Origin: Allostella vacuolata
GTDB lineage: Bacteria; Pseudomonadota; Alphaproteobacteria; ATCC43930; Allostellaceae
Reading direction: 5' to 3'
Assembly (NCBI GenBank): GCA_006739055.1
Contig: AP019702.1
Span: 620,501 to 684,500, forward strand
DNA: 64,000 nt
Position 1 is the first letter of the stretch; every line of letters begins with the position of its first letter. The notes under the pieces are model-generated. The model had not been told where the DNA came from and made no database searches. It saw only the letters and a list, made by a program, of their open reading frames with translations. A program made the position numbers and the translations under genes. This document shows positions 1-64,000 of this stretch, piece after piece.

Positions 1-1
1 C

Positions 2-829
2 CTCAAGCGCACCCCCGGCATTAAGATGCTGGAAGGGCCGGAACTGCGGACGGTCTTCTTCGGCATGGACCAGTGGCGGGATGAATCGCTCGACATGCCG
101 GGCTCGGGCAAGAACCCGTTCAAGGATGTCCGCGTCCGCCGCGCCGTCTACCAGGCGATCGACATCAACGCGATCCATCGCGTCGTCATGCGCGGCGCCT
201 CGACCCCGACCGGGCTGATGATCGCGCCCGGCATCAACGGCTTCTCCAAGGAGCTGAACGAGCGCTATCCGTTCGATCCCGAGGGCGCCAAGAAGCTGCT
301 GGCCGATGCCGGCTACCCGACCGGCTTCCCGGTGACGCTGGACTGCCCGAACGACCGCTACGTCAACGACGAGGCGATCTGCCAGGCGGTGGTGCCGATG
401 CTGGCCCGCATCGGGGTGCAGGTGAAGCTCAACGCGCAGACCAAGTCGAAGCATTTCGACAAGATCGGCCAGCGCCAGGGCAACAACACCAGCTTCTACA
501 TGCTCGGCTGGACGCCCGGCACGTTCGACGCCCACAACATGCTCTACAACATCCTGGGCACCCAGAACTTCGCCCCGGGCGCCGGGTCGAACAATGGCGG
601 GCGCTATTCCAACCCCAAGCTCGACCAGCTGACGCTGCAGATCGGCGAGGAGTCGGACCAGGAGAAGCGCAACCGGATGATCCACGAGGCCATGAAGATC
701 CACAAGGAGGACTTCGGCCATATCCCGCTGCACCAGCAGGCGCTGGCCTGGGCGCTGCGGGATTCCGTCCTGTCGATGCCCCAGTCGCCGAGCGATTCGG
801 CCCAGGTGCGCTTCGTCCGGATGAAGTGA
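2..829 (+). CDS. ABC transporter substrate-binding protein, family 5 (3' part, SBP1)
   Basis: Periplasmic binding protein of the dipeptide/oligopeptide (DppA/OppA, SBP_bac_5) family. The 5' end lies outside the window: the frame is open from base 2 and the residues before the first Met (LKRTPGIKM) align with the interior of the three paralogues downstream. It ends in the same R(F/Y)VRMK tail as they do, and is closest in style to the copy at 4409-5992 (shared SFYMLGW and AGSNN segments). It is the first of four tandem paralogues feeding one permease/ATPase set. A hairpin plus T-run follows at 856-887, so it may end its own transcript. Substrate unknown; peptides, amino acid derivatives or other small organics are possible. 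Confidence 0.9.
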   Translation, partial: LKRTPGIKMLEGPELRTVFFGMDQWRDESLDMPGSGKNPFKDVRVRRAVYQAIDINAIHRVVMRGASTPTGLMIAPGINGFSKELNERYPFDPEGAKKLLADAGYPTGFPVTLDCPNDRYVNDEAICQAVVPMLARIGVQVKLNAQTKSKHFDKIGQRQGNNTSFYMLGWTPGTFDAHNMLYNILGTQNFAPGAGSNNGGRYSNPKLDQLTLQIGEESDQEKRNRMIHEAMKIHKEDFGHIPLHQQALAWALRDSVLSMPQSPSDSAQVRFVRMK

Positions 830-855
830 GAAGCGACCCCACGGGGTAGCCGGGC

Positions 856-887
856 GGCGGGCCGGGTGACCGGTCCGCCGTTTTTTT
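856..887 (+). terminator. Rho-independent terminator after SBP1
   Basis: A 10-bp stem (GGCGGGCCGG pairing with CCGGTCCGCC, one G-U) around a GTGA loop is followed by G and seven T. It separates the first binding-protein gene from the second, implying that the paralogues are not simply one long transcript. Confidence 0.8.
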
Positions 888-894
888 GCGGCTT

Positions 895-908
895 CGATCG
901 TACGATCG
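895..908. promoter_or_regulatory. Perfect 14-bp palindrome upstream of SBP2
   Basis: CGATCGTACGATCG reads the same on both strands. It lies between the terminator and the next binding-protein start at 983, where an operator would be expected. No regulator can be named from the sequence. Confidence 0.3.
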
Positions 909-982
909 GCACGCCGCCTGCATTGCAGGTTTCCAGATGACGGCCGACGGCCTCCCGCCTGCCGCAACCGGGAGCCCGCGCG

Positions 983-2572
983 ATGCGACGTCGACTGCTG
1001 GTGGCCGCTGCCGCCGCCCTGCTCCTCCTGGCTGGACCCACGGCCGCCAAGACCTTCCGCTTCTCGACGTCGGGGGACGTGAACGGGCTCGACCCGCACC
1101 TCAACAACGAGACCCCGACCAACGCGATGAAGCACAACCTCTACGAGGGGTTGGTCTATCGCAACGACCGGATCGAGACCGAGCCGGCCCTGGCCGAGAG
1201 CTGGCAGCAGGTCTCGCCCACCATCTGGCGCTTCCGGCTGCGCCGCGGCGTGGTTTTCCATGACGGCACGCCCTTCACGGCCGACGACGTGGTCTTCTCG
1301 CTGGCGCGCGCGGCGCACCCGCAGAGCTCGATGCGGATCTACACCCAGACCATCCGCGAAGTGCGCCGGGTCGACGACCACACGGTCGACATCGAGACCA
1401 AGGTGCCCGACGCGATCCTGCTGTCGAGCCTGGGCTATCTGTGGATCATGTCCAAGGACTGGTCGCAGATGCACGGCACGGCGGCGCCGGTCGCCGGCAT
1501 CGTCGGCAACGAGAGCTATGCCAACACCCACGCCAACGGCACCGGGCCGTTCCGGCTGGCCGAGCGCGTGCCCGACACGCGCACCATCCTGGTGCCCAAC
1601 CCGAGCTGGTGGAACAAGAGCCCGCAGCACAACCTGACCCGGGTGGAGTTCCGGCCGATCGCCAACGCGGCGACCCGGGTGGCGGCGCTGCTGTCGGGCG
1701 AGCTCGACATGATGTACCCGGTGCCGCTGCAGGACATCCCGCGCCTGAAGCGCAGCCCGGGGCTGTCGGTGTTGGAAGGACCGGAGCTGCGCACCCTGTA
1801 TTTCGGCATGGACCAGTGGCGCGACGAACTGCTGGACATGCCGGGCACGGGCAGGAACCCGTTCAAGGACCGGCGCGTCCGCGAGGCCTTCTACAAGGCG
1901 ATCGACGTCCAGGCGATCCACCGGGTGGTCATGCGCGGTGCCTCGACCCCGGCCGGGCTGCTGGTCGGGCCCGGCATCAACGGCTTCTCGAAGGCGCTGA
2001 ACGGGCGCCTGCCCTTCGACCCGGACGGGGCGCGGAGGCTGCTGGCGGAAGCGGGCTATCCCGACGGCTTCACGGTCACGCTCGACTGCTCCAACGACCG
2101 TTTCGTCAACGACGAGGCGATCTGCCAGTCGGTGGTGCCGATGCTGGCCCGGATCGGCGTCACGGTCCGGCTCAACATCCAGACCAAGTCCAAGTATTTC
2201 GACAAGATCGGCATCCGGCAGAAGAACAACACCAGCTTCTTCCTGCATGCCTGGACGCCCGGCACCTACGACGCCCACAACGCGCTGATGGCCCTGGTGA
2301 TGACCCAGGACGCCCGGGAGGGCACCGGCGGCAACAACAACAGCCGCTATTCCAACCCCACGGTCGACGATCTCGTGCGCCGCATCGCGGTCGAGCCGGA
2401 CCAGGAGCGGCGCACGGGCTTCATCCATGACGCGCTGCGCCTGGCGAAAGAGGATTTCAGCCACATTCCCCTGCACCAGCAGGCGCTCGCCTGGGCGGTG
2501 CGCGACACGGTCGCGCACATTCCCCAGCCGCCGGACGACAGCCCGATGCCGCGCTATGTCCGCATGAAGTAG
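983..2572 (+). CDS. ABC transporter substrate-binding protein, family 5 (SBP2)
   Basis: 529-residue periplasmic DppA/OppA-type binding protein. Residues 1-22 (MRRRLLVAAAAALLLLAG...) are a Sec signal peptide, with cleavage expected before KTFRFS. The family hallmark of a DPHLNNET segment near the mature N terminus and an FHDGTPFTADD block near residue 95 are present. A 40-codon block (1046-1165) is identical at DNA level to the next paralogue, although the rest of the two genes has diverged. Second of four tandem binding proteins ahead of the importer at 6369-10360. Substrate not inferable. Confidence 0.92.
   Translation: MRRRLLVAAAAALLLLAGPTAAKTFRFSTSGDVNGLDPHLNNETPTNAMKHNLYEGLVYRNDRIETEPALAESWQQVSPTIWRFRLRRGVVFHDGTPFTADDVVFSLARAAHPQSSMRIYTQTIREVRRVDDHTVDIETKVPDAILLSSLGYLWIMSKDWSQMHGTAAPVAGIVGNESYANTHANGTGPFRLAERVPDTRTILVPNPSWWNKSPQHNLTRVEFRPIANAATRVAALLSGELDMMYPVPLQDIPRLKRSPGLSVLEGPELRTLYFGMDQWRDELLDMPGTGRNPFKDRRVREAFYKAIDVQAIHRVVMRGASTPAGLLVGPGINGFSKALNGRLPFDPDGARRLLAEAGYPDGFTVTLDCSNDRFVNDEAICQSVVPMLARIGVTVRLNIQTKSKYFDKIGIRQKNNTSFFLHAWTPGTYDAHNALMALVMTQDAREGTGGNNNSRYSNPTVDDLVRRIAVEPDQERRTGFIHDALRLAKEDFSHIPLHQQALAWAVRDTVAHIPQPPDDSPMPRYVRMK
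1046..1165 (+). repeat. 120-bp exact direct repeat, copy 1 (within SBP2)
   Basis: Forty consecutive codons, from the mature N terminus (AKTFRFS) through LVYRN, are base-for-base identical to 2765-2884 in the following paralogue, while flanking codons differ. This is a likely gene-conversion tract. Confidence 0.85.
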
Positions 2573-2701
2573 TCCCGTACCGCTGCTCGTGCCGGCCCGT
2601 ACTTTCCCTGCATGGGGGATGTCGGCACGGGTTCTGCTATGCTCTCCCGGTCAGAGACGGCCGGTGGCTTCCCTGTCGGCCGCAACCGGGAGAGACGTGG
2701 G

Positions 2702-4288
2702 ATGCGACGACGATTGCTGGTGGCGGCGGCGGCCACCGCCCTGATCCTGGGCGCCGGTGCCGAGGCCAAGACCTTCCGCTTCTCGACGTCGGGGGACGTG
2801 AACGGGCTCGACCCGCACCTCAACAACGAGACCCCGACCAACGCGATGAAGCACAACCTCTACGAGGGGTTGGTCTATCGCAACAACAAGCTCGAGATCG
2901 AGCCGGCGCTGGCGACCGAATGGCAGCAGACCGACCCGACCACCTGGCGCTTCAAGCTGCGCCACGGCGTCACCTTCCATGACGGCACGCCCTTCACCGC
3001 CGACGACTTCATCTTCTCGGTCAAGCGCTCGGCCGCCACGACCAGCGCCATGCGCATCTTCACCCAGACCATCAGGGAGGTGCGCCGGGTCGACGACCAC
3101 ACGATCGACATCGAGACCAAGACCCCGGATCCGATCCTGCTGTCGAGCCTCGGGTACATCTGGGTCATGTCCAGGGCCTGGGCCGAGAAGAACAACACGG
3201 CCGAGCCGGTCCAGGGCATCGTCGGCAACGAGAGCTACGCCAACGTGCATGCCAACGGCACCGGCCCGTTCCGGATCATCGATCGGGTGCCGGACACGCG
3301 CACCGTCCTGGTCCCGAACGAGAAATGGTGGGGCAAGCCGCAGCACAACCTGACCCGGGTCGAGTTCCGGCCGATCGCCAACGCGGCGACCCGGGTCGCC
3401 GCCCTGCTGTCGGGCGAGCTCGACATGATGTACCCGGTGCCGCTGCAGGACGTGCCGCGCCTGAAGCGGACCGCGGGGGTGAAGGTCCTGGAGGGGCCGG
3501 AGCTGCGGACGATCTATATCGGCTTCGACCAGTTCCGCGACGAGCTGCTGGACATGCCGGGGTCGGGCAAGAACCCGTTCAAGGACCGCCGCGTGCGCGA
3601 GGCCTTCTACCGGGCGATCGACGTCAACGCGATCCACCGGGTGGTCATGCGCGGCGCCTCGACCCCGACCGGCCTGCTGATCGCCCCCGGTATCAACGGC
3701 TTCTCCAAGGAGCTGAACGAGCGCACGCCGTTCGACCCGGAGGGGGCGAAGAAGCTGCTGGCCGAGGCCGGGTATGCCGCCGGCTTCACCGTGACCATGG
3801 ACTGCTCCAACGACCGCTACGTCAACGACGAGGCGATCTGCCAGGCGATCGCGCCCATGCTGGCCCGGGTCGGGGTGAACCTGAAGCTCAACATCCAGAC
3901 CAAGTCCAAGTACTTCGACAAGATCGGCATACGCCAGGGCTTCAACACCAGCTTCTTCCTGCATGGCTGGACGCCCGGCACCTATGACGCGCACAACGCG
4001 CTGATGGCGCTGGTCCACACCCGCGACCAGAAGGCGGGCACCGGCACCACCAACAACGGCCGCTACTCGAACTCGAAGGTGGATGCGCTGATCGCCCGGA
4101 TCGGCGTCGAGCCCGACCAGGAGAAGCGCACCGGCTTCATCCATGAGGCGTTCCGGCTGGCCAAGGCGGATTTCAGCCACATTCCGGTGCACCAGCAGGC
4201 GCTCGCCTGGGCGGTGCGCGACAGCGTGGCCTTCATCCCGCAGCCGCCCGACGACAGCCCGATGCCGCGCTACGTCCGCATGAAGTAG
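2702..4288 (+). CDS. ABC transporter substrate-binding protein, family 5 (SBP3)
   Basis: 528-residue DppA/OppA-type binding protein. The frame is open further upstream to 2612, but the ATG at 2702 is chosen: it starts a normal Sec signal (MRRRLLVAAAATALILGAGAEA, cleavage before KTFRFS) that matches SBP2, and gggaga lies just upstream. It carries the FHDGTPFTADD block and the terminal RYVRMK. It shares a 120-bp identical DNA block with SBP2 and is clearly a product of local duplication. Confidence 0.9.
   Translation: MRRRLLVAAAATALILGAGAEAKTFRFSTSGDVNGLDPHLNNETPTNAMKHNLYEGLVYRNNKLEIEPALATEWQQTDPTTWRFKLRHGVTFHDGTPFTADDFIFSVKRSAATTSAMRIFTQTIREVRRVDDHTIDIETKTPDPILLSSLGYIWVMSRAWAEKNNTAEPVQGIVGNESYANVHANGTGPFRIIDRVPDTRTVLVPNEKWWGKPQHNLTRVEFRPIANAATRVAALLSGELDMMYPVPLQDVPRLKRTAGVKVLEGPELRTIYIGFDQFRDELLDMPGSGKNPFKDRRVREAFYRAIDVNAIHRVVMRGASTPTGLLIAPGINGFSKELNERTPFDPEGAKKLLAEAGYAAGFTVTMDCSNDRYVNDEAICQAIAPMLARVGVNLKLNIQTKSKYFDKIGIRQGFNTSFFLHGWTPGTYDAHNALMALVHTRDQKAGTGTTNNGRYSNSKVDALIARIGVEPDQEKRTGFIHEAFRLAKADFSHIPVHQQALAWAVRDSVAFIPQPPDDSPMPRYVRMK
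2765..2884 (+). repeat. 120-bp exact direct repeat, copy 2 (within SBP3)
   Basis: Identical to 1046-1165, ending at the LVYRN codons. The bases immediately before and after differ between copies, marking the edges of a conversion or recent recombination tract. Confidence 0.85.
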
Positions 4289-4294
4289 TCGAGC

Positions 4295-4337
4295 GGGGCC
4301 GGACGGTTTCACTCGCCGAAGGCGTGCATCCGGCCCC
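4295..4337. other. Intergenic inverted repeat between SBP3 and SBP4
   Basis: GGGGCCGGA (4295-4303) and TCCGGCCCC (4329-4337) are perfect reverse complements with a 25-nt loop. No T-run follows, so it is more likely an mRNA-stabilising or processing hairpin than a terminator. Confidence 0.45.
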
Positions 4338-4408
4338 ATAGTTCCCGCAACCCGCCCGAAGAGCCGGGTCGAACCGGCCATGGGCATTCCTCCAGACAGG
4401 GGTATGGC

Positions 4409-5992
4409 ATGAGCAGACTATTGACGGCGACGGCGGTGGCGCTGAGCCTCGCGGCCTACGGCATGGCGGAGGCGAAGACCTTCCGCTTCTCGTCCTCGGG
4501 CGACATCAACGGGCTCGACCCGCACCTCAACAACGAGGCGCCCACCAACGCGATGAAGAACAACGTCTACGAGACGCTGATCTTCCGCGACTACCAGCTC
4601 AAGCTGCTGCCGGCGCTCGCCACCGAGTGGAAGCAGGTCGACCCGACGACCTGGCGCTTCAAGCTGCGCCAGGGCGTCAAGTTCCACGACGGCACGCCCT
4701 TCACGGCCGACGACGTCGTCTTCTCGGTCAAGCGCAACCAGCACGAGCAGGGCGCGATGCGCACGGCCTCGCTGACCATCAAGGAGGTGAAGAAGGTCGA
4801 CGAGGCGACGATCGAGATCCTGACCGAGGGGCCGAACCCCATCCTCGACCAGGACCTGACCTCGCTCTTCATCATGTCCAAGCCATGGGCGGAGAAGAAC
4901 AATACGGTGACCCCGGTGCGGGGCATCGTCGGCAACGAAAGCTATGCCAACACCCACACCAACGGCACCGGGCCGTTCAAGATCCTGGACCGGGTGCCCG
5001 ACACCCGCACCGTGCTGGTGCCCAACCCCGACTGGTGGAACAAGAAGCCGGAGCACAACCTGACCCGGGTCGAGTTCCGGCCGATCGCCAACGCCGCGAC
5101 GCGCGTGGCGGCGCTGCTGTCGGGCGAAGTCGACATGATGTACCCGGTGCCGCTCCAGGACATCCCGCGGATCGAGCGCACCGCCGGCATCAAGGTGCTG
5201 CAGGGGCCGGAGCTGCGCGTCGTCTTCCTCGGCATGGACCAGTGGCGCCCGGAACTGCTGGACATGCCCGGCTCGGGCAAGAACCCGTTCAAGGACAAGC
5301 GCGTCCGCCAGGCCTTCTACCAGGCGATCGACGTCGAGGCGATCAAGCGGGTCGTCATGCGCGGCGTCTCCATCCCGACCGGCCTGATGGTCGGCCGGGG
5401 GGCGACCGGCTACTCCAAGGAGCTCGACACCCGCTACCCGTTCGATCCGGACGGGGCGAAGAAGCTGCTGGCGGACGCGGGCTACCCGTCGGGCTTCACG
5501 GTGACGCTCGACTGTCCGAACGACCGCTACGTCAACGACGAGGCGATCTGCCAGTCGGTGGTGCCGATGCTGGGCCGCATCGGCGTCACGGTGAAGCTGA
5601 ACGCGCAGACCAAGTCCAAGCACTTCGACAAGATCGGCACCCGGCAGGGCAACAACACCAGCTTCTACATGCTGGGCTGGGGCACCTACGATGCCTATGA
5701 CATGCTCTACAACATCCTGATGACGGTCGACGCGACGGCCGGCGCCGGGTCGAACAACAGCGGCCGCTACTCCAACCCCAAGCTGGACGAGCTCACCAGG
5801 CAGATCCGGGTCGAGGTCGACCAGGAGAAGCGCAACAAGCTGATCTACGACGCGATGAAGATCCACAAGGAGGATTTCGGCCACATCCCGCTGCATCAGC
5901 CGCCGCTGGCCTGGGCGGCCCGCGACGTCGTCGCCTCGCTTCCGCAGGCACCGAACGACTATGTGATGCTGCGCTACGTGCGCATGAAGTAG
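4409..5992 (+). CDS. ABC transporter substrate-binding protein, family 5 (SBP4)
   Basis: 527-residue periplasmic binding protein. Its signal peptide is MSRLLTATAVALSLAAYGMAEA, with cleavage before KTFRFS. It has the same family blocks as SBP2 and SBP3 (FHDGTPFTADD, IVGNESYANTH, SGEVDMMYPVPLQDIPR) and the same RYVRMK end. It is the most diverged of the three complete copies in its N-terminal lobe (KNNVYETLIFRDYQ) and resembles SBP1 in its C-terminal lobe, which suggests that the four copies cover two substrate classes. It is the closest binding protein to the permease gene at 6369. Confidence 0.92.
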   Translation: MSRLLTATAVALSLAAYGMAEAKTFRFSSSGDINGLDPHLNNEAPTNAMKNNVYETLIFRDYQLKLLPALATEWKQVDPTTWRFKLRQGVKFHDGTPFTADDVVFSVKRNQHEQGAMRTASLTIKEVKKVDEATIEILTEGPNPILDQDLTSLFIMSKPWAEKNNTVTPVRGIVGNESYANTHTNGTGPFKILDRVPDTRTVLVPNPDWWNKKPEHNLTRVEFRPIANAATRVAALLSGEVDMMYPVPLQDIPRIERTAGIKVLQGPELRVVFLGMDQWRPELLDMPGSGKNPFKDKRVRQAFYQAIDVEAIKRVVMRGVSIPTGLMVGRGATGYSKELDTRYPFDPDGAKKLLADAGYPSGFTVTLDCPNDRYVNDEAICQSVVPMLGRIGVTVKLNAQTKSKHFDKIGTRQGNNTSFYMLGWGTYDAYDMLYNILMTVDATAGAGSNNSGRYSNPKLDELTRQIRVEVDQEKRNKLIYDAMKIHKEDFGHIPLHQPPLAWAARDVVASLPQAPNDYVMLRYVRMK

Positions 5993-6368
5993 CCATTCTC
6001 GCGGGCGGCAGGCACGGCCATCCGGCCGGAGCCTGCCGCAGCGCGGAAATCTTCTGCCCTGGCATGCGAGCCCTGGGGCACGATGAACCAGAAGTGTCCG
6101 GGGGCGCAGGTGCCCACCGAGGCGTGGATGGTACGATTCGTGAAAAGGAAGCATGGGCGGTTCGGCGGTGCGCCGGCCTGGACCCGGGGACACCGCCTCT
6201 GCGATGGCGGCGCTGGGGAAAGGCGTTGACGGCGGTTTTGCGGCCGGCCTAGTAGAGGGGTTTCCGGCATAGCCTGAAAATTGGGCAGCCGGCGTCGGGA
6301 GAGAGGGGAATGGGCAAGGAACGGGCGACACAGGCACGGCCTGTCGACACGGCGCGAAGGCGGCATCG
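5993..6368. other. 376-bp intergenic region with hairpin and candidate promoter
   Basis: No convincing gene is seen here. It holds a 9-bp perfect inverted repeat at 6005-6039 (GCGGCAGGC/GCCTGCCGC) with no T-run, directly after SBP4, and a candidate sigma-70-like promoter further down (6226-6255). The interval separates the binding-protein tandem from the membrane components. Confidence 0.5.
6226..6255 (+). promoter_or_regulatory. Candidate promoter for the permease/ATPase operon
   Basis: A TTGACG -35-like hexamer (6226-6231) and a TAGTAG -10-like hexamer (6250-6255) are separated by 18 bp, about 115 bp before the permease start at 6369. The -10 match is mediocre, so this is tentative. Confidence 0.3.
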
Positions 6369-7355
6369 ATGATTGCGTTTGTAATCCGGCGCCTTCTTCA
6401 ATCGCTGATCGTGATGCTGGTGGTGGCGTTCGTCGCCTTCAGCATGTTCAATTTCCTCGGCGACCCGATCAACAACATGGTCGGGCAGGATGCAACCGAG
6501 CAGGAGCGGGAAAACCTGCGGCGCGTGCTGGGCCTCGACCAGCCCTTCTACATCCAGTTCCTGGTCTATCTGGGCAACGCCATCCAGGGGAACTTCGGCA
6601 CCTCCTACCGGCTCGGCATGCCAGTGGTGAACGCACTGGCCGATCGCCTCCCCGCCACGCTGGAGCTGGTGTTCTGCGCCGCGGGCCTGGCCCTGCTGGT
6701 CGGCGTGCCGCTCGGCGTCTATACCGGCCTGCACCGCGACCGCTGGCTCAGCAAGGTGTTCCTCACCCTATCGCTGATCGGCATCTCGCTGCCGACCTTC
6801 CTGATCGGCATCCTGCTGATCCTGTTCTTCGCGGTCTATCTCGGCTGGCTGCCGTCCTTCGGGCGCGGCGACGTGGTCGACCTCGGGATCTGGACGACCG
6901 GCTTCCTGACCCTGTCGGGCATCAAGGCGCTGATCCTGCCGTCGATCACCCTGGCGCTGTTCCAGCTCACCCTGGTCATGCGGCTGGTCCGCGCGGAGAT
7001 GCTGGAGGTGCTGCGCACCGACTACATCAAGTTCGCGCGTGCCCGCGGCCTGTCCAACCGGGCGGTGCATTTCGGCCATGCGCTCGGCAACACGCTGGTG
7101 CCCGTCATCACCATCACCGGCCTGCAGATCGGCTCGCTGATCGCGTTTGCGATCGTCACCGAGACGGTCTTCCAGTGGCCGGGCATGGGCCTGTTGTTCC
7201 TGCAGGCGGTGCAGTTCGTCGACATCCCGGTGATGTCGTCCTACCTCGTGCTGATCGCGTTCTTCTTCGTCCTGATCAACCTGATCGTCGATCTGCTCTA
7301 CTATTTCGTCGACCCGCGTCTGCGCGCCGATCGCGCCGTCGCCGGCGGCCATTGA
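6369..7355 (+). CDS. ABC transporter permease, DppB type
   Basis: 328-residue inner-membrane permease of the dipeptide/oligopeptide importer family. It has an N-terminal membrane segment (IAFVIRRLLQSLIVMLVVAFVAFSMFNFLGD), a periplasmic stretch, then the binding-protein-dependent transport domain. The EAA-type loop that contacts the ATPase is DYIKFARARGLS...LVP. It ends with the family-typical DPRLR. It is followed after 17 bp by its partner permease and forms an operon through the two ATPases. Confidence 0.93.
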   Translation: MIAFVIRRLLQSLIVMLVVAFVAFSMFNFLGDPINNMVGQDATEQERENLRRVLGLDQPFYIQFLVYLGNAIQGNFGTSYRLGMPVVNALADRLPATLELVFCAAGLALLVGVPLGVYTGLHRDRWLSKVFLTLSLIGISLPTFLIGILLILFFAVYLGWLPSFGRGDVVDLGIWTTGFLTLSGIKALILPSITLALFQLTLVMRLVRAEMLEVLRTDYIKFARARGLSNRAVHFGHALGNTLVPVITITGLQIGSLIAFAIVTETVFQWPGMGLLFLQAVQFVDIPVMSSYLVLIAFFFVLINLIVDLLYYFVDPRLRADRAVAGGH

Positions 7356-7372
7356 GCGACGGGGAAGCCGCC

Positions 7373-8305
7373 ATGGCAGACGTGACTGCACCTCCGGGCG
7401 CGCTGCGACGCTTCGTCGACAGCGACGTCTTCTACAGTTTCCGCCGTTCCAAGGTGACGGTGGTGGCCGCGATCGTGACCGCCATCATCGTCATCGGCTC
7501 GATGCTGGGGCCGTGGATCGCCCCGCACGACACCTACGACGTCCGCAGCCTGAACCTGCTCGACGCCTTCACCCCGCCGGTCTGGTCGGAGGGGGGCAAC
7601 CCCAGCTACCTGCTCGGCACCGACGACCAGGGCCGCGACGTCTTCTCGACCATCCTGCTGGGCGCGCGGGTGTCGCTGCTGGTCGGCTTCGCCGCCACCC
7701 TCTTCGCCATGACGCTGGGGGTCCTGCTCGGCCTGATCAGCGGCTATGTCGGCGGCACCACCGATGCCGTCATCATGCGCATCGCCGACATCAAGCTGTC
7801 CTTTCCGGCGATCCTGATCGCGCTGCTGATCGACGGCGTGGCCCGCGGCATCATCCCGCGCGACATGCATGACGACCTGGCGCTCTACGTCGTCATCTTC
7901 GCCATCGGCATCTCCAACTGGGTCGCCTACGCCCGCACCGTGCGCGGCTCGACGCTCGTGGAGAAGAACAAGGAGTACGTCCAGGCCGCGCGCATCATCG
8001 GCCTGCACCCCTTCACCATCATGATCCGCCACGTGCTGCCCAACGTGCTGGGCCCGGTGCTGGTCATCGGCACGCTCGGCCTGGCCGGTGCCATCCTGGC
8101 GGAGGCGACGCTGAGCTTCCTCGGCGTCGGCGTGCCGCCCACCCGTCCCTCGCTCGGCACCCTCATCCGGGTCGGCAACAACTTCCTGTTCTCCGGTGAG
8201 TGGTGGATGACGATCTTCCCCGGCGTGATGCTGGTGGTCCTGGTCCTGGCGGTGAACCTGCTCGGCGACTGGCTCCGCGACGCGCTCAACCCGAAGCTCC
8301 GCTGA
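7373..8305 (+). CDS. ABC transporter permease, DppC type
   Basis: 310-residue permease. The ATG at 7373 is used, although the frame is open much further upstream inside the dppB-like gene. N-terminal oppC-type segment (FRRSKVTVVAAIVTAIIVIGS), then LGTDDQGRDVFSTILLGARVSLLVG, a hallmark of DppC, and the EAA loop YVQAARIIGLH...LPNVLGP. Its stop overlaps the next start (TGATG at 8303-8307), so expression is coupled to the ATPase. Confidence 0.93.
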   Translation: MADVTAPPGALRRFVDSDVFYSFRRSKVTVVAAIVTAIIVIGSMLGPWIAPHDTYDVRSLNLLDAFTPPVWSEGGNPSYLLGTDDQGRDVFSTILLGARVSLLVGFAATLFAMTLGVLLGLISGYVGGTTDAVIMRIADIKLSFPAILIALLIDGVARGIIPRDMHDDLALYVVIFAIGISNWVAYARTVRGSTLVEKNKEYVQAARIIGLHPFTIMIRHVLPNVLGPVLVIGTLGLAGAILAEATLSFLGVGVPPTRPSLGTLIRVGNNFLFSGEWWMTIFPGVMLVVLVLAVNLLGDWLRDALNPKLR

Positions 8306-9291
8306 TGCAGAATTCTCCTCTTCTTCGGGTCGAGAACCTCAAGGTCGAGTTTCCCACCCGCCGCGGCCGCCTGGTGGCCGTCGACGATGTCTCCTTCGAC
8401 ATCGCGCCCGGCGAGGTGCTGGGCGTGGTCGGCGAATCCGGTGCCGGCAAGTCGATGACGGGCTCCGCCATCATCGGCCTGCTGGAGCCGCCCGGCCGCA
8501 TCGCCGGCGGATCGATCTCGCTCGACGGGCGCCGCATCGACAACCTTCCCTACGAGGAGATGCGCAAGATCCGCGGCAAGCATATCGGCGCGATCTTCCA
8601 GGACCCGCTCACCAGCCTCAACCCACTCTATTCGGTGGGCAAGCAGCTGGTGGAGACGATCATGACCCACTCCGACCTGACGCCGACGGCGGCCCGCGAG
8701 CGCGCGCTCGCCCTGCTGCGCGAGGTCGGCATCCCCGCGCCCGAGCGCCGGATCGAGCAGTATCCGCACCAGTTCTCGGGCGGCATGCGGCAGCGGGTGG
8801 TGATCGCGCTGGCACTCTGCGCCAATCCGCGCCTGATCGTCGCCGACGAGCCGACCACCGCGCTCGACGTCTCGATCCAGGCCCAGATCATCACCCTGCT
8901 GAAGCGTCTGTGCCGCGAGCATGGCACGGCGGTCATGCTGGTGACGCACGACATGGGCGTCATCGCCGAGACAGCCGACCGGGTGGCGGTGATGTATGCC
9001 GGCCGGGTGGCCGAGATCGGGCCGGTGCGCGACGTCATCAAGAACCCCAAGCATCCCTACACGATCGGCCTGATGGGCTCGATCCCGCGGATAGGCCGCG
9101 ACGAGGAGCGGCTGACCCAGATCGACGGGTCGATGCCGCGCCTGACCGAGATCCCGCAGGGCTGCGCCTTCAACCCGCGCTGCCCGCTGGTGTTCGACCG
9201 TTGCCGCCGCGAGCGGCCCGACCTGATCGACGTCGGGCCGTTCCACCAGGTCTCCTGCTGGAAGTACGCCGAGGGGGTGGGACATGCTTAA
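8305..9291 (+). CDS. ABC transporter ATP-binding protein, DppD type
   Basis: 328-residue cytoplasmic ATPase of the importer. Walker A GESGAGKS begins at residue 43; the FSGGMRQRV signature, LIVADEPTTALD Walker B and THDMGV switch follow. The C-terminal oligopeptide-importer extension has the Cys pattern CAFNPRCPL...C..ERP. ATG at 8305 overlaps the preceding stop and fits the family N terminus (LLRVENLKVEF). Overlaps the DppF-type gene by 8 bp. Confidence 0.94.
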   Translation: MQNSPLLRVENLKVEFPTRRGRLVAVDDVSFDIAPGEVLGVVGESGAGKSMTGSAIIGLLEPPGRIAGGSISLDGRRIDNLPYEEMRKIRGKHIGAIFQDPLTSLNPLYSVGKQLVETIMTHSDLTPTAARERALALLREVGIPAPERRIEQYPHQFSGGMRQRVVIALALCANPRLIVADEPTTALDVSIQAQIITLLKRLCREHGTAVMLVTHDMGVIAETADRVAVMYAGRVAEIGPVRDVIKNPKHPYTIGLMGSIPRIGRDEERLTQIDGSMPRLTEIPQGCAFNPRCPLVFDRCRRERPDLIDVGPFHQVSCWKYAEGVGHA

Positions 9292-10360
9292 GGCCGCTCC
9301 GAGCCGGGGCAAGTTTCTCGGCATCGACAAGGATGCGCGTCCCTTCGTGCGCGTCGAGGGACTGAGCCGCTACTTCGACGTGTCCCCGCCGCTCCTGAAC
9401 CGGGTACTGGAGGGCAAGCCGCGCCAGATCCTGAAGGCGGTGGACGGCATCGACTTCGCCATCGGCAAGGGCGAGACCTTCTCGCTGGTGGGCGAATCCG
9501 GCTGCGGCAAGTCGACGGTGGCCCGCCTGGTGGTCGGCCTCTATCGCGCCACCGACGGCTCGATCGAGTTCGACGGCCATGATTTCGGGCGGATGACGAC
9601 CAGGCGGGCGATGGCGCCGATCCGCTCGCGCATCCAGATGATCTTCCAGGATCCCTATGCCAGCCTCAACCCGCGCTGGCGGGTGCGCGAGATCATTGCC
9701 GAGCCGATCCGCGCCTATCGCCTGCTCGACGGCGACAAGGCGATCAACGCCCGGGTCGACGAGCTGCTGCGCCAGGTCCGCCTGACGCCGGCGGACGGCA
9801 CCAAGTTCCCGCACGAGTTCTCGGGCGGGCAGCGCCAGCGCATCTCGATCGCGCGCGCGCTCGCCAGCAATCCCGAGTTCCTGGTCTGCGACGAGCCGAC
9901 CTCGGCCCTCGACGTCTCGGTCCAGGCGCAGATCCTGAACCTGATGAAGGACCTGCAGCGCGAGCTCGGCCTGACCTACCTCTTCATCTCGCACAACCTG
10001 GCGGTCGTCTATCACATCTCCGACCGGGTGGGCGTCATGTACCTGGGCCGCCTGGCGGAGGTGGCGCCGGCGCGCACGCTGTTCCGCCAGCCGCGCCATC
10101 CCTATACGCGGATGCTGCTCGACACCATTCCGGACATGGACATGACCGGCCGGCAGCGCAATCCGGTGGCGGGCGAGGTGCCGAGCCCGATCAATCCGCC
10201 GACCGGGTGCTCGTTCCACCCGCGCTGCCCGTTCGCCAACGACCGCTGCAAGGTCGAGCGGCCCGAGCCGATCCGGCGCGGCGAGGCGTTCATCGCCTGC
10301 CACGGGGTGGAAGAGGGGCGGATCCCCGACGGGCCGATCGGGACGGCCCAGGCCGCGTAA
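9284..10360 (+). CDS. ABC transporter ATP-binding protein, DppF type
   Basis: 358-residue second ATPase. Walker A GESGCGKS begins at residue 70, then FSGGQRQRI signature, FLVCDEPTSALD Walker B, SHNLAV switch, and the C-terminal C-F-P-R-C cluster (CSFHPRCPFANDRC). Last gene of the importer operon: the permeases and the two ATPases together should move what the four tandem binding proteins capture. The second importer at 17696-21292 has no ATPases and might also use this pair, which is inference only. Confidence 0.94.
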   Translation: MLKAAPSRGKFLGIDKDARPFVRVEGLSRYFDVSPPLLNRVLEGKPRQILKAVDGIDFAIGKGETFSLVGESGCGKSTVARLVVGLYRATDGSIEFDGHDFGRMTTRRAMAPIRSRIQMIFQDPYASLNPRWRVREIIAEPIRAYRLLDGDKAINARVDELLRQVRLTPADGTKFPHEFSGGQRQRISIARALASNPEFLVCDEPTSALDVSVQAQILNLMKDLQRELGLTYLFISHNLAVVYHISDRVGVMYLGRLAEVAPARTLFRQPRHPYTRMLLDTIPDMDMTGRQRNPVAGEVPSPINPPTGCSFHPRCPFANDRCKVERPEPIRRGEAFIACHGVEEGRIPDGPIGTAQAA

Positions 10361-10373
10361 CGTGCCGCGCCGT

Positions 10374-10394
10374 GTCGCCCGCTGGGCGGGCGAC
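10374..10394. other. Strong hairpin after the importer operon
   Basis: GTCGCCCGC and GCGGGCGAC form a perfect 9-bp stem with a 3-nt loop, 14 bp after the ATPase stop. There is no T-run, so it may protect the mRNA 3' end or act with Rho rather than terminate intrinsically. Confidence 0.45.
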
Positions 10395-10543
10395 CGGCGG
10401 CGGCGGGCGGCGCCAGCAGGCGCATTCCTGCAACCAGAGCCGGGCAGATTGGCGAAGTCGGGCACGTCGGCATAGAAGCCGCCGGTGTTGGCCGGTCGCA
10501 GCGATTCCTGCGGTCGGCGGCAACCGGGGCTCCGGAGAAGTCG

Positions 10544-13087
10544 ATGACGCGTTCGAATTCGGCGATGATGCCCCAGACCGGCGCGGGAGCGGCGTCGACC
10601 GGGCTCCCCACTACCCCCCTGGCCTGGCTGTTCGGCCTGATCGCGATCGTGGCGGCGGCCGTCGGCGTGTTCGCCGTGCTCCAGGTGGACGCCACGGCCG
10701 ACTACAAGAGAGAGGTCAATCACACCCATCTGGTCCGCCGCGTGCTGTTCCGCCTGGACAGCGCCATGTACGCGGCCGAGGCCGCCGCCCATGCCGGTCC
10801 CACGGCCGGGCAGGCCGAGGGGCGGCTGGACAGGGAGGCCGCCGCCGCGCGGCGGGCGCTGGCCGAGTTCCTGCACCTGACCCAGGACAACCCGAAGCAG
10901 CAGCAGGCGGCGAAGGCGCTGGCGGACGAGCTGGACGAGTATCTATCCGACCTCTCCCTGGCGTCCGCGCGGGTCGAGCCGCGGGCGCCATTCGATGGCA
11001 TCGCCCGGGCGCAGGCCGATGTCGACACCTTGATCGAGCGCGCGCTCGCCGAGGAGGCGCGGTTGCTGGCGGAGCGCACGCAAGCCGCCGACGACAGTCT
11101 CCGGAAGAGCCAGGCGCTCTTCGCCGGGGGCAGCACCCTGGCGCTTCTGGCGCTGCTGGCGGCGCTGTGGCTCGTCGCGGGCGAGCTGCGCCGCCGGCGC
11201 AAGTCCGAGCTGGCGCTGCGCGCCCAGAGCGACCTGCTCACCGCCACCTTCCGGTCGATGGGCCAGGGCGTGCTGGTGCTCGACACCGACCTGCGGATGC
11301 TGGCCGTGAACCCCTGCCTGCGCGAGATGTTCGAGATCCCCGAGCATATGACGCCCGGGCACGCGACCTTTGCCGACCTCCTGCAGATCCAGGTGGACGA
11401 CGGCCACATGACCGAGGCGGAGCGCGACCAGCGGGTGGCCGCGATGCGCGCCGGCATTGCGGCCGGCGGGGCCGTCCGCTCGGAGTTCGTCCTGCGCGAT
11501 GGGCGGGTCGTCGAGATCGATCGCCAGCCCTATGGCAATGGCGGGATGGTCGCGACCTATACCGACATCACCGAGCGCCGGCGGACCGAGCGGATGAAGA
11601 ACGAGTTCATCTCGACCGTCAGCCACGAGCTGCGCACGCCGCTCACCTCGATCCGAGGGTCGCTCGGCCTGATCGTCGGCGGGGCCGTCGGCGAGCTGCC
11701 TGCCAAGGCGCGGGAGATGATCGCGATCGCCCATGCCAACAGCGAGCGCCTCGTCCGGCTCATCAACGACATCCTCGACATCGAGAAGATCGAATCCGGC
11801 CGCCTGCAGTTCGACCTTCGCAAGCAGTCGATCGGCGAGCTCGCGGTCCAGGCGCTGAAGGACAATGCGGGCTATTTCCAGCAGTATGGCGCCTTGCCGA
11901 AGCTGGTCGACCTGGCGCCGGGCGCCGTCGTCCGCGTCGACGGGGACCGCTTCATCCAGGTCCTGAACAACCTCCTGTCCAACGCCGCCAAGCACACCCC
12001 GCCGGGGGGCACCGTCACGGTCTCCCTGACGCGCGCGAACGGCCGCGTGCGGCTGTCCGTCCAGGATGACGGGCCCGGCATTCCGGAGAGCTTCCGCAGC
12101 CGGATCTTCGGCAAGTTCGAGCAGGCCGATTCCTCGGACTCCCGCCGCAAGGGCGGAACCGGCCTCGGCCTCAGCATCGCCAAGGCGATCGTCGAGCAGC
12201 TCGGCGGGCGCATCTGGTTCGATTCCACCGAAGGCGCGGGCACCGTCTTCCATGTCGAACTGCCGGAGGTCGGACCGGTGCCCGCCGTGCCCGCGCCCAC
12301 CCCCGCGGGTGAGCAGGATCCGGCGGATCGCCGGCCTTCGATCCTGGTGGTCGAGGACGACCGGGACGTGGGCCATCTCCTGTCGATGATGCTGGAGCGG
12401 AACGGCTGGCGGGTGACGGTCGCCCACTCCGCCGCCGAGGCATCGGGGCTCCTGGCCCACGGCCGGTTCGCGGCGATGACCCTCGACATCATGCTGCCCG
12501 ACGAGGACGGATTGTCCTTCTTCCGGCGCCTGCGGCGGTCGCCCGCCACCCGGACCCTGCCGGTGGTTGTGGTTTCGGCCAAGGCCGAGACGGCCCGGCA
12601 CGACCTGAACGGCGACGCGATCGGCATCGTCGACTGGCTGGAGAAGCCGATCGACCAGGACCGCCTGGGCCGCGCCATCCGCCAGGCCATCGGCACCCAG
12701 ACAGGGCCGGTGGCGATCCTGCACGTGGAGGACGACCCCGACATCGTGCGCGTCGTCGGTGCGGTCATGGGCGAGGCGGTGGAGGTGGTGCCGGCGACCA
12801 GCCTGGCCGCGGCCCGGGCCGCCCTGGTCAGCCGCGCCTTCTCCGTCGTCATCGTCGACGTCGGGCTGCCGGACGGCTCCGGCCTGGATCTGCTCGGCGA
12901 GATCCGCCGGCTCAGACCGCCCCCGCCGGTCGTGATCTTCTCCGCCAGCGATTTCGACCCGGCGTCGACGAACCAGGTCGCCGCCGCCCTGGTCAAGAGC
13001 CGGACCGACAACGACACGCTGCACGAGACCATCCAGAGGCTGATCGACGGCCTCTCCCTTTCCGCCGATCGCACCCGGGAGTCCTGA
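10544..13087 (+). CDS. Hybrid sensor histidine kinase with two receiver domains
   Basis: 847-residue membrane sensor kinase. Order: TM helix about 25-45, a periplasmic coiled region with many Ala/Glu/Arg to about 185, TM helix about 190-212, PAS-like domain about 228-345 (FRSMGQGVLVLDTDLRMLAVN), HisKA with phospho-acceptor His361 in SHELRTP, HATPase with NNLLSNAAKHTP, DDGPGIP and GTGLGLSIAKA boxes. Two receivers follow with phosphorylatable Asp648 (LDIMLP) and Asp772 (VDVGLPDGSG). The next gene begins 3 bp later and the third overlaps it, so the three form one signalling operon. The signal sensed is unknown. Confidence 0.93.
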   Translation: MTRSNSAMMPQTGAGAASTGLPTTPLAWLFGLIAIVAAAVGVFAVLQVDATADYKREVNHTHLVRRVLFRLDSAMYAAEAAAHAGPTAGQAEGRLDREAAAARRALAEFLHLTQDNPKQQQAAKALADELDEYLSDLSLASARVEPRAPFDGIARAQADVDTLIERALAEEARLLAERTQAADDSLRKSQALFAGGSTLALLALLAALWLVAGELRRRRKSELALRAQSDLLTATFRSMGQGVLVLDTDLRMLAVNPCLREMFEIPEHMTPGHATFADLLQIQVDDGHMTEAERDQRVAAMRAGIAAGGAVRSEFVLRDGRVVEIDRQPYGNGGMVATYTDITERRRTERMKNEFISTVSHELRTPLTSIRGSLGLIVGGAVGELPAKAREMIAIAHANSERLVRLINDILDIEKIESGRLQFDLRKQSIGELAVQALKDNAGYFQQYGALPKLVDLAPGAVVRVDGDRFIQVLNNLLSNAAKHTPPGGTVTVSLTRANGRVRLSVQDDGPGIPESFRSRIFGKFEQADSSDSRRKGGTGLGLSIAKAIVEQLGGRIWFDSTEGAGTVFHVELPEVGPVPAVPAPTPAGEQDPADRRPSILVVEDDRDVGHLLSMMLERNGWRVTVAHSAAEASGLLAHGRFAAMTLDIMLPDEDGLSFFRRLRRSPATRTLPVVVVSAKAETARHDLNGDAIGIVDWLEKPIDQDRLGRAIRQAIGTQTGPVAILHVEDDPDIVRVVGAVMGEAVEVVPATSLAAARAALVSRAFSVVIVDVGLPDGSGLDLLGEIRRLRPPPPVVIFSASDFDPASTNQVAAALVKSRTDNDTLHETIQRLIDGLSLSADRTRES

Positions 13088-13090
13088 TCC

Positions 13091-13475
13091 ATGCCGACCG
13101 AACCCCTGGTCCGGATCCTCTATGTGGAGGATGACGCGGACATCCGCACCATCTGCAAGTTCGCCCTCGAGAATGTCGGCGGTTTCGTCGTCGAGGACTG
13201 CGAGTCGGGCGCCGCCGCCGTGGCCGCCGCCCCGGCCTTCCGGCCGCAGCTGCTGCTGCTCGACGTGATGATGCCAGGAATGGACGGGCCGACGACGCTG
13301 GCCGGGCTGCGGGCGCTGGCGGTGACCGCGGCAGCACCTGCCGTCTTCATGACGGCCAAGGTCCAGCCGCACGAGGTGCAGCGCTATCGGGAGCTGGGCG
13401 CCATCGACGTCATCTCGAAGCCGTTCGATCCGATGGCCCTCTCGGACACGATACGCTCGATCTGGGAGCGCCGGG

Positions 13476-13483
<8 letters not shown>
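13091..13483 (+). CDS. Single-domain response regulator (CheY-like)
   Basis: 130-residue receiver domain alone. The acidic pair is VEDDAD near residue 14, the phospho-acceptor is Asp58 in LLLDVMMPGMDG, Thr is at FMTAK and Lys at SKPFD. No output domain, so it probably shuttles phosphate between the hybrid kinase upstream and the HPt domain of the downstream cyclase. Overlaps the next gene by 8 bp. Confidence 0.92.
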
Positions 13484-15095
<1,612 letters not shown>

Positions 15096-15096
15096 C

Positions 15097-15147
15097 CGCC
15101 GGGCTTGATCTGCACGGGCGGCGCATAGTCGCCGGGCTTGATCTGCA
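15097..15147 (+). repeat. Two 18-bp direct repeats containing FNR half-sites
   Basis: CGCCGGGCTTGATCTGCA occurs at 15097-15114 and again at 15130-15147. The first contains only a TTGAT half-site; the second continues into ATCAA to make a complete dyad. Both lie between the cyclase stop and the stress-protein start. Confidence 0.7.
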
Positions 15148-15179
15148 TCAAGGGAATCCGGCCGGCCCGGCGCTAGTGT
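15138..15179 (+). promoter_or_regulatory. FNR/FixK-type box with class II promoter spacing
   Basis: TTGATCTGCATCAA (15138-15151) is a perfect match to the FNR-family consensus TTGAT-N4-ATCAA. If centred at -41.5 the start of transcription would be near 15186, and a TAGTGT -10-like hexamer sits exactly at 15174-15179. The only downstream gene in this orientation is the universal stress protein at 15250, a gene type often induced by low oxygen through FNR-family regulators. Confidence 0.65.
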
Positions 15180-15249
15180 GGCGATGCCCTCTGGATCGGC
15201 CCCGGCCATCCCTGGGGAATCCAGTATCGCACGGCAAGGGGAGGGCACG

Positions 15250-16080
15250 ATGGCGGTCAAGAATATCCTGGTCCATGTCGACGAGCGGCCGGCAGCGGGG
15301 GCGCGGCTCGACCTGGCCCTGGCGCTCGCCGAGCGCGATCGCGCGCATCTGGCCGCGGTCCATGTCTACGGCACCGAGGTGTTGCGCGGGTCGGCCGGCG
15401 CCCGCCTGCCGCATGCCCTGCTCGAAGAGTTCCGGCAGGCAGCCGCCCTCCGCGCGGCCGCGACGGAGGCCCTGTACCGGCCGATCCTGACGGCCGCCGA
15501 TACCACCACCGAGTGGCGGACGGTCGAATCGCTCTATCCGGACGCGGTGACCCGCCATGCCCGCTATACGGATCTTGCCGTCGTCGGCCAGGACGACCCG
15601 GACAATCCGCTGCCGATGGACGGCATCGCCGAGACCGTCGTCATGGGCAGCGGCCGGCCCGTCCTGGTGGTGCCCTATGCCGGCCGCTTCCCCACGGTCG
15701 GGCGCGAGGTCCTGATCGCCTGGGACGGCGGGCGGGAGGCGGCGCGCGCGGTGAACGATGCCCTGCCGCTGCTGCAGCCGAATGCGCGGGTGACGGTCCT
15801 GTCGCTCGACCCGGACCGGACGGCGGCGGGTGCCACCGGCTATCCCGGCCAGGACATCGCCACCCATCTGGCCCGGCACGGCATCCAGGTCGAGGCCGCC
15901 TACTACGACAGCGGCGAGCTCTCGGTCGGCGACTGGCTCCTGTCCCGGGCGGCCGATCTCGGCGCCGACATGATCGTGATGGGGGCCTATGGCCATGCTC
16001 GCCTGCGCGAGCTGGTCCTGGGGGGCGTCACGCGGTACATGCTGCAGCATATGACGGTCCCGGTGCTGATGAGCCACTGA
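15250..16080 (+). CDS. Universal stress protein, tandem UspA domains
   Basis: 276-residue cytoplasmic protein of two Usp folds (about 1-145 and 150-276). The second carries the ATP-binding pattern G-x2-G-x9-G-T in GAYGHARLRELVLGGVT and ends PVLMSH as the family does. ATG at 15250 is preceded by agggga and begins AVKNILVHVDE, the normal Usp N terminus; the longer open frame upstream would run through the promoter. An FNR-like box upstream suggests induction under oxygen limitation. Confidence 0.9.
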   Translation: MAVKNILVHVDERPAAGARLDLALALAERDRAHLAAVHVYGTEVLRGSAGARLPHALLEEFRQAAALRAAATEALYRPILTAADTTTEWRTVESLYPDAVTRHARYTDLAVVGQDDPDNPLPMDGIAETVVMGSGRPVLVVPYAGRFPTVGREVLIAWDGGREAARAVNDALPLLQPNARVTVLSLDPDRTAAGATGYPGQDIATHLARHGIQVEAAYYDSGELSVGDWLLSRAADLGADMIVMGAYGHARLRELVLGGVTRYMLQHMTVPVLMSH

Positions 16081-16087
16081 CGGGAAG

Positions 16088-16117
16088 GCGCGGGCGGGGT
16101 ATCGTCCCGCCCCGCGC
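16088..16117 (+). other. Hairpin abutting the PfkB kinase start codon
   Basis: GCGCGGGCGGG and CCCGCCCCGCGC pair with one bulged C around a 7-nt loop, and the ATG at 16118 follows immediately. It would occlude the ribosome-binding region of the kinase gene in a read-through transcript from the stress-protein gene, or act as the 3' end of that transcript. Confidence 0.4.
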
Positions 16118-17020
16118 ATGATTCTCGTCTTCGGCTCCCTCAATCTTGACCTGTCCTTCGCCCTTCCCCACCTGCCGGTGCCGGGAGAGACCGTGCTGGC
16201 GCCGGGCTACCGGCCCGGCCCCGGCGGCAAGGGCCTGAACCAGGCGGTGGCTGCGGCCCGTGCCGGCGCCGCCGCCGCCATGTATGGCCGGCTCGGCGAC
16301 GACGCCTTCGGCCACTCCCTGCGCCAGACCATGGCCGAGGAAGGCATCGACGCATCCGGGGTCCTGGACGGCGCCTTGCCGACCGGCTGCGCGGCGATCG
16401 CGGTCGGGGCCGACGGCGCCAACCTGATCCTGGTCGGCAGCGGCGCCAACGGCGAGGCGACCGCGGCCCAGGTGCCGGATGCGGCGCTCGGGCCCGGCAC
16501 GACGGTGGTCCTGCAGCTGGAGGTGCCGGTCCAGGAGACCCTGGCACTCGCGGCCCGGGCCCGCTCCCGCGGGGCCCGCACCATCCTCAATGCCGCCCCG
16601 GCCGCGCCGCTTCCGCCCGGTGCGCTCGATCCCATCGACGTGCTGGTGGTCAACGAGATCGAGGCGGCGATGCTGACCGGCGCGCCGGATGCCGACGCCG
16701 CGGGGCGACGGCTGGCCCGGTCGGGTACGACGGTCATCGTCACGCGGGGCGGCGACGGCGCCTCGGCCTTCGTCGACGGGCAGTGCTGGCACATCGGCGC
16801 CCTGCCGATCCGGCCGGTGGATACCGTCGGCGCCGGCGACGCCTTCGTCGGCGTGCTGGCCGCCCGGCTCGATGCCGGCGATGAGCTGCCGGCGGCCCTG
16901 CGCGCGGCCAGCGTCGGTGGCGGCCTGGCCTGCCTCAAGCCGGGCGCGGTCGCGGCCCTGCCCAGCGCCGACGCCATCGCCGCTCATCTCGACCGGCTGG
17001 CCCCGGCGGTCCTGCGATAG
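16118..17020 (+). CDS. PfkB-family carbohydrate kinase (ribokinase-like)
   Basis: 300-residue cytosolic kinase. The first PfkB signature is GPGGKGLNQAVAAARAGA near residues 31-46, and the second contains the catalytic Asp in DTVGAGDAFVGVLAARL near 235-250. The N terminus MILVFGSLNLDLSF is typical of ribokinase-like enzymes. It presumably phosphorylates a sugar or nucleoside; no sugar transporter or isomerase lies nearby to define the substrate. Tail-to-tail with the YkgJ-family gene, with a single base between the stop codons. Confidence 0.85.
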   Translation: MILVFGSLNLDLSFALPHLPVPGETVLAPGYRPGPGGKGLNQAVAAARAGAAAAMYGRLGDDAFGHSLRQTMAEEGIDASGVLDGALPTGCAAIAVGADGANLILVGSGANGEATAAQVPDAALGPGTTVVLQLEVPVQETLALAARARSRGARTILNAAPAAPLPPGALDPIDVLVVNEIEAAMLTGAPDADAAGRRLARSGTTVIVTRGGDGASAFVDGQCWHIGALPIRPVDTVGAGDAFVGVLAARLDAGDELPAALRAASVGGGLACLKPGAVAALPSADAIAAHLDRLAPAVLR

Positions 17021-17021
17021 G

Positions 17022-17699
17022 CTACCCCGCGGCCAGCCGCCGGGCGGCAGCCGGCGCCAGCACGTCGCCACCGGCCAGCCATTTCTCTTCCGCGGCCGGG
17101 TCGTCGAGCGCGATCGCGAGCGCGGCGATCAGCTCGTACTGGTCGTCCGGCAGCCGGGCGGCGCGCGACGCGGCCTCGCCCGCCCGGGTCAGCAGCCCGC
17201 GCAGCGCCATCGCCTGGCGCGGCACGGGGATCGGCACCGGCTCGTGCGCGAAGGCCCGCCGGCAGGCCTCCAGGTCGGTCGAGGCGAAGGCGCGGCAGGC
17301 GAGCGGGCGGTCGGCATAGAGCCGGCACCGGCCATCCTCCAGGATCGGGCAGGGCAGGTTGCGGCGATGGCGCTCGGCCACTGCCATGTCGCGGGTCGTC
17401 TCGGCCGCGGCGCGGATGCGGGCGGCCATCGGCCCGGCCGCGTCGGGCGGCAGGGCCCGGACCGCGCGCGCCAGCAGGAAGATCTCGGCCGCCCGGGCCG
17501 AGACCACCTGATGGCAGCAATAGTTGCATCCCGCGCGGCACGCGACCGGCTCCTTTGCCGCCATGGTCTCGAAGGCGCGGTGGAAGGCGCGCGCGGCATA
17601 GGGCGCCCGCGTCTCCGCCCTGGGCGCGGTCAGGTAGCCGGCCAGCTGCCGGGCGATCCGGGTGCCGGCGGCCGCGTCCGGCAGGGCGGGCCTCCTCAC
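17022..17699 (-). CDS. YkgJ-family cysteine-cluster protein
   Basis: 225-residue protein with the metal-binding Cys pattern of the YkgJ/UPF0153 family: CRAGCNYCCHQVV in the middle, then CPILEDGRCRLY and PLACRAFAS. The family is thought to bind zinc or an iron-sulfur centre; its function is poorly defined. The frame is open further upstream inside the permease gene, but a GTG at 17699-17697 overlaps the permease stop as GTGA and gives a normal length. It is thus the last gene of the ATPase-less importer operon. Confidence 0.8.
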   Translation of the reverse strand: MRRPALPDAAAGTRIARQLAGYLTAPRAETRAPYAARAFHRAFETMAAKEPVACRAGCNYCCHQVVSARAAEIFLLARAVRALPPDAAGPMAARIRAAAETTRDMAVAERHRRNLPCPILEDGRCRLYADRPLACRAFASTDLEACRRAFAHEPVPIPVPRQAMALRGLLTRAGEAASRAARLPDDQYELIAALAIALDDPAAEEKWLAGGDVLAPAAARRLAAG

Positions 17700-18634
17700 C
17701 GCCGGGCGCCCGCCTGCTGCGGGTCGACCGCCTCCTGCAGGGCGTCCCCCAGCAGGTTGCAGGCAACCACGGTGACGAAGATCAGCAGGCCCGGATAGAC
17801 CGCGACCATGGGGGCGGTGGTCACCAGCTCCTGGGCGTTGGTCAGCATCGAGCCCCAGCTCGCCATCGGCGGCTGGATGCCGAGGCCGAGGAAGCTCAGC
17901 ACCGATTCCACCAGGATGACGCTGCCGACCGAGAGCGTGGTCGCGACCAGGATCGGCGACAGCGTGTTCGGCAGCAGGTGGCGCAGCATGATGCGCCACG
18001 GGCCGCAGCCGATCGAGACGGCGGCCACGACGAAGTCGCGCTCGCGCAGCGACAGGACGCCCGCCCGCACCAGGCGCGCCACCCCCGTCCAGCCGGCCAG
18101 CGCCACCAGGGCGACGATGCGGTAGACGCTGGCGTCCTCGCTGGTCGCGATCCCGGCCGGGATGCCCAGCTTCTCCAGGTCGATCGCCGCCAGGACGATC
18201 AGCAGCGGCAGCATGGGCAGGGCGATCACCCCGTCGCAGATGCGCATGAAGAGGGCGTCGACCCGGCCGCCCAGATAGCCCGCCATCAGGCCGATCACGG
18301 TGCCGATCGTGGCGGCGGCGACCGCGCCGACCAGCCCGACCAGCAGCGACACCCGCCCGCCATGGAGCAGGCGCACCAGCGTGTCGCGGCCCAGCTCGTC
18401 GGTGCCGAGGGGGTGGACCCAGGATGGGCCCTCCAGGCGGGCCAGCAGGTCGACCATCTCGGGGTCATGGCCCAGGGCCTGGCCGATCAGCGGCGCCAGC
18501 AGGGCGCCCGTCCCCAGGATGCCCAGGACGACGATGCTGAACATCGCCCCCGGCCGCCGCCACAGGCGCCGGGCGAAGCCGGGCTGCCGGGTCCGGGCCG
18601 CGATCGCGGCGGTCATCGTCGGCGCAGGGCTCAT
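17696..18634 (-). CDS. ABC transporter permease, DppC type
   Basis: 312-residue permease. The chosen ATG (18634) overlaps the stop of the upstream permease as ATGA. N-terminal hydrophobic segment (AMFSIVVLGILGTGALLAPLIG), then LGTDELGRDTLVRLLHGGRVSLLVG and an EAA loop RERDFVVAAVSIGCG...LLPNTLSP. No ATPase genes follow: the operon reads SBP, DppB, DppC, YkgJ. Confidence 0.92.
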   Translation of the reverse strand: MSPAPTMTAAIAARTRQPGFARRLWRRPGAMFSIVVLGILGTGALLAPLIGQALGHDPEMVDLLARLEGPSWVHPLGTDELGRDTLVRLLHGGRVSLLVGLVGAVAAATIGTVIGLMAGYLGGRVDALFMRICDGVIALPMLPLLIVLAAIDLEKLGIPAGIATSEDASVYRIVALVALAGWTGVARLVRAGVLSLRERDFVVAAVSIGCGPWRIMLRHLLPNTLSPILVATTLSVGSVILVESVLSFLGLGIQPPMASWGSMLTNAQELVTTAPMVAVYPGLLIFVTVVACNLLGDALQEAVDPQQAGARR

Positions 18635-19584
18635 CGCTGGCGGATCCGCGGGTCCAGCGCGGCATAGGCGACGTCGGCCAGCAGGTTGCAGGCGACGGTC
18701 AGCGCCGTCACCAGCAGCAGCGCCAGCAGCGCGAGGTTGAAGTCGTTGCCCATCACCGCGTCGAAGATCAGTTTGCCCATGCCGGGATAGCCGAACATCG
18801 TCTCGGTGACGAGCGCGCCCGAGACCAGCGCGCCGCAGTCGAGCGCCAGGATCGTGACATAGGGCAGGAGCGCGTTGCGCAGCGCGTGGCGCCACAGCAC
18901 GCGGCGGGGATGCAGGCCCTTGGCATGGGCGGTGCGGATATAGTCCTGGCCCAGGGCCTCGATCATGGCCGCGCGGATGTAGCGGACATGCCCGCCGACC
19001 GACGCCACCGTCAGCGTCAGGACGGGCAGGACCAGGTGGCGCGCGCGCTCCAGCAGGCCAGGGTCGCGGGCCATCGGCAGGCCGGCGGCGGGTAGCCAGC
19101 CGAGCTGGACCGCGAAGACCATGATCAGGATCAGCGCCAGCCAGAAGGTCGGCACCGAGATTCCGGCGAAGCACAGCGCGTTGACCGCGCGGTCGAAGCC
19201 GGTGCCGGCGCGGGCTGCCGCGGCGACCGCGAGCGGCAGGGCGATCAGGGCCGCCGCCGCCAGGCTGATGCCCATCAGCAGGGCCGTGTTGGCGAGCCGG
19301 GGGCCCAGCACCGCCGCGGCGGGCTGCGCATAGAGGCGGGAATAGCCGAACTCGCCCACCACTGCCTTGCCGAGCCAGGCGAGGTAGCGCTCCAGCAGGG
19401 GGCGGTCGAGCCCGTGGATGGCCTTCAGCCGGGCCACGTCCTCGGGCGTCAGGCGCGGGTCGGCCGACAGCAGCAGGTCGATCGGGTCGCCCGGCATCAG
19501 CCCGATCAGCCCGTAGCAGACGAAGGACATCAGGGCGACCAGGACGGCCGCCTGCAGCACCCGATGGACGAGGAAGCGGTTCAC
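18631..19584 (-). CDS. ABC transporter permease, DppB type
   Basis: 317-residue inner-membrane permease, beginning with the typical N-terminal helix (MNRFLVHRVLQAAVLVALMSFVCYGLIGLMPGDP). The EAA-type loop is DYIRTAHAKGLHPRRVLWRHALRNALLP and the C terminus is ALDPRIRQR. It starts 41 bp after the binding-protein gene and overlaps the DppC-type gene by 4 bp. Confidence 0.93.
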   Translation of the reverse strand: MNRFLVHRVLQAAVLVALMSFVCYGLIGLMPGDPIDLLLSADPRLTPEDVARLKAIHGLDRPLLERYLAWLGKAVVGEFGYSRLYAQPAAAVLGPRLANTALLMGISLAAAALIALPLAVAAAARAGTGFDRAVNALCFAGISVPTFWLALILIMVFAVQLGWLPAAGLPMARDPGLLERARHLVLPVLTLTVASVGGHVRYIRAAMIEALGQDYIRTAHAKGLHPRRVLWRHALRNALLPYVTILALDCGALVSGALVTETMFGYPGMGKLIFDAVMGNDFNLALLALLLVTALTVACNLLADVAYAALDPRIRQR

Positions 19585-19624
19585 GCCGGCGGGGTGCCGC
19601 GCGCCCGCAATGGCTGGCCGCTGC

Positions 19625-21292
19625 TCATGGCGCGGCGACGCCCCAGTTCTCGACCCACAGCGTGGTCGGGTACTGGTGGCCGGTCGGCTCGACCCCTGTC
19701 AGCCACTTGGGCAGCACGAACGGGTCGGCGCGGAAGAAGAGCGGCAGTGCCGGCAGGTCGCGGGCGTAGAGGTGCTGCTGCGCGTGCCAGAGCTTCCGCC
19801 GCCGCTCGCGGTCCAGCTCGACCTCGATCTTCTCGATCAGCCCGTCCATCTCGGCGTTGGCATAGCCCGGATAGTTCTGGCCGGAGAAATTGTTGGCGGG
19901 CCCGGGGATGCTTTCGGAGTGCAGGGTCGTGCGCGGCACCCCCTCGGGGGCCGACAGCCAGGCGAACAGGGCAAGCCCGCTGAAGCGGCGCTTGGACACC
20001 GTTTCGCCGAAGAAGACGCGCGGCGGCTCGTTGCGCAGCTTCACCTCGATGCCGACCTGCCGCCACTGGCTCTGCAGCACCTGCTGCACCAGTTCGCGGC
20101 CGCGGTTGCCGGCCGTGGTCATCAGCTCGATCGTCAGGCGCTCGCCCGAGGCGTTCTGGCGGATGCCGGTCCCCTTGCGCGGCCATCCGGCGGCGTCCAG
20201 CAGGGCGCCTGCCGCCTTGGGGTCGAAGGCGTAGGCCGGCAGGTCCTCGGCATGGACCCAGTCGAGCGGGTGGATCGCGCCGCGGGCGACCGGCTGGCGG
20301 CCGCCGAACAGGGTCCGGGTCAGCTTCTCGCGGTCGATCGCCAGCAGCAGCGCCTCGCGCACCCGGCGGTCGGCCAGGATCGGGTTGTCGAGGTTGACGT
20401 CCATGTGCTCGTAGACGAGCCCCGGCTTGTAGAGGACGGTGTAGCGGTCGCGGTGCCGGGCCTCGAAGGCCATCGCCTGGTCGAGCGACAGGCCGAGTTC
20501 GCCCGCGACGTAGTCGACCGCGCCGGACAGCAGGTTGGCCTCGAGCGCGGCGGTGTTCTCGATCGCACGCACGACGATGCGGCGGAAATGCGGCTTCGGC
20601 CCGTACCAGTGCGGGTTGCGCTCCAGCGCGATGTGCGAGCCGGTCGCCACCTCGACGATGCGGTAGGGGCCGAAATGCAGGCCGGGATTGGTCGGGTCGG
20701 TGTCGAAGCGGGTGCGGAAGCGGTACTGCGTCGGGTCGGCGAAGGCCTCGCGCTCCAGGTGGGCGGGCAGCAGCTGGAAGCCGCCGATCGAGGCGAACTC
20801 GAACGACAGCTTGTCGACATGGAAGGTGAAGGTGCGCTCGTCCTTGACCTCCACCTTCGTCACCCGCCGATAGAACTCGGCCGCGGCGACCCCGCTCTGC
20901 GGGTGGCGGCCGACCTCCCAGGTGAAGACCACGTCCTTGGTCGTCACCGGCACGCCGTCGCCCCAGGTGGCGCCCGGCTGGATGGTGTAGGTGACCTCGA
21001 CCCCGCGCTTGCCGTTCGGCAGGTCTACAGGCCGGGCCAGGCCGTTCTCGACCGTCGGCAGCTCGACGCACAGCAGGCAGACGAGCTTCCAGTCCTTGTC
21101 ATAGGCGGTGAAGGGCCGCCGGGTCAGGCCGAGCACGTAGCTCTTGGCCAGCATGCTCTCGATGTTGGGGTGGAGGGTCGAGGGGAACTGGGTGATGCCG
21201 ATGACCAGCTCGTCCTTGTCCGGGCCGGGGGCGGCGGCGGCCGCCCATGCCATGCACGCCGTCAGGACGGTAGCCAGCAGCGTCCGGAACAT
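19625..21292 (-). CDS. ABC transporter substrate-binding protein, family 5
   Basis: 555-residue periplasmic binding protein with signal peptide MFRTLLATVLTACMAWAAAAA. It carries the SBP_bac_5 pattern (ITQFPSTLHPNIES, TIQPGATWGDGVPVTTKDVVFTW) but is not closely similar to the tandem set at 1-5992. First gene of an operon with two permeases and a YkgJ protein. Substrate unknown. Confidence 0.92.
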   Translation of the reverse strand: MFRTLLATVLTACMAWAAAAAPGPDKDELVIGITQFPSTLHPNIESMLAKSYVLGLTRRPFTAYDKDWKLVCLLCVELPTVENGLARPVDLPNGKRGVEVTYTIQPGATWGDGVPVTTKDVVFTWEVGRHPQSGVAAAEFYRRVTKVEVKDERTFTFHVDKLSFEFASIGGFQLLPAHLEREAFADPTQYRFRTRFDTDPTNPGLHFGPYRIVEVATGSHIALERNPHWYGPKPHFRRIVVRAIENTAALEANLLSGAVDYVAGELGLSLDQAMAFEARHRDRYTVLYKPGLVYEHMDVNLDNPILADRRVREALLLAIDREKLTRTLFGGRQPVARGAIHPLDWVHAEDLPAYAFDPKAAGALLDAAGWPRKGTGIRQNASGERLTIELMTTAGNRGRELVQQVLQSQWRQVGIEVKLRNEPPRVFFGETVSKRRFSGLALFAWLSAPEGVPRTTLHSESIPGPANNFSGQNYPGYANAEMDGLIEKIEVELDRERRRKLWHAQQHLYARDLPALPLFFRADPFVLPKWLTGVEPTGHQYPTTLWVENWGVAAP

Positions 21293-21329
21293 CCCTCGAT
21301 CCCCTCCGTCGGCCGGCTCTAGCCGGCGG

Positions 21330-22016
21330 TTATAGCTTGCCGCCGTGCGCCAGCGACCATTCCACCGGCCGCTGCAGGAAGGCGCGCACCTCCCGCGTCG
21401 TCTCCGGCGCGAAATAGCCCTCGTCCTCGGCGGTGGCCAGCACGTCCCACCAAGTGCAAAGCCCGTGCAGGTTGACGCCTTCGGCTTTCAGGTTGGCGAC
21501 GCTCTCGGGAAAGATTCCGTAATGGAAGACGACGAAGGTGTGGGCGACCTCGGCCCCCGCCCGGCGCAGCGCCTCGACGAAATGCAGCTTGCTGCCGCCG
21601 TCGGTGGCCAGGTCCTCGACCAGCAGCACCCGCGCCCCCTCGGTCAGCGCGCCCTCGATCTGGGCGTCGCGGCCGAAGCCCTTGGGCTTCTTGCGGACAT
21701 AGAGCATGGGCAGCATCAGCCGCTCGGCCAGCCAGGCGGCGAACGGGATGCCGGCGGTCTCGCCGCCGGCCACCGCATCCAGGTTCTCGAAGCCGATCTC
21801 GTTCTCGATGGCGGCGGCGGCCAGGTCCATGATGCGGCGGCGCGCGCGCGGGAACGAGATGATCCGGCGGCAGTCGATATAGACGGGGCTGGCCCGGCCG
21901 GAGGTGAAGATGAAGGGCTGTTCGGGGCGGAACAGCACGGCCTTGATCTCGATCAGGATGCGCGCGACGGTGCGCGCGGCGTCCGTCGGAGGGGCGGGGT
22001 GGGCGGCGTCGGGCAT
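21330..22016 (-). CDS. pyrE: Orotate phosphoribosyltransferase
   Basis: 228 residues, joining orotate to PRPP to make orotidine 5'-phosphate in pyrimidine synthesis. The PRPP-binding motif is [16 protein letters not shown] around residues 128-143; Y/R-rich substrate residues and the [14 protein letters not shown] strand near 38-52 also match the family. The C-terminal extension ([16 protein letters not shown]) is seen in alphaproteobacterial PyrE. Apparently monocistronic. Confidence 0.93.
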
Positions 22017-22106
22017 GGGTCCTGCAGGCTATCCGGAACCCTTCCTGTCTAGGGCACAACGCCGGGCGGGGCAACGGCGGATGCCGGTCCGGAGACCCTC
22101 GACCGT

Positions 22107-22856
22107 CTATGTCGCGCCCATCACTTTCGTATGGTGCGCGCGCTCTTCGGGCGACAGCGCCAGCCACCATTCCCGCAGCTCCTGCGGATGGGGGATCTTC
22201 AGGTCGACGATATGCTCCGTCGGCATCGGCAGGTCGGAGGTCTCGTAGAAGTACCGGTAGCGCACCCGGTAGGCGACGGTGCCCTTGCGGGTGCAGCCGA
22301 CCTTGCGGCCGCGCTGGCGCAGCCAGATCGACACCCAGCGATCGGCGATGTAGCGCACCCGGGGCGGGACCAGGGCGAAGACCCCGATTGCGCTGTAGGC
22401 CGGCGGGAACAGCATCAGGCAGTTGGTGTCGAAGGTCTCGATCCCGTCCACCAGCTGGCAGCGGTGCAGCATCCGGCCGTCGACATGGTGCATGACGCGC
22501 AGCGACGAGGCCGCCTCCAGCCCGTGCCGCGCCTGGTGCGCCAGCAGGCTCTCGACATGGTCGGGATAGAGCCAGTTGTCGGCGTCGAGGAAGCCGATGG
22601 CGTCGAAGCCCTGCGAGGCGGCGGACAGGGCGCCGATCGCCCGTGGCGTGTGGCCCCAGTCGGCATGGCCGGCCGGCATCACGATGTGCTGGGCGTCCCA
22701 GGCATCGACGGCGGCCTCCGGCTTGCCGTCGCCGACCAGGATGTGGGTGGCCGGATGGGTCTGCCCGCGCACGCTGGCATGGGCCTTGGCGATCCAGGCC
22801 AGCGGTTCGCCGTGATAGGGGGTGACGATGGCGACGCGCCGCCGGTCCTGGCTCAT
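22107..22856 (-). CDS. Family 2 glycosyltransferase (GT-A fold)
   Basis: 249 residues. N terminus RRVAIVTPYHGEPLAWIAKAHASVRGQTHPATHILVGDG is a nucleotide-sugar-binding Rossmann start, and FLDADNWLYPDH near residue 92 supplies the DxD metal site. The C-terminal half (SIWLRQRGRKVGC, YRYFYETSDLPMPTEHI) is not assignable to a named enzyme. ATG at 22856 overlaps the upstream paralogue's stop (ATGA), so the pair is co-translated. Probably modifies a surface glycan; acceptor unknown. Confidence 0.8.
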   Translation of the reverse strand: MSQDRRRVAIVTPYHGEPLAWIAKAHASVRGQTHPATHILVGDGKPEAAVDAWDAQHIVMPAGHADWGHTPRAIGALSAASQGFDAIGFLDADNWLYPDHVESLLAHQARHGLEAASSLRVMHHVDGRMLHRCQLVDGIETFDTNCLMLFPPAYSAIGVFALVPPRVRYIADRWVSIWLRQRGRKVGCTRKGTVAYRVRYRYFYETSDLPMPTEHIVDLKIPHPQELREWWLALSPEERAHHTKVMGAT

Positions 22857-23581
22857 GTCACCCCCAGCCGCCGCAGCTCGCGGGTGCGGCGGTCCGCGTC
22901 GATGGCGCGCCACCAGGCGGCGACCGCGGCCGGGTCCGGCGGGTCGGCCTCGGTCAGGCGGTCGTCCCAGCGGGTCGGCCCGAACGGCGCGTTGAAGGCG
23001 CGCGAGCGGATGCGCTTGGCGACGGTGGCACCGTCGGCGACCGCGACCGTGCGGCGGCGGCGCTGCAGGAAGCCCAGCACCGACTGGACCGCGTTGTCGG
23101 CCACCGGGGCCGGGGCGAGGCACCAGACGGCGATCGCGGGAAACGCCTCCGGCCGCAGCAGGATGCCGCTCGAATCGACCACCCGGACCCCGTCGACCAG
23201 CGGGCAGGGCCCGGCCGCGGTGCCGTCGATGCGGTGCAGCACCCGTCTGGCCGTTGCCGCGTCGACGCCGGCCGCCGCCGCGGCCAGGCCCGCCAGGTGC
23301 CCGGGCAGGAACCAGTCGGCCGGGTCGAGGAAGGTCACGGCGTCGAAGCGCTGCGAGGCGGCCGACAGCCCGCCCGCCATCCGCGCGGCATTGCCGCCAT
23401 CGCCATGGCGGTGCTTCAGGACGATATGCTGGTCGGCCCATCCGGCGACCGCGGGGTCCGGCTGCCCGTCGGCGACCAGGACATGCACCGCCTCCACGCC
23501 CTGCGCCCGGACGCTGGCATGGCCCTGGGCCAGCCATTCGGCGGGTTCGTCCGCATAGGGGGTGACGACGGCGATGCGCAT
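22853..23581 (-). CDS. Glycosyltransferase-like protein, paralogue with altered DxD
   Basis: 242 residues, clearly homologous to the following gene: both start with VTPY.(D/G)EP.(A)W and share ASVR, GLSAASQ(R/G)FDA..FLD. The metal site reads FLDPADWFLP rather than FLDADNW, so the DxD is shifted or lost and the protein may be a non-catalytic partner. ATG at 23581 is chosen because it opens the conserved Rossmann strand; upstream codons in frame show no family similarity. An internal duplication of one ancestral gene is the simplest origin. Confidence 0.7.
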   Translation of the reverse strand: MRIAVVTPYADEPAEWLAQGHASVRAQGVEAVHVLVADGQPDPAVAGWADQHIVLKHRHGDGGNAARMAGGLSAASQRFDAVTFLDPADWFLPGHLAGLAAAAAGVDAATARRVLHRIDGTAAGPCPLVDGVRVVDSSGILLRPEAFPAIAVWCLAPAPVADNAVQSVLGFLQRRRRTVAVADGATVAKRIRSRAFNAPFGPTRWDDRLTEADPPDPAAVAAWWRAIDADRRTRELRRLGVT

Positions 23582-23745
23582 GGGGCAGCGTCGGTATGTA
23601 CGCGAAGCCGGAGAACCTTGCCAAGGCGCCACCGGGCTCCCCGGATATCGTGGGCCCGGTCGATGACATACGGGGCAGGAATGCCTAGCTCTTGGGGCTG
23701 TCCGGCCCCAACCCCTCGACCGCAAATCTTGCGACGGTTCTCCCG

Positions 23746-24288
23746 ATGATCCGCCTCTTCGTGGCCATCCCCCTGCCCGAGACCCTGCGCCGTTCCCTCT
23801 CCCTGCTGGGCGGCGGCATCCCCGGCGCCAACTGGGTCGCGGCCGACAACCTGCACCTGACCCTGCGCTTCATCGGCGAAGTCGACGAGGGCACCGCGCG
23901 CGACGTGGATGACATGCTGTCCGGCCTCGATGTGCCGGCGGTCGACGTCCGGGTCGCCGGCATGGGCCAGTTCGGCGAGGGCGACCGGGCGCGGCTCCTC
24001 TATGCGGCGGTCGAGCGGACGCCGGAGCTGGTCCGGCTCCAGGAACGGGTGGAAGCGGCGGTGGTGCGCGGCGGCTGCCCGCACGAGCGGCGCAAGTTCG
24101 CCCCCCATATCACGCTCGCCCGGCTCAAGGGGGCGGCGATGCCGCGGGTGCAGGGCTTCATCGCCGCCCATGCGCTGCTGCGCTGGCCGCCCTTCACGGC
24201 CGACCGGGTGGTGCTCTATTCGAGCCATCTCGGCCGCGAGGGCCCGATCTACCGGGCCCTGGCCGACTATCCGCTGCGCGTCTGGTAG
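23746..24288 (+). CDS. thpR: RNA 2',3'-cyclic phosphodiesterase (2H/LigT family)
   Basis: 180 residues. Two HxTx motifs define the 2H phosphoesterase active site: HLTL at about residues 37-40 and HITL at about 123-126, with the family spacing. The start MIRLFVAIPLPE matches ThpR proteins. It opens 2',3'-cyclic phosphates on RNA and related substrates. Followed after 12 bp by the sirtuin gene and then the UDG-family gene on the same strand. Confidence 0.88.
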   Translation: MIRLFVAIPLPETLRRSLSLLGGGIPGANWVAADNLHLTLRFIGEVDEGTARDVDDMLSGLDVPAVDVRVAGMGQFGEGDRARLLYAAVERTPELVRLQERVEAAVVRGGCPHERRKFAPHITLARLKGAAMPRVQGFIAAHALLRWPPFTADRVVLYSSHLGREGPIYRALADYPLRVW

Positions 24289-24300
24289 GGGAGGGGAGCC

Positions 24301-25014
24301 ATGGTCGAGTCGGGACCGATCGTCGTGCTGACCGGGGCCGGGATCTCGCGCGAATCCGGCCTGCACACCTTCCGCGACGCCGACGGCATCTGGGCCACCG
24401 TGCGGATCGAGGACGTGGCGACCCCCGAGGCTTTCGCTCGCGATCCGGCCCGGGTCCAGGCCTTCTACGACGCCCGCCGCCGTGGCCTTCTCGACCCCGC
24501 GATCCAGCCCAACGCCGCCCACCGGGCGCTGGCCCGGCTGGAGGCGGAATGGCCGGCCCCGGTCCTGCTGGTGACGCAGAACATCGACGACCTGCACGAG
24601 CGCGCCGGGTCGCGGGCGCCGCTGCACATGCATGGCGAGATCCTGAAGGCGCGCTGCCTCGCCTGCCGCGCCGTGTCCCCCGCGCCGGGCGACCTGGCGC
24701 CGGGGCCGGCCTGCCCCGGCTGCGGCCGCGGCCCGCTGCGTCCGCATGTCGTCTGGTTCGGCGAGATGCCGCTGGAGATGGACCGCATCGAGGCGGCGCT
24801 CGACGCCTGCGCCCTGTTCGTCTCGATCGGCACGTCGGGCAACGTCTATCCGGCCGCCGGCTTCGTCGAGCTGGCGCTCGCGGCCGGCGCCCGGACGGTC
24901 GAGCTGAACCTGGAACGCTCGCTGGGGGCCGCCCGCTTCGACGAGGGCCGCTACGGACCGGCTTCCGTCGTGGTGCCGGCCTTCGTCGACGAGCTGCTGG
25001 CGGGATTGGAATGA
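24301..25014 (+). CDS. cobB: NAD-dependent protein deacylase, sirtuin class III
   Basis: 237 residues. NAD-binding GAGIS at 12-16, TQNIDDLH at 92-99, catalytic His111, and four zinc Cys at 119, 122, 138 and 141. Tyr56 and Arg59 in FYDARRRGL form the Y-x-x-R pair that in CobB/SIRT5 proteins recognises succinyl and malonyl lysine, so desuccinylation as well as deacetylation is expected. The stop overlaps the next start (ATGA). Confidence 0.92.
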   Translation: MVESGPIVVLTGAGISRESGLHTFRDADGIWATVRIEDVATPEAFARDPARVQAFYDARRRGLLDPAIQPNAAHRALARLEAEWPAPVLLVTQNIDDLHERAGSRAPLHMHGEILKARCLACRAVSPAPGDLAPGPACPGCGRGPLRPHVVWFGEMPLEMDRIEAALDACALFVSIGTSGNVYPAAGFVELALAAGARTVELNLERSLGAARFDEGRYGPASVVVPAFVDELLAGLE

Positions 25015-25640
25015 GCGGGGAGCTGGACCGCCTGCTGGCCGAGATCCGCGCCTGCCGCCTGTGCGCGGCACACCTGCCGCTGGGGCCGCGGCCGGTGGTG
25101 CGCGGGCACGCCACGGCGCGCATCCTGCTCGCCAGCCAGGCGCCGGGGACCAAGGTGCATGCGTCGGGCCTGTCGTTCGACGACGCCAGCGGCGATCGCC
25201 TGCGCGACTGGCTGGGGGTCGACCGCCAGACCTTCTACGACGAGAGCCGGATCGCCATGGCGCCGATGGGCTTCTGCTATCCCGGCCGCCTGCCGCGGGG
25301 CGGCGATGCGCCGCCGCGGCCGGAATGCGCGCCCCTGTGGCAGCCGCGAGTGGTGGCCGCCTTTACCGCGGTCGAGCTGGTGCTGCTGGTCGGCGGCTGG
25401 GCGCAGTCCTGGCATCTCGGCCGGCGCGCGCGGCCGACGCTGACCGCCACCGTGGCCGCCTGGCGGGACTACCTGCCGCGCCACTTCCCGCTGCCGCACC
25501 CGAGCTGGCGCAACACCGGCTGGATTGCCCGCAACCCGTGGTTCGAGGCCGAGGCGCTGCCCGAACTGCGCCGCCGGGTCGGCCGCCTGCTGGCCGGGCT
25601 GCCGGCGGACGAAGACCGATCAGTCGACCAGGGCCGATAG
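25011..25640 (+). CDS. Uracil-DNA glycosylase family protein
   Basis: 209 residues of the UDG superfamily. Motif 1 is LLASQAPGTKVHASG (the A-P-G turn of the active site) and motif 2 is HPSWRNTGW. An N-terminal CRLC pair recalls families with a metal centre but only two Cys are obvious. Translationally coupled to the sirtuin gene. Whether it excises uracil is not shown by sequence; some members of this clade are uncharacterised. Its 3' end overlaps the converging hydrolase gene by 21 bp. Confidence 0.8.
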   Translation: MSGELDRLLAEIRACRLCAAHLPLGPRPVVRGHATARILLASQAPGTKVHASGLSFDDASGDRLRDWLGVDRQTFYDESRIAMAPMGFCYPGRLPRGGDAPPRPECAPLWQPRVVAAFTAVELVLLVGGWAQSWHLGRRARPTLTATVAAWRDYLPRHFPLPHPSWRNTGWIARNPWFEAEALPELRRRVGRLLAGLPADEDRSVDQGR

Positions 25641-26219
25641 GGGCGCCACGACGGCGAAGCGGTCGGCCAGCTCGGCCAGCGAGGCGCGCTGCAGCTGCGG
25701 GGGGTCGAGGTCGGGCCCGCCGGTCGGGTCGGGCAGGGCGCGGGTGGCGGTGGCGTCGGCGATGACCGTGGTGCGGTAGCCGAGGTCGAGGGCGGCGCGC
25801 GCCGTCGAGCTGACGCACATGTGGGTCATGAAGCCGGCGATGACCAGCTGGCTGCGGCCGGTCTGCTTCAGCATCGACTGCAGGTCGGTGCCGGCGAAGG
25901 CGTTGGGCAGGCCCTTGGTGATGACCGTCTCGCCCGGCTCCGGCCGGGCCGGGTCGGCGATCTGCCCGCCCGGGCCCTCGGGGTCGAACAGGCCGCCGAC
26001 CTTGCCCAGGTGGGCGACATGGATGATGGGGGCGCCGGCAGCCCGCGCCCGCTGCAGCAGCCGGCGGATGGCTTCCAGGGCCGGGGCGGCGCCCGGCAGC
26101 GGAAGCCGCCCGTCGACATATTCCCGCTGGGCGTCGATCACCACCACCGCGGACTGCGAGAGCGGTCCCGGGGTGGCGTCGGCACCGGCGAGCTGCAGGA
26201 GGGTGCGGGCTGCGGTCAT
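25620..26219 (-). CDS. Isochorismatase-like cysteine hydrolase
   Basis: 199 residues. The expected triad is visible: Asp in VVVIDAQREYVDG, Lys in VITKGLPNAF and Cys in FMTHMCVSSTARAA. Family members hydrolyse isochorismate, nicotinamide or other small amides; the substrate here is not evident. ATG at 26219 gives the usual length. Divergently transcribed from a LysR gene at 26336, which may control it. Confidence 0.85.
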   Translation of the reverse strand: MTAARTLLQLAGADATPGPLSQSAVVVIDAQREYVDGRLPLPGAAPALEAIRRLLQRARAAGAPIIHVAHLGKVGGLFDPEGPGGQIADPARPEPGETVITKGLPNAFAGTDLQSMLKQTGRSQLVIAGFMTHMCVSSTARAALDLGYRTTVIADATATRALPDPTGGPDLDPPQLQRASLAELADRFAVVAPLSALVD

Positions 26220-26335
26220 TGGTGAAGCTTCTCCCTGTAGGCCCGGGAGAATAGGCCTGCATCCGTGCCGGGGAAGCCGCGACTTTCGACCTGCCTCCTG
26301 CAAGAATGCCGGCAGGCGGCTGGCAGGTGCAGCGG

Positions 26336-27175
26336 ATGACGATGATCGACTGGGACGGATGGCGCACGGTGCTGCTGCTGGCGCGCACCGGCACGCTGGC
26401 CGGCGCGGCGGCCGTGCTCGGCGTCGATGCCACCACCGCCGCGCGGCGTTACCGCCGCATGGAGGCCGCCTTGGGCTTGCGCCTCTTCGAGCGCCAGGGC
26501 GCCCGCCTGCTGCCGACCGCCGCCTGCCGCGACCTGCTGCCGCGGCTGGAGGCGGCCGAGCGCGCCCTGCTGGCGGCCGAAGCGGAGTTCGACCAGGGGG
26601 CCGCCGGGCCGGTCCGGGTGCTGCGCGTGACCGCGGTCAGCTATATCACCGATCACCTGCTGGCCCCGGGCCTGCCCGCGCTGCTGGCCGGGCGCCGCAT
26701 CCGGGTCGACCTCCTGGGCGACAACCGCAACCTCAGCATGACCCGGCGTGAGGCGGATCTCGCAGTGCGTCTCGGCCGGCCGGACGTGGCCCATGGCGCG
26801 GTGCGCCAGCTCGGGACGGTCGCCTATGCCGTCCATGCCCGGCGCGGGCTGGACGCCGGGCGCCTGCCCTGGGCCGCCCTGTCGGACGAGCAGGCCCACC
26901 TGCCGGAAAGCCGCTGGACGGCGCGCGCCGCGGGCGAGCGCGGCGTCGAGCATCGCGCCAACCGCTTCGAGGCGCTGGCGCGGATGGCGGCGGCCGGGCT
27001 GGTGCGGGTGCTGCTGCCCGAACTCCTCGCCCGCCACTTCCCCGAGCTGGAACGGGCAGGCGAGCCGGCCGCCGTCCAGCGGGAGGCCTGGCTGGTCGGG
27101 CATCCGGAGGACGCCGACACCCCGCATGTCCAGGCCGGGGTCGCCTGGCTGGCGGGGCTCTTCGACCGGCTCTAG
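26336..27175 (+). CDS. LysR-family transcriptional regulator
   Basis: About 279 residues. The N-terminal winged helix is DWDGWRTVLLLARTGTLAGAAAVLGVDATTAARRYRRMEAALGLRLFER, and the rest is a LysR substrate domain with the typical READLAVRLGRP segment. ATGs at 26306, 26336 and 26342 are all possible; 26336 is preferred because helix 1 follows soon after, but no start has a clear Shine-Dalgarno site. It probably regulates the divergent cysteine hydrolase. Confidence 0.82.
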   Translation: MTMIDWDGWRTVLLLARTGTLAGAAAVLGVDATTAARRYRRMEAALGLRLFERQGARLLPTAACRDLLPRLEAAERALLAAEAEFDQGAAGPVRVLRVTAVSYITDHLLAPGLPALLAGRRIRVDLLGDNRNLSMTRREADLAVRLGRPDVAHGAVRQLGTVAYAVHARRGLDAGRLPWAALSDEQAHLPESRWTARAAGERGVEHRANRFEALARMAAAGLVRVLLPELLARHFPELERAGEPAAVQREAWLVGHPEDADTPHVQAGVAWLAGLFDRL

Positions 27176-27181
27176 AGGGCC

Positions 27182-28561
<1,380 letters not shown>

Positions 28562-28591
28562 TCAATCAAATTCATAACGTAGAAATCGGAA

Positions 28592-28606
28592 ATCAAAGGA
28601 ATTGAT
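28592..28606. promoter_or_regulatory. T-N11-A dyad between dgdA and its regulator
   Basis: ATCAAAGGAATTGAT is a 5-bp inverted repeat with a 5-bp centre and contains the T-N11-A spacing of LysR operators, in a notably AT-rich patch (28561-28606). It lies just before the GTG of the LysR gene and includes its likely ribosome-binding AAGGA, so binding could autoregulate. Confidence 0.45.
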
Positions 28607-28611
28607 AGCCC

Positions 28612-29460
28612 GTGCCGACCCTCGACATCCTTCTGCTCCGCAGCTTCGTCGCCGTGTCGCGCACCGGATCGATCAGCGCCGCCGCGCTCCAGGTCGGCCG
28701 CACCCAGTCGGCGGTCAGCATGCAGATGCAGCGGCTGGAAACGGTCGTCGGGCAGCCGATCCTGCATCGCACCGGCACCGGGGTCGAACTGACCGCCGCG
28801 GGCGACCGGTTGCTGTCCCATGCGGAGCGGATCCTGGGGGCCCATGACGAGGCGCTGGCGAGCGTCGCGACCGCGGGCCTGCATGGCGCGATCAGCTTCG
28901 GCTGCCCGGAGGACTACCTGACCGCCTTCTTCCCGGACATCCTGAAGGGCTTCGGCGCCCGGCACGGCGACGTGGAGATCGAGGTCGTATGCGCGCCGAC
29001 GGTGGAGCTGCGGGCCCTCCTGCAGCGCCGCCGGATCGATCTGGCGCTCGTCTCGCTGCCGGGGGAGGGTGGTCCCGGTGCCGTCATCCGTCCGGAATCC
29101 TTCGTCTGGGTCGGCAACGAGCCCCGCCCGGAGATCCTCGACGCACCGATCCTGCCGCTGGCCCTGTCGGCGCCCGGCACGCTCGACCACTACGCCGCCT
29201 GTGATGCGATGGAGGGGGCGGCGCGTGCCTACCGCATCGCCTTCGCCAGCAATTCGCTGGCAGGGCTGCTCGCCGTGACGCGCTCGGGCCGGGCGATCAG
29301 CGTCGTCACGCGGTCGGCCGTGCCGGGCGACCTCCATGTGCTGAACGCGCTGCTGCCGCCGCTGCCCGACATCGGGATCAGCCTCACCTACGCCGCCGCC
29401 CGGCCGCCGGCCATCGTGCGGGCCTTCGGCGAGTTCGTGAAGGCGCGGCTGGCGCCCTAG
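28612..29460 (+). CDS. LysR-family regulator (DgdR-like)
   Basis: 282 residues, starting at GTG 28612 with AAGGA about 11 bp upstream. N-terminal helix-turn-helix is LLRSFVAVSRTGSISAAALQVGRTQSAVSMQMQRLE; the effector domain ends RPPAIVRAFGEFVKARLAP. It is divergent from dgdA with a 110-bp shared control region, the arrangement known for DgdR, which represses dgdA unless its amino acid substrate is present. Identity as DgdR rests mainly on this context. Confidence 0.82.
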   Translation: MPTLDILLLRSFVAVSRTGSISAAALQVGRTQSAVSMQMQRLETVVGQPILHRTGTGVELTAAGDRLLSHAERILGAHDEALASVATAGLHGAISFGCPEDYLTAFFPDILKGFGARHGDVEIEVVCAPTVELRALLQRRRIDLALVSLPGEGGPGAVIRPESFVWVGNEPRPEILDAPILPLALSAPGTLDHYAACDAMEGAARAYRIAFASNSLAGLLAVTRSGRAISVVTRSAVPGDLHVLNALLPPLPDIGISLTYAAARPPAIVRAFGEFVKARLAP

Positions 29461-30866
29461 TCCCGCCAGCCCTCGGCCACCGGGGCGGCCGCCACCCCCA
29501 TCCGCTCCAGGGCGGCTGCCACCCGCAGGACCGTCGCTTCTTCCCACGGGCGACCGATCAGCTGCACGGCGATCGGCATGCCGTCGCGCGCGATCGGGGC
29601 GGCGACCACGGGCAGCCCGATGAAGGAGATCGGCTGCGTCAGGACGCCCAGGTTGGCGCGCACGGGTACGATGGCGCCGGCCAGCTCCATGGTCTGCTGG
29701 TCGATCGCGGGCGCGGTGCACGGCGTGGCGGCGGCGATCAGCACGTCGACGTCGTGCATCGCCTCGGCCACCTGGCGGCGGAAGACGCCGCGGAAGCGCT
29801 GCGCCGCGCTGACCCAGGCGGCAGGGATGAGGGCGCCCGCCGTCAGGCGGTCCCGCGTCTCCGGGTCGAAGTCGTCGGCGCGGCGGCGCAGCCGGTCGAG
29901 ATGCAGGGCCCCGCCCTCGGCCGCGGTGATGACGTAGGCGGCGGCCCGCGCCCGCCCGGCCTCGGCCAGCGTCACCCGCCGGATGGCACCCAGCGCCGCG
30001 GCGGCGGCATCGACGGCGGCCCGCGCGTCGGGCCCGGCGAACTCGACGAAGTGGCCGTCCAGCACCGCGATGCGCAGCCCGGCGATGTCGCCCAGGGGGG
30101 CGGCCGGCTCCGGCGGCCGGCCGGCCAGGTGCGGGTCCTCGGCATCCGGCCCCTGCATCGCGTCGTAGGCCAGCGCCAGGTCGGTGGCGGACCGGGCAAG
30201 GGGCCCCAGATGGTCGAGTGCGGCCACGAACGGGAACGACCCGCGCCGCGTCAGCCGGCCGAAGGTCGGCTTCAGGCCGAACAGGCCGCACAGCGATGCC
30301 GGCACCCGGATCGAGCCGTTGGTGTCGCTGCCGAGTGCCAGCGGCACCAGCCCGCCGGCGACCGCGCCGCCGCTGCCGCCCGACGAGCCGCCGGTCATCC
30401 GCGCCGGGTCGTGCGGGTTGCGGGTCGGCCCGTAGTGGGCGTTGCGGCCGGTGAAGTCGTAGGCGTACTCGCCCATGCCGAGCGCGCCGACCAGGACGGC
30501 GCCGGCCGCCTCCAGCCGGGCGACCAGCGGCGCGTCGGCGCCGGCCGGGGGCGAATCCGCCTCGATCTTCGACCCCGCCAGCGTCGCCAGCCCGGCCACG
30601 TCGAACAGGTTCTTGACCGCGAACGGCACCCCGGCGAGCGGTCCCGGGTCGCCGCCGGCGGCGACCATGCGGTCGATGGCGGCGGCCTGCCGCCGGGCGC
30701 GCTCGGCGGTGACGGCGGTGAAGGCGTTCAGCACCGGCTGCGCCTCGGCGATGCGGGCCAGCGCCGCCTCGACCACGGCGGACGCGGTGACCGCGCCGGC
30801 GCGCACCGCGGCTGCGATCTCCCCGCAGCCGGCCCGGGCGCCGGTGGCCGGATGGACCGCGCTCAT
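29457..30866 (-). CDS. atzE: AtzE-type amidase (1-carboxybiuret hydrolase family)
   Basis: 469-residue amidase-signature enzyme. Triad residues are Lys85 (FAVKNLFD), Ser161-162 (GGSSGGSGG) and the nucleophile Ser185 (SDTNGSIRVPAS). The stretches MGEYAYDFTGRNAHYGP and GGLVPLALGSDTNGSI match AtzE proteins, which remove ammonia from 1-carboxybiuret in cyanurate breakdown. Upstream and overlapping (ATGA) is a small AtzG-like gene, the partner AtzE needs for assembly. Downstream of the converging dgdR-like gene by a 4-bp overlap. Confidence 0.82.
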   Translation of the reverse strand: MSAVHPATGARAGCGEIAAAVRAGAVTASAVVEAALARIAEAQPVLNAFTAVTAERARRQAAAIDRMVAAGGDPGPLAGVPFAVKNLFDVAGLATLAGSKIEADSPPAGADAPLVARLEAAGAVLVGALGMGEYAYDFTGRNAHYGPTRNPHDPARMTGGSSGGSGGAVAGGLVPLALGSDTNGSIRVPASLCGLFGLKPTFGRLTRRGSFPFVAALDHLGPLARSATDLALAYDAMQGPDAEDPHLAGRPPEPAAPLGDIAGLRIAVLDGHFVEFAGPDARAAVDAAAAALGAIRRVTLAEAGRARAAAYVITAAEGGALHLDRLRRRADDFDPETRDRLTAGALIPAAWVSAAQRFRGVFRRQVAEAMHDVDVLIAAATPCTAPAIDQQTMELAGAIVPVRANLGVLTQPISFIGLPVVAAPIARDGMPIAVQLIGRPWEEATVLRVAAALERMGVAAAPVAEGWRD

Positions 30867-31066
30867 GGCCGGAACACCGGCGCCGGCTCGTCGGCATCGG
30901 TCAGCGGGTGCTGGCCGACCACCGCCGCCAGCCGCTCTGCCAGGGCCAGGTGGTCGAGCACCGCCGGCCAGCGGGCATCCGCGATCGGCAGGTCGAGCAG
31001 GGCGGCCGCCGCCCGGCCGTAGCGGGCGAGCGGGGGCTGGTCGGCGGGTTCGCTAGATGGAAGCAA
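30863..31066 (-). CDS. atzG: AtzG-like small subunit (DUF4089)
   Basis: 67 residues: LARYGRAAAALLDLPIADARWPAVLDHLALAERLAAVVGQHPL then EPAPVFRP, the characteristic DUF4089 ending. In Pseudomonas the AtzG protein forms a heterotetramer with AtzE and stabilises it. The start is a TTG at 31066-31064 with GGAGGG seven bases upstream. The stop overlaps the atzE-type start. A 101-bp palindromic repeat begins 20 bp upstream of the start codon. Confidence 0.8.
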   Translation of the reverse strand: MLPSSEPADQPPLARYGRAAAALLDLPIADARWPAVLDHLALAERLAAVVGQHPLTDADEPAPVFRP

Positions 31067-31085
31067 GGTACGGCCCTCCGGTCGT

Positions 31086-31186
31086 AGCGTCCCTCGACCG
31101 GGCTCGGGATGAGGGACATTTCTCGTGGCACATAGGCTTGTGGAGGAAAGAAACGCGCCTCACCCCGAGCCTGGTCGAGGGGCGCT
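31086..31186. repeat. 101-bp palindromic repeat element, copy 1
   Basis: Outer 29-nt arms (31086-31114 and 31158-31186) are reverse complements with three mismatches. The 43-nt centre contains an imperfect palindrome beginning GCACATAGGCTTGTG. It aligns without gaps to copy 2 once the insertion sequence and one target duplicate are removed from it. It resembles the REP/MITE class of intergenic palindromes and sits between atzG and atzF. No target duplication is evident. Confidence 0.85.
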
Positions 31187-31245
31187 CTGGCCGATGGCCA
31201 ATGCCACCTGCGTCTTCCCGGCGGGGCGGACCAACTGGCGACGAC

Positions 31246-32997
31246 TCATCCCGGAATCTCCTCGGTGGGGGTCACGGATCGGCGCCAGGCGCGCCAGCCG
31301 CCGAAGCGGCTGATGTCGGGGGCGTCGCATTCGCCGCCGGCGGCGCAGACGAAGCCGCGCACCTCCCGGCCGTCGGCGAGTTCCACCAGGCCCAGCGCCA
31401 GGGGCGCCCGGACCTCTTCCAGCAGGCCGGGCAGGGCCGGCTCCGGCACCCGCCAGACCTCGCCCTCGATCGCGGTGCCGCCGCTCGCCACCCGCACCAG
31501 CCCGGGCCGCGGCAGGGTGCCGTCCAGCAGCACCATGCGGTAATGGGCGGCCGTGCGGATCGCGCGCACCGGGACGGCGCCGAGCGCAGCCAGCTGGGCG
31601 CTGCGCGGCTCGCCGCTCAGATGGGCGCCGAACACGGCAATCTCGACCCCGCCCGGCGGCGCGGCGGCGGGGCGCAGGCGGTCGGCCGGCAGGCGGCGGC
31701 CGGTGGCGCCCAGCGGCAGGTCGGCCGCGACGTGCAGCGCCCCGCCCAGTGCTGCCAGCGCCAGGTCGCTGCCGGCCGGCCCGATCAGGGTGACGCCGAC
31801 CGGCAGGCGATTGCGGTGGAAGCCGGTCGGGATGGCCAGCGCGGCCAGGTCGAGCAGGTTGACGAAGTTGGTCCAGGTGCCGAGCGTGGAGTTGCGGGCG
31901 ATCGGGTCGGCCTGCACCTCGGCCACCGACCAGTGGCGCGGCGCGGTCGGCACCACCAGGGCATCGTAGCGGTCCCAGGTCGGCAGCGTCGCCGCGCGCA
32001 GGGCCGCCAGGCGATAGAGGCCGGTGAAGGCGTCGACCGCGGAGCGGTCGCGGCCGCTGCGGACGATGGCGCGGACCGCGGGGTCGCAGTCGTCCCAGTG
32101 CGCCTCGATGAACGGACCGACGGCGGCGGTGCGCTCCGCCACCCAGGGTCCGTCATAGAGCAGGCCAGCGGTCGCCAGGAACGGGGCGTGGTCGATCTCC
32201 TCGATCGTGGCGCCGACGGCGCGCAGCAGGGCCAGGCTGCGGTCCCACCATTCCGGGCCGCCCGCGTCGCCGAACCAGGGCAGGGCGGCCGGGTGCGGCA
32301 CCGCCACCCGCCAGCCGCCGCCCCGCGGCGGGCGCATGGCGAGCGCCCGCGAGAAAGGGTCCGCCGCCGTGGGCCCGGCGGCGATCGCCAGGGCCGCCAG
32401 CGCGTCTGGGACCGTCAGCGCGAAGATCGAGACGCAGTCGAGGCTGCGGCAGGCGGGGACCACGCCGTCGGCCGGGATCAGGCCGCGGCTCGGCTTCAGG
32501 CCGACGATGTTGTTCAGCATCGCCGGGACCCGCCCCGAGCCGGCCGTGTCGGTGCCGAGCGCCACCGGAACCAGGCCGCGCGCGACGGCGACCGCCGACC
32601 CTGAGGAGGACCCGCCCGGGATGCAGGCCGGGTCGAACGGGTTCTCGGGCACGCCGTAGGGGCTGCGGACGCCGACCAGCCCGGTCGCGAACTGGTCGAG
32701 GTTGGTCTTGCCCGCGACCGAGAAGCCGGCGGCCTCCAGCCGCGCCACTGCCGTCGCCGAACGCTCCGGCCGGTAGGCGTAGGCCGGACAGCCGGCGGTG
32801 GTCACCCAGCCGGCCGCGTCGATGTTGTCCTTCACGGCCAGCGGTATGCCGTCGGCCGGACCTTCCGAGCGGGCGATGAAGATCGCCGGGTCGGCCGCCG
32901 CCAGCGCCGCGGCATGGGCGGCGCGCATCGAAGGCGTGGCCGTCCGCCAATCCTCCAGGGTGATGGGGGCGTCGATCATCATGGGCTCTGGCGTCAT
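31246..32997 (-). CDS. atzF: Allophanate hydrolase (AtzF type)
   Basis: 583 residues. The N-terminal amidase domain has Lys56 (AVKDNIDAAG), Ser131 (PGGSSSGSAV) and nucleophile Ser154 (GTDTAGSGRVPA). From about residue 460 a second domain (VEIAVFGAHLSGEPRSAQL...TAIEGEVWRVP) matches the C-terminal allophanate hydrolase domain that finishes conversion of allophanate to ammonia and CO2. It lies upstream of the AtzG/AtzE pair, separated by the repeat element, and diverges from the GntR gene. No urea carboxylase, biuret hydrolase or cyanurate hydrolase is present in the window. Confidence 0.88.
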   Translation of the reverse strand: MTPEPMMIDAPITLEDWRTATPSMRAAHAAALAAADPAIFIARSEGPADGIPLAVKDNIDAAGWVTTAGCPAYAYRPERSATAVARLEAAGFSVAGKTNLDQFATGLVGVRSPYGVPENPFDPACIPGGSSSGSAVAVARGLVPVALGTDTAGSGRVPAMLNNIVGLKPSRGLIPADGVVPACRSLDCVSIFALTVPDALAALAIAAGPTAADPFSRALAMRPPRGGGWRVAVPHPAALPWFGDAGGPEWWDRSLALLRAVGATIEEIDHAPFLATAGLLYDGPWVAERTAAVGPFIEAHWDDCDPAVRAIVRSGRDRSAVDAFTGLYRLAALRAATLPTWDRYDALVVPTAPRHWSVAEVQADPIARNSTLGTWTNFVNLLDLAALAIPTGFHRNRLPVGVTLIGPAGSDLALAALGGALHVAADLPLGATGRRLPADRLRPAAAPPGGVEIAVFGAHLSGEPRSAQLAALGAVPVRAIRTAAHYRMVLLDGTLPRPGLVRVASGGTAIEGEVWRVPEPALPGLLEEVRAPLALGLVELADGREVRGFVCAAGGECDAPDISRFGGWRAWRRSVTPTEEIPG

Positions 32998-33104
32998 GGG
33001 CTCTCGTCCGTCATGGGGAGGGGCGTCAGCACAGGTCGTGCCAGCCGGCCGGGCGGTGGGGCTGGGCCTTGCCGGGGGGCGCGAGTTCGGCCAAAGAGGG
33101 GTCG

Positions 33105-33803
33105 ATGGACGCCGCCCCCCGCAAGATCGCCCTTCCCGGACCGCCGCGAACCCGCGCGGACCGGCTGCGCGAGGACCTGGCCGAGGAGATCCTGTCCGGG
33201 CGGATCGGGCCGGGCGTCCGGCTCGACGAGCAGGGGCTGGCCGACCGTTTCGGCGTATCGCGGACCCCGGTGCGCGAGGCGCTCCGCCAGCTCGCCGCCA
33301 CCGGCCTGGTGGAGGCGCGCCCGCACAAGGGCGTGGTGGTGACGACGCCTTCGCCGGTGGCCCTGGCGGAATCCTTCGAGGTGATGGCCGAGCTGGAAGC
33401 CGCCTGCGCGGCCCTGGCCGCGCGGCGCATGCCGGCCGGCCTGCGGCGCACGCTGGCCCGCGTCCACGGCCGGCTCCGCACCCTGGCCGACGCCGGCGAC
33501 CCCGAGGACTATGCCGCCCTCAATCTCGAATTCCACGACACCATCTGGCAGGGCAGCGGCAATGCCACGCTGGCGGCGATGACCGCCGACGTGCGCCGCC
33601 GGGTCGGGCCGTTCCGCCGCCTGCAGTTCCGGCTCTCCGGCCGTCTCCAGAAGTCGTGGGAAGAGCATGATGCCGTGGTCCGCGCCATCCTGGCCGGCGA
33701 TCCCGAAACCGCGCGGGCGGCGATGCGCGGTCATGTCGGCCTGGTCGGCGACGCGTCGGCCGATCTGGTTCGCCCGGGGGCATTTCTGGCGGCGGCGAAA
33801 TGA
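33105..33803 (+). CDS. GntR-family regulator (FCD type)
   Basis: 232 residues. Winged helix: RADRLREDLAEEILSGRIGPGVRLDEQGLADRFGVSRTPVREALRQLAATGLVEARPHKGVVV. The FCD effector domain contains FHDTIW and HDAVVRAILAGD with metal-ligand His. ATG at 33105 is preceded by agagggg. Placed between the allophanate hydrolase gene (divergent) and the importer operon (downstream), it likely controls both; a dyad right after its stop is a candidate operator. Confidence 0.88.
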   Translation: MDAAPRKIALPGPPRTRADRLREDLAEEILSGRIGPGVRLDEQGLADRFGVSRTPVREALRQLAATGLVEARPHKGVVVTTPSPVALAESFEVMAELEAACAALAARRMPAGLRRTLARVHGRLRTLADAGDPEDYAALNLEFHDTIWQGSGNATLAAMTADVRRRVGPFRRLQFRLSGRLQKSWEEHDAVVRAILAGDPETARAAMRGHVGLVGDASADLVRPGAFLAAAK

Positions 33804-33809
33804 TCATGC

Positions 33810-33823
33810 ATGCAAAATTGCAT
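33810..33823. promoter_or_regulatory. Candidate GntR operator dyad
   Basis: ATGCAAAATTGCAT has perfect 6-bp arms with a 2-bp spacer and continues into ACAA, resembling FCD-type GntR operators. It lies six bases after the gntR stop, in the AT-rich start of the region that controls the importer operon. Confidence 0.5.
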
Positions 33824-33961
33824 ACAAGATAGCCAGAGTTTGTTGATTTGAAATAGGTATTTAGCGGGAAGGCGCCCGCGATTCGGGCAGCTGGTGGGCG
33901 AGGTGCGGGCAGAAGCCCGCGGCGGGGCGCCGAAAATTCCCGGAATCCGGCATTTTTTCGC

Positions 33962-33976
33962 TGGCACGATGCTTGC
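33962..33976 (+). promoter_or_regulatory. Sigma-54 promoter of the importer operon
   Basis: TGGCACGATGCTTGC matches the -24/-12 consensus TGGCACG-N4-TTGC exactly. Transcription would start near 33988, giving a leader of about 30 nt before the ATG at 34017. Sigma-54 promoters require an enhancer-binding activator such as NtrC, which fits an operon beside allophanate and carboxybiuret hydrolases (nitrogen limitation). Confidence 0.72.
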
Positions 33977-33984
33977 GCTTCTTC

Positions 33985-34006
33985 CCGGCGAACGGGCTTT
34001 CGCCGG
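33985..34006 (+). other. Leader hairpin next to the ribosome-binding site
   Basis: CCGGCGAA and TTCGCCGG form a perfect 8-bp stem with a 6-nt loop. The last GG belongs to the GGAGGGGG Shine-Dalgarno run (34005-34012). The hairpin would lie at the extreme 5' end of a transcript from the sigma-54 promoter. Confidence 0.5.
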
Positions 34007-34016
34007 AGGGGGTGCC

Positions 34017-35621
34017 ATGAAGCGTCGCGAGTTCCTGAAGTCCTCGGCCGCGGTCGCGGCCGGTGTCGCGATCGGCGGCGTGCCCTGGAACGGCGCGCTC
34101 GGGCAGGCGCGCAAGGACACGCTGCTCGCCATCTCCGAGAATGGCCCCAACAGCCTGGACATCCACGGCGTCGGCACCAACCGGCCCGGCTACGAGGCGT
34201 CGTGGAACAGCTACGACCGGCTCGTCACCTTCGGGGTCAAGAAGGACGGGCAGGGCAACGACCATTACGACTACACAAAGATCGAGCCGGAACTGGCCGA
34301 GGACTGGACCGTGACCGACGGCTCGGCCACCTTCCGGCTGAAGCGCGGCGCCAAATTCCATGACGGCACGCCCGTCACCGCCGCCGACGTCAAATGGTCG
34401 TTCGACCGGGCGGTGACCGTGGGCGGCTTCCCGACCTTCCAGATGAAGGCGGGCTCGCTCGAGAAGCCGGAACAGTTCGTGGCGGTCGACGACCGCACCT
34501 TCCGCATCGACTTCCTGCGCCGCGACAAGCTGACCATGCCGGACCTGGGCGTGCCGGTGCCGGTGATCATCAATTCCGGGCTGGCCCGCAAGCATGCCAC
34601 CGCCGCCGACCCCTGGGCGATGGACTGGCTGCGCACCAACGAGGCCGGCTCCGGCGCCTACAGGGTGGAGCGGTTCCAGCCCGGCACCGAGCTGGTCTTC
34701 CAGCGCAACGACGACTGGGTCGGCGGGCCGAAGCCGAAGATCCAGCGGGTGGTCTGGCGGGTGGTGCCCCAGGCCGGCAACCGCCGCGCCCTGCTGGAGC
34801 GCGGCGACGCCGACGTCTCGTTCGACCTGCCGAGCAAGGACTTCACCGAGCTGGCGGCGTCCAAGAAGCTGACCATCGTCGGCACCCCGGTCGAGAACGC
34901 GCTGCAGTACATCGCCTTCAACGTCACCCGGCCGCCCTTCGACGACGTCAAGGTGCGCCAGGCGGTGGCCTGGGCGCTGCCCTACCAGGCGATCATGGAT
35001 TCGGTCATGTTCGGCCGCGCCCTGCCGATGTTCGGCGCCGCCAAGCCGGTCGCAGACGCCTCGTGGCCGCAGGCCCACGGCTATGCGACCGACCTGGGGA
35101 AGGCCAAGGCCCTGATGGCCGCCTCGCCCTTCCCGAACGGGTTCGAGACGACCCTGTCCTTCGACCTCGGCCTGGCCGGGGTCAACGAGCCGATCTGCGT
35201 GCTGGTGCAGGAGAGCCTGGCGCGCATCGGCATCAAGCTGACGATCAACAAGATCCCCGGCGCCAACTGGCGCAACGAGCTCCTGAAGAAGCAGCTGCCG
35301 ATGCTGACCAACACCTTCGGCGGCTGGCTCAACTTCCCGGACTATTTCTTCTTCTGGGCCTATCACGGCCAGAACGCGGTGTTCAACACGATGGCCTACC
35401 AGAACCCGCGGATGGACAAGGCGATCGACCTCGCCCGCTTCGCGCCGGACGCCGCGACCTACGAGGCGAGCGTGAAGGAGTTCGTCGGCCTCGCCTTCGA
35501 GGAGGTGCCGCGCATCCCGCTGTTCCAGCCCTACCTCAACGTGGCGATGCAGAAGAACGTCACCGGCTACCGCTACTGGTTCCATCGCCAGCTCGACTAC
35601 CGCCAGCTGGCAAAGGCCTAG
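34017..35621 (+). CDS. ABC transporter substrate-binding protein, family 5, Tat-exported
   Basis: 534 residues. N terminus MKRREFLKSSAAVAAGVAIGG is a twin-arginine signal (RREFLK). The SBP_bac_5 domain contains KRGAKFHDGTPVTAADVKWSFDRA near residue 110. ATG at 34017 has GGAGGGGG upstream; the frame is open earlier but not conserved. First gene of a five-gene importer operon behind a sigma-54 promoter. Given the flanking amidases, a urea- or biuret-like or N-rich heterocycle ligand is possible, but this is inference. Confidence 0.92.
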   Translation: MKRREFLKSSAAVAAGVAIGGVPWNGALGQARKDTLLAISENGPNSLDIHGVGTNRPGYEASWNSYDRLVTFGVKKDGQGNDHYDYTKIEPELAEDWTVTDGSATFRLKRGAKFHDGTPVTAADVKWSFDRAVTVGGFPTFQMKAGSLEKPEQFVAVDDRTFRIDFLRRDKLTMPDLGVPVPVIINSGLARKHATAADPWAMDWLRTNEAGSGAYRVERFQPGTELVFQRNDDWVGGPKPKIQRVVWRVVPQAGNRRALLERGDADVSFDLPSKDFTELAASKKLTIVGTPVENALQYIAFNVTRPPFDDVKVRQAVAWALPYQAIMDSVMFGRALPMFGAAKPVADASWPQAHGYATDLGKAKALMAASPFPNGFETTLSFDLGLAGVNEPICVLVQESLARIGIKLTINKIPGANWRNELLKKQLPMLTNTFGGWLNFPDYFFFWAYHGQNAVFNTMAYQNPRMDKAIDLARFAPDAATYEASVKEFVGLAFEEVPRIPLFQPYLNVAMQKNVTGYRYWFHRQLDYRQLAKA

Positions 35622-35648
35622 GTCCGGGGCGGAACGGGGGACCGCGCG

Positions 35649-36662
35649 ATGCTGGCCATGATCGGTCGACGGCTGCTGGCGGCGCTGCCGTCGATCGCCG
35701 GGGTGATCGTGGTCACCTTCCTGCTGACCCGCCTCTTGCCGGGCGACCCGGCCGCCTATTTCGCCGGGCCGGCCGCCACCCCGCAGGCGATCGAGGAAGT
35801 GCGGGCGCGCCTCGGCCTCGACCGCTCGGTGCCGGCCCAGTTCGTGGGCTATCTGGGCGACCTGGCGCGCGGCGACTTCGGCCTGTCGCTGACGACCGGG
35901 CTGCCGGTCCTGCGCGAGCTGATCAACCGCCTGCCGGCGTCGCTGGAGCTGACGCTCGCCGGACTGCTGTTCGCCGTCGCCGTCGCCGTGCCGCTCGGCA
36001 TCCTGGCGGCGGTCCGGGCGGGGTCCTGGATCGACCATGCGACGCGCATCGTCGCCACCGCCGGGGTCAGCCTGCCGACCTTCTTCACCGGCCTGCTGCT
36101 GGTCCATGTCTTCTATTCGGTGCTGCAGGTCGCGCCGGCGCCGATGGGCCGGCTCGACGTCTTCGCCTCGCCGCCGCCGCACATCACCGGGCTCTACATC
36201 GTCGATGCCCTGCTGACCGGCGACGCCGCGACCGCCTGGGCGGCGCTCGCCCAGCTCGCCCTGCCGGCGCTGACGCTCGGCATCTTCGCGCTCGCCCCGC
36301 TCGCCCGGATGACGCGGGCGGCGATGCTGTCGGCGCTCGGCAGCGACTTCGTGCGCGCCGCCCGCGCCTCGGGCCTGAGCCGCAGCCGGATCGTCTGGGT
36401 CTATGCCTTTCGCAACGCGCTGCTGCCGGTGCTGACCACGCTCGGCATGGTGTTCTCGTTCCTGCTCGGTGCCAACGTGCTGGTGGAGAAGGTCTTCGCC
36501 TGGCCCGGCATCGGCTCCTACGCGATCGAGGCGCTGATCGTCTCCGACTATGCGCCGGTGCAGGGTTTCGTGCTGACCATGGCGCTGCTCTACGTCCTCC
36601 TCAACCTCGTGATCGACATCCTCTACGGCATCGTCGATCCGCGCGTGAAGCTGGAGAGCTGA
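35649..36662 (+). CDS. ABC transporter permease, DppB type
   Basis: 337-residue permease: N-terminal helix IGRRLLAALPSIAGVIVVTFLLTRLLPGDPA, six predicted membrane segments, EAA loop DFVRAARASGLSRSRI...LLPVL, C-terminal VDPRVKLES. Its stop overlaps the next start (TGATG at 36660-36664). Confidence 0.93.
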   Translation: MLAMIGRRLLAALPSIAGVIVVTFLLTRLLPGDPAAYFAGPAATPQAIEEVRARLGLDRSVPAQFVGYLGDLARGDFGLSLTTGLPVLRELINRLPASLELTLAGLLFAVAVAVPLGILAAVRAGSWIDHATRIVATAGVSLPTFFTGLLLVHVFYSVLQVAPAPMGRLDVFASPPPHITGLYIVDALLTGDAATAWAALAQLALPALTLGIFALAPLARMTRAAMLSALGSDFVRAARASGLSRSRIVWVYAFRNALLPVLTTLGMVFSFLLGANVLVEKVFAWPGIGSYAIEALIVSDYAPVQGFVLTMALLYVLLNLVIDILYGIVDPRVKLES

Positions 36663-37516
36663 TGGCCGCCGCCGGCGAGTATGCCCGCCACCTGCGCCAT
36701 GTGGTGACCGAGAACCCGGTCACCGGCGCCGCCTTCGGGCTGTTCGTGCTGCTGGTCCTGACCGCCGTGCTGGGGCCGGTGCTGGCACCCTACGACCCCC
36801 TGCAGAGCAACGCCGCCCATACGCTGGAGGCGCCGTCGGCGCGCCACTGGTTCGGCACCGACCAGCTCGGCCGCGACGTCTTCAGCCGGGTGGTGGTGGC
36901 GACCCGGCTCGACATGACGATCGCCTTCGCCAGCGTCGCCCTGGTCTTCGTCACCGGCACCCTGACCGGGGTCGCGGCCGGCCATTTCGGCGGCTGGGTC
37001 GACCGGCTGGTCGGCCGCGCGTCCGACACCATCATGGCCTTCCCGCTGTTCGTGCTGGCGATGGGCATCGTGGCCGCACTCGGCAACACGGTCACCAACA
37101 TCGTGCTGGCGACGGCGGTGGTGAACTTCCCGCTCTATGTCCGGGTAGCGCGGGCGGAGGCGAACGTGCGCCGCGACGCCGGATTCGTCGAGGCCGCCCG
37201 GATCAGCGGCAACGGCGAGGCCCGGCTGGTGCTGTTCCACATCCTGCCCAACACCCTGCCGATCATGATGGTGCAGGTGTCGCTGACGCTGGGCTACGCC
37301 ATCCTGAACGCGGCCGGCCTGTCCTTCATCGGCCTCGGCGTGCGGCCACCGACGCCGGAATGGGGGATCATGGTCGCCGACGGCGCCAACTACATCCAGT
37401 CCGGCGAGTGGTGGATCGCGCTGTTCCCGGGCCTCGCCCTGATGCTGGCGGTGTTCTGCTTCAACCTGCTGGGCGACGGGCTGCGCGACCTGATCGACCC
37501 GAGGCGCCGGACATGA
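36662..37516 (+). CDS. ABC transporter permease, DppC type
   Basis: 284-residue permease. Family blocks: FGTDQLGRDVFSRVVVATRLDMTIA, RASDTIMAFPLFVLAM, EAA loop GFVEAARISGNGEARL...LPNTLPI, and SFIGLGVRPPTPEWG. Overlaps the ATPase gene downstream by 4 bp (ATGA). Confidence 0.93.
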   Translation: MAAAGEYARHLRHVVTENPVTGAAFGLFVLLVLTAVLGPVLAPYDPLQSNAAHTLEAPSARHWFGTDQLGRDVFSRVVVATRLDMTIAFASVALVFVTGTLTGVAAGHFGGWVDRLVGRASDTIMAFPLFVLAMGIVAALGNTVTNIVLATAVVNFPLYVRVARAEANVRRDAGFVEAARISGNGEARLVLFHILPNTLPIMMVQVSLTLGYAILNAAGLSFIGLGVRPPTPEWGIMVADGANYIQSGEWWIALFPGLALMLAVFCFNLLGDGLRDLIDPRRRT

Positions 37517-38514
37517 CCCTGGATCCCAATCCACCGCTGCTGTCGGTCGAGGGCCTGTCGGTCGCCTTCCGCACCCGCGCCGGCGAGGTCAAGGCGCTGG
37601 AGCGGGTCGGCTTCGCGATCGGCCGCGGCGAGACGATCGCAATCGTCGGCGAGAGCGGGTCGGGCAAGTCGGTCACCGCCCAGGCGGTGATGGGCATCCT
37701 CGACCCGGCCGGCCGGGTGACCGAGGGCCGCATCGGCTTCGGCGGCATGGACCTGCTCCAGGCGAGCCCGCGCGAGCTGGCCGACATGCGCGGCCGCGAA
37801 CTGGCGATGATCTTCCAGAACCCGCGCGGCGCCCTCAACCCGATCCGCACCGTGGGCGACCAGATCGCCGACGTGCTGGCCCGGCACGAGCACCTGAAGG
37901 GCCCCGCCGCCCGCGCCCGGGCCATGGAGATGCTGGCGCTGGTCAAGATCACCGACCCCAGGCGGCGGCTCGACGCCTATCCGTTCGAACTGTCGGGCGG
38001 CATGTGCCAGCGGGTGATGATCGCGCTGGCGCTCGCCTGCCGCCCGGCGCTGCTGATCGCCGACGAGCCGACCACCGGCCTCGACGTCACCACCCAGGCG
38101 GCGATCATGGACCTGATCGACGAGCTGGGCCGCTCGCGCGGCATGGCCACGGTCCTGATCACCCACGACCTCGGCCTGGCGGCGGAGCATTGCCGACGCA
38201 TCGTCGTCATGCATGCCGGCCATGTGGTCGAGGACGCGCCGGCCGAGGCGCTGTTCGCCGCCCCGCGCCACCCCTACACGGCCAGGCTGCTGGCGGCGAC
38301 GCCGCGCCCCGGCCGCCGGCTCGACGACCTGGTGGCCATTCCGGGCGGGCTGCCGGACCTGCGCCGCGCCGACCTCGGCGGCTGCCGCTTCCTCGACCGC
38401 TGCGAGCGCGCGGCCGACCCGTGCCGGGCCGGCGTCGAGCCGGTCGAGAGCGCGGGGCCGGGCGGCCCGCGCCGCGTCCTGTGCGCCCGGCCGCTGGAGG
38501 AGGTGGCAGCATGA
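37513..38514 (+). CDS. ABC transporter ATP-binding protein, DppD type
   Basis: 333 residues. Walker A GESGSGKS begins at residue 46; signature LSGGMCQRV has Cys where Arg is usual (GGMRQRV in the other DppD-type protein of this window); Walker B LLIADEPTTGLD; switch THDLGL. C-terminal Cys-rich importer tail CRFLDRCERAADPC. Overlaps the next gene by ATGA. Confidence 0.93.
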   Translation: MTLDPNPPLLSVEGLSVAFRTRAGEVKALERVGFAIGRGETIAIVGESGSGKSVTAQAVMGILDPAGRVTEGRIGFGGMDLLQASPRELADMRGRELAMIFQNPRGALNPIRTVGDQIADVLARHEHLKGPAARARAMEMLALVKITDPRRRLDAYPFELSGGMCQRVMIALALACRPALLIADEPTTGLDVTTQAAIMDLIDELGRSRGMATVLITHDLGLAAEHCRRIVVMHAGHVVEDAPAEALFAAPRHPYTARLLAATPRPGRRLDDLVAIPGGLPDLRRADLGGCRFLDRCERAADPCRAGVEPVESAGPGGPRRVLCARPLEEVAA

Positions 38515-39506
38515 CCGCGTTGCTCGAGGTGGCGGGCCTCACCCGCCGCTTCCCGGTCGGCCTGCCGGGCCCGATCGACCGCCTGCGCGGCCGCAAGCCC
38601 GGCATGCTGCACGCGGTCGACGCCGTCGACCTCGCCATCGGCGAGGGCGAGGTGCTGGGGCTGGTGGGGGAGAGCGGCTGCGGCAAGTCCACGCTCGCCC
38701 GCCTGGTCGCCCGCCTGATCGACCCGACCGAGGGCGGCATCCGCTTCGCGGGCGAGGACGTGGCCGCGATCCCGGCCCGCCGCTTCGCCCGGCACAAGCT
38801 GCGCGGCCAGATCCAGATGGTCTTCCAGGACCCGACGGAAAGCCTCAACCCGCGCTGGACCGCCTTCGACTGCATCGCCGACCCGATCCGCCGCCTCGAC
38901 CCGGTGCCGGGCGCCCGCCTCGACCAGCGGGTGCGCGAACTGGCCGACCTCGTCAGCCTGCCGGAGACGCTGCTGTTCCGCTTTCCCCACCAGCTGTCGG
39001 GCGGGCAGAAGGCGCGCGTCGGCATCGCCCGGGCGGTGGCGCTGCGTCCCCGGCTGCTGGTGCTGGACGAGCCGACCTCGGCGCTGGACGTCTCGGTCCA
39101 GGTGGTGGTGCTGAAGCTGCTGGCCGACCTGAAGCGGCGGCTCGGCATGAGCTACCTCTTCGTCACCCACGACCTGGAGGTGGTGCGGCTGGTCTGCGAC
39201 CGGGTCGCGGTCATGTATCTGGGCCGCATGGCCGAGGTCGGGACGGTGGACCAGGTCTTCGCCCGGCCGTCGCATCCCTATACCCGCGCGCTGCTGTCCT
39301 CGATCCCGACCGGGGTGCCGGGCCGGCCGCCGCAGCGCATCCTCCTGACCGGCGACCCGCGCAGCCCGGTCGACCCCGACCCCCGCGTTTGCCGCTTCCT
39401 CGGCCGCTGCCCGCAGAGCACCGAGCGCTGCGGGACCGAGATGCCCCAGCTCCGCCGCATCGCCGCCGGCCACGCGGCAGCCTGCCACTTCGCCGACGCG
39501 GCGTAA
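38511..39506 (+). CDS. ABC transporter ATP-binding protein, DppF type
   Basis: 331 residues. Walker A GESGCGKS begins at residue 53, LSGGQKARV signature, LVLDEPTSALD Walker B, THDLEV switch, and C-terminal CRFLGRCPQSTERC. Last gene of the importer operon; 25 bp after it begins the second copy of the palindromic repeat, carrying an insertion sequence. Confidence 0.93.
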   Translation: MTALLEVAGLTRRFPVGLPGPIDRLRGRKPGMLHAVDAVDLAIGEGEVLGLVGESGCGKSTLARLVARLIDPTEGGIRFAGEDVAAIPARRFARHKLRGQIQMVFQDPTESLNPRWTAFDCIADPIRRLDPVPGARLDQRVRELADLVSLPETLLFRFPHQLSGGQKARVGIARAVALRPRLLVLDEPTSALDVSVQVVVLKLLADLKRRLGMSYLFVTHDLEVVRLVCDRVAVMYLGRMAEVGTVDQVFARPSHPYTRALLSSIPTGVPGRPPQRILLTGDPRSPVDPDPRVCRFLGRCPQSTERCGTEMPQLRRIAAGHAAACHFADAA

Positions 39507-39564
39507 GGAGTGGGCGCTGCCCATGGTTCGAAGCGTCCCTCGACCGGGCTCGGGATGAGGGGCT

Positions 39565-39573
39565 TCTCCCTCT
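39565..39573 (+). repeat. Target-site duplication, left
   Basis: TCTCCCTCT immediately before the left end of the insertion sequence, repeated exactly at 40711-40719 after its right end. Nine base pairs is the duplication length typical of the IS903 group. Confidence 0.9.
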
Positions 39574-40710
39574 GGCGTTGTTGCATGGAGGCATCTGGAA
39601 ACATGTGCTTCCCGCGGCGGCTGGAAAGTGATTCACGCTTTGGATGGCTCCCCGCTCCCGCAAGGTTCCCGCCCCGAAGGTCGTCGCGCCAGCCCAGAAG
39701 CGCGGCCGGCCAGCCCCTCGCTACCGTCGGCCGCCCGCCCCGAAGCCCCGCTACCGCATCACGAACTGGCGCGAATATAACGATGCTCTGGTGCGGCGCG
39801 GGTCGATCACGCTGTGGATCGATGAAGCGATGGTTGCCGGCTGGCGGGCATCCGGTGGTCGGGGATGGCGCTACAGCGACCAGGCGATCGTGTGTGCGCT
39901 GTCCTTGCGCGCGGTGTTCGGGCTCACGTTGCGCCAGACCCAGGGGTTCCTGCACGACCTGACGCGGCTGCTCGGGCTGGCGGTCGAAGTCCCGCACTAC
40001 TCCACCTTCTCGCGCCGGGCGGCCACGCTCGCGGTACCGAAGCCCGCACGGCCGGTCGACGGGCCGTTGCATCTCGCGGTCGACGCCACCGGGCTCAAGG
40101 TGCATGGCGAGGGGGAGTGGAAGGTCCGCGTCCATGGAGCAGGAAAGCGCCGGGTCTGGCGCAAACTGCACCTGGCCGTGGACACCCGGACCGGCATGCT
40201 GCACGCCCATGCCCTGACAGCGAGCGAGGCTTCCGACGGCGGCCGGCTCGAGGATCTGCTCGCCGCCGTCGGCGCGCCGATCGAGGCAGTCTGCGCCGAC
40301 AAGGCCTATGATAGCTTCGACTGCCATGACGTCATCCGGGCGCACGGAGCACGGCCGGTGATCCCGCCGCGCAAGGGTGCTGCGATCCGACCACCGCAGA
40401 ACCGACCCGACGCGCCTCCCACCCGGCGCGAGGCGGTCGCCCGCATGGCCGAGATCGGGCGCAAGGCCTGGAAGATCGAGACCGGCTATCATCGCCGCTC
40501 CCTCGCCGAGACCGCGATGCTCCGCTACAAGGTCCTGATCGGCCCCAGCCTCCGCTCGCGCAGCTTCGACCGACAAAAGGTAGAGGCCGCCGTCGCCGTC
40601 CGCTGCATCAACCGCTTCACCGAACTCGGCATGCCCCACAGCGTCCCGATCACCTGAGAAAACCGGGAAAAGGGAGCTCCAGGACCACCCGAGCTCCATG
40701 CAACAACGCC
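39574..40710 (+). mobile_element. Insertion sequence, IS5 family (IS903 group), intact
   Basis: A 1137-bp element with 17-bp perfect terminal inverted repeats (GGCGTTGTTGCATGGAG at 39574-39590 and its complement at 40694-40710), a 9-bp target duplication and one full-length transposase gene. The ends resemble the GGCTTTGTTG start of IS903 elements. It lies inside the second copy of the 101-bp palindromic repeat. All parts needed for movement look intact, so it may be recent. Confidence 0.92.
39644..40657 (+). CDS. IS5-family transposase (IS903 group)
   Basis: 337-residue DDE transposase. N-terminal block YRITNWREYNDALVRRGSITLWIDE is characteristic of the IS903 group. The first catalytic Asp lies in AVDATGLKVHG, the second in ADKAYDS, and the third motif Y-x2-R-x3-E-x6-K is complete in YHRRSLAETAMLRYK. 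No frameshift or stop interrupts it. Confidence 0.95.
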   Translation: MAPRSRKVPAPKVVAPAQKRGRPAPRYRRPPAPKPRYRITNWREYNDALVRRGSITLWIDEAMVAGWRASGGRGWRYSDQAIVCALSLRAVFGLTLRQTQGFLHDLTRLLGLAVEVPHYSTFSRRAATLAVPKPARPVDGPLHLAVDATGLKVHGEGEWKVRVHGAGKRRVWRKLHLAVDTRTGMLHAHALTASEASDGGRLEDLLAAVGAPIEAVCADKAYDSFDCHDVIRAHGARPVIPPRKGAAIRPPQNRPDAPPTRREAVARMAEIGRKAWKIETGYHRRSLAETAMLRYKVLIGPSLRSRSFDRQKVEAAVAVRCINRFTELGMPHSVPIT

Positions 40711-40719
40711 TCTCCCTCT
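40711..40719 (+). repeat. Target-site duplication, right
   Basis: TCTCCCTCT directly after the right inverted repeat of the insertion sequence, identical to 39565-39573. Confidence 0.9.
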
Positions 40720-40834
40720 GCACAAGCGCTTGTGCCAGAAAGAAAATTTCCTCATCCCGAGCCCGGTCGAGGGACGCTGTGACCGTCGTGCCGGCCGGCT
40801 GCCTCGGCCGATCGCGTTGGTCCTTCGGGCGCGA

Positions 40835-41158
40835 TCAGTCCGTGGGGATGCCCAGCGCGCTGCGGTAGGAGGGGTGGACCACGTCGTGGGCCTCGGCGTG
40901 CTTCTTCAGCCAGAGTGCGAAGACCGGGCACACCGGCATGACCTTCTGGTCGGCGGCGCGCAGGGAGGCGACCACGGCCTGGAAGAGCTGCGAGGCGATG
41001 CCGCGGCCTTCCAGCTCGCGCGGCACCTCGGTGTGGGCGAGCACGATGCCGCCGGCGATGCGGTTGTAGGCGGCGAACGCGATGCGGCCGTCGACCTCGG
41101 CCTCGAACCGCCTGGCCTCGGGGTTGTCGCGCACGGTCACCGTGGTCGGGCCGGCCAT
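40835..41158 (-). CDS. Small GNAT-family N-acetyltransferase (YjdJ type)
   Basis: 107 residues. It contains the compact GNAT core: FEAEVDGRIAFAAYNR, then IVLAHTEVPRELEGRGIASQLFQAVVASLRA (acetyl-CoA-binding R-G-x-G-I/A segment) and VMPVCPVFALWLKKH. The substrate is not known for this family. ATG at 41158 gives the usual length. Last gene of the gpmI-envC-ctpA-rppH string, 14 bp after the metallopeptidase gene. Confidence 0.85.
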   Translation of the reverse strand: MAGPTTVTVRDNPEARRFEAEVDGRIAFAAYNRIAGGIVLAHTEVPRELEGRGIASQLFQAVVASLRAADQKVMPVCPVFALWLKKHAEAHDVVHPSYRSALGIPTD

Positions 41159-41172
41159 GGCAGGGTCCTTCT

Positions 41173-41616
41173 TCAGGCGCGCGGCAGGTCGGCCATGCCG
41201 GCGGTGGCCTCGGCCGCGTCGGCCTCTTCCTCCAGCCGCTCCATGTCCTCGTCGCTGAGGCCGAAATGGTGGCCGATCTCGTGGATCAGCACGTGGCGGA
41301 CGATGTGCAGCAGGTCGTCGTTGGTCTCGCACCACAGGTCGAGGATCGGCCGGCGGTAGAGGAAGACCATGTCGACATGCGGCACCGGGTCGGAGACGCT
41401 CTTGTGCAGCACCGAGACCCCGCGATAGAGGCCGAGCAGGTCGAAGGGGCTTTCCAGCTCCATCTCCTCCTCGGTCTCCTCGTCGGGGAAGTCCTCGACC
41501 CGGATGACGACGTCGTGGGCGTGCTGGCGCAGCTCCCACGGGATGGACTGCATGGCGATGCGGCCCATGCCTTCGATGTCGGCGAGGCTGGGCGCCGTGC
41601 CCGGAAAGCCGCTCAT
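41173..41616 (-). CDS. Zincin-like metallopeptidase family protein
   Basis: 147 residues with an HExxH motif in VLIHEIGHHFGLSDEDMERLE, where the third ligand could be the second His or a later acid. The N-terminal half is rich in acidic residues (EETEEEMELESP). The PF06262-type family is widespread in alphaproteobacteria and its substrate is unknown. The ATG at 41616 overlaps the rppH stop (ATGA), so it is coupled to it. Confidence 0.85.
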   Translation of the reverse strand: MSGFPGTAPSLADIEGMGRIAMQSIPWELRQHAHDVVIRVEDFPDEETEEEMELESPFDLLGLYRGVSVLHKSVSDPVPHVDMVFLYRRPILDLWCETNDDLLHIVRHVLIHEIGHHFGLSDEDMERLEEEADAAEATAGMADLPRA

Positions 41617-42122
41617 CGGGCCAGGAAGGGCGCGAATTCGGCGATGACGGCGAGGTAGATGTCGCGCTTGAACGGCACGATCAGGCGCGGCACCTCGGCG
41701 GCCTCGACCCACTTCCATTCGAGGAATTCGGGGTTCTCGGTTTCCAGGTTGATCTCCGAATCCGCGCCCGCGAAGCGGAAGGCGAACCATTTCTGGGTCT
41801 GTCCGCGATAGCGGCCGCGCCAAAGCTTGCCGGCCAGCTCGGGCGGCAGGTCGTAGCTGTACCAGCCCCGGCTCTCGCCGAGGAACTGGCCGTTGGTGGT
41901 GCCGATCTCCTCGCCCAGCTCGCGGTGCGCCGCCTCGATCGGGCTCTCGCCGCGATCGATCCCGCCCTGCGGCATCTGCCAAGCCTCGCTCGGCATGTCG
42001 ATGCGCCGCGCCACCAGCACCAGGCCCTCGCGGTTGAGGACCATGATGCCGACGGCGCGGCGATAGAGCGGGCTCGTGCTCCGGTCGCGGGACATTTCCG
42101 CCAGTGGCCCCCCGTTGGGCAT
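41613..42122 (-). CDS. rppH: RNA pyrophosphohydrolase (Nudix)
   Basis: 169 residues. Nudix box: GGIDRGESPIEAAHRELGEEIG. The N terminus YRRAVGIMVLNREGLVLVARR and WQMPQGG are diagnostic of RppH, which removes pyrophosphate from 5' triphosphate RNA to start decay. ATG at 42122 overlaps the ctpA stop (TGATG); a second ATG at 42095 (MSRDRS) is also possible. Confidence 0.92.
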   Translation of the reverse strand: MPNGGPLAEMSRDRSTSPLYRRAVGIMVLNREGLVLVARRIDMPSEAWQMPQGGIDRGESPIEAAHRELGEEIGTTNGQFLGESRGWYSYDLPPELAGKLWRGRYRGQTQKWFAFRFAGADSEINLETENPEFLEWKWVEAAEVPRLIVPFKRDIYLAVIAEFAPFLAR

Positions 42123-43447
42123 CAGTTGGCGGTCCGCGACTGGTAGAGGGAGATGCCGCGGATCATGTCGAGCGCGCGCTGCAGCTGGTAGTCCTCCTCG
42201 GGCGTAACCGGGCCCTGCGGGCCGGAGTCCTGGGTCGGCGTGGTGGCCGGGGCCTGGTTGCTGGGCACCGGCTGGGCGCCCGGGGGCGGCTGGTCGGGGT
42301 TGCGCAGCGAGCCGCGCAGGTCGGCCTCGCGGCGCTGCGGGCCCGTCGCCACCTTCTCGATGCGCGCCGCCTCGACGACGATATCGGGGTCGATGCCCTT
42401 GGCCTGGATCGAGCGGCCGGACGGGGTGTAGTAGCGCGCGGTGGTCAGGCGCATGGCGCCGTGCCCGGCCAGCGGGATGATCGACTGCACCGAGCCCTTG
42501 CCGAAGCTCTTGGTGCCGAGGATGACCGCGCGGCGGTGGTCCTGCAGCGCGCCGGCGACGATCTCGGACGCCGAGGCGGACCCGCCGTTGATCAGCACGA
42601 CCACCGGCTTGCCGTCGGCCAGGTCGCCGGGCCGGGCGTTGTAGCGCTGGCCGTCGTCGGGCTTGCGGGCCCGGGTCGAGACGATCTCGCCCTTCTCCAG
42701 GAAGGCGTCGGACACCGAGACCGCCTGGTCGAGCAGGCCGCCCGGGTTGTTGCGCAGGTCGATGACGTAGCCCTTCAGCTTGTCGCCCGCCTGTTCCTTG
42801 ATGCGCTGCACGGCGTTCTTCAGGCCGAGGTCGGTCTGCTCGGTGAAGCTGGTGATGCGGACATAGCCGATCTCCCCCTCCATCCGCGAGCGCACCGACT
42901 GCACCTTGATGACCGCCCGGGTCAGCGTCAGCTCGAACGGCTCGCCGGTGCCGCGGCGCACGGTCAGCTTGATGTCGCTGTTGACCGGCCCGCGCATCTT
43001 CTCGACCGCCTCGGGCAGGCTGAGGCCGAGCACCGCCTCGCCGTCGAGATGGGTGATGAGGTCGTTGGGCCGCAGCCCGGCGCGGGCCGCCGGCGTCTCG
43101 TCGATCGGCGAGACCACCTTGACCACGCCGTTCTCCATGGTGACCTCGATGCCGAGGCCGCCGAACTCGCCGCGGGTCTGCACCTGCATGTCGCGGTAGT
43201 TCTTGGCGTTGAGGAAGCTCGAATGCGGGTCGAGCGACGACAGCATGCCGTTGATCGCCGACTCGACGAGCTGCTCGTCGGTGACCTTCTCGACATAGTC
43301 GGCCCGCACGCGCTCGAACACCTCGCCGAACAGGTTGAGCTGGCGATAGGTGTCGTTGCCGTTGCTGGTGCTCTGGGATCCGGCCGGGAGGACGGTCCAG
43401 ACGAGTGCCAGGCCTGCTATGGCCCAGGGTAGGGTCTTGCGCATCAT
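42122..43447 (-). CDS. ctpA: C-terminal processing protease (S41 family)
   Basis: 441-residue periplasmic serine protease. N-terminal hydrophobic export signal (LPWAIAGLALVWTVLPAG), PDZ domain around residues 95-180 (GIEVTMENGVVKVVSPIDETPAARAG), then the S41 domain with catalytic Ser in NGGSASASEI and Lys in GTKSFGKGSVQ. A Pro/Gln-rich linker (about 375-415) precedes the C-terminal helix. Coupled by ATGA to envC upstream; such proteases commonly act on cell-wall enzymes and lipoproteins. Confidence 0.93.
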   Translation of the reverse strand: MMRKTLPWAIAGLALVWTVLPAGSQSTSNGNDTYRQLNLFGEVFERVRADYVEKVTDEQLVESAINGMLSSLDPHSSFLNAKNYRDMQVQTRGEFGGLGIEVTMENGVVKVVSPIDETPAARAGLRPNDLITHLDGEAVLGLSLPEAVEKMRGPVNSDIKLTVRRGTGEPFELTLTRAVIKVQSVRSRMEGEIGYVRITSFTEQTDLGLKNAVQRIKEQAGDKLKGYVIDLRNNPGGLLDQAVSVSDAFLEKGEIVSTRARKPDDGQRYNARPGDLADGKPVVVLINGGSASASEIVAGALQDHRRAVILGTKSFGKGSVQSIIPLAGHGAMRLTTARYYTPSGRSIQAKGIDPDIVVEAARIEKVATGPQRREADLRGSLRNPDQPPPGAQPVPSNQAPATTPTQDSGPQGPVTPEEDYQLQRALDMIRGISLYQSRTAN

Positions 43448-44850
43448 CCGCTTTCCTTGCCTTCGCCGGCCGCGAGCCAGGGCTGGGGATCGATCGGGGT
43501 TCCGTTGCGTCGAAGCTCTATATAGAGCCTTGGGCGCTCTTCGCCATCAGCCGTCATCACGCCGACGGGCTCGCCCGAGAGGACGCTCTGGCCGACCCTG
43601 CCGTCGGTCCGGCCGAGGCCGGCCACCAGCGAGTGGTAGCCGTCGCCGTGCTCGATGATGAGGATCTCGCCATAGGCCCGGAACGGGCCGATGAAGAGGA
43701 TGCGGCCGTCGAAGGGCGCCACCACCCGCGCGCCCGGCCGGGTGCGGAGCGTCATGCCGCGGCTGTGCTGGCCGAAGCCCAGGTCGTCGCCGAAGCCGCG
43801 CTGCACCGCGCCGGCCGCCGGCAGCAGGTAGCGGCCGCGGGCGCTGGCGAAGCTGCGCGTGATCGGTCCGCGCAGCGCGGCCGTGGTCGCCACCTGGCGC
43901 TCGTCCTGTCGCTTCTGCTCGGCCGCCTCGCGCCGGTCGAGCGACAGGCGCTCCTGCTCCAGCCGCTGCGCCTCGGCGGTGCGCTGGCGGGATTCCGGCT
44001 GGCCCGTCTGCTGCTGGGCCAGCTGGCGCTGGCGCGCCTCCTCGGCGGCCAGTTCGCGGCGCCGCCGTTCCGCCTCGGCCGCCTGGCGGCGGCGGTCGGC
44101 CTCGGCTTCCTGGCGCTTCCGGTTCTCTTCCTGGCGCTGGCGGACGGCCTCCGCCTCGGCCTCGGCGATCAGGTCCTTCAGGTCGCTGACCCGGGACGCC
44201 AGCTTCTGCACGTCCTCGGCCCGCTGCTGCGCCTCCGCCTCGGCCTGGCCGCGGGCGGCGGTGCGCTGGGCGATCAGCCCGTCCAGGGCCTGGCGGCGGC
44301 GCTCGACCGCCTTGCGGCCGGCCACCGCCTGCTGGCGCCGGGCCTCGGTCTCGATGCGCAGCTCGCGCAGGTCGGCCAGCGCCAGGCGCAGCCGGCCGGC
44401 CTCGCGGGCGATCATCGGCACCAGGCTGCCGAGCAGGCCAGCGGTGCGGGCGGTCTCCAAGGGGGTCGTCGGCAGGGCGAGCAGGGCCTCCGGCGGGTGC
44501 CGGGTCAGGCGGGCGAGCGCGGTCACCAGGGATTCGACGCTCTGCCGCCGCTCGACCAGGGTCCGGTTCTGGCGCTCGATCTCCTCGTTGAGGGCGGCCA
44601 GCGTCTCCTCGACCGCGGAAAGGTTCGCCTCCTCGGCCTGGAGCGCGCGGGCGGCCGCGATCGAATCGGTCCGCAGGCGTTCGACATCGCGCCGCAGCGC
44701 CTCGGCCTTGCGCTCGATCTCCGCCTGCCGGCCGCGCTCGCTCTCCATCCAGCGCTGGACGTCGCGCAGCTCGCGGCGCGGGTCCTCGGCGGCGGCCGGC
44801 GCCAGCACGGCGCTGCCGAGCAGCAGGAGGGCCCAGGCGGCGTGGCGCAT
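43444..44850 (-). CDS. envC: Murein hydrolase activator, EnvC-like, degenerate LytM domain
   Basis: 468 residues: signal peptide, long coiled coil rich in Glu/Arg/Gln (about 25-330), and a C-terminal M23/LytM domain. The domain lacks the zinc ligands of active enzymes: GQHSRGMTL has no Asp where HxGxD is expected and RLYIELR replaces HLHFE. That is the EnvC pattern, where the protein activates amidases during cell separation rather than cutting itself. It lies between gpmI and ctpA as in many alphaproteobacteria. Confidence 0.88.
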   Translation of the reverse strand: MRHAAWALLLLGSAVLAPAAAEDPRRELRDVQRWMESERGRQAEIERKAEALRRDVERLRTDSIAAARALQAEEANLSAVEETLAALNEEIERQNRTLVERRQSVESLVTALARLTRHPPEALLALPTTPLETARTAGLLGSLVPMIAREAGRLRLALADLRELRIETEARRQQAVAGRKAVERRRQALDGLIAQRTAARGQAEAEAQQRAEDVQKLASRVSDLKDLIAEAEAEAVRQRQEENRKRQEAEADRRRQAAEAERRRRELAAEEARQRQLAQQQTGQPESRQRTAEAQRLEQERLSLDRREAAEQKRQDERQVATTAALRGPITRSFASARGRYLLPAAGAVQRGFGDDLGFGQHSRGMTLRTRPGARVVAPFDGRILFIGPFRAYGEILIIEHGDGYHSLVAGLGRTDGRVGQSVLSGEPVGVMTADGEERPRLYIELRRNGTPIDPQPWLAAGEGKESG

Positions 44851-44899
44851 GGCGGCCGGTCGAGGGGGGCGGGCGGAAGGGATCGGCGTATCCTGCGGT

Positions 44900-46474
44900 T
44901 CAGGCGCTGGCGCGGCGGGCGGCGACCGGCCCGAGCAGCGACCGCCCGGTCATGGCGGCCGGTCGCGGCAGGTGCATCAGCTCCAGGATGGTGGGGGCGA
45001 GGTCGGCCAGGCGGCCATGGCCGCCGCCCGGCGGGGCGAGGCTGGCGACCGGCGGGCCGCCGGCCATGACGACCGGGACCGGGTTCATCGAATGCGCGGT
45101 CTGCGGCCCGCCGGTCTCGGGGTCGATCATCTGTTCGGCATTGCCGTGGTCGGCGGTGACCAGCAGGACGCCGCCCGCCGCCATCACCGCCTTCTCCAGC
45201 CGCCCGAGGCAGGCGTCGACCGCCTCCACGGCCTGGATGGCGGCGGCCAGGATGCCGGAATGGCCGACCATGTCGGCATTGGCGAAGTTGACCACGATCA
45301 GGTCGAAGCGCCCGCTGCCGATCGCCTCGACCAGCCGGTCGGTCAGCTCCGGCGCCGACATCTCCGGCTGCAGGTCATAGGTCGCGACCTTGGGCGATGG
45401 CACCAGGATGCGTTCCTCGCCCGCGAACTCGCGCTCGTCGCCGCCGTTCAGGAAGAAGGTGACGTGGGCGTACTTCTCGGTCTCGGCGATGCGCAGCTGG
45501 CGCAGGCCGGCCTTGGAGACCACCTCCCCCAGCGTGTCGTGCAGTTCCTCCGGCGCGAACAGGGTGCCGAGGAAGCGGTTGAGGTCGCTCGAATACTCGA
45601 CCATGCCGAGCGCGGCCGCGAAGGCGACCCGGCGGGGCCGCGGAAAGCCGTCGAAGGCCGGGTCGAGCAGGGCGGCCAGGATCTCGCGCGCCCGGTCGGC
45701 GCGGAAATTGGCCATCAGCAGCCCGTCGCCGTCGCGCATGCCGGCATAGTCGCCGATCACCGCCGGCCGGACGAACTCGTCGGTCTTGCCGGCCGCATAG
45801 CTGGCCGCGATCGCGTCGCCGGGGGCCGCGAAGCGTTCGCCGGCCGCATCGACCAGCGTCGCAGAGGCGAGCTCGACCCGGTCCCAGCGCTTGTCCCGGT
45901 CCATGGCGTAGTAGCGCCCGGCCACCGTCGCGATCCGCACCCGGGTGCAGCCGGCGACCGCCTTCCGGAAGTCGTCCAGGGCCGCGCCCGCGCTGTCGGG
46001 CGGGGTGTCGCGCCCGTCCAGGAAGGCGTGGACGGCGACCGGCACGCCGGCCGCGTCGAGTAGCCGGGCGAGGCCGGCGATATGGTCCTGGTGGGCGTGG
46101 ACGCCGCCCGGCGACAGCAGGCCCAGCAGGTGCGCGGTGCCGCCGGACCGGCGCAGCGCGTCCACGAAGCCGGCGAAGGCGGGGCTGCCGGCGACGGTGC
46201 CGTCGGCCAGCGCCCGGGTGATCCGCGGCAGCTCCTGCATCACCACCCGGCCGGCGCCGATGTTCATGTGCCCGACCTCGGAATTGCCCATCTGGCCGTC
46301 GGGCAGCCCGACCTCCTCGGCCGAGGCGTCGAGCAGGCCGTGCGGGCAATGGGCGACGAGCCGCCGCCAGTTGGGCAGGCGGGCCTGGGCGAGCGCGTTG
46401 TCCGCGCCGCCGTCACGATGTCCCCAGCCGTCCAGGATGCACAGGACGACCGGCTTCGGGCGTGGCGTAGTCAT
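44900..46474 (-). CDS. gpmI: 2,3-bisphosphoglycerate-independent phosphoglycerate mutase
   Basis: 524 residues of the alkaline-phosphatase superfamily. Metal-binding ILDGWGHRDG at the N terminus, catalytic Ser in MGNSEVGHMNIGAGR near residue 60, and late metal ligands FANADMVGHSG and TADHGNAE. Interconverts 3- and 2-phosphoglycerate in glycolysis and gluconeogenesis. First gene of the minus-strand string through envC, ctpA and rppH. Confidence 0.95.
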   Translation of the reverse strand: MTTPRPKPVVLCILDGWGHRDGGADNALAQARLPNWRRLVAHCPHGLLDASAEEVGLPDGQMGNSEVGHMNIGAGRVVMQELPRITRALADGTVAGSPAFAGFVDALRRSGGTAHLLGLLSPGGVHAHQDHIAGLARLLDAAGVPVAVHAFLDGRDTPPDSAGAALDDFRKAVAGCTRVRIATVAGRYYAMDRDKRWDRVELASATLVDAAGERFAAPGDAIAASYAAGKTDEFVRPAVIGDYAGMRDGDGLLMANFRADRAREILAALLDPAFDGFPRPRRVAFAAALGMVEYSSDLNRFLGTLFAPEELHDTLGEVVSKAGLRQLRIAETEKYAHVTFFLNGGDEREFAGEERILVPSPKVATYDLQPEMSAPELTDRLVEAIGSGRFDLIVVNFANADMVGHSGILAAAIQAVEAVDACLGRLEKAVMAAGGVLLVTADHGNAEQMIDPETGGPQTAHSMNPVPVVMAGGPPVASLAPPGGGHGRLADLAPTILELMHLPRPAAMTGRSLLGPVAARRASA

Positions 46475-46563
46475 CCGGGCAATATAGGAGAAGGGGCGGC
46501 TGGCCGGTAGGGGCCTGCCGTCCGCTCCCCCGTCATCGCCGCCCCGGTCGCGCCGTCCGCCGG

Positions 46564-47928
46564 TCAGGCGGCGGCCCGGTCCCGGGCCGCCCAGGCGAAG
46601 CCCTCGCCCACCGTCTCGGCCAGCCCGTCCACGTCGGCCTCGGTCATCGGGGTCGACAGGGCGCCCGACAGGTTGGGGGTCAGCAGGTAGCCCGCCTCCA
46701 GCAGCCAGGGGTGCAGCCGGGCCATCAGCGCCTTCTCGGCATCGGTCGGGTAGGACGAGCGATAGTCGCTGACCGGCCGGTCGTGGGGGTGGATGCGGAA
46801 CATCGATCCCATGCCGGTCACCTGCGCCGGCATGCCGGCGCGGCCGATCGCGTCGGCCAGCCCCCGGCGCAGCCGGTCACCCAGGCCGTTCAGGCGGTCG
46901 TAGGCGGCGGCATCGAGCTGCCGCAGGCTGGCGAGACCGGCCGCCATCGTCACCGGGTTGGCGGTGAAGGTGCCGCCGTGCGGCACGGCCGCCTTGCCCG
47001 GGCGCACATCGAACATCGCCATGATGTCGCGCCGGCCGGCGACGGCGCCGATCGGCAGGCCGCCGCCGATGATCTTGCCGAGCGTCACCAGGTCGGGCTC
47101 CAGGTCCCAGAGCGGGTGGGCGCCCGCGTGCGACAGGCGGAAGCAGATGATCTCGTCCACGACCAGGACGATGCCGAGCCGCCGGGTCGTCTCGCGGATC
47201 GCGGCCACGAACTCCCGGCTGGCCGGCACCAGGCCGACGCGCGAGGGCAGGGGGTCGATCAGCAGGGCGGCCAGCCGGTCGCCATGGGCCTCCAGCAGCC
47301 GCACCGCGGCCACCGGGTCGTTGAAGGGGATGACCACGGTGTCGCCCAGCACGGCGTCCGGCGTGCCGCGGGCGTACTTGGTGCCGGCCGGTGCGCCGTC
47401 CCCCCAGTCGCCGGGCCGCGAGTCGAGGCTGACCTCCACATGGTCGTAGCTGCCGTGATAGGCGCCCTCGATCTTGGCGATCGCCGGCCGGCCGGTATAG
47501 GCGCGGGCGGCCTTGATCGCGCTCAGCACTGCCTCGCTGCCGCTGTTGGAGAAGCGGATGGTCTCCAGCGCCGGTGCGCGCGCGCAGATATGCTCGGCCA
47601 GGTCCACCTCGACCTCGGTCGGCAGGCCGAAGCTGATGCCGCGCGCGGCCGTCTCGGCGACCGCGGCGACGATCGCGGGGTTGGCGTGGCCGTGGATGGC
47701 CGAGAAGAAGTTGTTGGTAAAATCGACGATTACGTTGCCGTCCACGTCGACAATGCGCGATCCTTGCCCATGCGCGGCATAGGGGGGATGCGGATGCATG
47801 AAGATGGTGGCCCGGGTGCTGCCGCCGGGCATCACTTCGAGCGCCCGCTCGAACAGGGCCTGCGAGCGGGCGGTGGAGTTGCGCCGGAGCGGCGCCGCGG
47901 CGGGGGTGGCATCGAACTTGCTGCTCAT
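46564..47928 (-). CDS. Class III aminotransferase (glutamate-1-semialdehyde mutase-like)
   Basis: 454-residue PLP enzyme. GSEAVLSAIKAARAYTG, GAYHGSYDH, VDEIICFR and the PLP Lys in TLGKIIGGGLPIGA are in order, and HGGTFTANPVTMAAG is typical of the GSA-aminomutase branch. It is unlikely to be the haem-pathway HemL: it sits beside a polyamine-type importer rather than housekeeping genes, and many paralogues act on amines or beta-amino acids. ATG at 47928; the open frame extends upstream but outside homology. Divergent from the importer. Confidence 0.85.
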   Translation of the reverse strand: MSSKFDATPAAAPLRRNSTARSQALFERALEVMPGGSTRATIFMHPHPPYAAHGQGSRIVDVDGNVIVDFTNNFFSAIHGHANPAIVAAVAETAARGISFGLPTEVEVDLAEHICARAPALETIRFSNSGSEAVLSAIKAARAYTGRPAIAKIEGAYHGSYDHVEVSLDSRPGDWGDGAPAGTKYARGTPDAVLGDTVVIPFNDPVAAVRLLEAHGDRLAALLIDPLPSRVGLVPASREFVAAIRETTRRLGIVLVVDEIICFRLSHAGAHPLWDLEPDLVTLGKIIGGGLPIGAVAGRRDIMAMFDVRPGKAAVPHGGTFTANPVTMAAGLASLRQLDAAAYDRLNGLGDRLRRGLADAIGRAGMPAQVTGMGSMFRIHPHDRPVSDYRSSYPTDAEKALMARLHPWLLEAGYLLTPNLSGALSTPMTEADVDGLAETVGEGFAWAARDRAAA

Positions 47929-47966
47929 CGGCGGCTCCGAGCGAAGGTGACCGGACCGTGAATCCC

Positions 47967-47977
47967 ATATCAGATAT
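47967..47977. promoter_or_regulatory. Short perfect dyad in the aminotransferase/importer control region
   Basis: ATATCAGATAT is a perfect 5-bp inverted repeat around a central A, in the 108-bp gap between two divergent genes and one of the few AT-rich spots there. A regulator such as the LuxR protein at 51929 could bind it, but this is only a guess. Confidence 0.25.
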
Positions 47978-48036
47978 CGCCCGCCTCCAACCATGGCCCC
48001 CGGCGCGTTCCGGCGGGAAATCCGCGGGAGGCCGGC

Positions 48037-49098
<1,062 letters not shown>

Positions 49099-49170
49099 GT
49101 TTCGCAAACGAGGTTCGTCCCGGGCGCCGGCCGGCTTCGGCCGCCGCCCACGCCCTGAAGGAGAGAAGCG

Positions 49171-50190
49171 ATGCGCTTGACGAGACGTGAATTGCTGGCG
49201 ACCGGCAGCGCGCTGGCGGCCGGCCTGGCCGCCCCCGGCATCCTCCGCGCCCAGGGCGTGAAGGAGATCCGCATGATCGAGGCCGGCGGCAAGTCCGGCG
49301 ACTCGATGGAGCCCTACATCAAGCCCTTCACCGAGGCGACCGGCACCAAGGTGGTGCGCGAGAGCCCGAACACCTTCGGCAAGCTGCGCAGCCTGGTCCA
49401 GGCCGGGCAGACCAACATCTGCCTGTTCGAGGCGGGCAGCACCTCGATGGAGCAGGCCAAGGCCCTCAACCTGATCGAGCCGCTCGACTGGGACGCGATC
49501 CAGCCCGAGGCGATGTACCCCGAGGCCAAGGACCCGATGGGCTTCGGCTGGCAGTACTACTCGACCCTTATGGCCTGGCGCAGCGACGCCAAGGCACCGA
49601 AGAACTGGGCCGACTTCTTCAACACCAAGGACTTCCCCGGCAAGCGGACGATGCAGGACCGCCCCTACGGGCTCGTCTTCGCGTTGCTGGCCGACGGGGT
49701 GCCGGTCGACAAGCTCTATCCGCTCGACGTCGACCGCGCCTTCAAGGCGATGGACCGGATCAAGAAGGACGTCGCGATCTGGTGGTCGGCCGGCGCCCAG
49801 CCGCCGCAGCTCCTGAAGGACAACGAGGTCCAGTACGCGGTGTCCTATTCCGGCCGCGTCGCCGGCACGCCCGGCATCGACTACACCTACGAGCAGGCCA
49901 TCCTCGACCTGGCGTACCTCGTGGTCCCGAAGGGCGCGAACAAGGCCGACAAGGCGGCCGCCATGCGCCTGCTGCGCGAGTTCAGCAAGCCCGCCCTGCA
50001 GCTGGAGGCCGCCAAGATCATCTCCTACACTGGCCCCAGCCCCGCCCTGCCGGCGATGCTGCCCAAGGATCGGCTGGCCGAGTACCCGACCGTCCACCGC
50101 GAGAAGCAGGTCATCCACAACGTCAAGTGGTGGTTCGACAATGCCGACATGATCGAGAAGCGCTGGCAGCAGTTCAAGCTGAGCCTCTGA
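49171..50190 (+). CDS. ABC transporter substrate-binding protein, polyamine type, Tat-exported
   Basis: 339 residues. Twin-arginine signal MRLTRRELLATGSALAAGLAAPG. The mature part follows PotD-like type-II binding proteins (VKEIRMIEAGG, FGKLRSLVQAGQTNICLFEAGS, AVSYSGRVAG, and the end NVKWWFDNADMIEKRWQQFKL). An amine or similar cation is the likely class of ligand. An RBS aaggaga precedes the ATG. Confidence 0.88.
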   Translation: MRLTRRELLATGSALAAGLAAPGILRAQGVKEIRMIEAGGKSGDSMEPYIKPFTEATGTKVVRESPNTFGKLRSLVQAGQTNICLFEAGSTSMEQAKALNLIEPLDWDAIQPEAMYPEAKDPMGFGWQYYSTLMAWRSDAKAPKNWADFFNTKDFPGKRTMQDRPYGLVFALLADGVPVDKLYPLDVDRAFKAMDRIKKDVAIWWSAGAQPPQLLKDNEVQYAVSYSGRVAGTPGIDYTYEQAILDLAYLVVPKGANKADKAAAMRLLREFSKPALQLEAAKIISYTGPSPALPAMLPKDRLAEYPTVHREKQVIHNVKWWFDNADMIEKRWQQFKLSL

Positions 50191-50223
50191 ACGACATCCG
50201 GGCCTGAGCCAAGGGGAGGATCG

Positions 50224-51042
50224 ATGCGGATCGGACGGAACGCCGGCAGCTACGTGGTGCCGCTGCTGGTGCTGATGGTGGTCGCGTTCGACGTGCCGAT
50301 CCTCCTCATGCTGGCCCAGAGCGTGCTGAGCCCGCACCCCACCGTCGCCCACTGGGCCGAGTTCACGGAATCGCCGATCTATTTCCGGGTGCTCGGCAAC
50401 ACCTTCCAGATCGCGGTGATCACCTCGGCGGTGTGCGGGCTGATCGGCTATCCGCTCGCCTACTGGATGCGCGGGCTGGGCGGGCGGGCCCAGCTCGCCG
50501 TCGTCACCCTGGTGCTGTTGCCGTTCTGGATCAGCATCCTGGTGCGCACCTATGCGTGGATCGTCGTGCTGGGCAACAACGGGTTCGTCAACCGCTCGCT
50601 GATCGGCCTCGGCATCACCGACCGGCCGATCTCCTTCCTCTACAACCAGCTGGGCGTCACCATCGGCACCACCAACGTGCTGCTGCCGTTCCTGGTCCTG
50701 CCGCTGTTCGCCGCCATGCTGAAGATCGACGAGCGGCTGCTGCAGGCGGCCGCCACCCTGGGGGCGCCGCGCCGGGCGATCTTCTGGCGGGTGTTCTTTC
50801 CCCTGTCGCTGCCGGCCTTCGCGGCCGGGCTGGTGCTGGTCTTCATCCTGACGCTCGGCTTCTACGTCACCCCGGCCATCCTCGGCGGCGGGCGGGTGCC
50901 GATGATCTCCAACATGCTGGACGTGCTGATCAACCAGATGCCGCGCTGGGAGCTGGCGGCGGCCATCTCGACCCTGCTGCTGGCGGCGACGCTGGCGCTC
51001 TACGGCGTCTATCGCACCATCGCCGCCCGGAGCGCGTCATGA
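50224..51042 (+). CDS. ABC transporter permease, PotB type
   Basis: 272-residue inner-membrane permease with about six hydrophobic segments. EAA-type loop LLQAAATLGAPRRAIFWRVFFPLSLPAF. N terminus SYVVPLLVLMVVAFDVPILLMLAQSV. Overlaps the next permease by ATGA at 51039. Confidence 0.92.
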   Translation: MRIGRNAGSYVVPLLVLMVVAFDVPILLMLAQSVLSPHPTVAHWAEFTESPIYFRVLGNTFQIAVITSAVCGLIGYPLAYWMRGLGGRAQLAVVTLVLLPFWISILVRTYAWIVVLGNNGFVNRSLIGLGITDRPISFLYNQLGVTIGTTNVLLPFLVLPLFAAMLKIDERLLQAAATLGAPRRAIFWRVFFPLSLPAFAAGLVLVFILTLGFYVTPAILGGGRVPMISNMLDVLINQMPRWELAAAISTLLLAATLALYGVYRTIAARSAS

Positions 51043-51836
51043 AGGCGGGTCGCCTCACGGCCCTGGTGGGCATCGTCACCCTGGTCTTCCTGGTGATGCC
51101 GATCCTGATCGTGGTCGGCATGTCCTTCTCCAGCGCCAGCTCGCTGCAGTTCCCGCCGCCCGGCCTGTCGCTGCGCTGGTACCGGTCCTTCTTCGGCGAC
51201 CCGCGCTGGGTCGAGGCGCTGGTGACCTCGACCATGCTCGCCTTCGCCTCCAGCATCGTCGCCCTGGTCCTGGGCAGTGCGGCTGCCTACGGCATCGTCC
51301 GCGGCCGCTTCCCCGGCCGCGGCTTCATCGACGCCAACTTCATGGCGCCGCTCATCGTGCCGACCATCGTCGTCGCCGTCGCCATGTACCTGGCGCTGGC
51401 CAAGGTCGGCCTGCTCGGCACCTGGGTCGGTCTGGTCGCCAGCCATGTCGTGCTGTCGGTGCCGTTCGTGGTGCTGGTGGTCGGTGTCGCGATCCGTTCG
51501 TTCGACGAGCGGATCGAGCAGGTGGCCTTCACGCTCGGCGCCTCGCGCCTGCAGACGGTGACCCGCGTCCTGCTGCCCAACCTGGTGCCGAGCCTGGCCT
51601 CGGCCTGGATCCTGGCCCTGATCGCCAGCTTCGACGAGGTGATCGTCACCCTCTTCGTCGCCGGCGTCTACCAGACGGTGCCCAAGCGCATGTTCAACGA
51701 GCTGGTGCTGGAGGTGAACCCGACCATCACCGCCATCGCCACCATCCTGATCGCCGTCAGCGTCCTCGCCATGGCCGCGATCGGCCTGATCACCGCGCGC
51801 CGCGGCGGGCTGCTGAAGACGATGATCGGGCGGTAG
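51039..51836 (+). CDS. ABC transporter permease, PotC type
   Basis: 265-residue permease: first helix ALVGIVTLVFLVMPILIVVGMSFS, segment WYRSFFGDPRWVEAL as in PotC proteins, and EAA loop IEQVAFTLGASRLQTVTRVLLPNLVPS. Last gene of the PotA-D-B-C-type operon. Confidence 0.92.
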   Translation: MKAGRLTALVGIVTLVFLVMPILIVVGMSFSSASSLQFPPPGLSLRWYRSFFGDPRWVEALVTSTMLAFASSIVALVLGSAAAYGIVRGRFPGRGFIDANFMAPLIVPTIVVAVAMYLALAKVGLLGTWVGLVASHVVLSVPFVVLVVGVAIRSFDERIEQVAFTLGASRLQTVTRVLLPNLVPSLASAWILALIASFDEVIVTLFVAGVYQTVPKRMFNELVLEVNPTITAIATILIAVSVLAMAAIGLITARRGGLLKTMIGR

Positions 51837-51928
51837 GCCGTTCCGGGAACCGGCAGTCCGCCATCGCCATCGATCCAGAAACGAGATAGGATTTATGCCA
51901 TAATTTTAATCCATTGAGAGATCGAGCC

Positions 51929-53065
51929 GTGCCTTCGTTGCCGACAGACCGACTGGAAGGGCTGATCGTCGGCCTCTACGACGCGGCACTCGACGGCGAG
52001 CGATGGTCGTCCGCATTCGCCGAGATGCGGGGCCTGGTCGATGCCGAAACTTCGATCTCCAGCATCGTCAATCCGACCCGGGGCGAGGTTCACCTGCTCG
52101 CCAGCAACGCGCCGGAGGCGTTCCTTCGGGGCTATCAGGAAACCTGGTGGCCCAAGGATCTGTGGATGATCGAGGCGGCCCGCCGGGCGGGGCGGATCTC
52201 GGTCGGGTCCGAGATGGTGCCGGATGCCGAGTTCGTCCGGTCCGAGGTCTTCAACGAGCTTGTCCGGCCGACCTCGGACGTGCGCGACGTGCTCGGCATC
52301 GTCTTCGACATCCAGGGATGGCGCGGCGTCGTCGGCCTGCACCGGACGGTCGCCGGCACCTTCGGGCAGGCGGAGAAGCAGATCGTCGGGGCGCTGGTCC
52401 CGCACCTCGTGCGGTCGCTGGACGTGACGCTGCGCTTCGAGGAGCTGGCGAAGCTGAACCGGGCGAGCCAGGCTGCCGTCGATGCGTTCGCCTTCGGCGT
52501 CGTCATCGCGGATGCCCGATGCCGGGTGATGATGATGAACCGCTTCGCCGCCGAGATCCTGGCGCAGAAGGACGGCCTGTCCGGCGGTACGACGATCCTG
52601 CCGATCACCGCGGAACGCCCGGCGGACACAATGCGGCTGCACCGTCTCGTCGCCGGGGTCAGCGGGCCGGCCAGGGAGGCGGGCGGGGCGCTGCGGGTGG
52701 CCCGCCGCGGCGGCCGGCCGGATCTGGAGCTGCTGGTGAGCCCGCTGGCCGGGCAGCGGGCGCATTTCTTCAACGCGCCCAGGCCCGGGGCCATGCTGAT
52801 CATCCAGGATCCGCAGCGGCTGCCGGTGCCGCCGGCGCGCATCCTGCGCGACCTCTACGGGCTGACTGCGGCCGAGGCCGAGATCGTGATCGCGCTGGCT
52901 GCGGGCCACACCCCCGAAGAGGTGGCCGAGGCCCGGCAGGTGGCGGTCTCGACGATGCGCACGCAGCTGCGGTCGATCCTGGCCAAGACCGGCGCCGGAC
53001 GCCTGACGCAGCTGGCCCGCATGATCGCCAGCCTTCCGGGCCTGCGGGAGGCGGGGCGGGGGTAG
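51929..53065 (+). CDS. LuxR-type transcriptional regulator
   Basis: About 378 residues. The C-terminal helix-turn-helix is LTAAEAEIVIALAAGHTPEEVAEARQVAVSTMRTQLRSILAKTGAGRLTQLARMI. The N-terminal 300 residues form a sensor region with a PAS-like part (AAVDAFAFGVVIADARCRVMMMNRFAAEIL); no known ligand motif. GTG at 51929 has a purine-rich run upstream; a TTG at 51914 in frame is the alternative. Preceded by an unusually AT-rich stretch, and a candidate regulator of the adjacent importer and aminotransferase. Confidence 0.82.
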   Translation: MPSLPTDRLEGLIVGLYDAALDGERWSSAFAEMRGLVDAETSISSIVNPTRGEVHLLASNAPEAFLRGYQETWWPKDLWMIEAARRAGRISVGSEMVPDAEFVRSEVFNELVRPTSDVRDVLGIVFDIQGWRGVVGLHRTVAGTFGQAEKQIVGALVPHLVRSLDVTLRFEELAKLNRASQAAVDAFAFGVVIADARCRVMMMNRFAAEILAQKDGLSGGTTILPITAERPADTMRLHRLVAGVSGPAREAGGALRVARRGGRPDLELLVSPLAGQRAHFFNAPRPGAMLIIQDPQRLPVPPARILRDLYGLTAAEAEIVIALAAGHTPEEVAEARQVAVSTMRTQLRSILAKTGAGRLTQLARMIASLPGLREAGRG

Positions 53066-53113
53066 GCCCCGTCCTGCTGCCCACAACCGCGCGGCCGGTC
53101 CGTTGCGGTTGGC

Positions 53114-53501
53114 TCAGGCGCTTTTTGTCTTCCCCTGGATCAGGGGCAGGTCCAAGGCCACCCGATCATAGGCCACTTTTGGCCGGATCCGCCCTCGCGG
53201 ACCCCGTTCCAGTTCGACCAGCCCATAGCCTGCCATGGTCCGCAGGGTCCGCGACAAGTTGGACTTCGCCCGCCCGGTGAGGAGCGATAGTTCATCCAGC
53301 GATCCCGGTGACTGTTCCGCGATTACACGCAACAGCTCCCGATTCCCCGCCGAAAGGATCTTCGCAAACGATTCCGTCGACGTGAACCAGACCTTCGGTT
53401 CGTCCGGCAGGATGCGCCGCTCGCCGCTCGCCGCTCGCCACTGCCATGGTGCGGGCCTTCATGTCCTCGTAGCTGGCGATGCCGACTTTCAACGTGGTCA
53501 C
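53114..53501 (-). pseudogene. MarR/HTH-like DNA-binding protein, frameshifted by a 7-bp tandem duplication
   Basis: Reading from a GTG at 53501 gives TTLKVGIASYEDMKARTMAVASGER, after which the frame is lost. The rest (ILPDEPKVWFTSTESFAKIL through LLTGRAKSNLSRTLRTMAGYGLVELERGPRGRI) continues one frame over to 53114. The break is at three tandem copies of GGCGAGC (plus-strand 53419-53439); with two copies the protein would be a continuous 126 residues. It follows a TumE-like gene with a GTGA overlap, as in the antitoxin-like HTH partner of that family. Broken or switchable. Confidence 0.8.
53419..53439 (-). repeat. Heptanucleotide tandem repeat, three copies
   Basis: GGCGAGC three times on the minus strand inside the HTH gene, followed by GGCGC. 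Gain or loss of one unit shifts the frame by seven bases; loss of one restores the HTH reading frame. Confidence 0.9.
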
Positions 53502-53812
53502 ATGCTTACTCCCCTGTCGCGCAAGACCTTCTCGACGAGCCGCCAGAAATCAGCGAGCAGGCTTGCTGCATCCTCGTACTCGTATGGCCCGACCTGATGG
53601 AGGTGATGGCGATGGTCCTGGGGATCGCCTCGCTTGCGTGGGGGCACCGGATGAGCGTTGTCGAATCCGACCAGCCGCTTGCCGTCCGGCCCATGGAGGG
53701 TCAGCGAATAGTTGATGCCGTGCGGCTTGGCCGGAGAAGGCGGGACGCGCGAGACGACGAACCGAACCCAGTGGCCACCCTCGGGATCGACGACGCTCCA
53801 TTCACTATGCAG
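53498..53812 (-). pseudogene. TumE-like (DUF6516) toxin-type protein without a standard start codon
   Basis: An open frame of about 104 codons begins after a stop at 53815-53813 and reads EWSVVDPEGGHWVRFVVSRV, then INYSLTLHGPDGKRLVGFDNAH, DHRHHLHQVGPYEYEDAASLL and DFWRLVEKVLRDRGVSM. The FDN...DHRHH core and C-terminal helix fit TumE-like proteins. There is no ATG, GTG or TTG before the conserved part; only CTG at 53812 is available, so the gene may have lost its start. Its stop overlaps the HTH gene's GTG. Confidence 0.6.
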
Positions 53813-53830
53813 TTATCACTCTAGGATAAC
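53812..53830. promoter_or_regulatory. Dyad upstream of the TumE/HTH pair
   Basis: GTTATC and GATAAC are perfect complements with a 7-bp spacer, overlapping the 5' edge of the TumE-like frame. It is where an autoregulatory operator of a toxin-antitoxin pair would be expected. Confidence 0.4.
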
Positions 53831-53989
53831 ATATGCAATCGGGTCCGCAGGATCTGCGCCGATGCGGTCTCGCACCTCGGCACCTCCCCGCTTGCGCGCC
53901 ACCCTCGGGCTGACGAATGATGGGTTGGTCGTATGATCGGGCCCCGGAATCCACGGGCGCCCGCCTTTCCGCACCCGAGGAATCCCGCC

Positions 53990-55144
53990 TTGAGCAACGC
54001 CAGCGCCGCCCGGCCCGCCGTCCCTGCCATGCGCATCACCGCGCTCACCGTCTTCATCACCGACATCCCCGTTGTCATCAAGCGCCGGCACGGCTCCGGC
54101 GATGTCGAGGGCTCGGTGCGCAACGCCATCGTCAAGCTGGAGACGGATGCCGGCATCACCGGCTGGGGCGATGCCGCGCCGTGGTCGGTCTTCACCGGCA
54201 CCGTCGAGGCGGTGGCGGCCGCCCTCCACGTCTACCTGCGCCCGGTGCTGGTCGGCGCCGACCCGACCCGGATCGCGGCGCTGATGGACGATGCCGACCA
54301 TGCCGTGGTCGGCCATCCCGAGGCCAAGGCGGCCATGGAGATGGCGCTGTTCGACATCGTCGGCCAGGCGTCCGGCCTGCCGGTGGCGGAACTGCTGGGC
54401 GGCCGCTGCCGCGACTCCATCCCGCTGTCGTTCTCGGTCGCCGACCCGGACTTCGACCGCGACATGGCGATGGTCCAGCGCCTCTACGGCGAGGGGCTGC
54501 GGCTGTTCAAGATGAAGACCGGCTTCGCCGGCCACGCCGTCGACCTGAAGCGGATGGAGCGCTTTCGCAAGGAGATTCCGGCCGATGCCGAGCTGCGCAT
54601 CGACTACAATCAGGGCATGGCCGCCTACGACGCGATCCGCCAGCTGCGCGACGTCGAGGCGTTCAAGCCGACCTTCATCGAGCAGCCGGTGCCCGGCCAC
54701 CAGCGCGCGGCACTGGCGGAGATCACGCGCGCGCTCGACACCCCGGTCCTGGCCGACGAGAGCGTCTTCACCGCGACCGACGCCCTGACGGTGGCGTCGG
54801 GCCGCATGGCCGACCTGGTCAGCGTCAAGATCATGAAGCATGGCGGCATGATGGCCGGCCGGCGGATCTCCGCCATCTGCGAGGCGGCCGGCATCGCCTG
54901 CTACGGCGGCGACATGTTCGAGACCGGCATCGCCCACCTGGCCGGCACCCACATGATCGCGGCCACCCCCAACATCTCGCTCGGCTGCGAGTTCTACCAG
55001 GCGACCTATTTCCTGGAGCGCGACCTGCTGGCGGAGCCGTTCCCGGTGAAGGACGGCCGGGTGATCGTGCCGACCGCGCCCGGCCTCGGCATCCGCGTCG
55101 ACGAGGATCGCGTCCGCCACTATGCGGCCGAAACCCTGGAATAG
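53990..55144 (+). CDS. Enolase-superfamily enzyme (mandelate racemase/muconate lactonizing type)
   Basis: About 384 residues. The muconate-lactonizing pattern is complete: K-x-K in LFKMKTGF, metal ligands Asp in RIDYNQG, Glu in FIEQPVP and Asp in LADESV, and the second-side Lys in VKIMKHGG. It will abstract a proton alpha to a carboxylate (racemisation, cycloisomerisation or dehydration). TTG at 53990 is preferred because CGAGGA lies nine bases upstream; ATGs at 53933 and 54029 are alternatives. It ends 13 bp from the converging rlmH. Confidence 0.86.
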   Translation: MSNASAARPAVPAMRITALTVFITDIPVVIKRRHGSGDVEGSVRNAIVKLETDAGITGWGDAAPWSVFTGTVEAVAAALHVYLRPVLVGADPTRIAALMDDADHAVVGHPEAKAAMEMALFDIVGQASGLPVAELLGGRCRDSIPLSFSVADPDFDRDMAMVQRLYGEGLRLFKMKTGFAGHAVDLKRMERFRKEIPADAELRIDYNQGMAAYDAIRQLRDVEAFKPTFIEQPVPGHQRAALAEITRALDTPVLADESVFTATDALTVASGRMADLVSVKIMKHGGMMAGRRISAICEAAGIACYGGDMFETGIAHLAGTHMIAATPNISLGCEFYQATYFLERDLLAEPFPVKDGRVIVPTAPGLGIRVDEDRVRHYAAETLE

Positions 55145-55157
55145 ACGGCGCCCGCGC

Positions 55158-55613
55158 TCACTCCCGGTGGTACGGGTGCCCGGTCAGGATGGTGTGGGCG
55201 CGGAACAGCTGTTCTGCCAGCATGGCGCGGGCCAGCAGGTGGGGCCAGATCATCGGCCCGAACGAGAGCAGCAGGTGGGCGCGGGCGCGCAGGGAATCGG
55301 CCAGCCCGTCCGCCCCGCCGATGATGAAGGCGAGGTCGCCCGTGCCCTCGTCGCGCCAGCGGCCGAGGCGCTGGGCGAAATCCTCGCTCGACAGCACCCG
55401 GCCGCGCGGGTCGAGCGCCACCAGCACGGCGCGCGCGGGAATGCGCGCCGCCAGCAGCGCCTCCTCGCGCGCCTGGCGATCGCTCGCGGCGGCCGCCTTC
55501 GCCTCCACCTCGTGCAGGGTGACGGGCCAGGGGACGCGGCCGGCATAGTCGGAGAAGAGGGTAGCGGTCGGCCCGGCCCGGGCGCGGCCGACCGCGATCA
55601 CATGGATGCGCAT
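55158..55613 (-). CDS. rlmH: 23S rRNA (pseudouridine1915-N3)-methyltransferase
   Basis: 151-residue SPOUT methyltransferase. FIIGGADGL is the AdoMet-binding trefoil-knot loop, and the C-terminal LARAMLAEQLFRAHTILTGHPYHRE is diagnostic of RlmH. It modifies helix 69 of 23S rRNA. Last gene of the rplU-to-rlmH string, 73 bp after rsfS. Confidence 0.95.
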   Translation of the reverse strand: MRIHVIAVGRARAGPTATLFSDYAGRVPWPVTLHEVEAKAAAASDRQAREEALLAARIPARAVLVALDPRGRVLSSEDFAQRLGRWRDEGTGDLAFIIGGADGLADSLRARAHLLLSFGPMIWPHLLARAMLAEQLFRAHTILTGHPYHRE

Positions 55614-55686
55614 CGTCCGTCCGGCCGCCGGGGCGCGGCCGGACGGCGACCGGGATGCGGTTCCCGCCCGCCGGGCGGGGCCAGCC

Positions 55687-56118
55687 TCACGCCGTCGCCG
55701 CCTCGGCGGCCGGAGCCGCGGGCAGGTCGACGCCCCACATCTTTTCCAGGTTGTAGAAGGTGCGAACCTCCGGCCGGAAGAGATGGACGATGATGTCGCC
55801 GGCGTCGAGCAGCACCCAGTCGGACTGGGCCAGCCCTTCCAGCGCCACGCGCCGGATGCCGTACTCGATCAGCTTGAGGCGCAGGTTCTCGGCCATGGCG
55901 GCGACCTGGCGGGTCGATCGCCCGGTGGCGATGACCATGAAGTCGGCGATGGTCGACTTGCCGGCCAGCTCGATGACGACGATGTCCTCGGCCTTGTCGT
56001 CCTCGAGCGATGCCCGGGTGAGTTCCAGCAGGTTCCGGTCGGGTTCGCTGGAAACGGGCTTGGGGCGTCTTATGGTGCTACCTCCTGTTGGGCGCGATTC
56101 GCCAATGGTGCCGGGCAC
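55687..56118 (-). CDS. rsfS: Ribosome silencing factor
   Basis: Blocks DDKAEDIVVIELAGKSTIADFMVIATGRS, GLAQSDWVLLDAGDIIVHLFRPEVRTFYNLEKMW identify RsfS, which binds L14 and blocks subunit joining in starvation. The only standard start ahead of the domain is GTG at 56118, inside nadD and without a usable Shine-Dalgarno site. An AGGAGG at 56086-56081 is instead spaced seven bases before an ATA (56073-56071) that overlaps the nadD stop as ATAA. If ATA is used the protein has 128 residues; with GTG, 143. Confidence 0.9.
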   Translation of the reverse strand: MPGTIGESRPTGGSTIRRPKPVSSEPDRNLLELTRASLEDDKAEDIVVIELAGKSTIADFMVIATGRSTRQVAAMAENLRLKLIEYGIRRVALEGLAQSDWVLLDAGDIIVHLFRPEVRTFYNLEKMWGVDLPAAPAAEAATA

Positions 56119-56768
56119 GCCTCAGGGCGTTCCCGTGCTGCGCGGATCCGGGTGGCGGAGGCCGGGTGAAGCGGCATCGTCACGAAGGTCCAGGCCGGGG
56201 CCGGCCGATCCGCGAGCGAGCGGGCCGCCGATGCCGGGACGCGATGCCGGCCGTACCGGCGCGCCGCCAGACCCGAAAGCGCGCCTAAAGCATAGGAAGG
56301 CCGGTCGAACACCGCAACTGGCAGGCTTTCGAAGATCGTATTCCACCGCTTCCAGCGACGAATCTGCCGCAGGTTGTCCGCACCCATCAGCCAGACGAAG
56401 CGCGCGTGCGGGAAGCGCCGCAGCAGGGCCGACAGGGTGTCGGCGGTGTAGCGGGTGCTGAACCAGCCCTCGATGTCGGTCACCCGGATCGCCGGGTGGC
56501 GGGCGACGCGCCGTGCCTCGGCCAGCCGATCGGCCAGCGGCGCCATGTCCCGGCTCGCCTTCAGGGGGTTCTGCGGCGAGACCAGCCACCACACCTGGTC
56601 GAGCCCGAGCCGCTTCAGCGCCCACAGCGACAGATGGCGGTGGCCCGCATGGGCCGGGTTGAACGAGCCGCCGAGCAGGCCGACCCGCTGCCGTCCTGGG
56701 TCGAGCGCCGCCGGCCGGTCCGGCCGGCCGCGCTCATGGGCGGAGCTGGCCGCTGCCGCGCACGACAT
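56070..56768 (-). CDS. nadD: Nicotinate-nucleotide adenylyltransferase
   Basis: 232 residues. [20 protein letters not shown] contains the GxFxPxHxGH nucleotidyltransferase motif, and SATRIRAA near the C terminus is the ISST/R-like second motif. VSPQNPLK and [10 protein letters not shown] are NadD hallmarks. Makes nicotinate adenine dinucleotide in NAD synthesis. ATG at 56768 overlaps proA by 35 bp; the first 27 residues are not conserved. Confidence 0.92.
56081..56086 (-). promoter_or_regulatory. Shine-Dalgarno site pointing at an ATA start of rsfS
   Basis: Perfect AGGAGG on the minus strand, seven bases before ATA at 56073-56071. The ATA overlaps the nadD stop TAA exactly as ATG overlaps TGA at other junctions in this window. 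Confidence 0.5.
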
Positions 56769-58019
56769 ACTTGTAGGAGGTCAGCTGCTCGGTTCCGACC
56801 GGCCCGCGGGCATGCAGCTTGTCGGTGGAGATGCCGATCTCCGCCCCCATGCCGAACTCGCCGCCGTCGGTGAACTGGGTCGAGGCGTTGTGCAGGACGA
56901 CCGCGCTGTCCACCGCCGACAGGAAGCGGCGGGCGGCACCCTCGTCGGCGGTGACGATGGCATCGGTGTGGTGGGAGCCGTAGCGGTTGACATGGTCGAC
57001 CGCCCCTTCGACCCCGTCCACCACCCGGGCGGCGATGATCGCGTCGAGATACTCGGTCGTCCAGTCGGCCTCGCCGGCCGGCACGACGCGCGGGTCGACC
57101 GCCTGCACGGCGGCGTCGCCGCGCACCTCGCAGCCGCCATCGAGCAGGTCGCGGACGATCGGCGCCAGGTGGGTCGCGGCGGCGCGGCGGTCGACCAGCA
57201 GCGTCTCGGCCGCCCCGCACACGCCGGTGCGGCGCAGCTTGGCGTTGCCGACGATGGCGCGCGCCATCGCCAGGTCGGCGGCGCCGTCGACATAGACATG
57301 GCAGTTGCCGTCGAGGTGGCGGATGACCGGGACCCGGCTCTCGCGGATCACCCGCTCGATCAGCCCGCGGCCGCCGCGCGGCACGATCACGTCGATCACG
57401 CCCGACATGCCGAGCAGGATGCCGACGGCGGCGCGGTCGGCGGTCGGGACCATCTGCACGGCCGCGGCCGGCAGGCCCGCCTCGGCGAGGCCGGCATGGA
57501 GGGCCGCCAGGATGGCGCGCGAGGAGCGGAAGCTCTCCGACCCCGGCCGCAGCACGGCGGCATTGCCGGACTTGAGGCACAGGCCGGCCGCATCGGCGGT
57601 GACGTTGGGCCGGCTCTCGAAGATGATGCCGATGACGCCGAGGGGGACCCGGACCCGGGCGATGCGGAGGCCGTTGGGCCGGGTCCATTCCGCCAGCGTG
57701 TCGCCGATCGGGTCGGGCAGGGCGGCCACGTCCTCCAGCCCGCGGGCCATCGCCTCGATCCGCCCGGGGTCGAGCAGCAGCCGGTCGATCATTGCCGACG
57801 ACAGGCCGGCCGCGCGCGCGTCCGCCAGGTCGGCCTGGTTGGCGGCCAGGATCGCGGCCTCGGCCGCGCGGATCCCGGCGGCGGCCGCCCGCAGCGCCCG
57901 GTCCTTGGCCTCGGTCGGCGTCGTCGCCAGTGCCAGCGCAGCCGCCCGGGCGTCCCGCCCGAGCGCGGCCATCCGCGCCTCCAGATCCTCGGTCGTATCG
58001 CGGGCGATCGGCAGGGCGG

Positions 58020-58023
<4 letters not shown>
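56734..58023 (-). CDS. proA: Gamma-glutamyl phosphate reductase
   Basis: 429 residues, aldehyde-dehydrogenase fold. The catalytic Cys lies in [48 protein letters not shown] and [28 protein letters not shown] are diagnostic. Second step of proline synthesis. The GTG start at 58023 overlaps the proB stop (GTGA), so the two enzymes, which pass a labile intermediate, are translationally coupled. Confidence 0.95.
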
Positions 58024-60346
<2,323 letters not shown>

Positions 60347-60353
60347 TCAAAGG

Positions 60354-60390
60354 AAAAAGGGGGGAACGGCCCAGCCGTTCCCCCCTCTTT
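60354..60390 (-). terminator. Rho-independent terminator after rpmA
   Basis: A perfect 12-bp stem (GGGGGGAACGGC/GCCGTTCCCCCC, 60359-60385) with a 3-nt loop, followed on the minus strand by five T. A T-rich run on the other side makes it potentially bidirectional. It would cap the rplU-rpmA transcript and limit read-through into obgE. Confidence 0.88.
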
Positions 60391-60414
60391 TCGTGCGGGT
60401 CGGTGGGCGGGCCG

Positions 60415-60690
60415 TTACTCGGCCGCGATTGCCTCGAGCGCCACCGGGACCACCGAGATCAGGGTCTTGCCATGGTGCACGCCGAACGAGACGTGGCCAT
60501 CGGTCAGCGCGAACAGCGTATGGTCGCGGCCCATCCCGACATGCTCGCCGGCATGGAACTTGGTTCCCCGCTGGCGGACCAGAATGTTGCCGGCCAGGAC
60601 GTGCTGGCCGCCGAAGCGCTTGACGCCGAGGCGTCGGCCGGCGGAATCGCGGCCGTTGCGCGAACTGCCGCCTGCTTTCTTGTGTGCCAT
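60415..60690 (-). CDS. rpmA: 50S ribosomal protein L27
   Basis: 91 residues. The N terminus [28 protein letters not shown] is the invariant L27 start that reaches the peptidyl-transferase centre. [28 protein letters not shown] completes the domain. Lies 13 bp after rplU. Confidence 0.97.
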
Positions 60691-60703
60691 CGTGGATCCT
60701 CCG

Positions 60704-61015
60704 TCAGGCGGCGATGCCGGTGATCTTCAAGACCGTCTGCATCTGGCGATGCCCACGCTTGCGGCGATAGTTCTGGCGCCGCTTCTTCTTGAAGATGATG
60801 ACCTTGTCGCCCTTGCCCTGGCTGACCACTTCGGCCGTCACGGCGGCTCCGGCGATCAGGGGGCTGCCGATGGTGATGCCGGCCTCGCCGCCGACCATCA
60901 GCACGTCGCCGAGGGTGATCGCGGAGCCGGGTTCGGCTTCGAGCTTCTCGACGACGATGACGTCGTCCTTGGCGACTTTGTATTGCTTGCCGCCGGTTCG
61001 GATGACTGCGTACAT
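60704..61015 (-). CDS. rplU: 50S ribosomal protein L21
   Basis: 103 residues. [26 protein letters not shown] at the start and [21 protein letters not shown] near the end are diagnostic L21 blocks. First gene of the rplU-rpmA transcript, with a sigma-70-like promoter and a short structured leader just upstream. Confidence 0.97.
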
Positions 61016-61046
61016 GGCCAGTTAGGCTCGTCTCGACAATGATTGC

Positions 61047-61068
61047 GGGCGACCCGTGGGGACCGCCC
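61047..61068 (-). other. Leader hairpin of rplU
   Basis: GGGCGGTCCCCACGGGTCGCCC on the minus strand has outer GGGCG/CGCCC arms and inner partial pairing. It lies between the predicted transcription start (near 61073) and the rplU ATG, where ribosomal-protein leaders often carry autogenous control. Function is inferred only from position. Confidence 0.35.
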
Positions 61069-61079
61069 GGAAGCGCGGC

Positions 61080-61107
61080 ACTATAGCCACGACGAAGCGG
61101 GAGTCAA
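61080..61107 (-). promoter_or_regulatory. Promoter of rplU-rpmA
   Basis: TTGACT (61107-61102) and TATAGT (61085-61080) on the minus strand are separated by 16 bp, the best sigma-70-like match seen in this window. The -35 hexamer overlaps the last bases of the upstream glycosyltransferase gene (stop at 61104). Confidence 0.7.
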
Positions 61108-62147
61108 TCGCTACGTCCAAGTCCCTTGGCTTTGTCCCGGCCGGCGGCGGCCATCCGTGCGGCATCGGCAACCCGTCCAAGCGTCGGCTCGCGATTGATC
61201 CGCGCCAGCTCCTCCTCCGTCAGCCATGCCGGCTCGTAGCCGGCCCGGCATAGCTCCTCCCGCTGCATCAGCATGGCATCGAGCACGCCGCCGATCGCGG
61301 TCAGTACCAGGGTCCGTACATCGGCGATTCGCTCAGGCGGCAGCAAGTCGTTGCGCGCGGCGTATTCGAGGTCTCGGATCATGGCGCGCATGACGCCCAG
61401 ACGATGCAGCCGAATTCCGAAACGCCCGGCCGCGGGAAGGTGGATGTCCCAGAGCCGATGGGTCCATTGCCCGGCGTGGCGACCGCACTGCAGCAGCGGC
61501 CGCGGGTCGAACCAGGCCCCGCCCAGCAGCGCTGCCCGGAACGGCTGCAGCGCGTCGTGGCCGATGGCGAGGTAGGAGGAGTCCAGCGGCGGGAAGAGCT
61601 CGTAGATGCGGCGGTCCAGCGCGTAGCGCGCGCCGGCCAGCATGCCCGGGTTGCGCTCGACCAGCTTCCGCAGCGGGATCCAGCCCTCCGCGACGTCCGG
61701 CGGCATGGTCTCTTCGAACTGCTCCTTGTCGGTCTTCCAGACGACGCGGCTCGAGACGAGCGACGCGCCGGTCCGGTGGTGGATGTCCCGCAGCTCGGCG
61801 AGGCGCCGGGGATAGGACACGTCGTCGCCGTGGGCCTGCACCAGCAGCCGGCCCGAGGCGGCTGCCACCAGGGCGCCCAGATGGTCGATCTTCAGGCGCC
61901 GCGTCGTCCGCAGGACCCGGACATGATGGGGACCGCGCCACGCGTCCAGGGTGCGGCACACGACTTCCAGGGTGCGGTCGCTCGACTGATCGTCCGAGAT
62001 CAGGATTTCGGCAACACAATCCTGCTGGCCCAGGACCGAGGCCACGGCGGCACCGACCATGGTCTCCGTGTTGCGCACCGGCATCAGGACCGACAGTTCG
62101 GCCGGCCGGTCGCCCGGCCGCTGCACCAGAGGCTCCAGCAGGTTCAT
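61104..62147 (-). CDS. Family 2 glycosyltransferase
   Basis: 347 residues. AELSVLMPVRNTETMVGAAVASVLGQQDCVAEILISDDQSSDRT is the GT2 nucleotide-binding start; VQAHGDDVSYPRRL gives the metal-binding GDD/DxD-type site. The C-terminal 150 residues are not assignable. ATG at 62147 overlaps the upstream stop as TGATG. Probably acts on a surface polysaccharide or a glycosylated metabolite; its link to the gene before it is unknown. Confidence 0.82.
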   Translation of the reverse strand: MNLLEPLVQRPGDRPAELSVLMPVRNTETMVGAAVASVLGQQDCVAEILISDDQSSDRTLEVVCRTLDAWRGPHHVRVLRTTRRLKIDHLGALVAAASGRLLVQAHGDDVSYPRRLAELRDIHHRTGASLVSSRVVWKTDKEQFEETMPPDVAEGWIPLRKLVERNPGMLAGARYALDRRIYELFPPLDSSYLAIGHDALQPFRAALLGGAWFDPRPLLQCGRHAGQWTHRLWDIHLPAAGRFGIRLHRLGVMRAMIRDLEYAARNDLLPPERIADVRTLVLTAIGGVLDAMLMQREELCRAGYEPAWLTEEELARINREPTLGRVADAARMAAAGRDKAKGLGRSD

Positions 62148-63052
62148 CAGGCTTTGCTCACTTCCTGAGTGGCGGGCATAGCCGCCCGGTAGGCGGGAAA
62201 GTAGCTTCCGGCCGCGCCTTGTTCCGATGCAAGGCCGGCATAGAGGTCGGGGCGGACGATCGCGGTCAGCAGGAAGGTCGGGCGGGTATGGCTCGCCCAG
62301 CGGGCCTTGAAGTGCCCGATGCCGGGCCCGTCGGGCCCGTCCGGCGCGCCCCCCATGTAGACCGGCCCGTCGGCGGCCCAGTGCCGCGCGACATGGTCCA
62401 TGAGCAGGTATGCCGGCCCGGTCGCGATGGTGTCCTCGTCGACCAGGAGATGTAGAAGATGGGTCTCGCCGGCGTCGCGGGCGGCGACGATCAGGGCGCC
62501 GATCGTGCCCTGGGCGCGGGCCGCCAGGGCGCGCATGCCGGGAAGGGCGAGGACGGCCGGGAAATGCCCGGGCGCCATCCGGGTCATGGGGCTCATCCGG
62601 CGGCGCGCCTGCAGGCGCTGGTGCAGGCGCGTGGCCACCGCCGCGGCCTCGGTCGGATCGGGCGCCGTGTCGATGTCCCAGTGGCGTGTCGCGACGGAGA
62701 GATTGCGCCGGGAGCGGGCGCCCAGCCCGGGGACATGGCCCGGGGCGATCACGAAATGGGGCTTGAGCGGCACCACCAGGAAGTCGCCGGCTGCCGCGGC
62801 GAGGGGGGCGACATCCGCGTCGGGCCGGATCACGCCGGTGAAGCTGACGGCTCCCAGCGCCAGCAGCTCGGCCATGGCATTGGGCAGCCGCCGCGGGTCG
62901 GGTGCGCTGGCATAGGGCCATGGGCCCAGCGCGTCGTGGTGCTGCGTGCCGGGAATGGGGCGCACGAATATGCCGTGCGGCAAGGATTCGAGGCGCCGCG
63001 CATGCCCGAGATGCGCCAGGGTTTTGAGATAGCGGATGTCGTCGAAGACCAT
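62147..63052 (-). CDS. Uncharacterised protein, possibly GNAT-like acyltransferase
   Basis: 301 residues, not confidently recognised. It has alternating beta-strand-like segments (GDFLVVPLKPHFVIAPG, THLLHLLVDEDTIATGPAYLLMDHVARHWAADGPVYMGGAP) and FKARW near the C terminus, reminiscent of the GNAT/FemAB-type fold, where a strand is followed by a helix leading to a late K-x-x-W. No signal peptide or membrane segment. ATG at 63052 lies 14 bp from the soxG stop, so it is likely co-transcribed with sox genes and coupled to the glycosyltransferase. Confidence 0.6.
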   Translation of the reverse strand: MVFDDIRYLKTLAHLGHARRLESLPHGIFVRPIPGTQHHDALGPWPYASAPDPRRLPNAMAELLALGAVSFTGVIRPDADVAPLAAAAGDFLVVPLKPHFVIAPGHVPGLGARSRRNLSVATRHWDIDTAPDPTEAAAVATRLHQRLQARRRMSPMTRMAPGHFPAVLALPGMRALAARAQGTIGALIVAARDAGETHLLHLLVDEDTIATGPAYLLMDHVARHWAADGPVYMGGAPDGPDGPGIGHFKARWASHTRPTFLLTAIVRPDLYAGLASEQGAAGSYFPAYRAAMPATQEVSKA

Positions 63053-63065
63053 CGCCGACCATACA

Positions 63066-63593
63066 TCAGAGATCGAGGCCCCGCGCGGCCGCCAGCAGCC
63101 AGTCCGCGAGCCACGGGCCGGCCGCGCGGTCCACATGCAGGTGGAAGAGCGGCGCGTCCAGCAGCGGCCCGGCATCGGCCAGGTAGAGCGCGGCGTCGAC
63201 CCGGCCGAACAGCGTGCGCACCACCCGGCCGGCCGGGAAGACTGCGGGATGCAGGTCGATGCCGGTGCCGACCGCGAGTAGCTCGCGGGCACGGCGGCCC
63301 TCGACCGCCAGCACGAGGCGGGCGTCGGTCACCTCCAGGGCGGGCAGGCGCTCCAGGGCCAGGTCGGCCTCGCGGTCCCCCGATTCGGCGAGCCAGGTGG
63401 TGGGGCCGAGCCACAGGCAGCGGGCGGCGTCGCTCTCGGTCGAACTGCAGGGCCGCGCCGGCAGGCGGGTGCCGAAGGTCCAGCGCACCTCGTCGGCGAA
63501 GACGGCGTCGTCGGCCCGTCCGCGCAGGAGGAGGCGCCGGCAGGCGGGTGCCTCGTCGACATGCAGGTCGGGCAGGGCGATCCGCAGCGTCAT
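63066..63593 (-). CDS. soxG: Sarcosine oxidase, gamma subunit
   Basis: 175 residues. The pattern RCLWLGPTTWLAESGD, VTDARLVLAVEGRRARELLAVGTGIDLHPAVFPAGRVVRTLFGRVDAALYL and FHLHVDRA matches the SoxG subunit of heterotetrameric sarcosine oxidase, which oxidises sarcosine to glycine and one-carbon tetrahydrofolate. ATG at 63593 overlaps the soxA stop (ATGA). The soxB and soxD genes would lie upstream, beyond the window. Confidence 0.88.
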   Translation of the reverse strand: MTLRIALPDLHVDEAPACRRLLLRGRADDAVFADEVRWTFGTRLPARPCSSTESDAARCLWLGPTTWLAESGDREADLALERLPALEVTDARLVLAVEGRRARELLAVGTGIDLHPAVFPAGRVVRTLFGRVDAALYLADAGPLLDAPLFHLHVDRAAGPWLADWLLAAARGLDL

Positions 63594-64000
63594 CGCAGGC
63601 GGCTTCCGTCGGGGTCGACGAAGACGGGCGGGACGATGCGGGCGCTGAGCCGGCGTCCGAGGTCGTCGACCGTCACCGTCTCGTCCATGCGGCTCCGCCC
63701 GTCGCGCACCATGGCGAGGCCGATCGCGCGGCCCAGCGCCGGGCTCCAGCAGGCCGACGAGACATGGCCGTCGCTGCCCTCGCCGGTCGCGACGACATGG
63801 GCGCCGGCGGCCAGGACGGCGTCGGCGGCCTCCGGCAGCAGGCCGACCAGCTGCAGGCGGCCGCGGCGCACCGCATCCGGCCGCTGCATCGACCGCCGCC
63901 CGACGAAGTCGTCGCCGCGCCGTCCGGCCGCGTCGAAGCCGATGTCGGCCGGATAGGTCGTGCCGTCGGTGTCGGCGCCGACATGCAGGTAGCCCTTCTC
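63590..64000 (-). CDS. soxA: Sarcosine oxidase, alpha subunit (3' end)
   Basis: The C-terminal 136 residues only; the gene continues past the window edge. EKGYLHVGADTDGTTYPADIGFD at the visible start and DFVGRRSM belong to the tetrahydrofolate-binding aminomethyltransferase-like domain at the C terminus of SoxA. GHVSSACWSPALGRAIGLAMV is a further family block. Followed by soxG with a 4-bp overlap. Confidence 0.9.
   Translation of the reverse strand, partial: EKGYLHVGADTDGTTYPADIGFDAAGRRGDDFVGRRSMQRPDAVRRGRLQLVGLLPEAADAVLAAGAHVVATGEGSDGHVSSACWSPALGRAIGLAMVRDGRSRMDETVTVDDLGRRLSARIVPPVFVDPDGSRLR

Follow-up and report, generated by a model that had tools for sequence, protein, structure and literature searches.

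The 64,000-nucleotide stretch of DNA considered here (the window), from Stella, a star-shaped bacterium, carries a match to the -24/-12 consensus of σ54 promoters ahead of a five-gene ABC importer, beside genes for allophanate-type hydrolases. The question raised by this locus is whether the match is a genuine promoter and, if so, which activator and which additional regulator would control the importer through it.

The importer and its neighbors

The five genes downstream of the match were initially annotated as an importer, and Pfam and NCBIfam domain matches confirm that assignment; a family 5 substrate-binding protein (SBP), two permeases, and two ATPases lie in one gene run, as in importers of the Dpp/Opp type. 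The initial annotation also placed the importer beside allophanate genes, which is equally borne out, as the AtzF-type hydrolase (which also carries the AH_C domain) and the AtzE-family amidohydrolase both score above their family cut-offs. The importer arm is on the forward strand and the atzF-atzG-atzE arm on the reverse strand, with gntR between them.

29457..30866, reverse strand: atzE-family amidohydrolase (TIGR02715, 654 bits over a cut-off of 426)
30863..31066, reverse strand: atzG-like small subunit (PF13318), start codon uncertain
31246..32997, reverse strand: atzF-type allophanate hydrolase (TIGR02713, 683 bits over a cut-off of 511; AH_C domain)
33029..33043, reverse strand: degenerate -24/-12 element facing atzF, TGGCACGACCTGTGC, 31 bp before the atzF ATG
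33105..33803, forward strand: gntR, GntR-FCD regulator (PF00392, PF07729)
33806..33827, no strand: predicted GntR-FCD operator, ATGCATGCAA at 33806-33815 (1 mismatch) and TTGCATACAA at 33818-33827
33819..33835, no strand: candidate NtrC box TGCATACAAGATAGCCA, marginal, with a 9 bp overlap with the operator core
33873..33889, no strand: second candidate NtrC box CGCCCGCGATTCGGGCA, weak (p 0.63)
33962..33976, forward strand: predicted σ54 -24/-12 promoter element of the importer, TGGCACGATGCTTGC, conserved in orthologs and identical in three Stella genomes
34017..35621, forward strand: substrate-binding protein, SBP family 5 (PF00496), GsiB/DppA-like, below every cut-off
35649..36662, forward strand: DppB-like permease, below every cut-off
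36662..37516, forward strand: DppC-like permease (PF00528, PF12911)
37513..38514, forward strand: DppD-like ATPase (PF00005, PF08352)
38511..39506, forward strand: DppF-like ATPase (PF00005, PF08352)

The longest reading frame for gntR opens at 33069, and the ATG at 33105 is the preferred start. None of the five importer proteins reaches an equivalog cut-off; the DppC-like permease scores best in NCBIfam against the D,D-dipeptide permease model, though short of the cut-off. The best solved-structure matches of the binding protein are headed by AgaA (6hlx) and also include YliB and haem- and dipeptide-binding proteins. Its closest named relative is from Stella sp. ATCC 35155 (89%). The window genome itself belongs to the genus Stella, and two of the three other Stella genomes carry the binding-protein gene, the third having none at the threshold used. 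AtzE and/or AtzF homologues lie near the importer at 56 of the 80 related loci (39 of the 51 full-length loci); neither AtzD nor AtzH was found among the window proteins scanned.

Also near the atz genes, on the reverse strand, are a class-III aminotransferase (27182-28540) and an isochorismatase-family hydrolase (25620-26303) whose best model, biuret amidohydrolase, is far below cut-off; both are likewise nearby in Stella sp. ATCC 35155 (L041). A repeat with the core GCGTCCCTCGACCGGGCTCGGGATGAGG occurs at 31071-31123, between atzG and atzF, and at 39532-39576 and 40734-40778; the last two copies are inverted and flank an IS5-family transposase gene (39644-40657, NF033579) just after the importer.

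The -24/-12 element and its orthologs

The element at 33962-33976, TGGCACGATGCTTGC, agrees with TGGCACG-N4-TTGC at 11 of 11 fixed bases (0 mismatches), with ten bases between the GG at -24 and the GC at -12. The ATG at 34017 lies 40 bp past it and has a good ribosome-binding stretch; on both the match and the distance the initial annotation was accurate. In the longer σ54 consensus W follows TTGC, and the base directly after 33976 is G. Transcription of the importer is predicted from the element to start at about 33988.

The motif shows no genome-wide excess, because, with at most one mismatch allowed, the 5.83-Mb genome contains 75 matches to it and 107 to its reversed form, used as a control; four matches are exact. 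The position of the element is non-random: when the first 30 matches of each set were placed relative to genes by a crude gene caller, which overlooked the atzF-side and L020 sites, 10 of those from the 75 were intergenic and 15-150 bp before a gene start, compared with one of those from the 107 controls. These 10 include three of the four exact matches; the fourth (L010) was called intragenic.

Other -24/-12-like sites in the same genome (L008, L011, L033, and L020) stand 37-49 bp before genes that appear by eye to encode ABC importers, which suggests a Stella σ54 importer regulon wider than this locus. A further site (L027) is flanked by L004, which encodes an enhancer-binding protein, and by a gene that by eye is molybdenum-dehydrogenase-like.

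Conservation was assessed in 82 orthologous loci, comprising 80 related loci from a scan of named genomes and two more Stella loci; L040, which has the same genome and place as L041, was left out of the counts. The loci are mutually related, and the element score weights the fit to the -24/-12 consensus in an ad hoc manner, with 7.8 taken as an element and 7.35 as a weaker element. An element is present at 41 of the 82 loci, nine more reach 7.35, and 32 are without. In 39 of the 41, the distance from the start of the element to the estimated start of the gene is 47-90 bp, and in the other two it is 92 and 99 bp. With the window locus (L038) excluded, 40 of 81 binding-protein gene starts reach 7.8, compared with 0.33% of 12,141 random windows; control gene starts in the same loci seldom do so (atzF 1/38, atzE 0/42, gntR 0/45, permease 1/79, ATPase 0/69). 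Within the orthologous elements the inner bases vary and both halves hold, and across three Stella genomes the element is invariant and its flanks differ. A second draw of genomes replicated this pattern: among 10 new loci with SBP identity of at least 57%, nine reach 7.35 and eight reach 7.8, and three of 16 lower-identity loci reach 7.35 (L191, too short, and L184, L185, and L210, repeats of earlier loci, were omitted).

Judged by this conservation, the element is clearly not a product of chance. Four exact matches in 5.8 Mb and a reversed form that is no rarer (107 to 75) could be cited in favor of accident, but the element is kept across alphaproteobacteria and was replicated in new loci, which makes accident very unlikely for the family and gives it a negligible probability at this site. 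It is also highly improbable that TGGCAC...TTGC is part of an operator and no promoter at all; the GntR operator does abut TGGCAC in Xanthobacter (L078), but the two halves hold a fixed spacing with a free N4, the distances to the gene start span a narrow range, and similar elements precede glnB and glnK. The initial proposal of a σ54 promoter on the importer is thus supported by this footprint in orthologs and by an rpoN gene, over cut-off, in the genome.

TTGA stands in place of TTGC at -12 in the importer promoters of L054, L076, L078, L087, L098, L104, and L114, and in glnK-type promoters of relatives (L173, L174, L178, L180, and L182). The TTGA form is retained across several genera; because it also precedes several glnK-type genes, it is read as a variant -12, and possibly represents a variant class of σ54 promoter.

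A GntR-FCD operator and candidate NtrC boxes

HutC is a GntR regulator of the UTRA type; the window GntR has an FCD domain instead of a UTRA domain. In a de novo motif search of 46 non-redundant upstream regions from element-bearing loci, ATTGCATACAAT ranks first, and TTGYATRCAA with at most one mismatch occurs in 58 of 81 upstream regions, compared with 2.3% of random windows. In Stella, the predicted operator at 33806-33827 is part of a block conserved among three Stella genomes. Leaving aside the window, an operator is found within 300 bp at 45 of 45 loci with gntR (at least 45% identity) and 12 of 35 without; for full-length loci the counts are 33 of 33 and 4 of 18. Loci short of upstream sequence were dropped from the TTGYATRCAA, motif-search, and operator-gntR counts. 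One exception, L193, has a 50% identical gntR nearby and no operator; its binding protein is 53% identical, and it has no element at 7.35. Because a GntR-FCD operator is present in the region and tracks the presence of gntR, control is probably exerted by more than nitrogen alone.

The occurrence of the σ54 element differs with gene arrangement. At the 7.8 threshold it is present in 13 of 13 loci where a divergent atzF adjoins the binding-protein gene, in all three Stella loci (gntR upstream on the same strand), in 0 of 7 loci where atzF precedes that gene in the same orientation, and in 2 of 22 loci with a divergent, adjacent gntR; the remaining 37 loci include 23 that reach 7.8, nine weak elements, and five with none. 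Divergent-gntR loci therefore stand at 2/22 against 39/60 for all others. By these counts the link between divergent gntR and the absence of a σ54 element is strong, but on the binding-protein tree gntR position changed just five times and the element 10 times, and with five independent pairs a paired sign test does not reach significance (p 0.25). In the 20 of 22 divergent-gntR relatives without the element, control by a σ70 promoter and a GntR repressor is probable, and where gntR is present an operator has been retained no more than 300 bp from the gene. The window importer might be controlled in the same way, its -24/-12 match being a relic, but among three Stella genomes the flanks differ and the element does not, and a simple scan of 33780-34030 gave no σ70-like site; such control is improbable here.

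With a σ54 promoter as the preferred reading, the activator can be considered. The second de novo motif in the importer upstream regions is a symmetric TGCCTA-N5-TAGGCA, and the same box emerges from upstream regions of glnB/glnK (P-II) genes. The enteric NtrC box, TGCACC-N5-GGTGCA, shows no clear excess over shuffles in the importer upstream regions, and the P-II-derived box was used instead. Its matrix, tGCctAaanttTagGCa, was trained only on 29 glnB/glnK upstream regions of 16 relatives (30 loci were taken from 44 matches; 29 passed the start filter and L155 failed). A first, hand-built dyad matrix was circular with respect to its training sites and had a null of mostly coding DNA, and supports no claim. 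In three-fold cross-validation the box is recovered in 27 of 29 held-out P-II upstream regions at p<=0.05 and in 17 of 29 at p<=0.01; 18 of 29 have at most 3 of 12 mismatches to the box consensus, compared with 6.9% of shuffles. Because it is placed at P-II genes, we infer that this box is the site of NtrC; the R. capsulatus NtrC site, CGCC-N9-GGC, resembles it.

The P-II-trained box was sought in a non-redundant set of 46 of the 49 element loci and 28 of the 32 others; seven Reyranella-type loci, whose upstream regions run into atzF, were counted apart from the other 39 element loci. At p<=0.05 the box is present in 28 of these 39 with the operator masked and in 31 with the operator held fixed, and in two of the seven Reyranella-type loci. 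It is also present in 13 of 28 loci without a σ54 element, and the proposal that it is specific to element-bearing loci was rejected on that count. Cross-validation with importer-trained matrices recovers the box in 29 of 39 held-out element loci, and in 7, 15, and 17 of 28 no-element loci by fold.

The NtrC sites that the initial annotation proposed to seek upstream of 33960 came out as one marginal and one non-significant candidate. The box at 33819-33835 has p 0.067 (0.047 in a separate shuffle), and its counterparts in the other two Stella genomes have p 0.007 and 0.013. GCC-N9-GGCA at 33873-33889 was rejected as an NtrC box (p 0.63); with 49 copies of this pattern in the window, it is non-significant. 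Ahead of Stella glnB stand a one-mismatch element, TGGCACGGCTCCTGCT, 93 bp from the ATG, and a clear box whose score none of 300 shuffles reached; no box was detected upstream of Stella glnK (p 0.48) or at 12 other -24/-12-like Stella sites (all p >0.1). NtrC action is thus well supported for the ortholog family and only plausible for Stella; the initial assignment of the importer to the nitrogen-limitation regulon finds support in most of the relatives examined and a marginal box in Stella.

The genome has four strong enhancer-binding-protein genes. The NtrC equivalog (TIGR01818, 721 bits) contains GAFTGA, which matters because NtrC proteins of Caulobacter and Rhodobacterales are described as lacking this motif (PMC10274813). 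Of the three other proteins, two carry GAFTGA, and the third, an NtrX equivalog (724 bits over 600), does not. That another enhancer-binding protein drives the σ54 promoter in place of NtrC is a minor yet appreciable possibility, to which these three genes and the marginal Stella box lend some weight; against it, the glnB/glnK-trained box lies upstream in 31 of 39 relatives, and no window protein scanned is an enhancer-binding protein.

At the degenerate atzF-side element, TGGCACG-N4-GTGC is kept in three Stella genomes with a differing N4. No NtrC box accompanies it (p 0.20), and no such element was found before atzF outside Stella, the one atzF start of 38 that reaches 7.8 being that of Stella L041. 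Nitrogen control common to the importer and atzF arms is likely. The tie between uptake and urea-type hydrolases claimed in the initial annotation finds support in gene linkage and the degenerate element. In L041, a 15-bp tandem array of 5.8 copies (6946-7032), the unit of which carries TGGCACG, reaches the atzF-side -24/-12 element, giving repeated -24 halves in the promoter.

Operator and box also show a preferred spacing. From the operator center to the center of the best non-overlapping box the distance is 24.5-26.5 bp in 22 of 33 element loci that have an operator, compared with 3.6% of shuffles, with boxes taken whether or not individually significant, the range 23.5-26.5 picked post hoc, and related loci (Xanthobacteraceae above all) counted more than once. 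The register of about 25 bp occurs on either side of the operator. It is found in 0 of 18 loci without an element, where eight stand at 28.5 and six at 49.5 bp; loci with a divergent, adjacent gntR have mostly lost the σ54 element and show a register of 28.5 or 49.5 bp instead. Among new loci with an operator, three of five are at 24.5 (L188, L196, and L212; not L186 or L189), repeats L184 and L185 being omitted. The register is absent from the three Stella loci, window included. A composite switch may tentatively be proposed, in which a GntR-FCD operator and an NtrC box in fixed register of about 25 bp lie upstream of the element, Stella being a variant with the box atop the operator. If so, the register would mean that GntR touches or displaces NtrC, rather than blocking polymerase, and would provide a testable mechanism by which a σ54 activator could be gated by a local repressor. 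The spacing of about 25 bp is the one rule without explanation within an otherwise mostly expected kind of control.

Proposed control and known systems

On sequence evidence, 33962-33976 appears to be a real, conserved σ54 promoter, most likely NtrC-controlled with a GntR-FCD gate. The joint reading, of a σ54 promoter activated by NtrC under nitrogen limitation and an importer gated by GntR-FCD, is given a probability of about 0.78. From this promoter, transcription of the importer genes would begin near 33988. When nitrogen is limiting, NtrC in its phosphorylated form would bind about 100-150 bp upstream, loop to the σ54 polymerase, and open the promoter. The local GntR-FCD protein, sitting on the operator at 33806-33827, most likely acts as a repressor or as a competitor of NtrC as long as its ligand is missing; that ligand is probably the compound taken up by the importer or a product of its breakdown. 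With such a gate added to NtrC activation, the importer would be produced under nitrogen shortage with its substrate available; the divergent atzF-atzG-atzE operon has a weaker element of σ54 type. Probable nitrogen control of this uncharacterised importer points to nitrogen sources as the compounds among which to look for its substrate, and supplies a growth condition under which it can be tested.

No published account of σ54 control of this importer was found in the open-access literature, which is weak evidence of absence. The E. coli ddpXABCDF operon is not known to have a GntR gene or atzF/atzE neighbors; the window importer differs in having both, and its substrate is likely different. 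The two are alike as peptide-type ABC importers with an RpoN promoter, that of ddp being NtrC-activated: ddpXABCDF, a D-Ala-D-Ala importer operon, is RpoN/NtrC-dependent, and ddpX mRNA rises 104.5-fold under nitrogen depletion (PMC8743547). The match of the DppC-like permease to the D,D-dipeptide permease model, below cut-off, is a further likeness. For Rhizobiales, comparative genomics has led to the prediction that NtrC controls atzF; relative to that regulon as given in the available part of the report, the window adds the importer, the GntR operator, and Stella (PMC5343134). The initial annotation named no described case for this importer class; the ddp operon (PMC8743547) and the atzF prediction (PMC5343134) contradict it.

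Clusters of atzG-atzE-atzH with ABC transporters, some with allophanate hydrolase, have been proposed to serve nitrogenous compounds, and the window similarly links the same kind of hydrolases to an ABC importer (PMC6219798). It differs from these clusters in that the window scan gave no AtzD or AtzH. Regulation is not among the features of these clusters given in the available part of the report (PMC6219798).

The window regulator is of the FCD type, unlike the UTRA-type HutC of the Pseudomonas histidine pathway to which hutU belongs. The fixed 25-bp register of the relatives is not among the hutU features described in the available part of the report (PMC8871633). What the window region would share with the hutU promoter, on which HutC, NtrC, and CbrB act and where HutC and NtrC share sites, is the meeting of a local repressor and NtrC on one σ54-type promoter region (PMC8871633).
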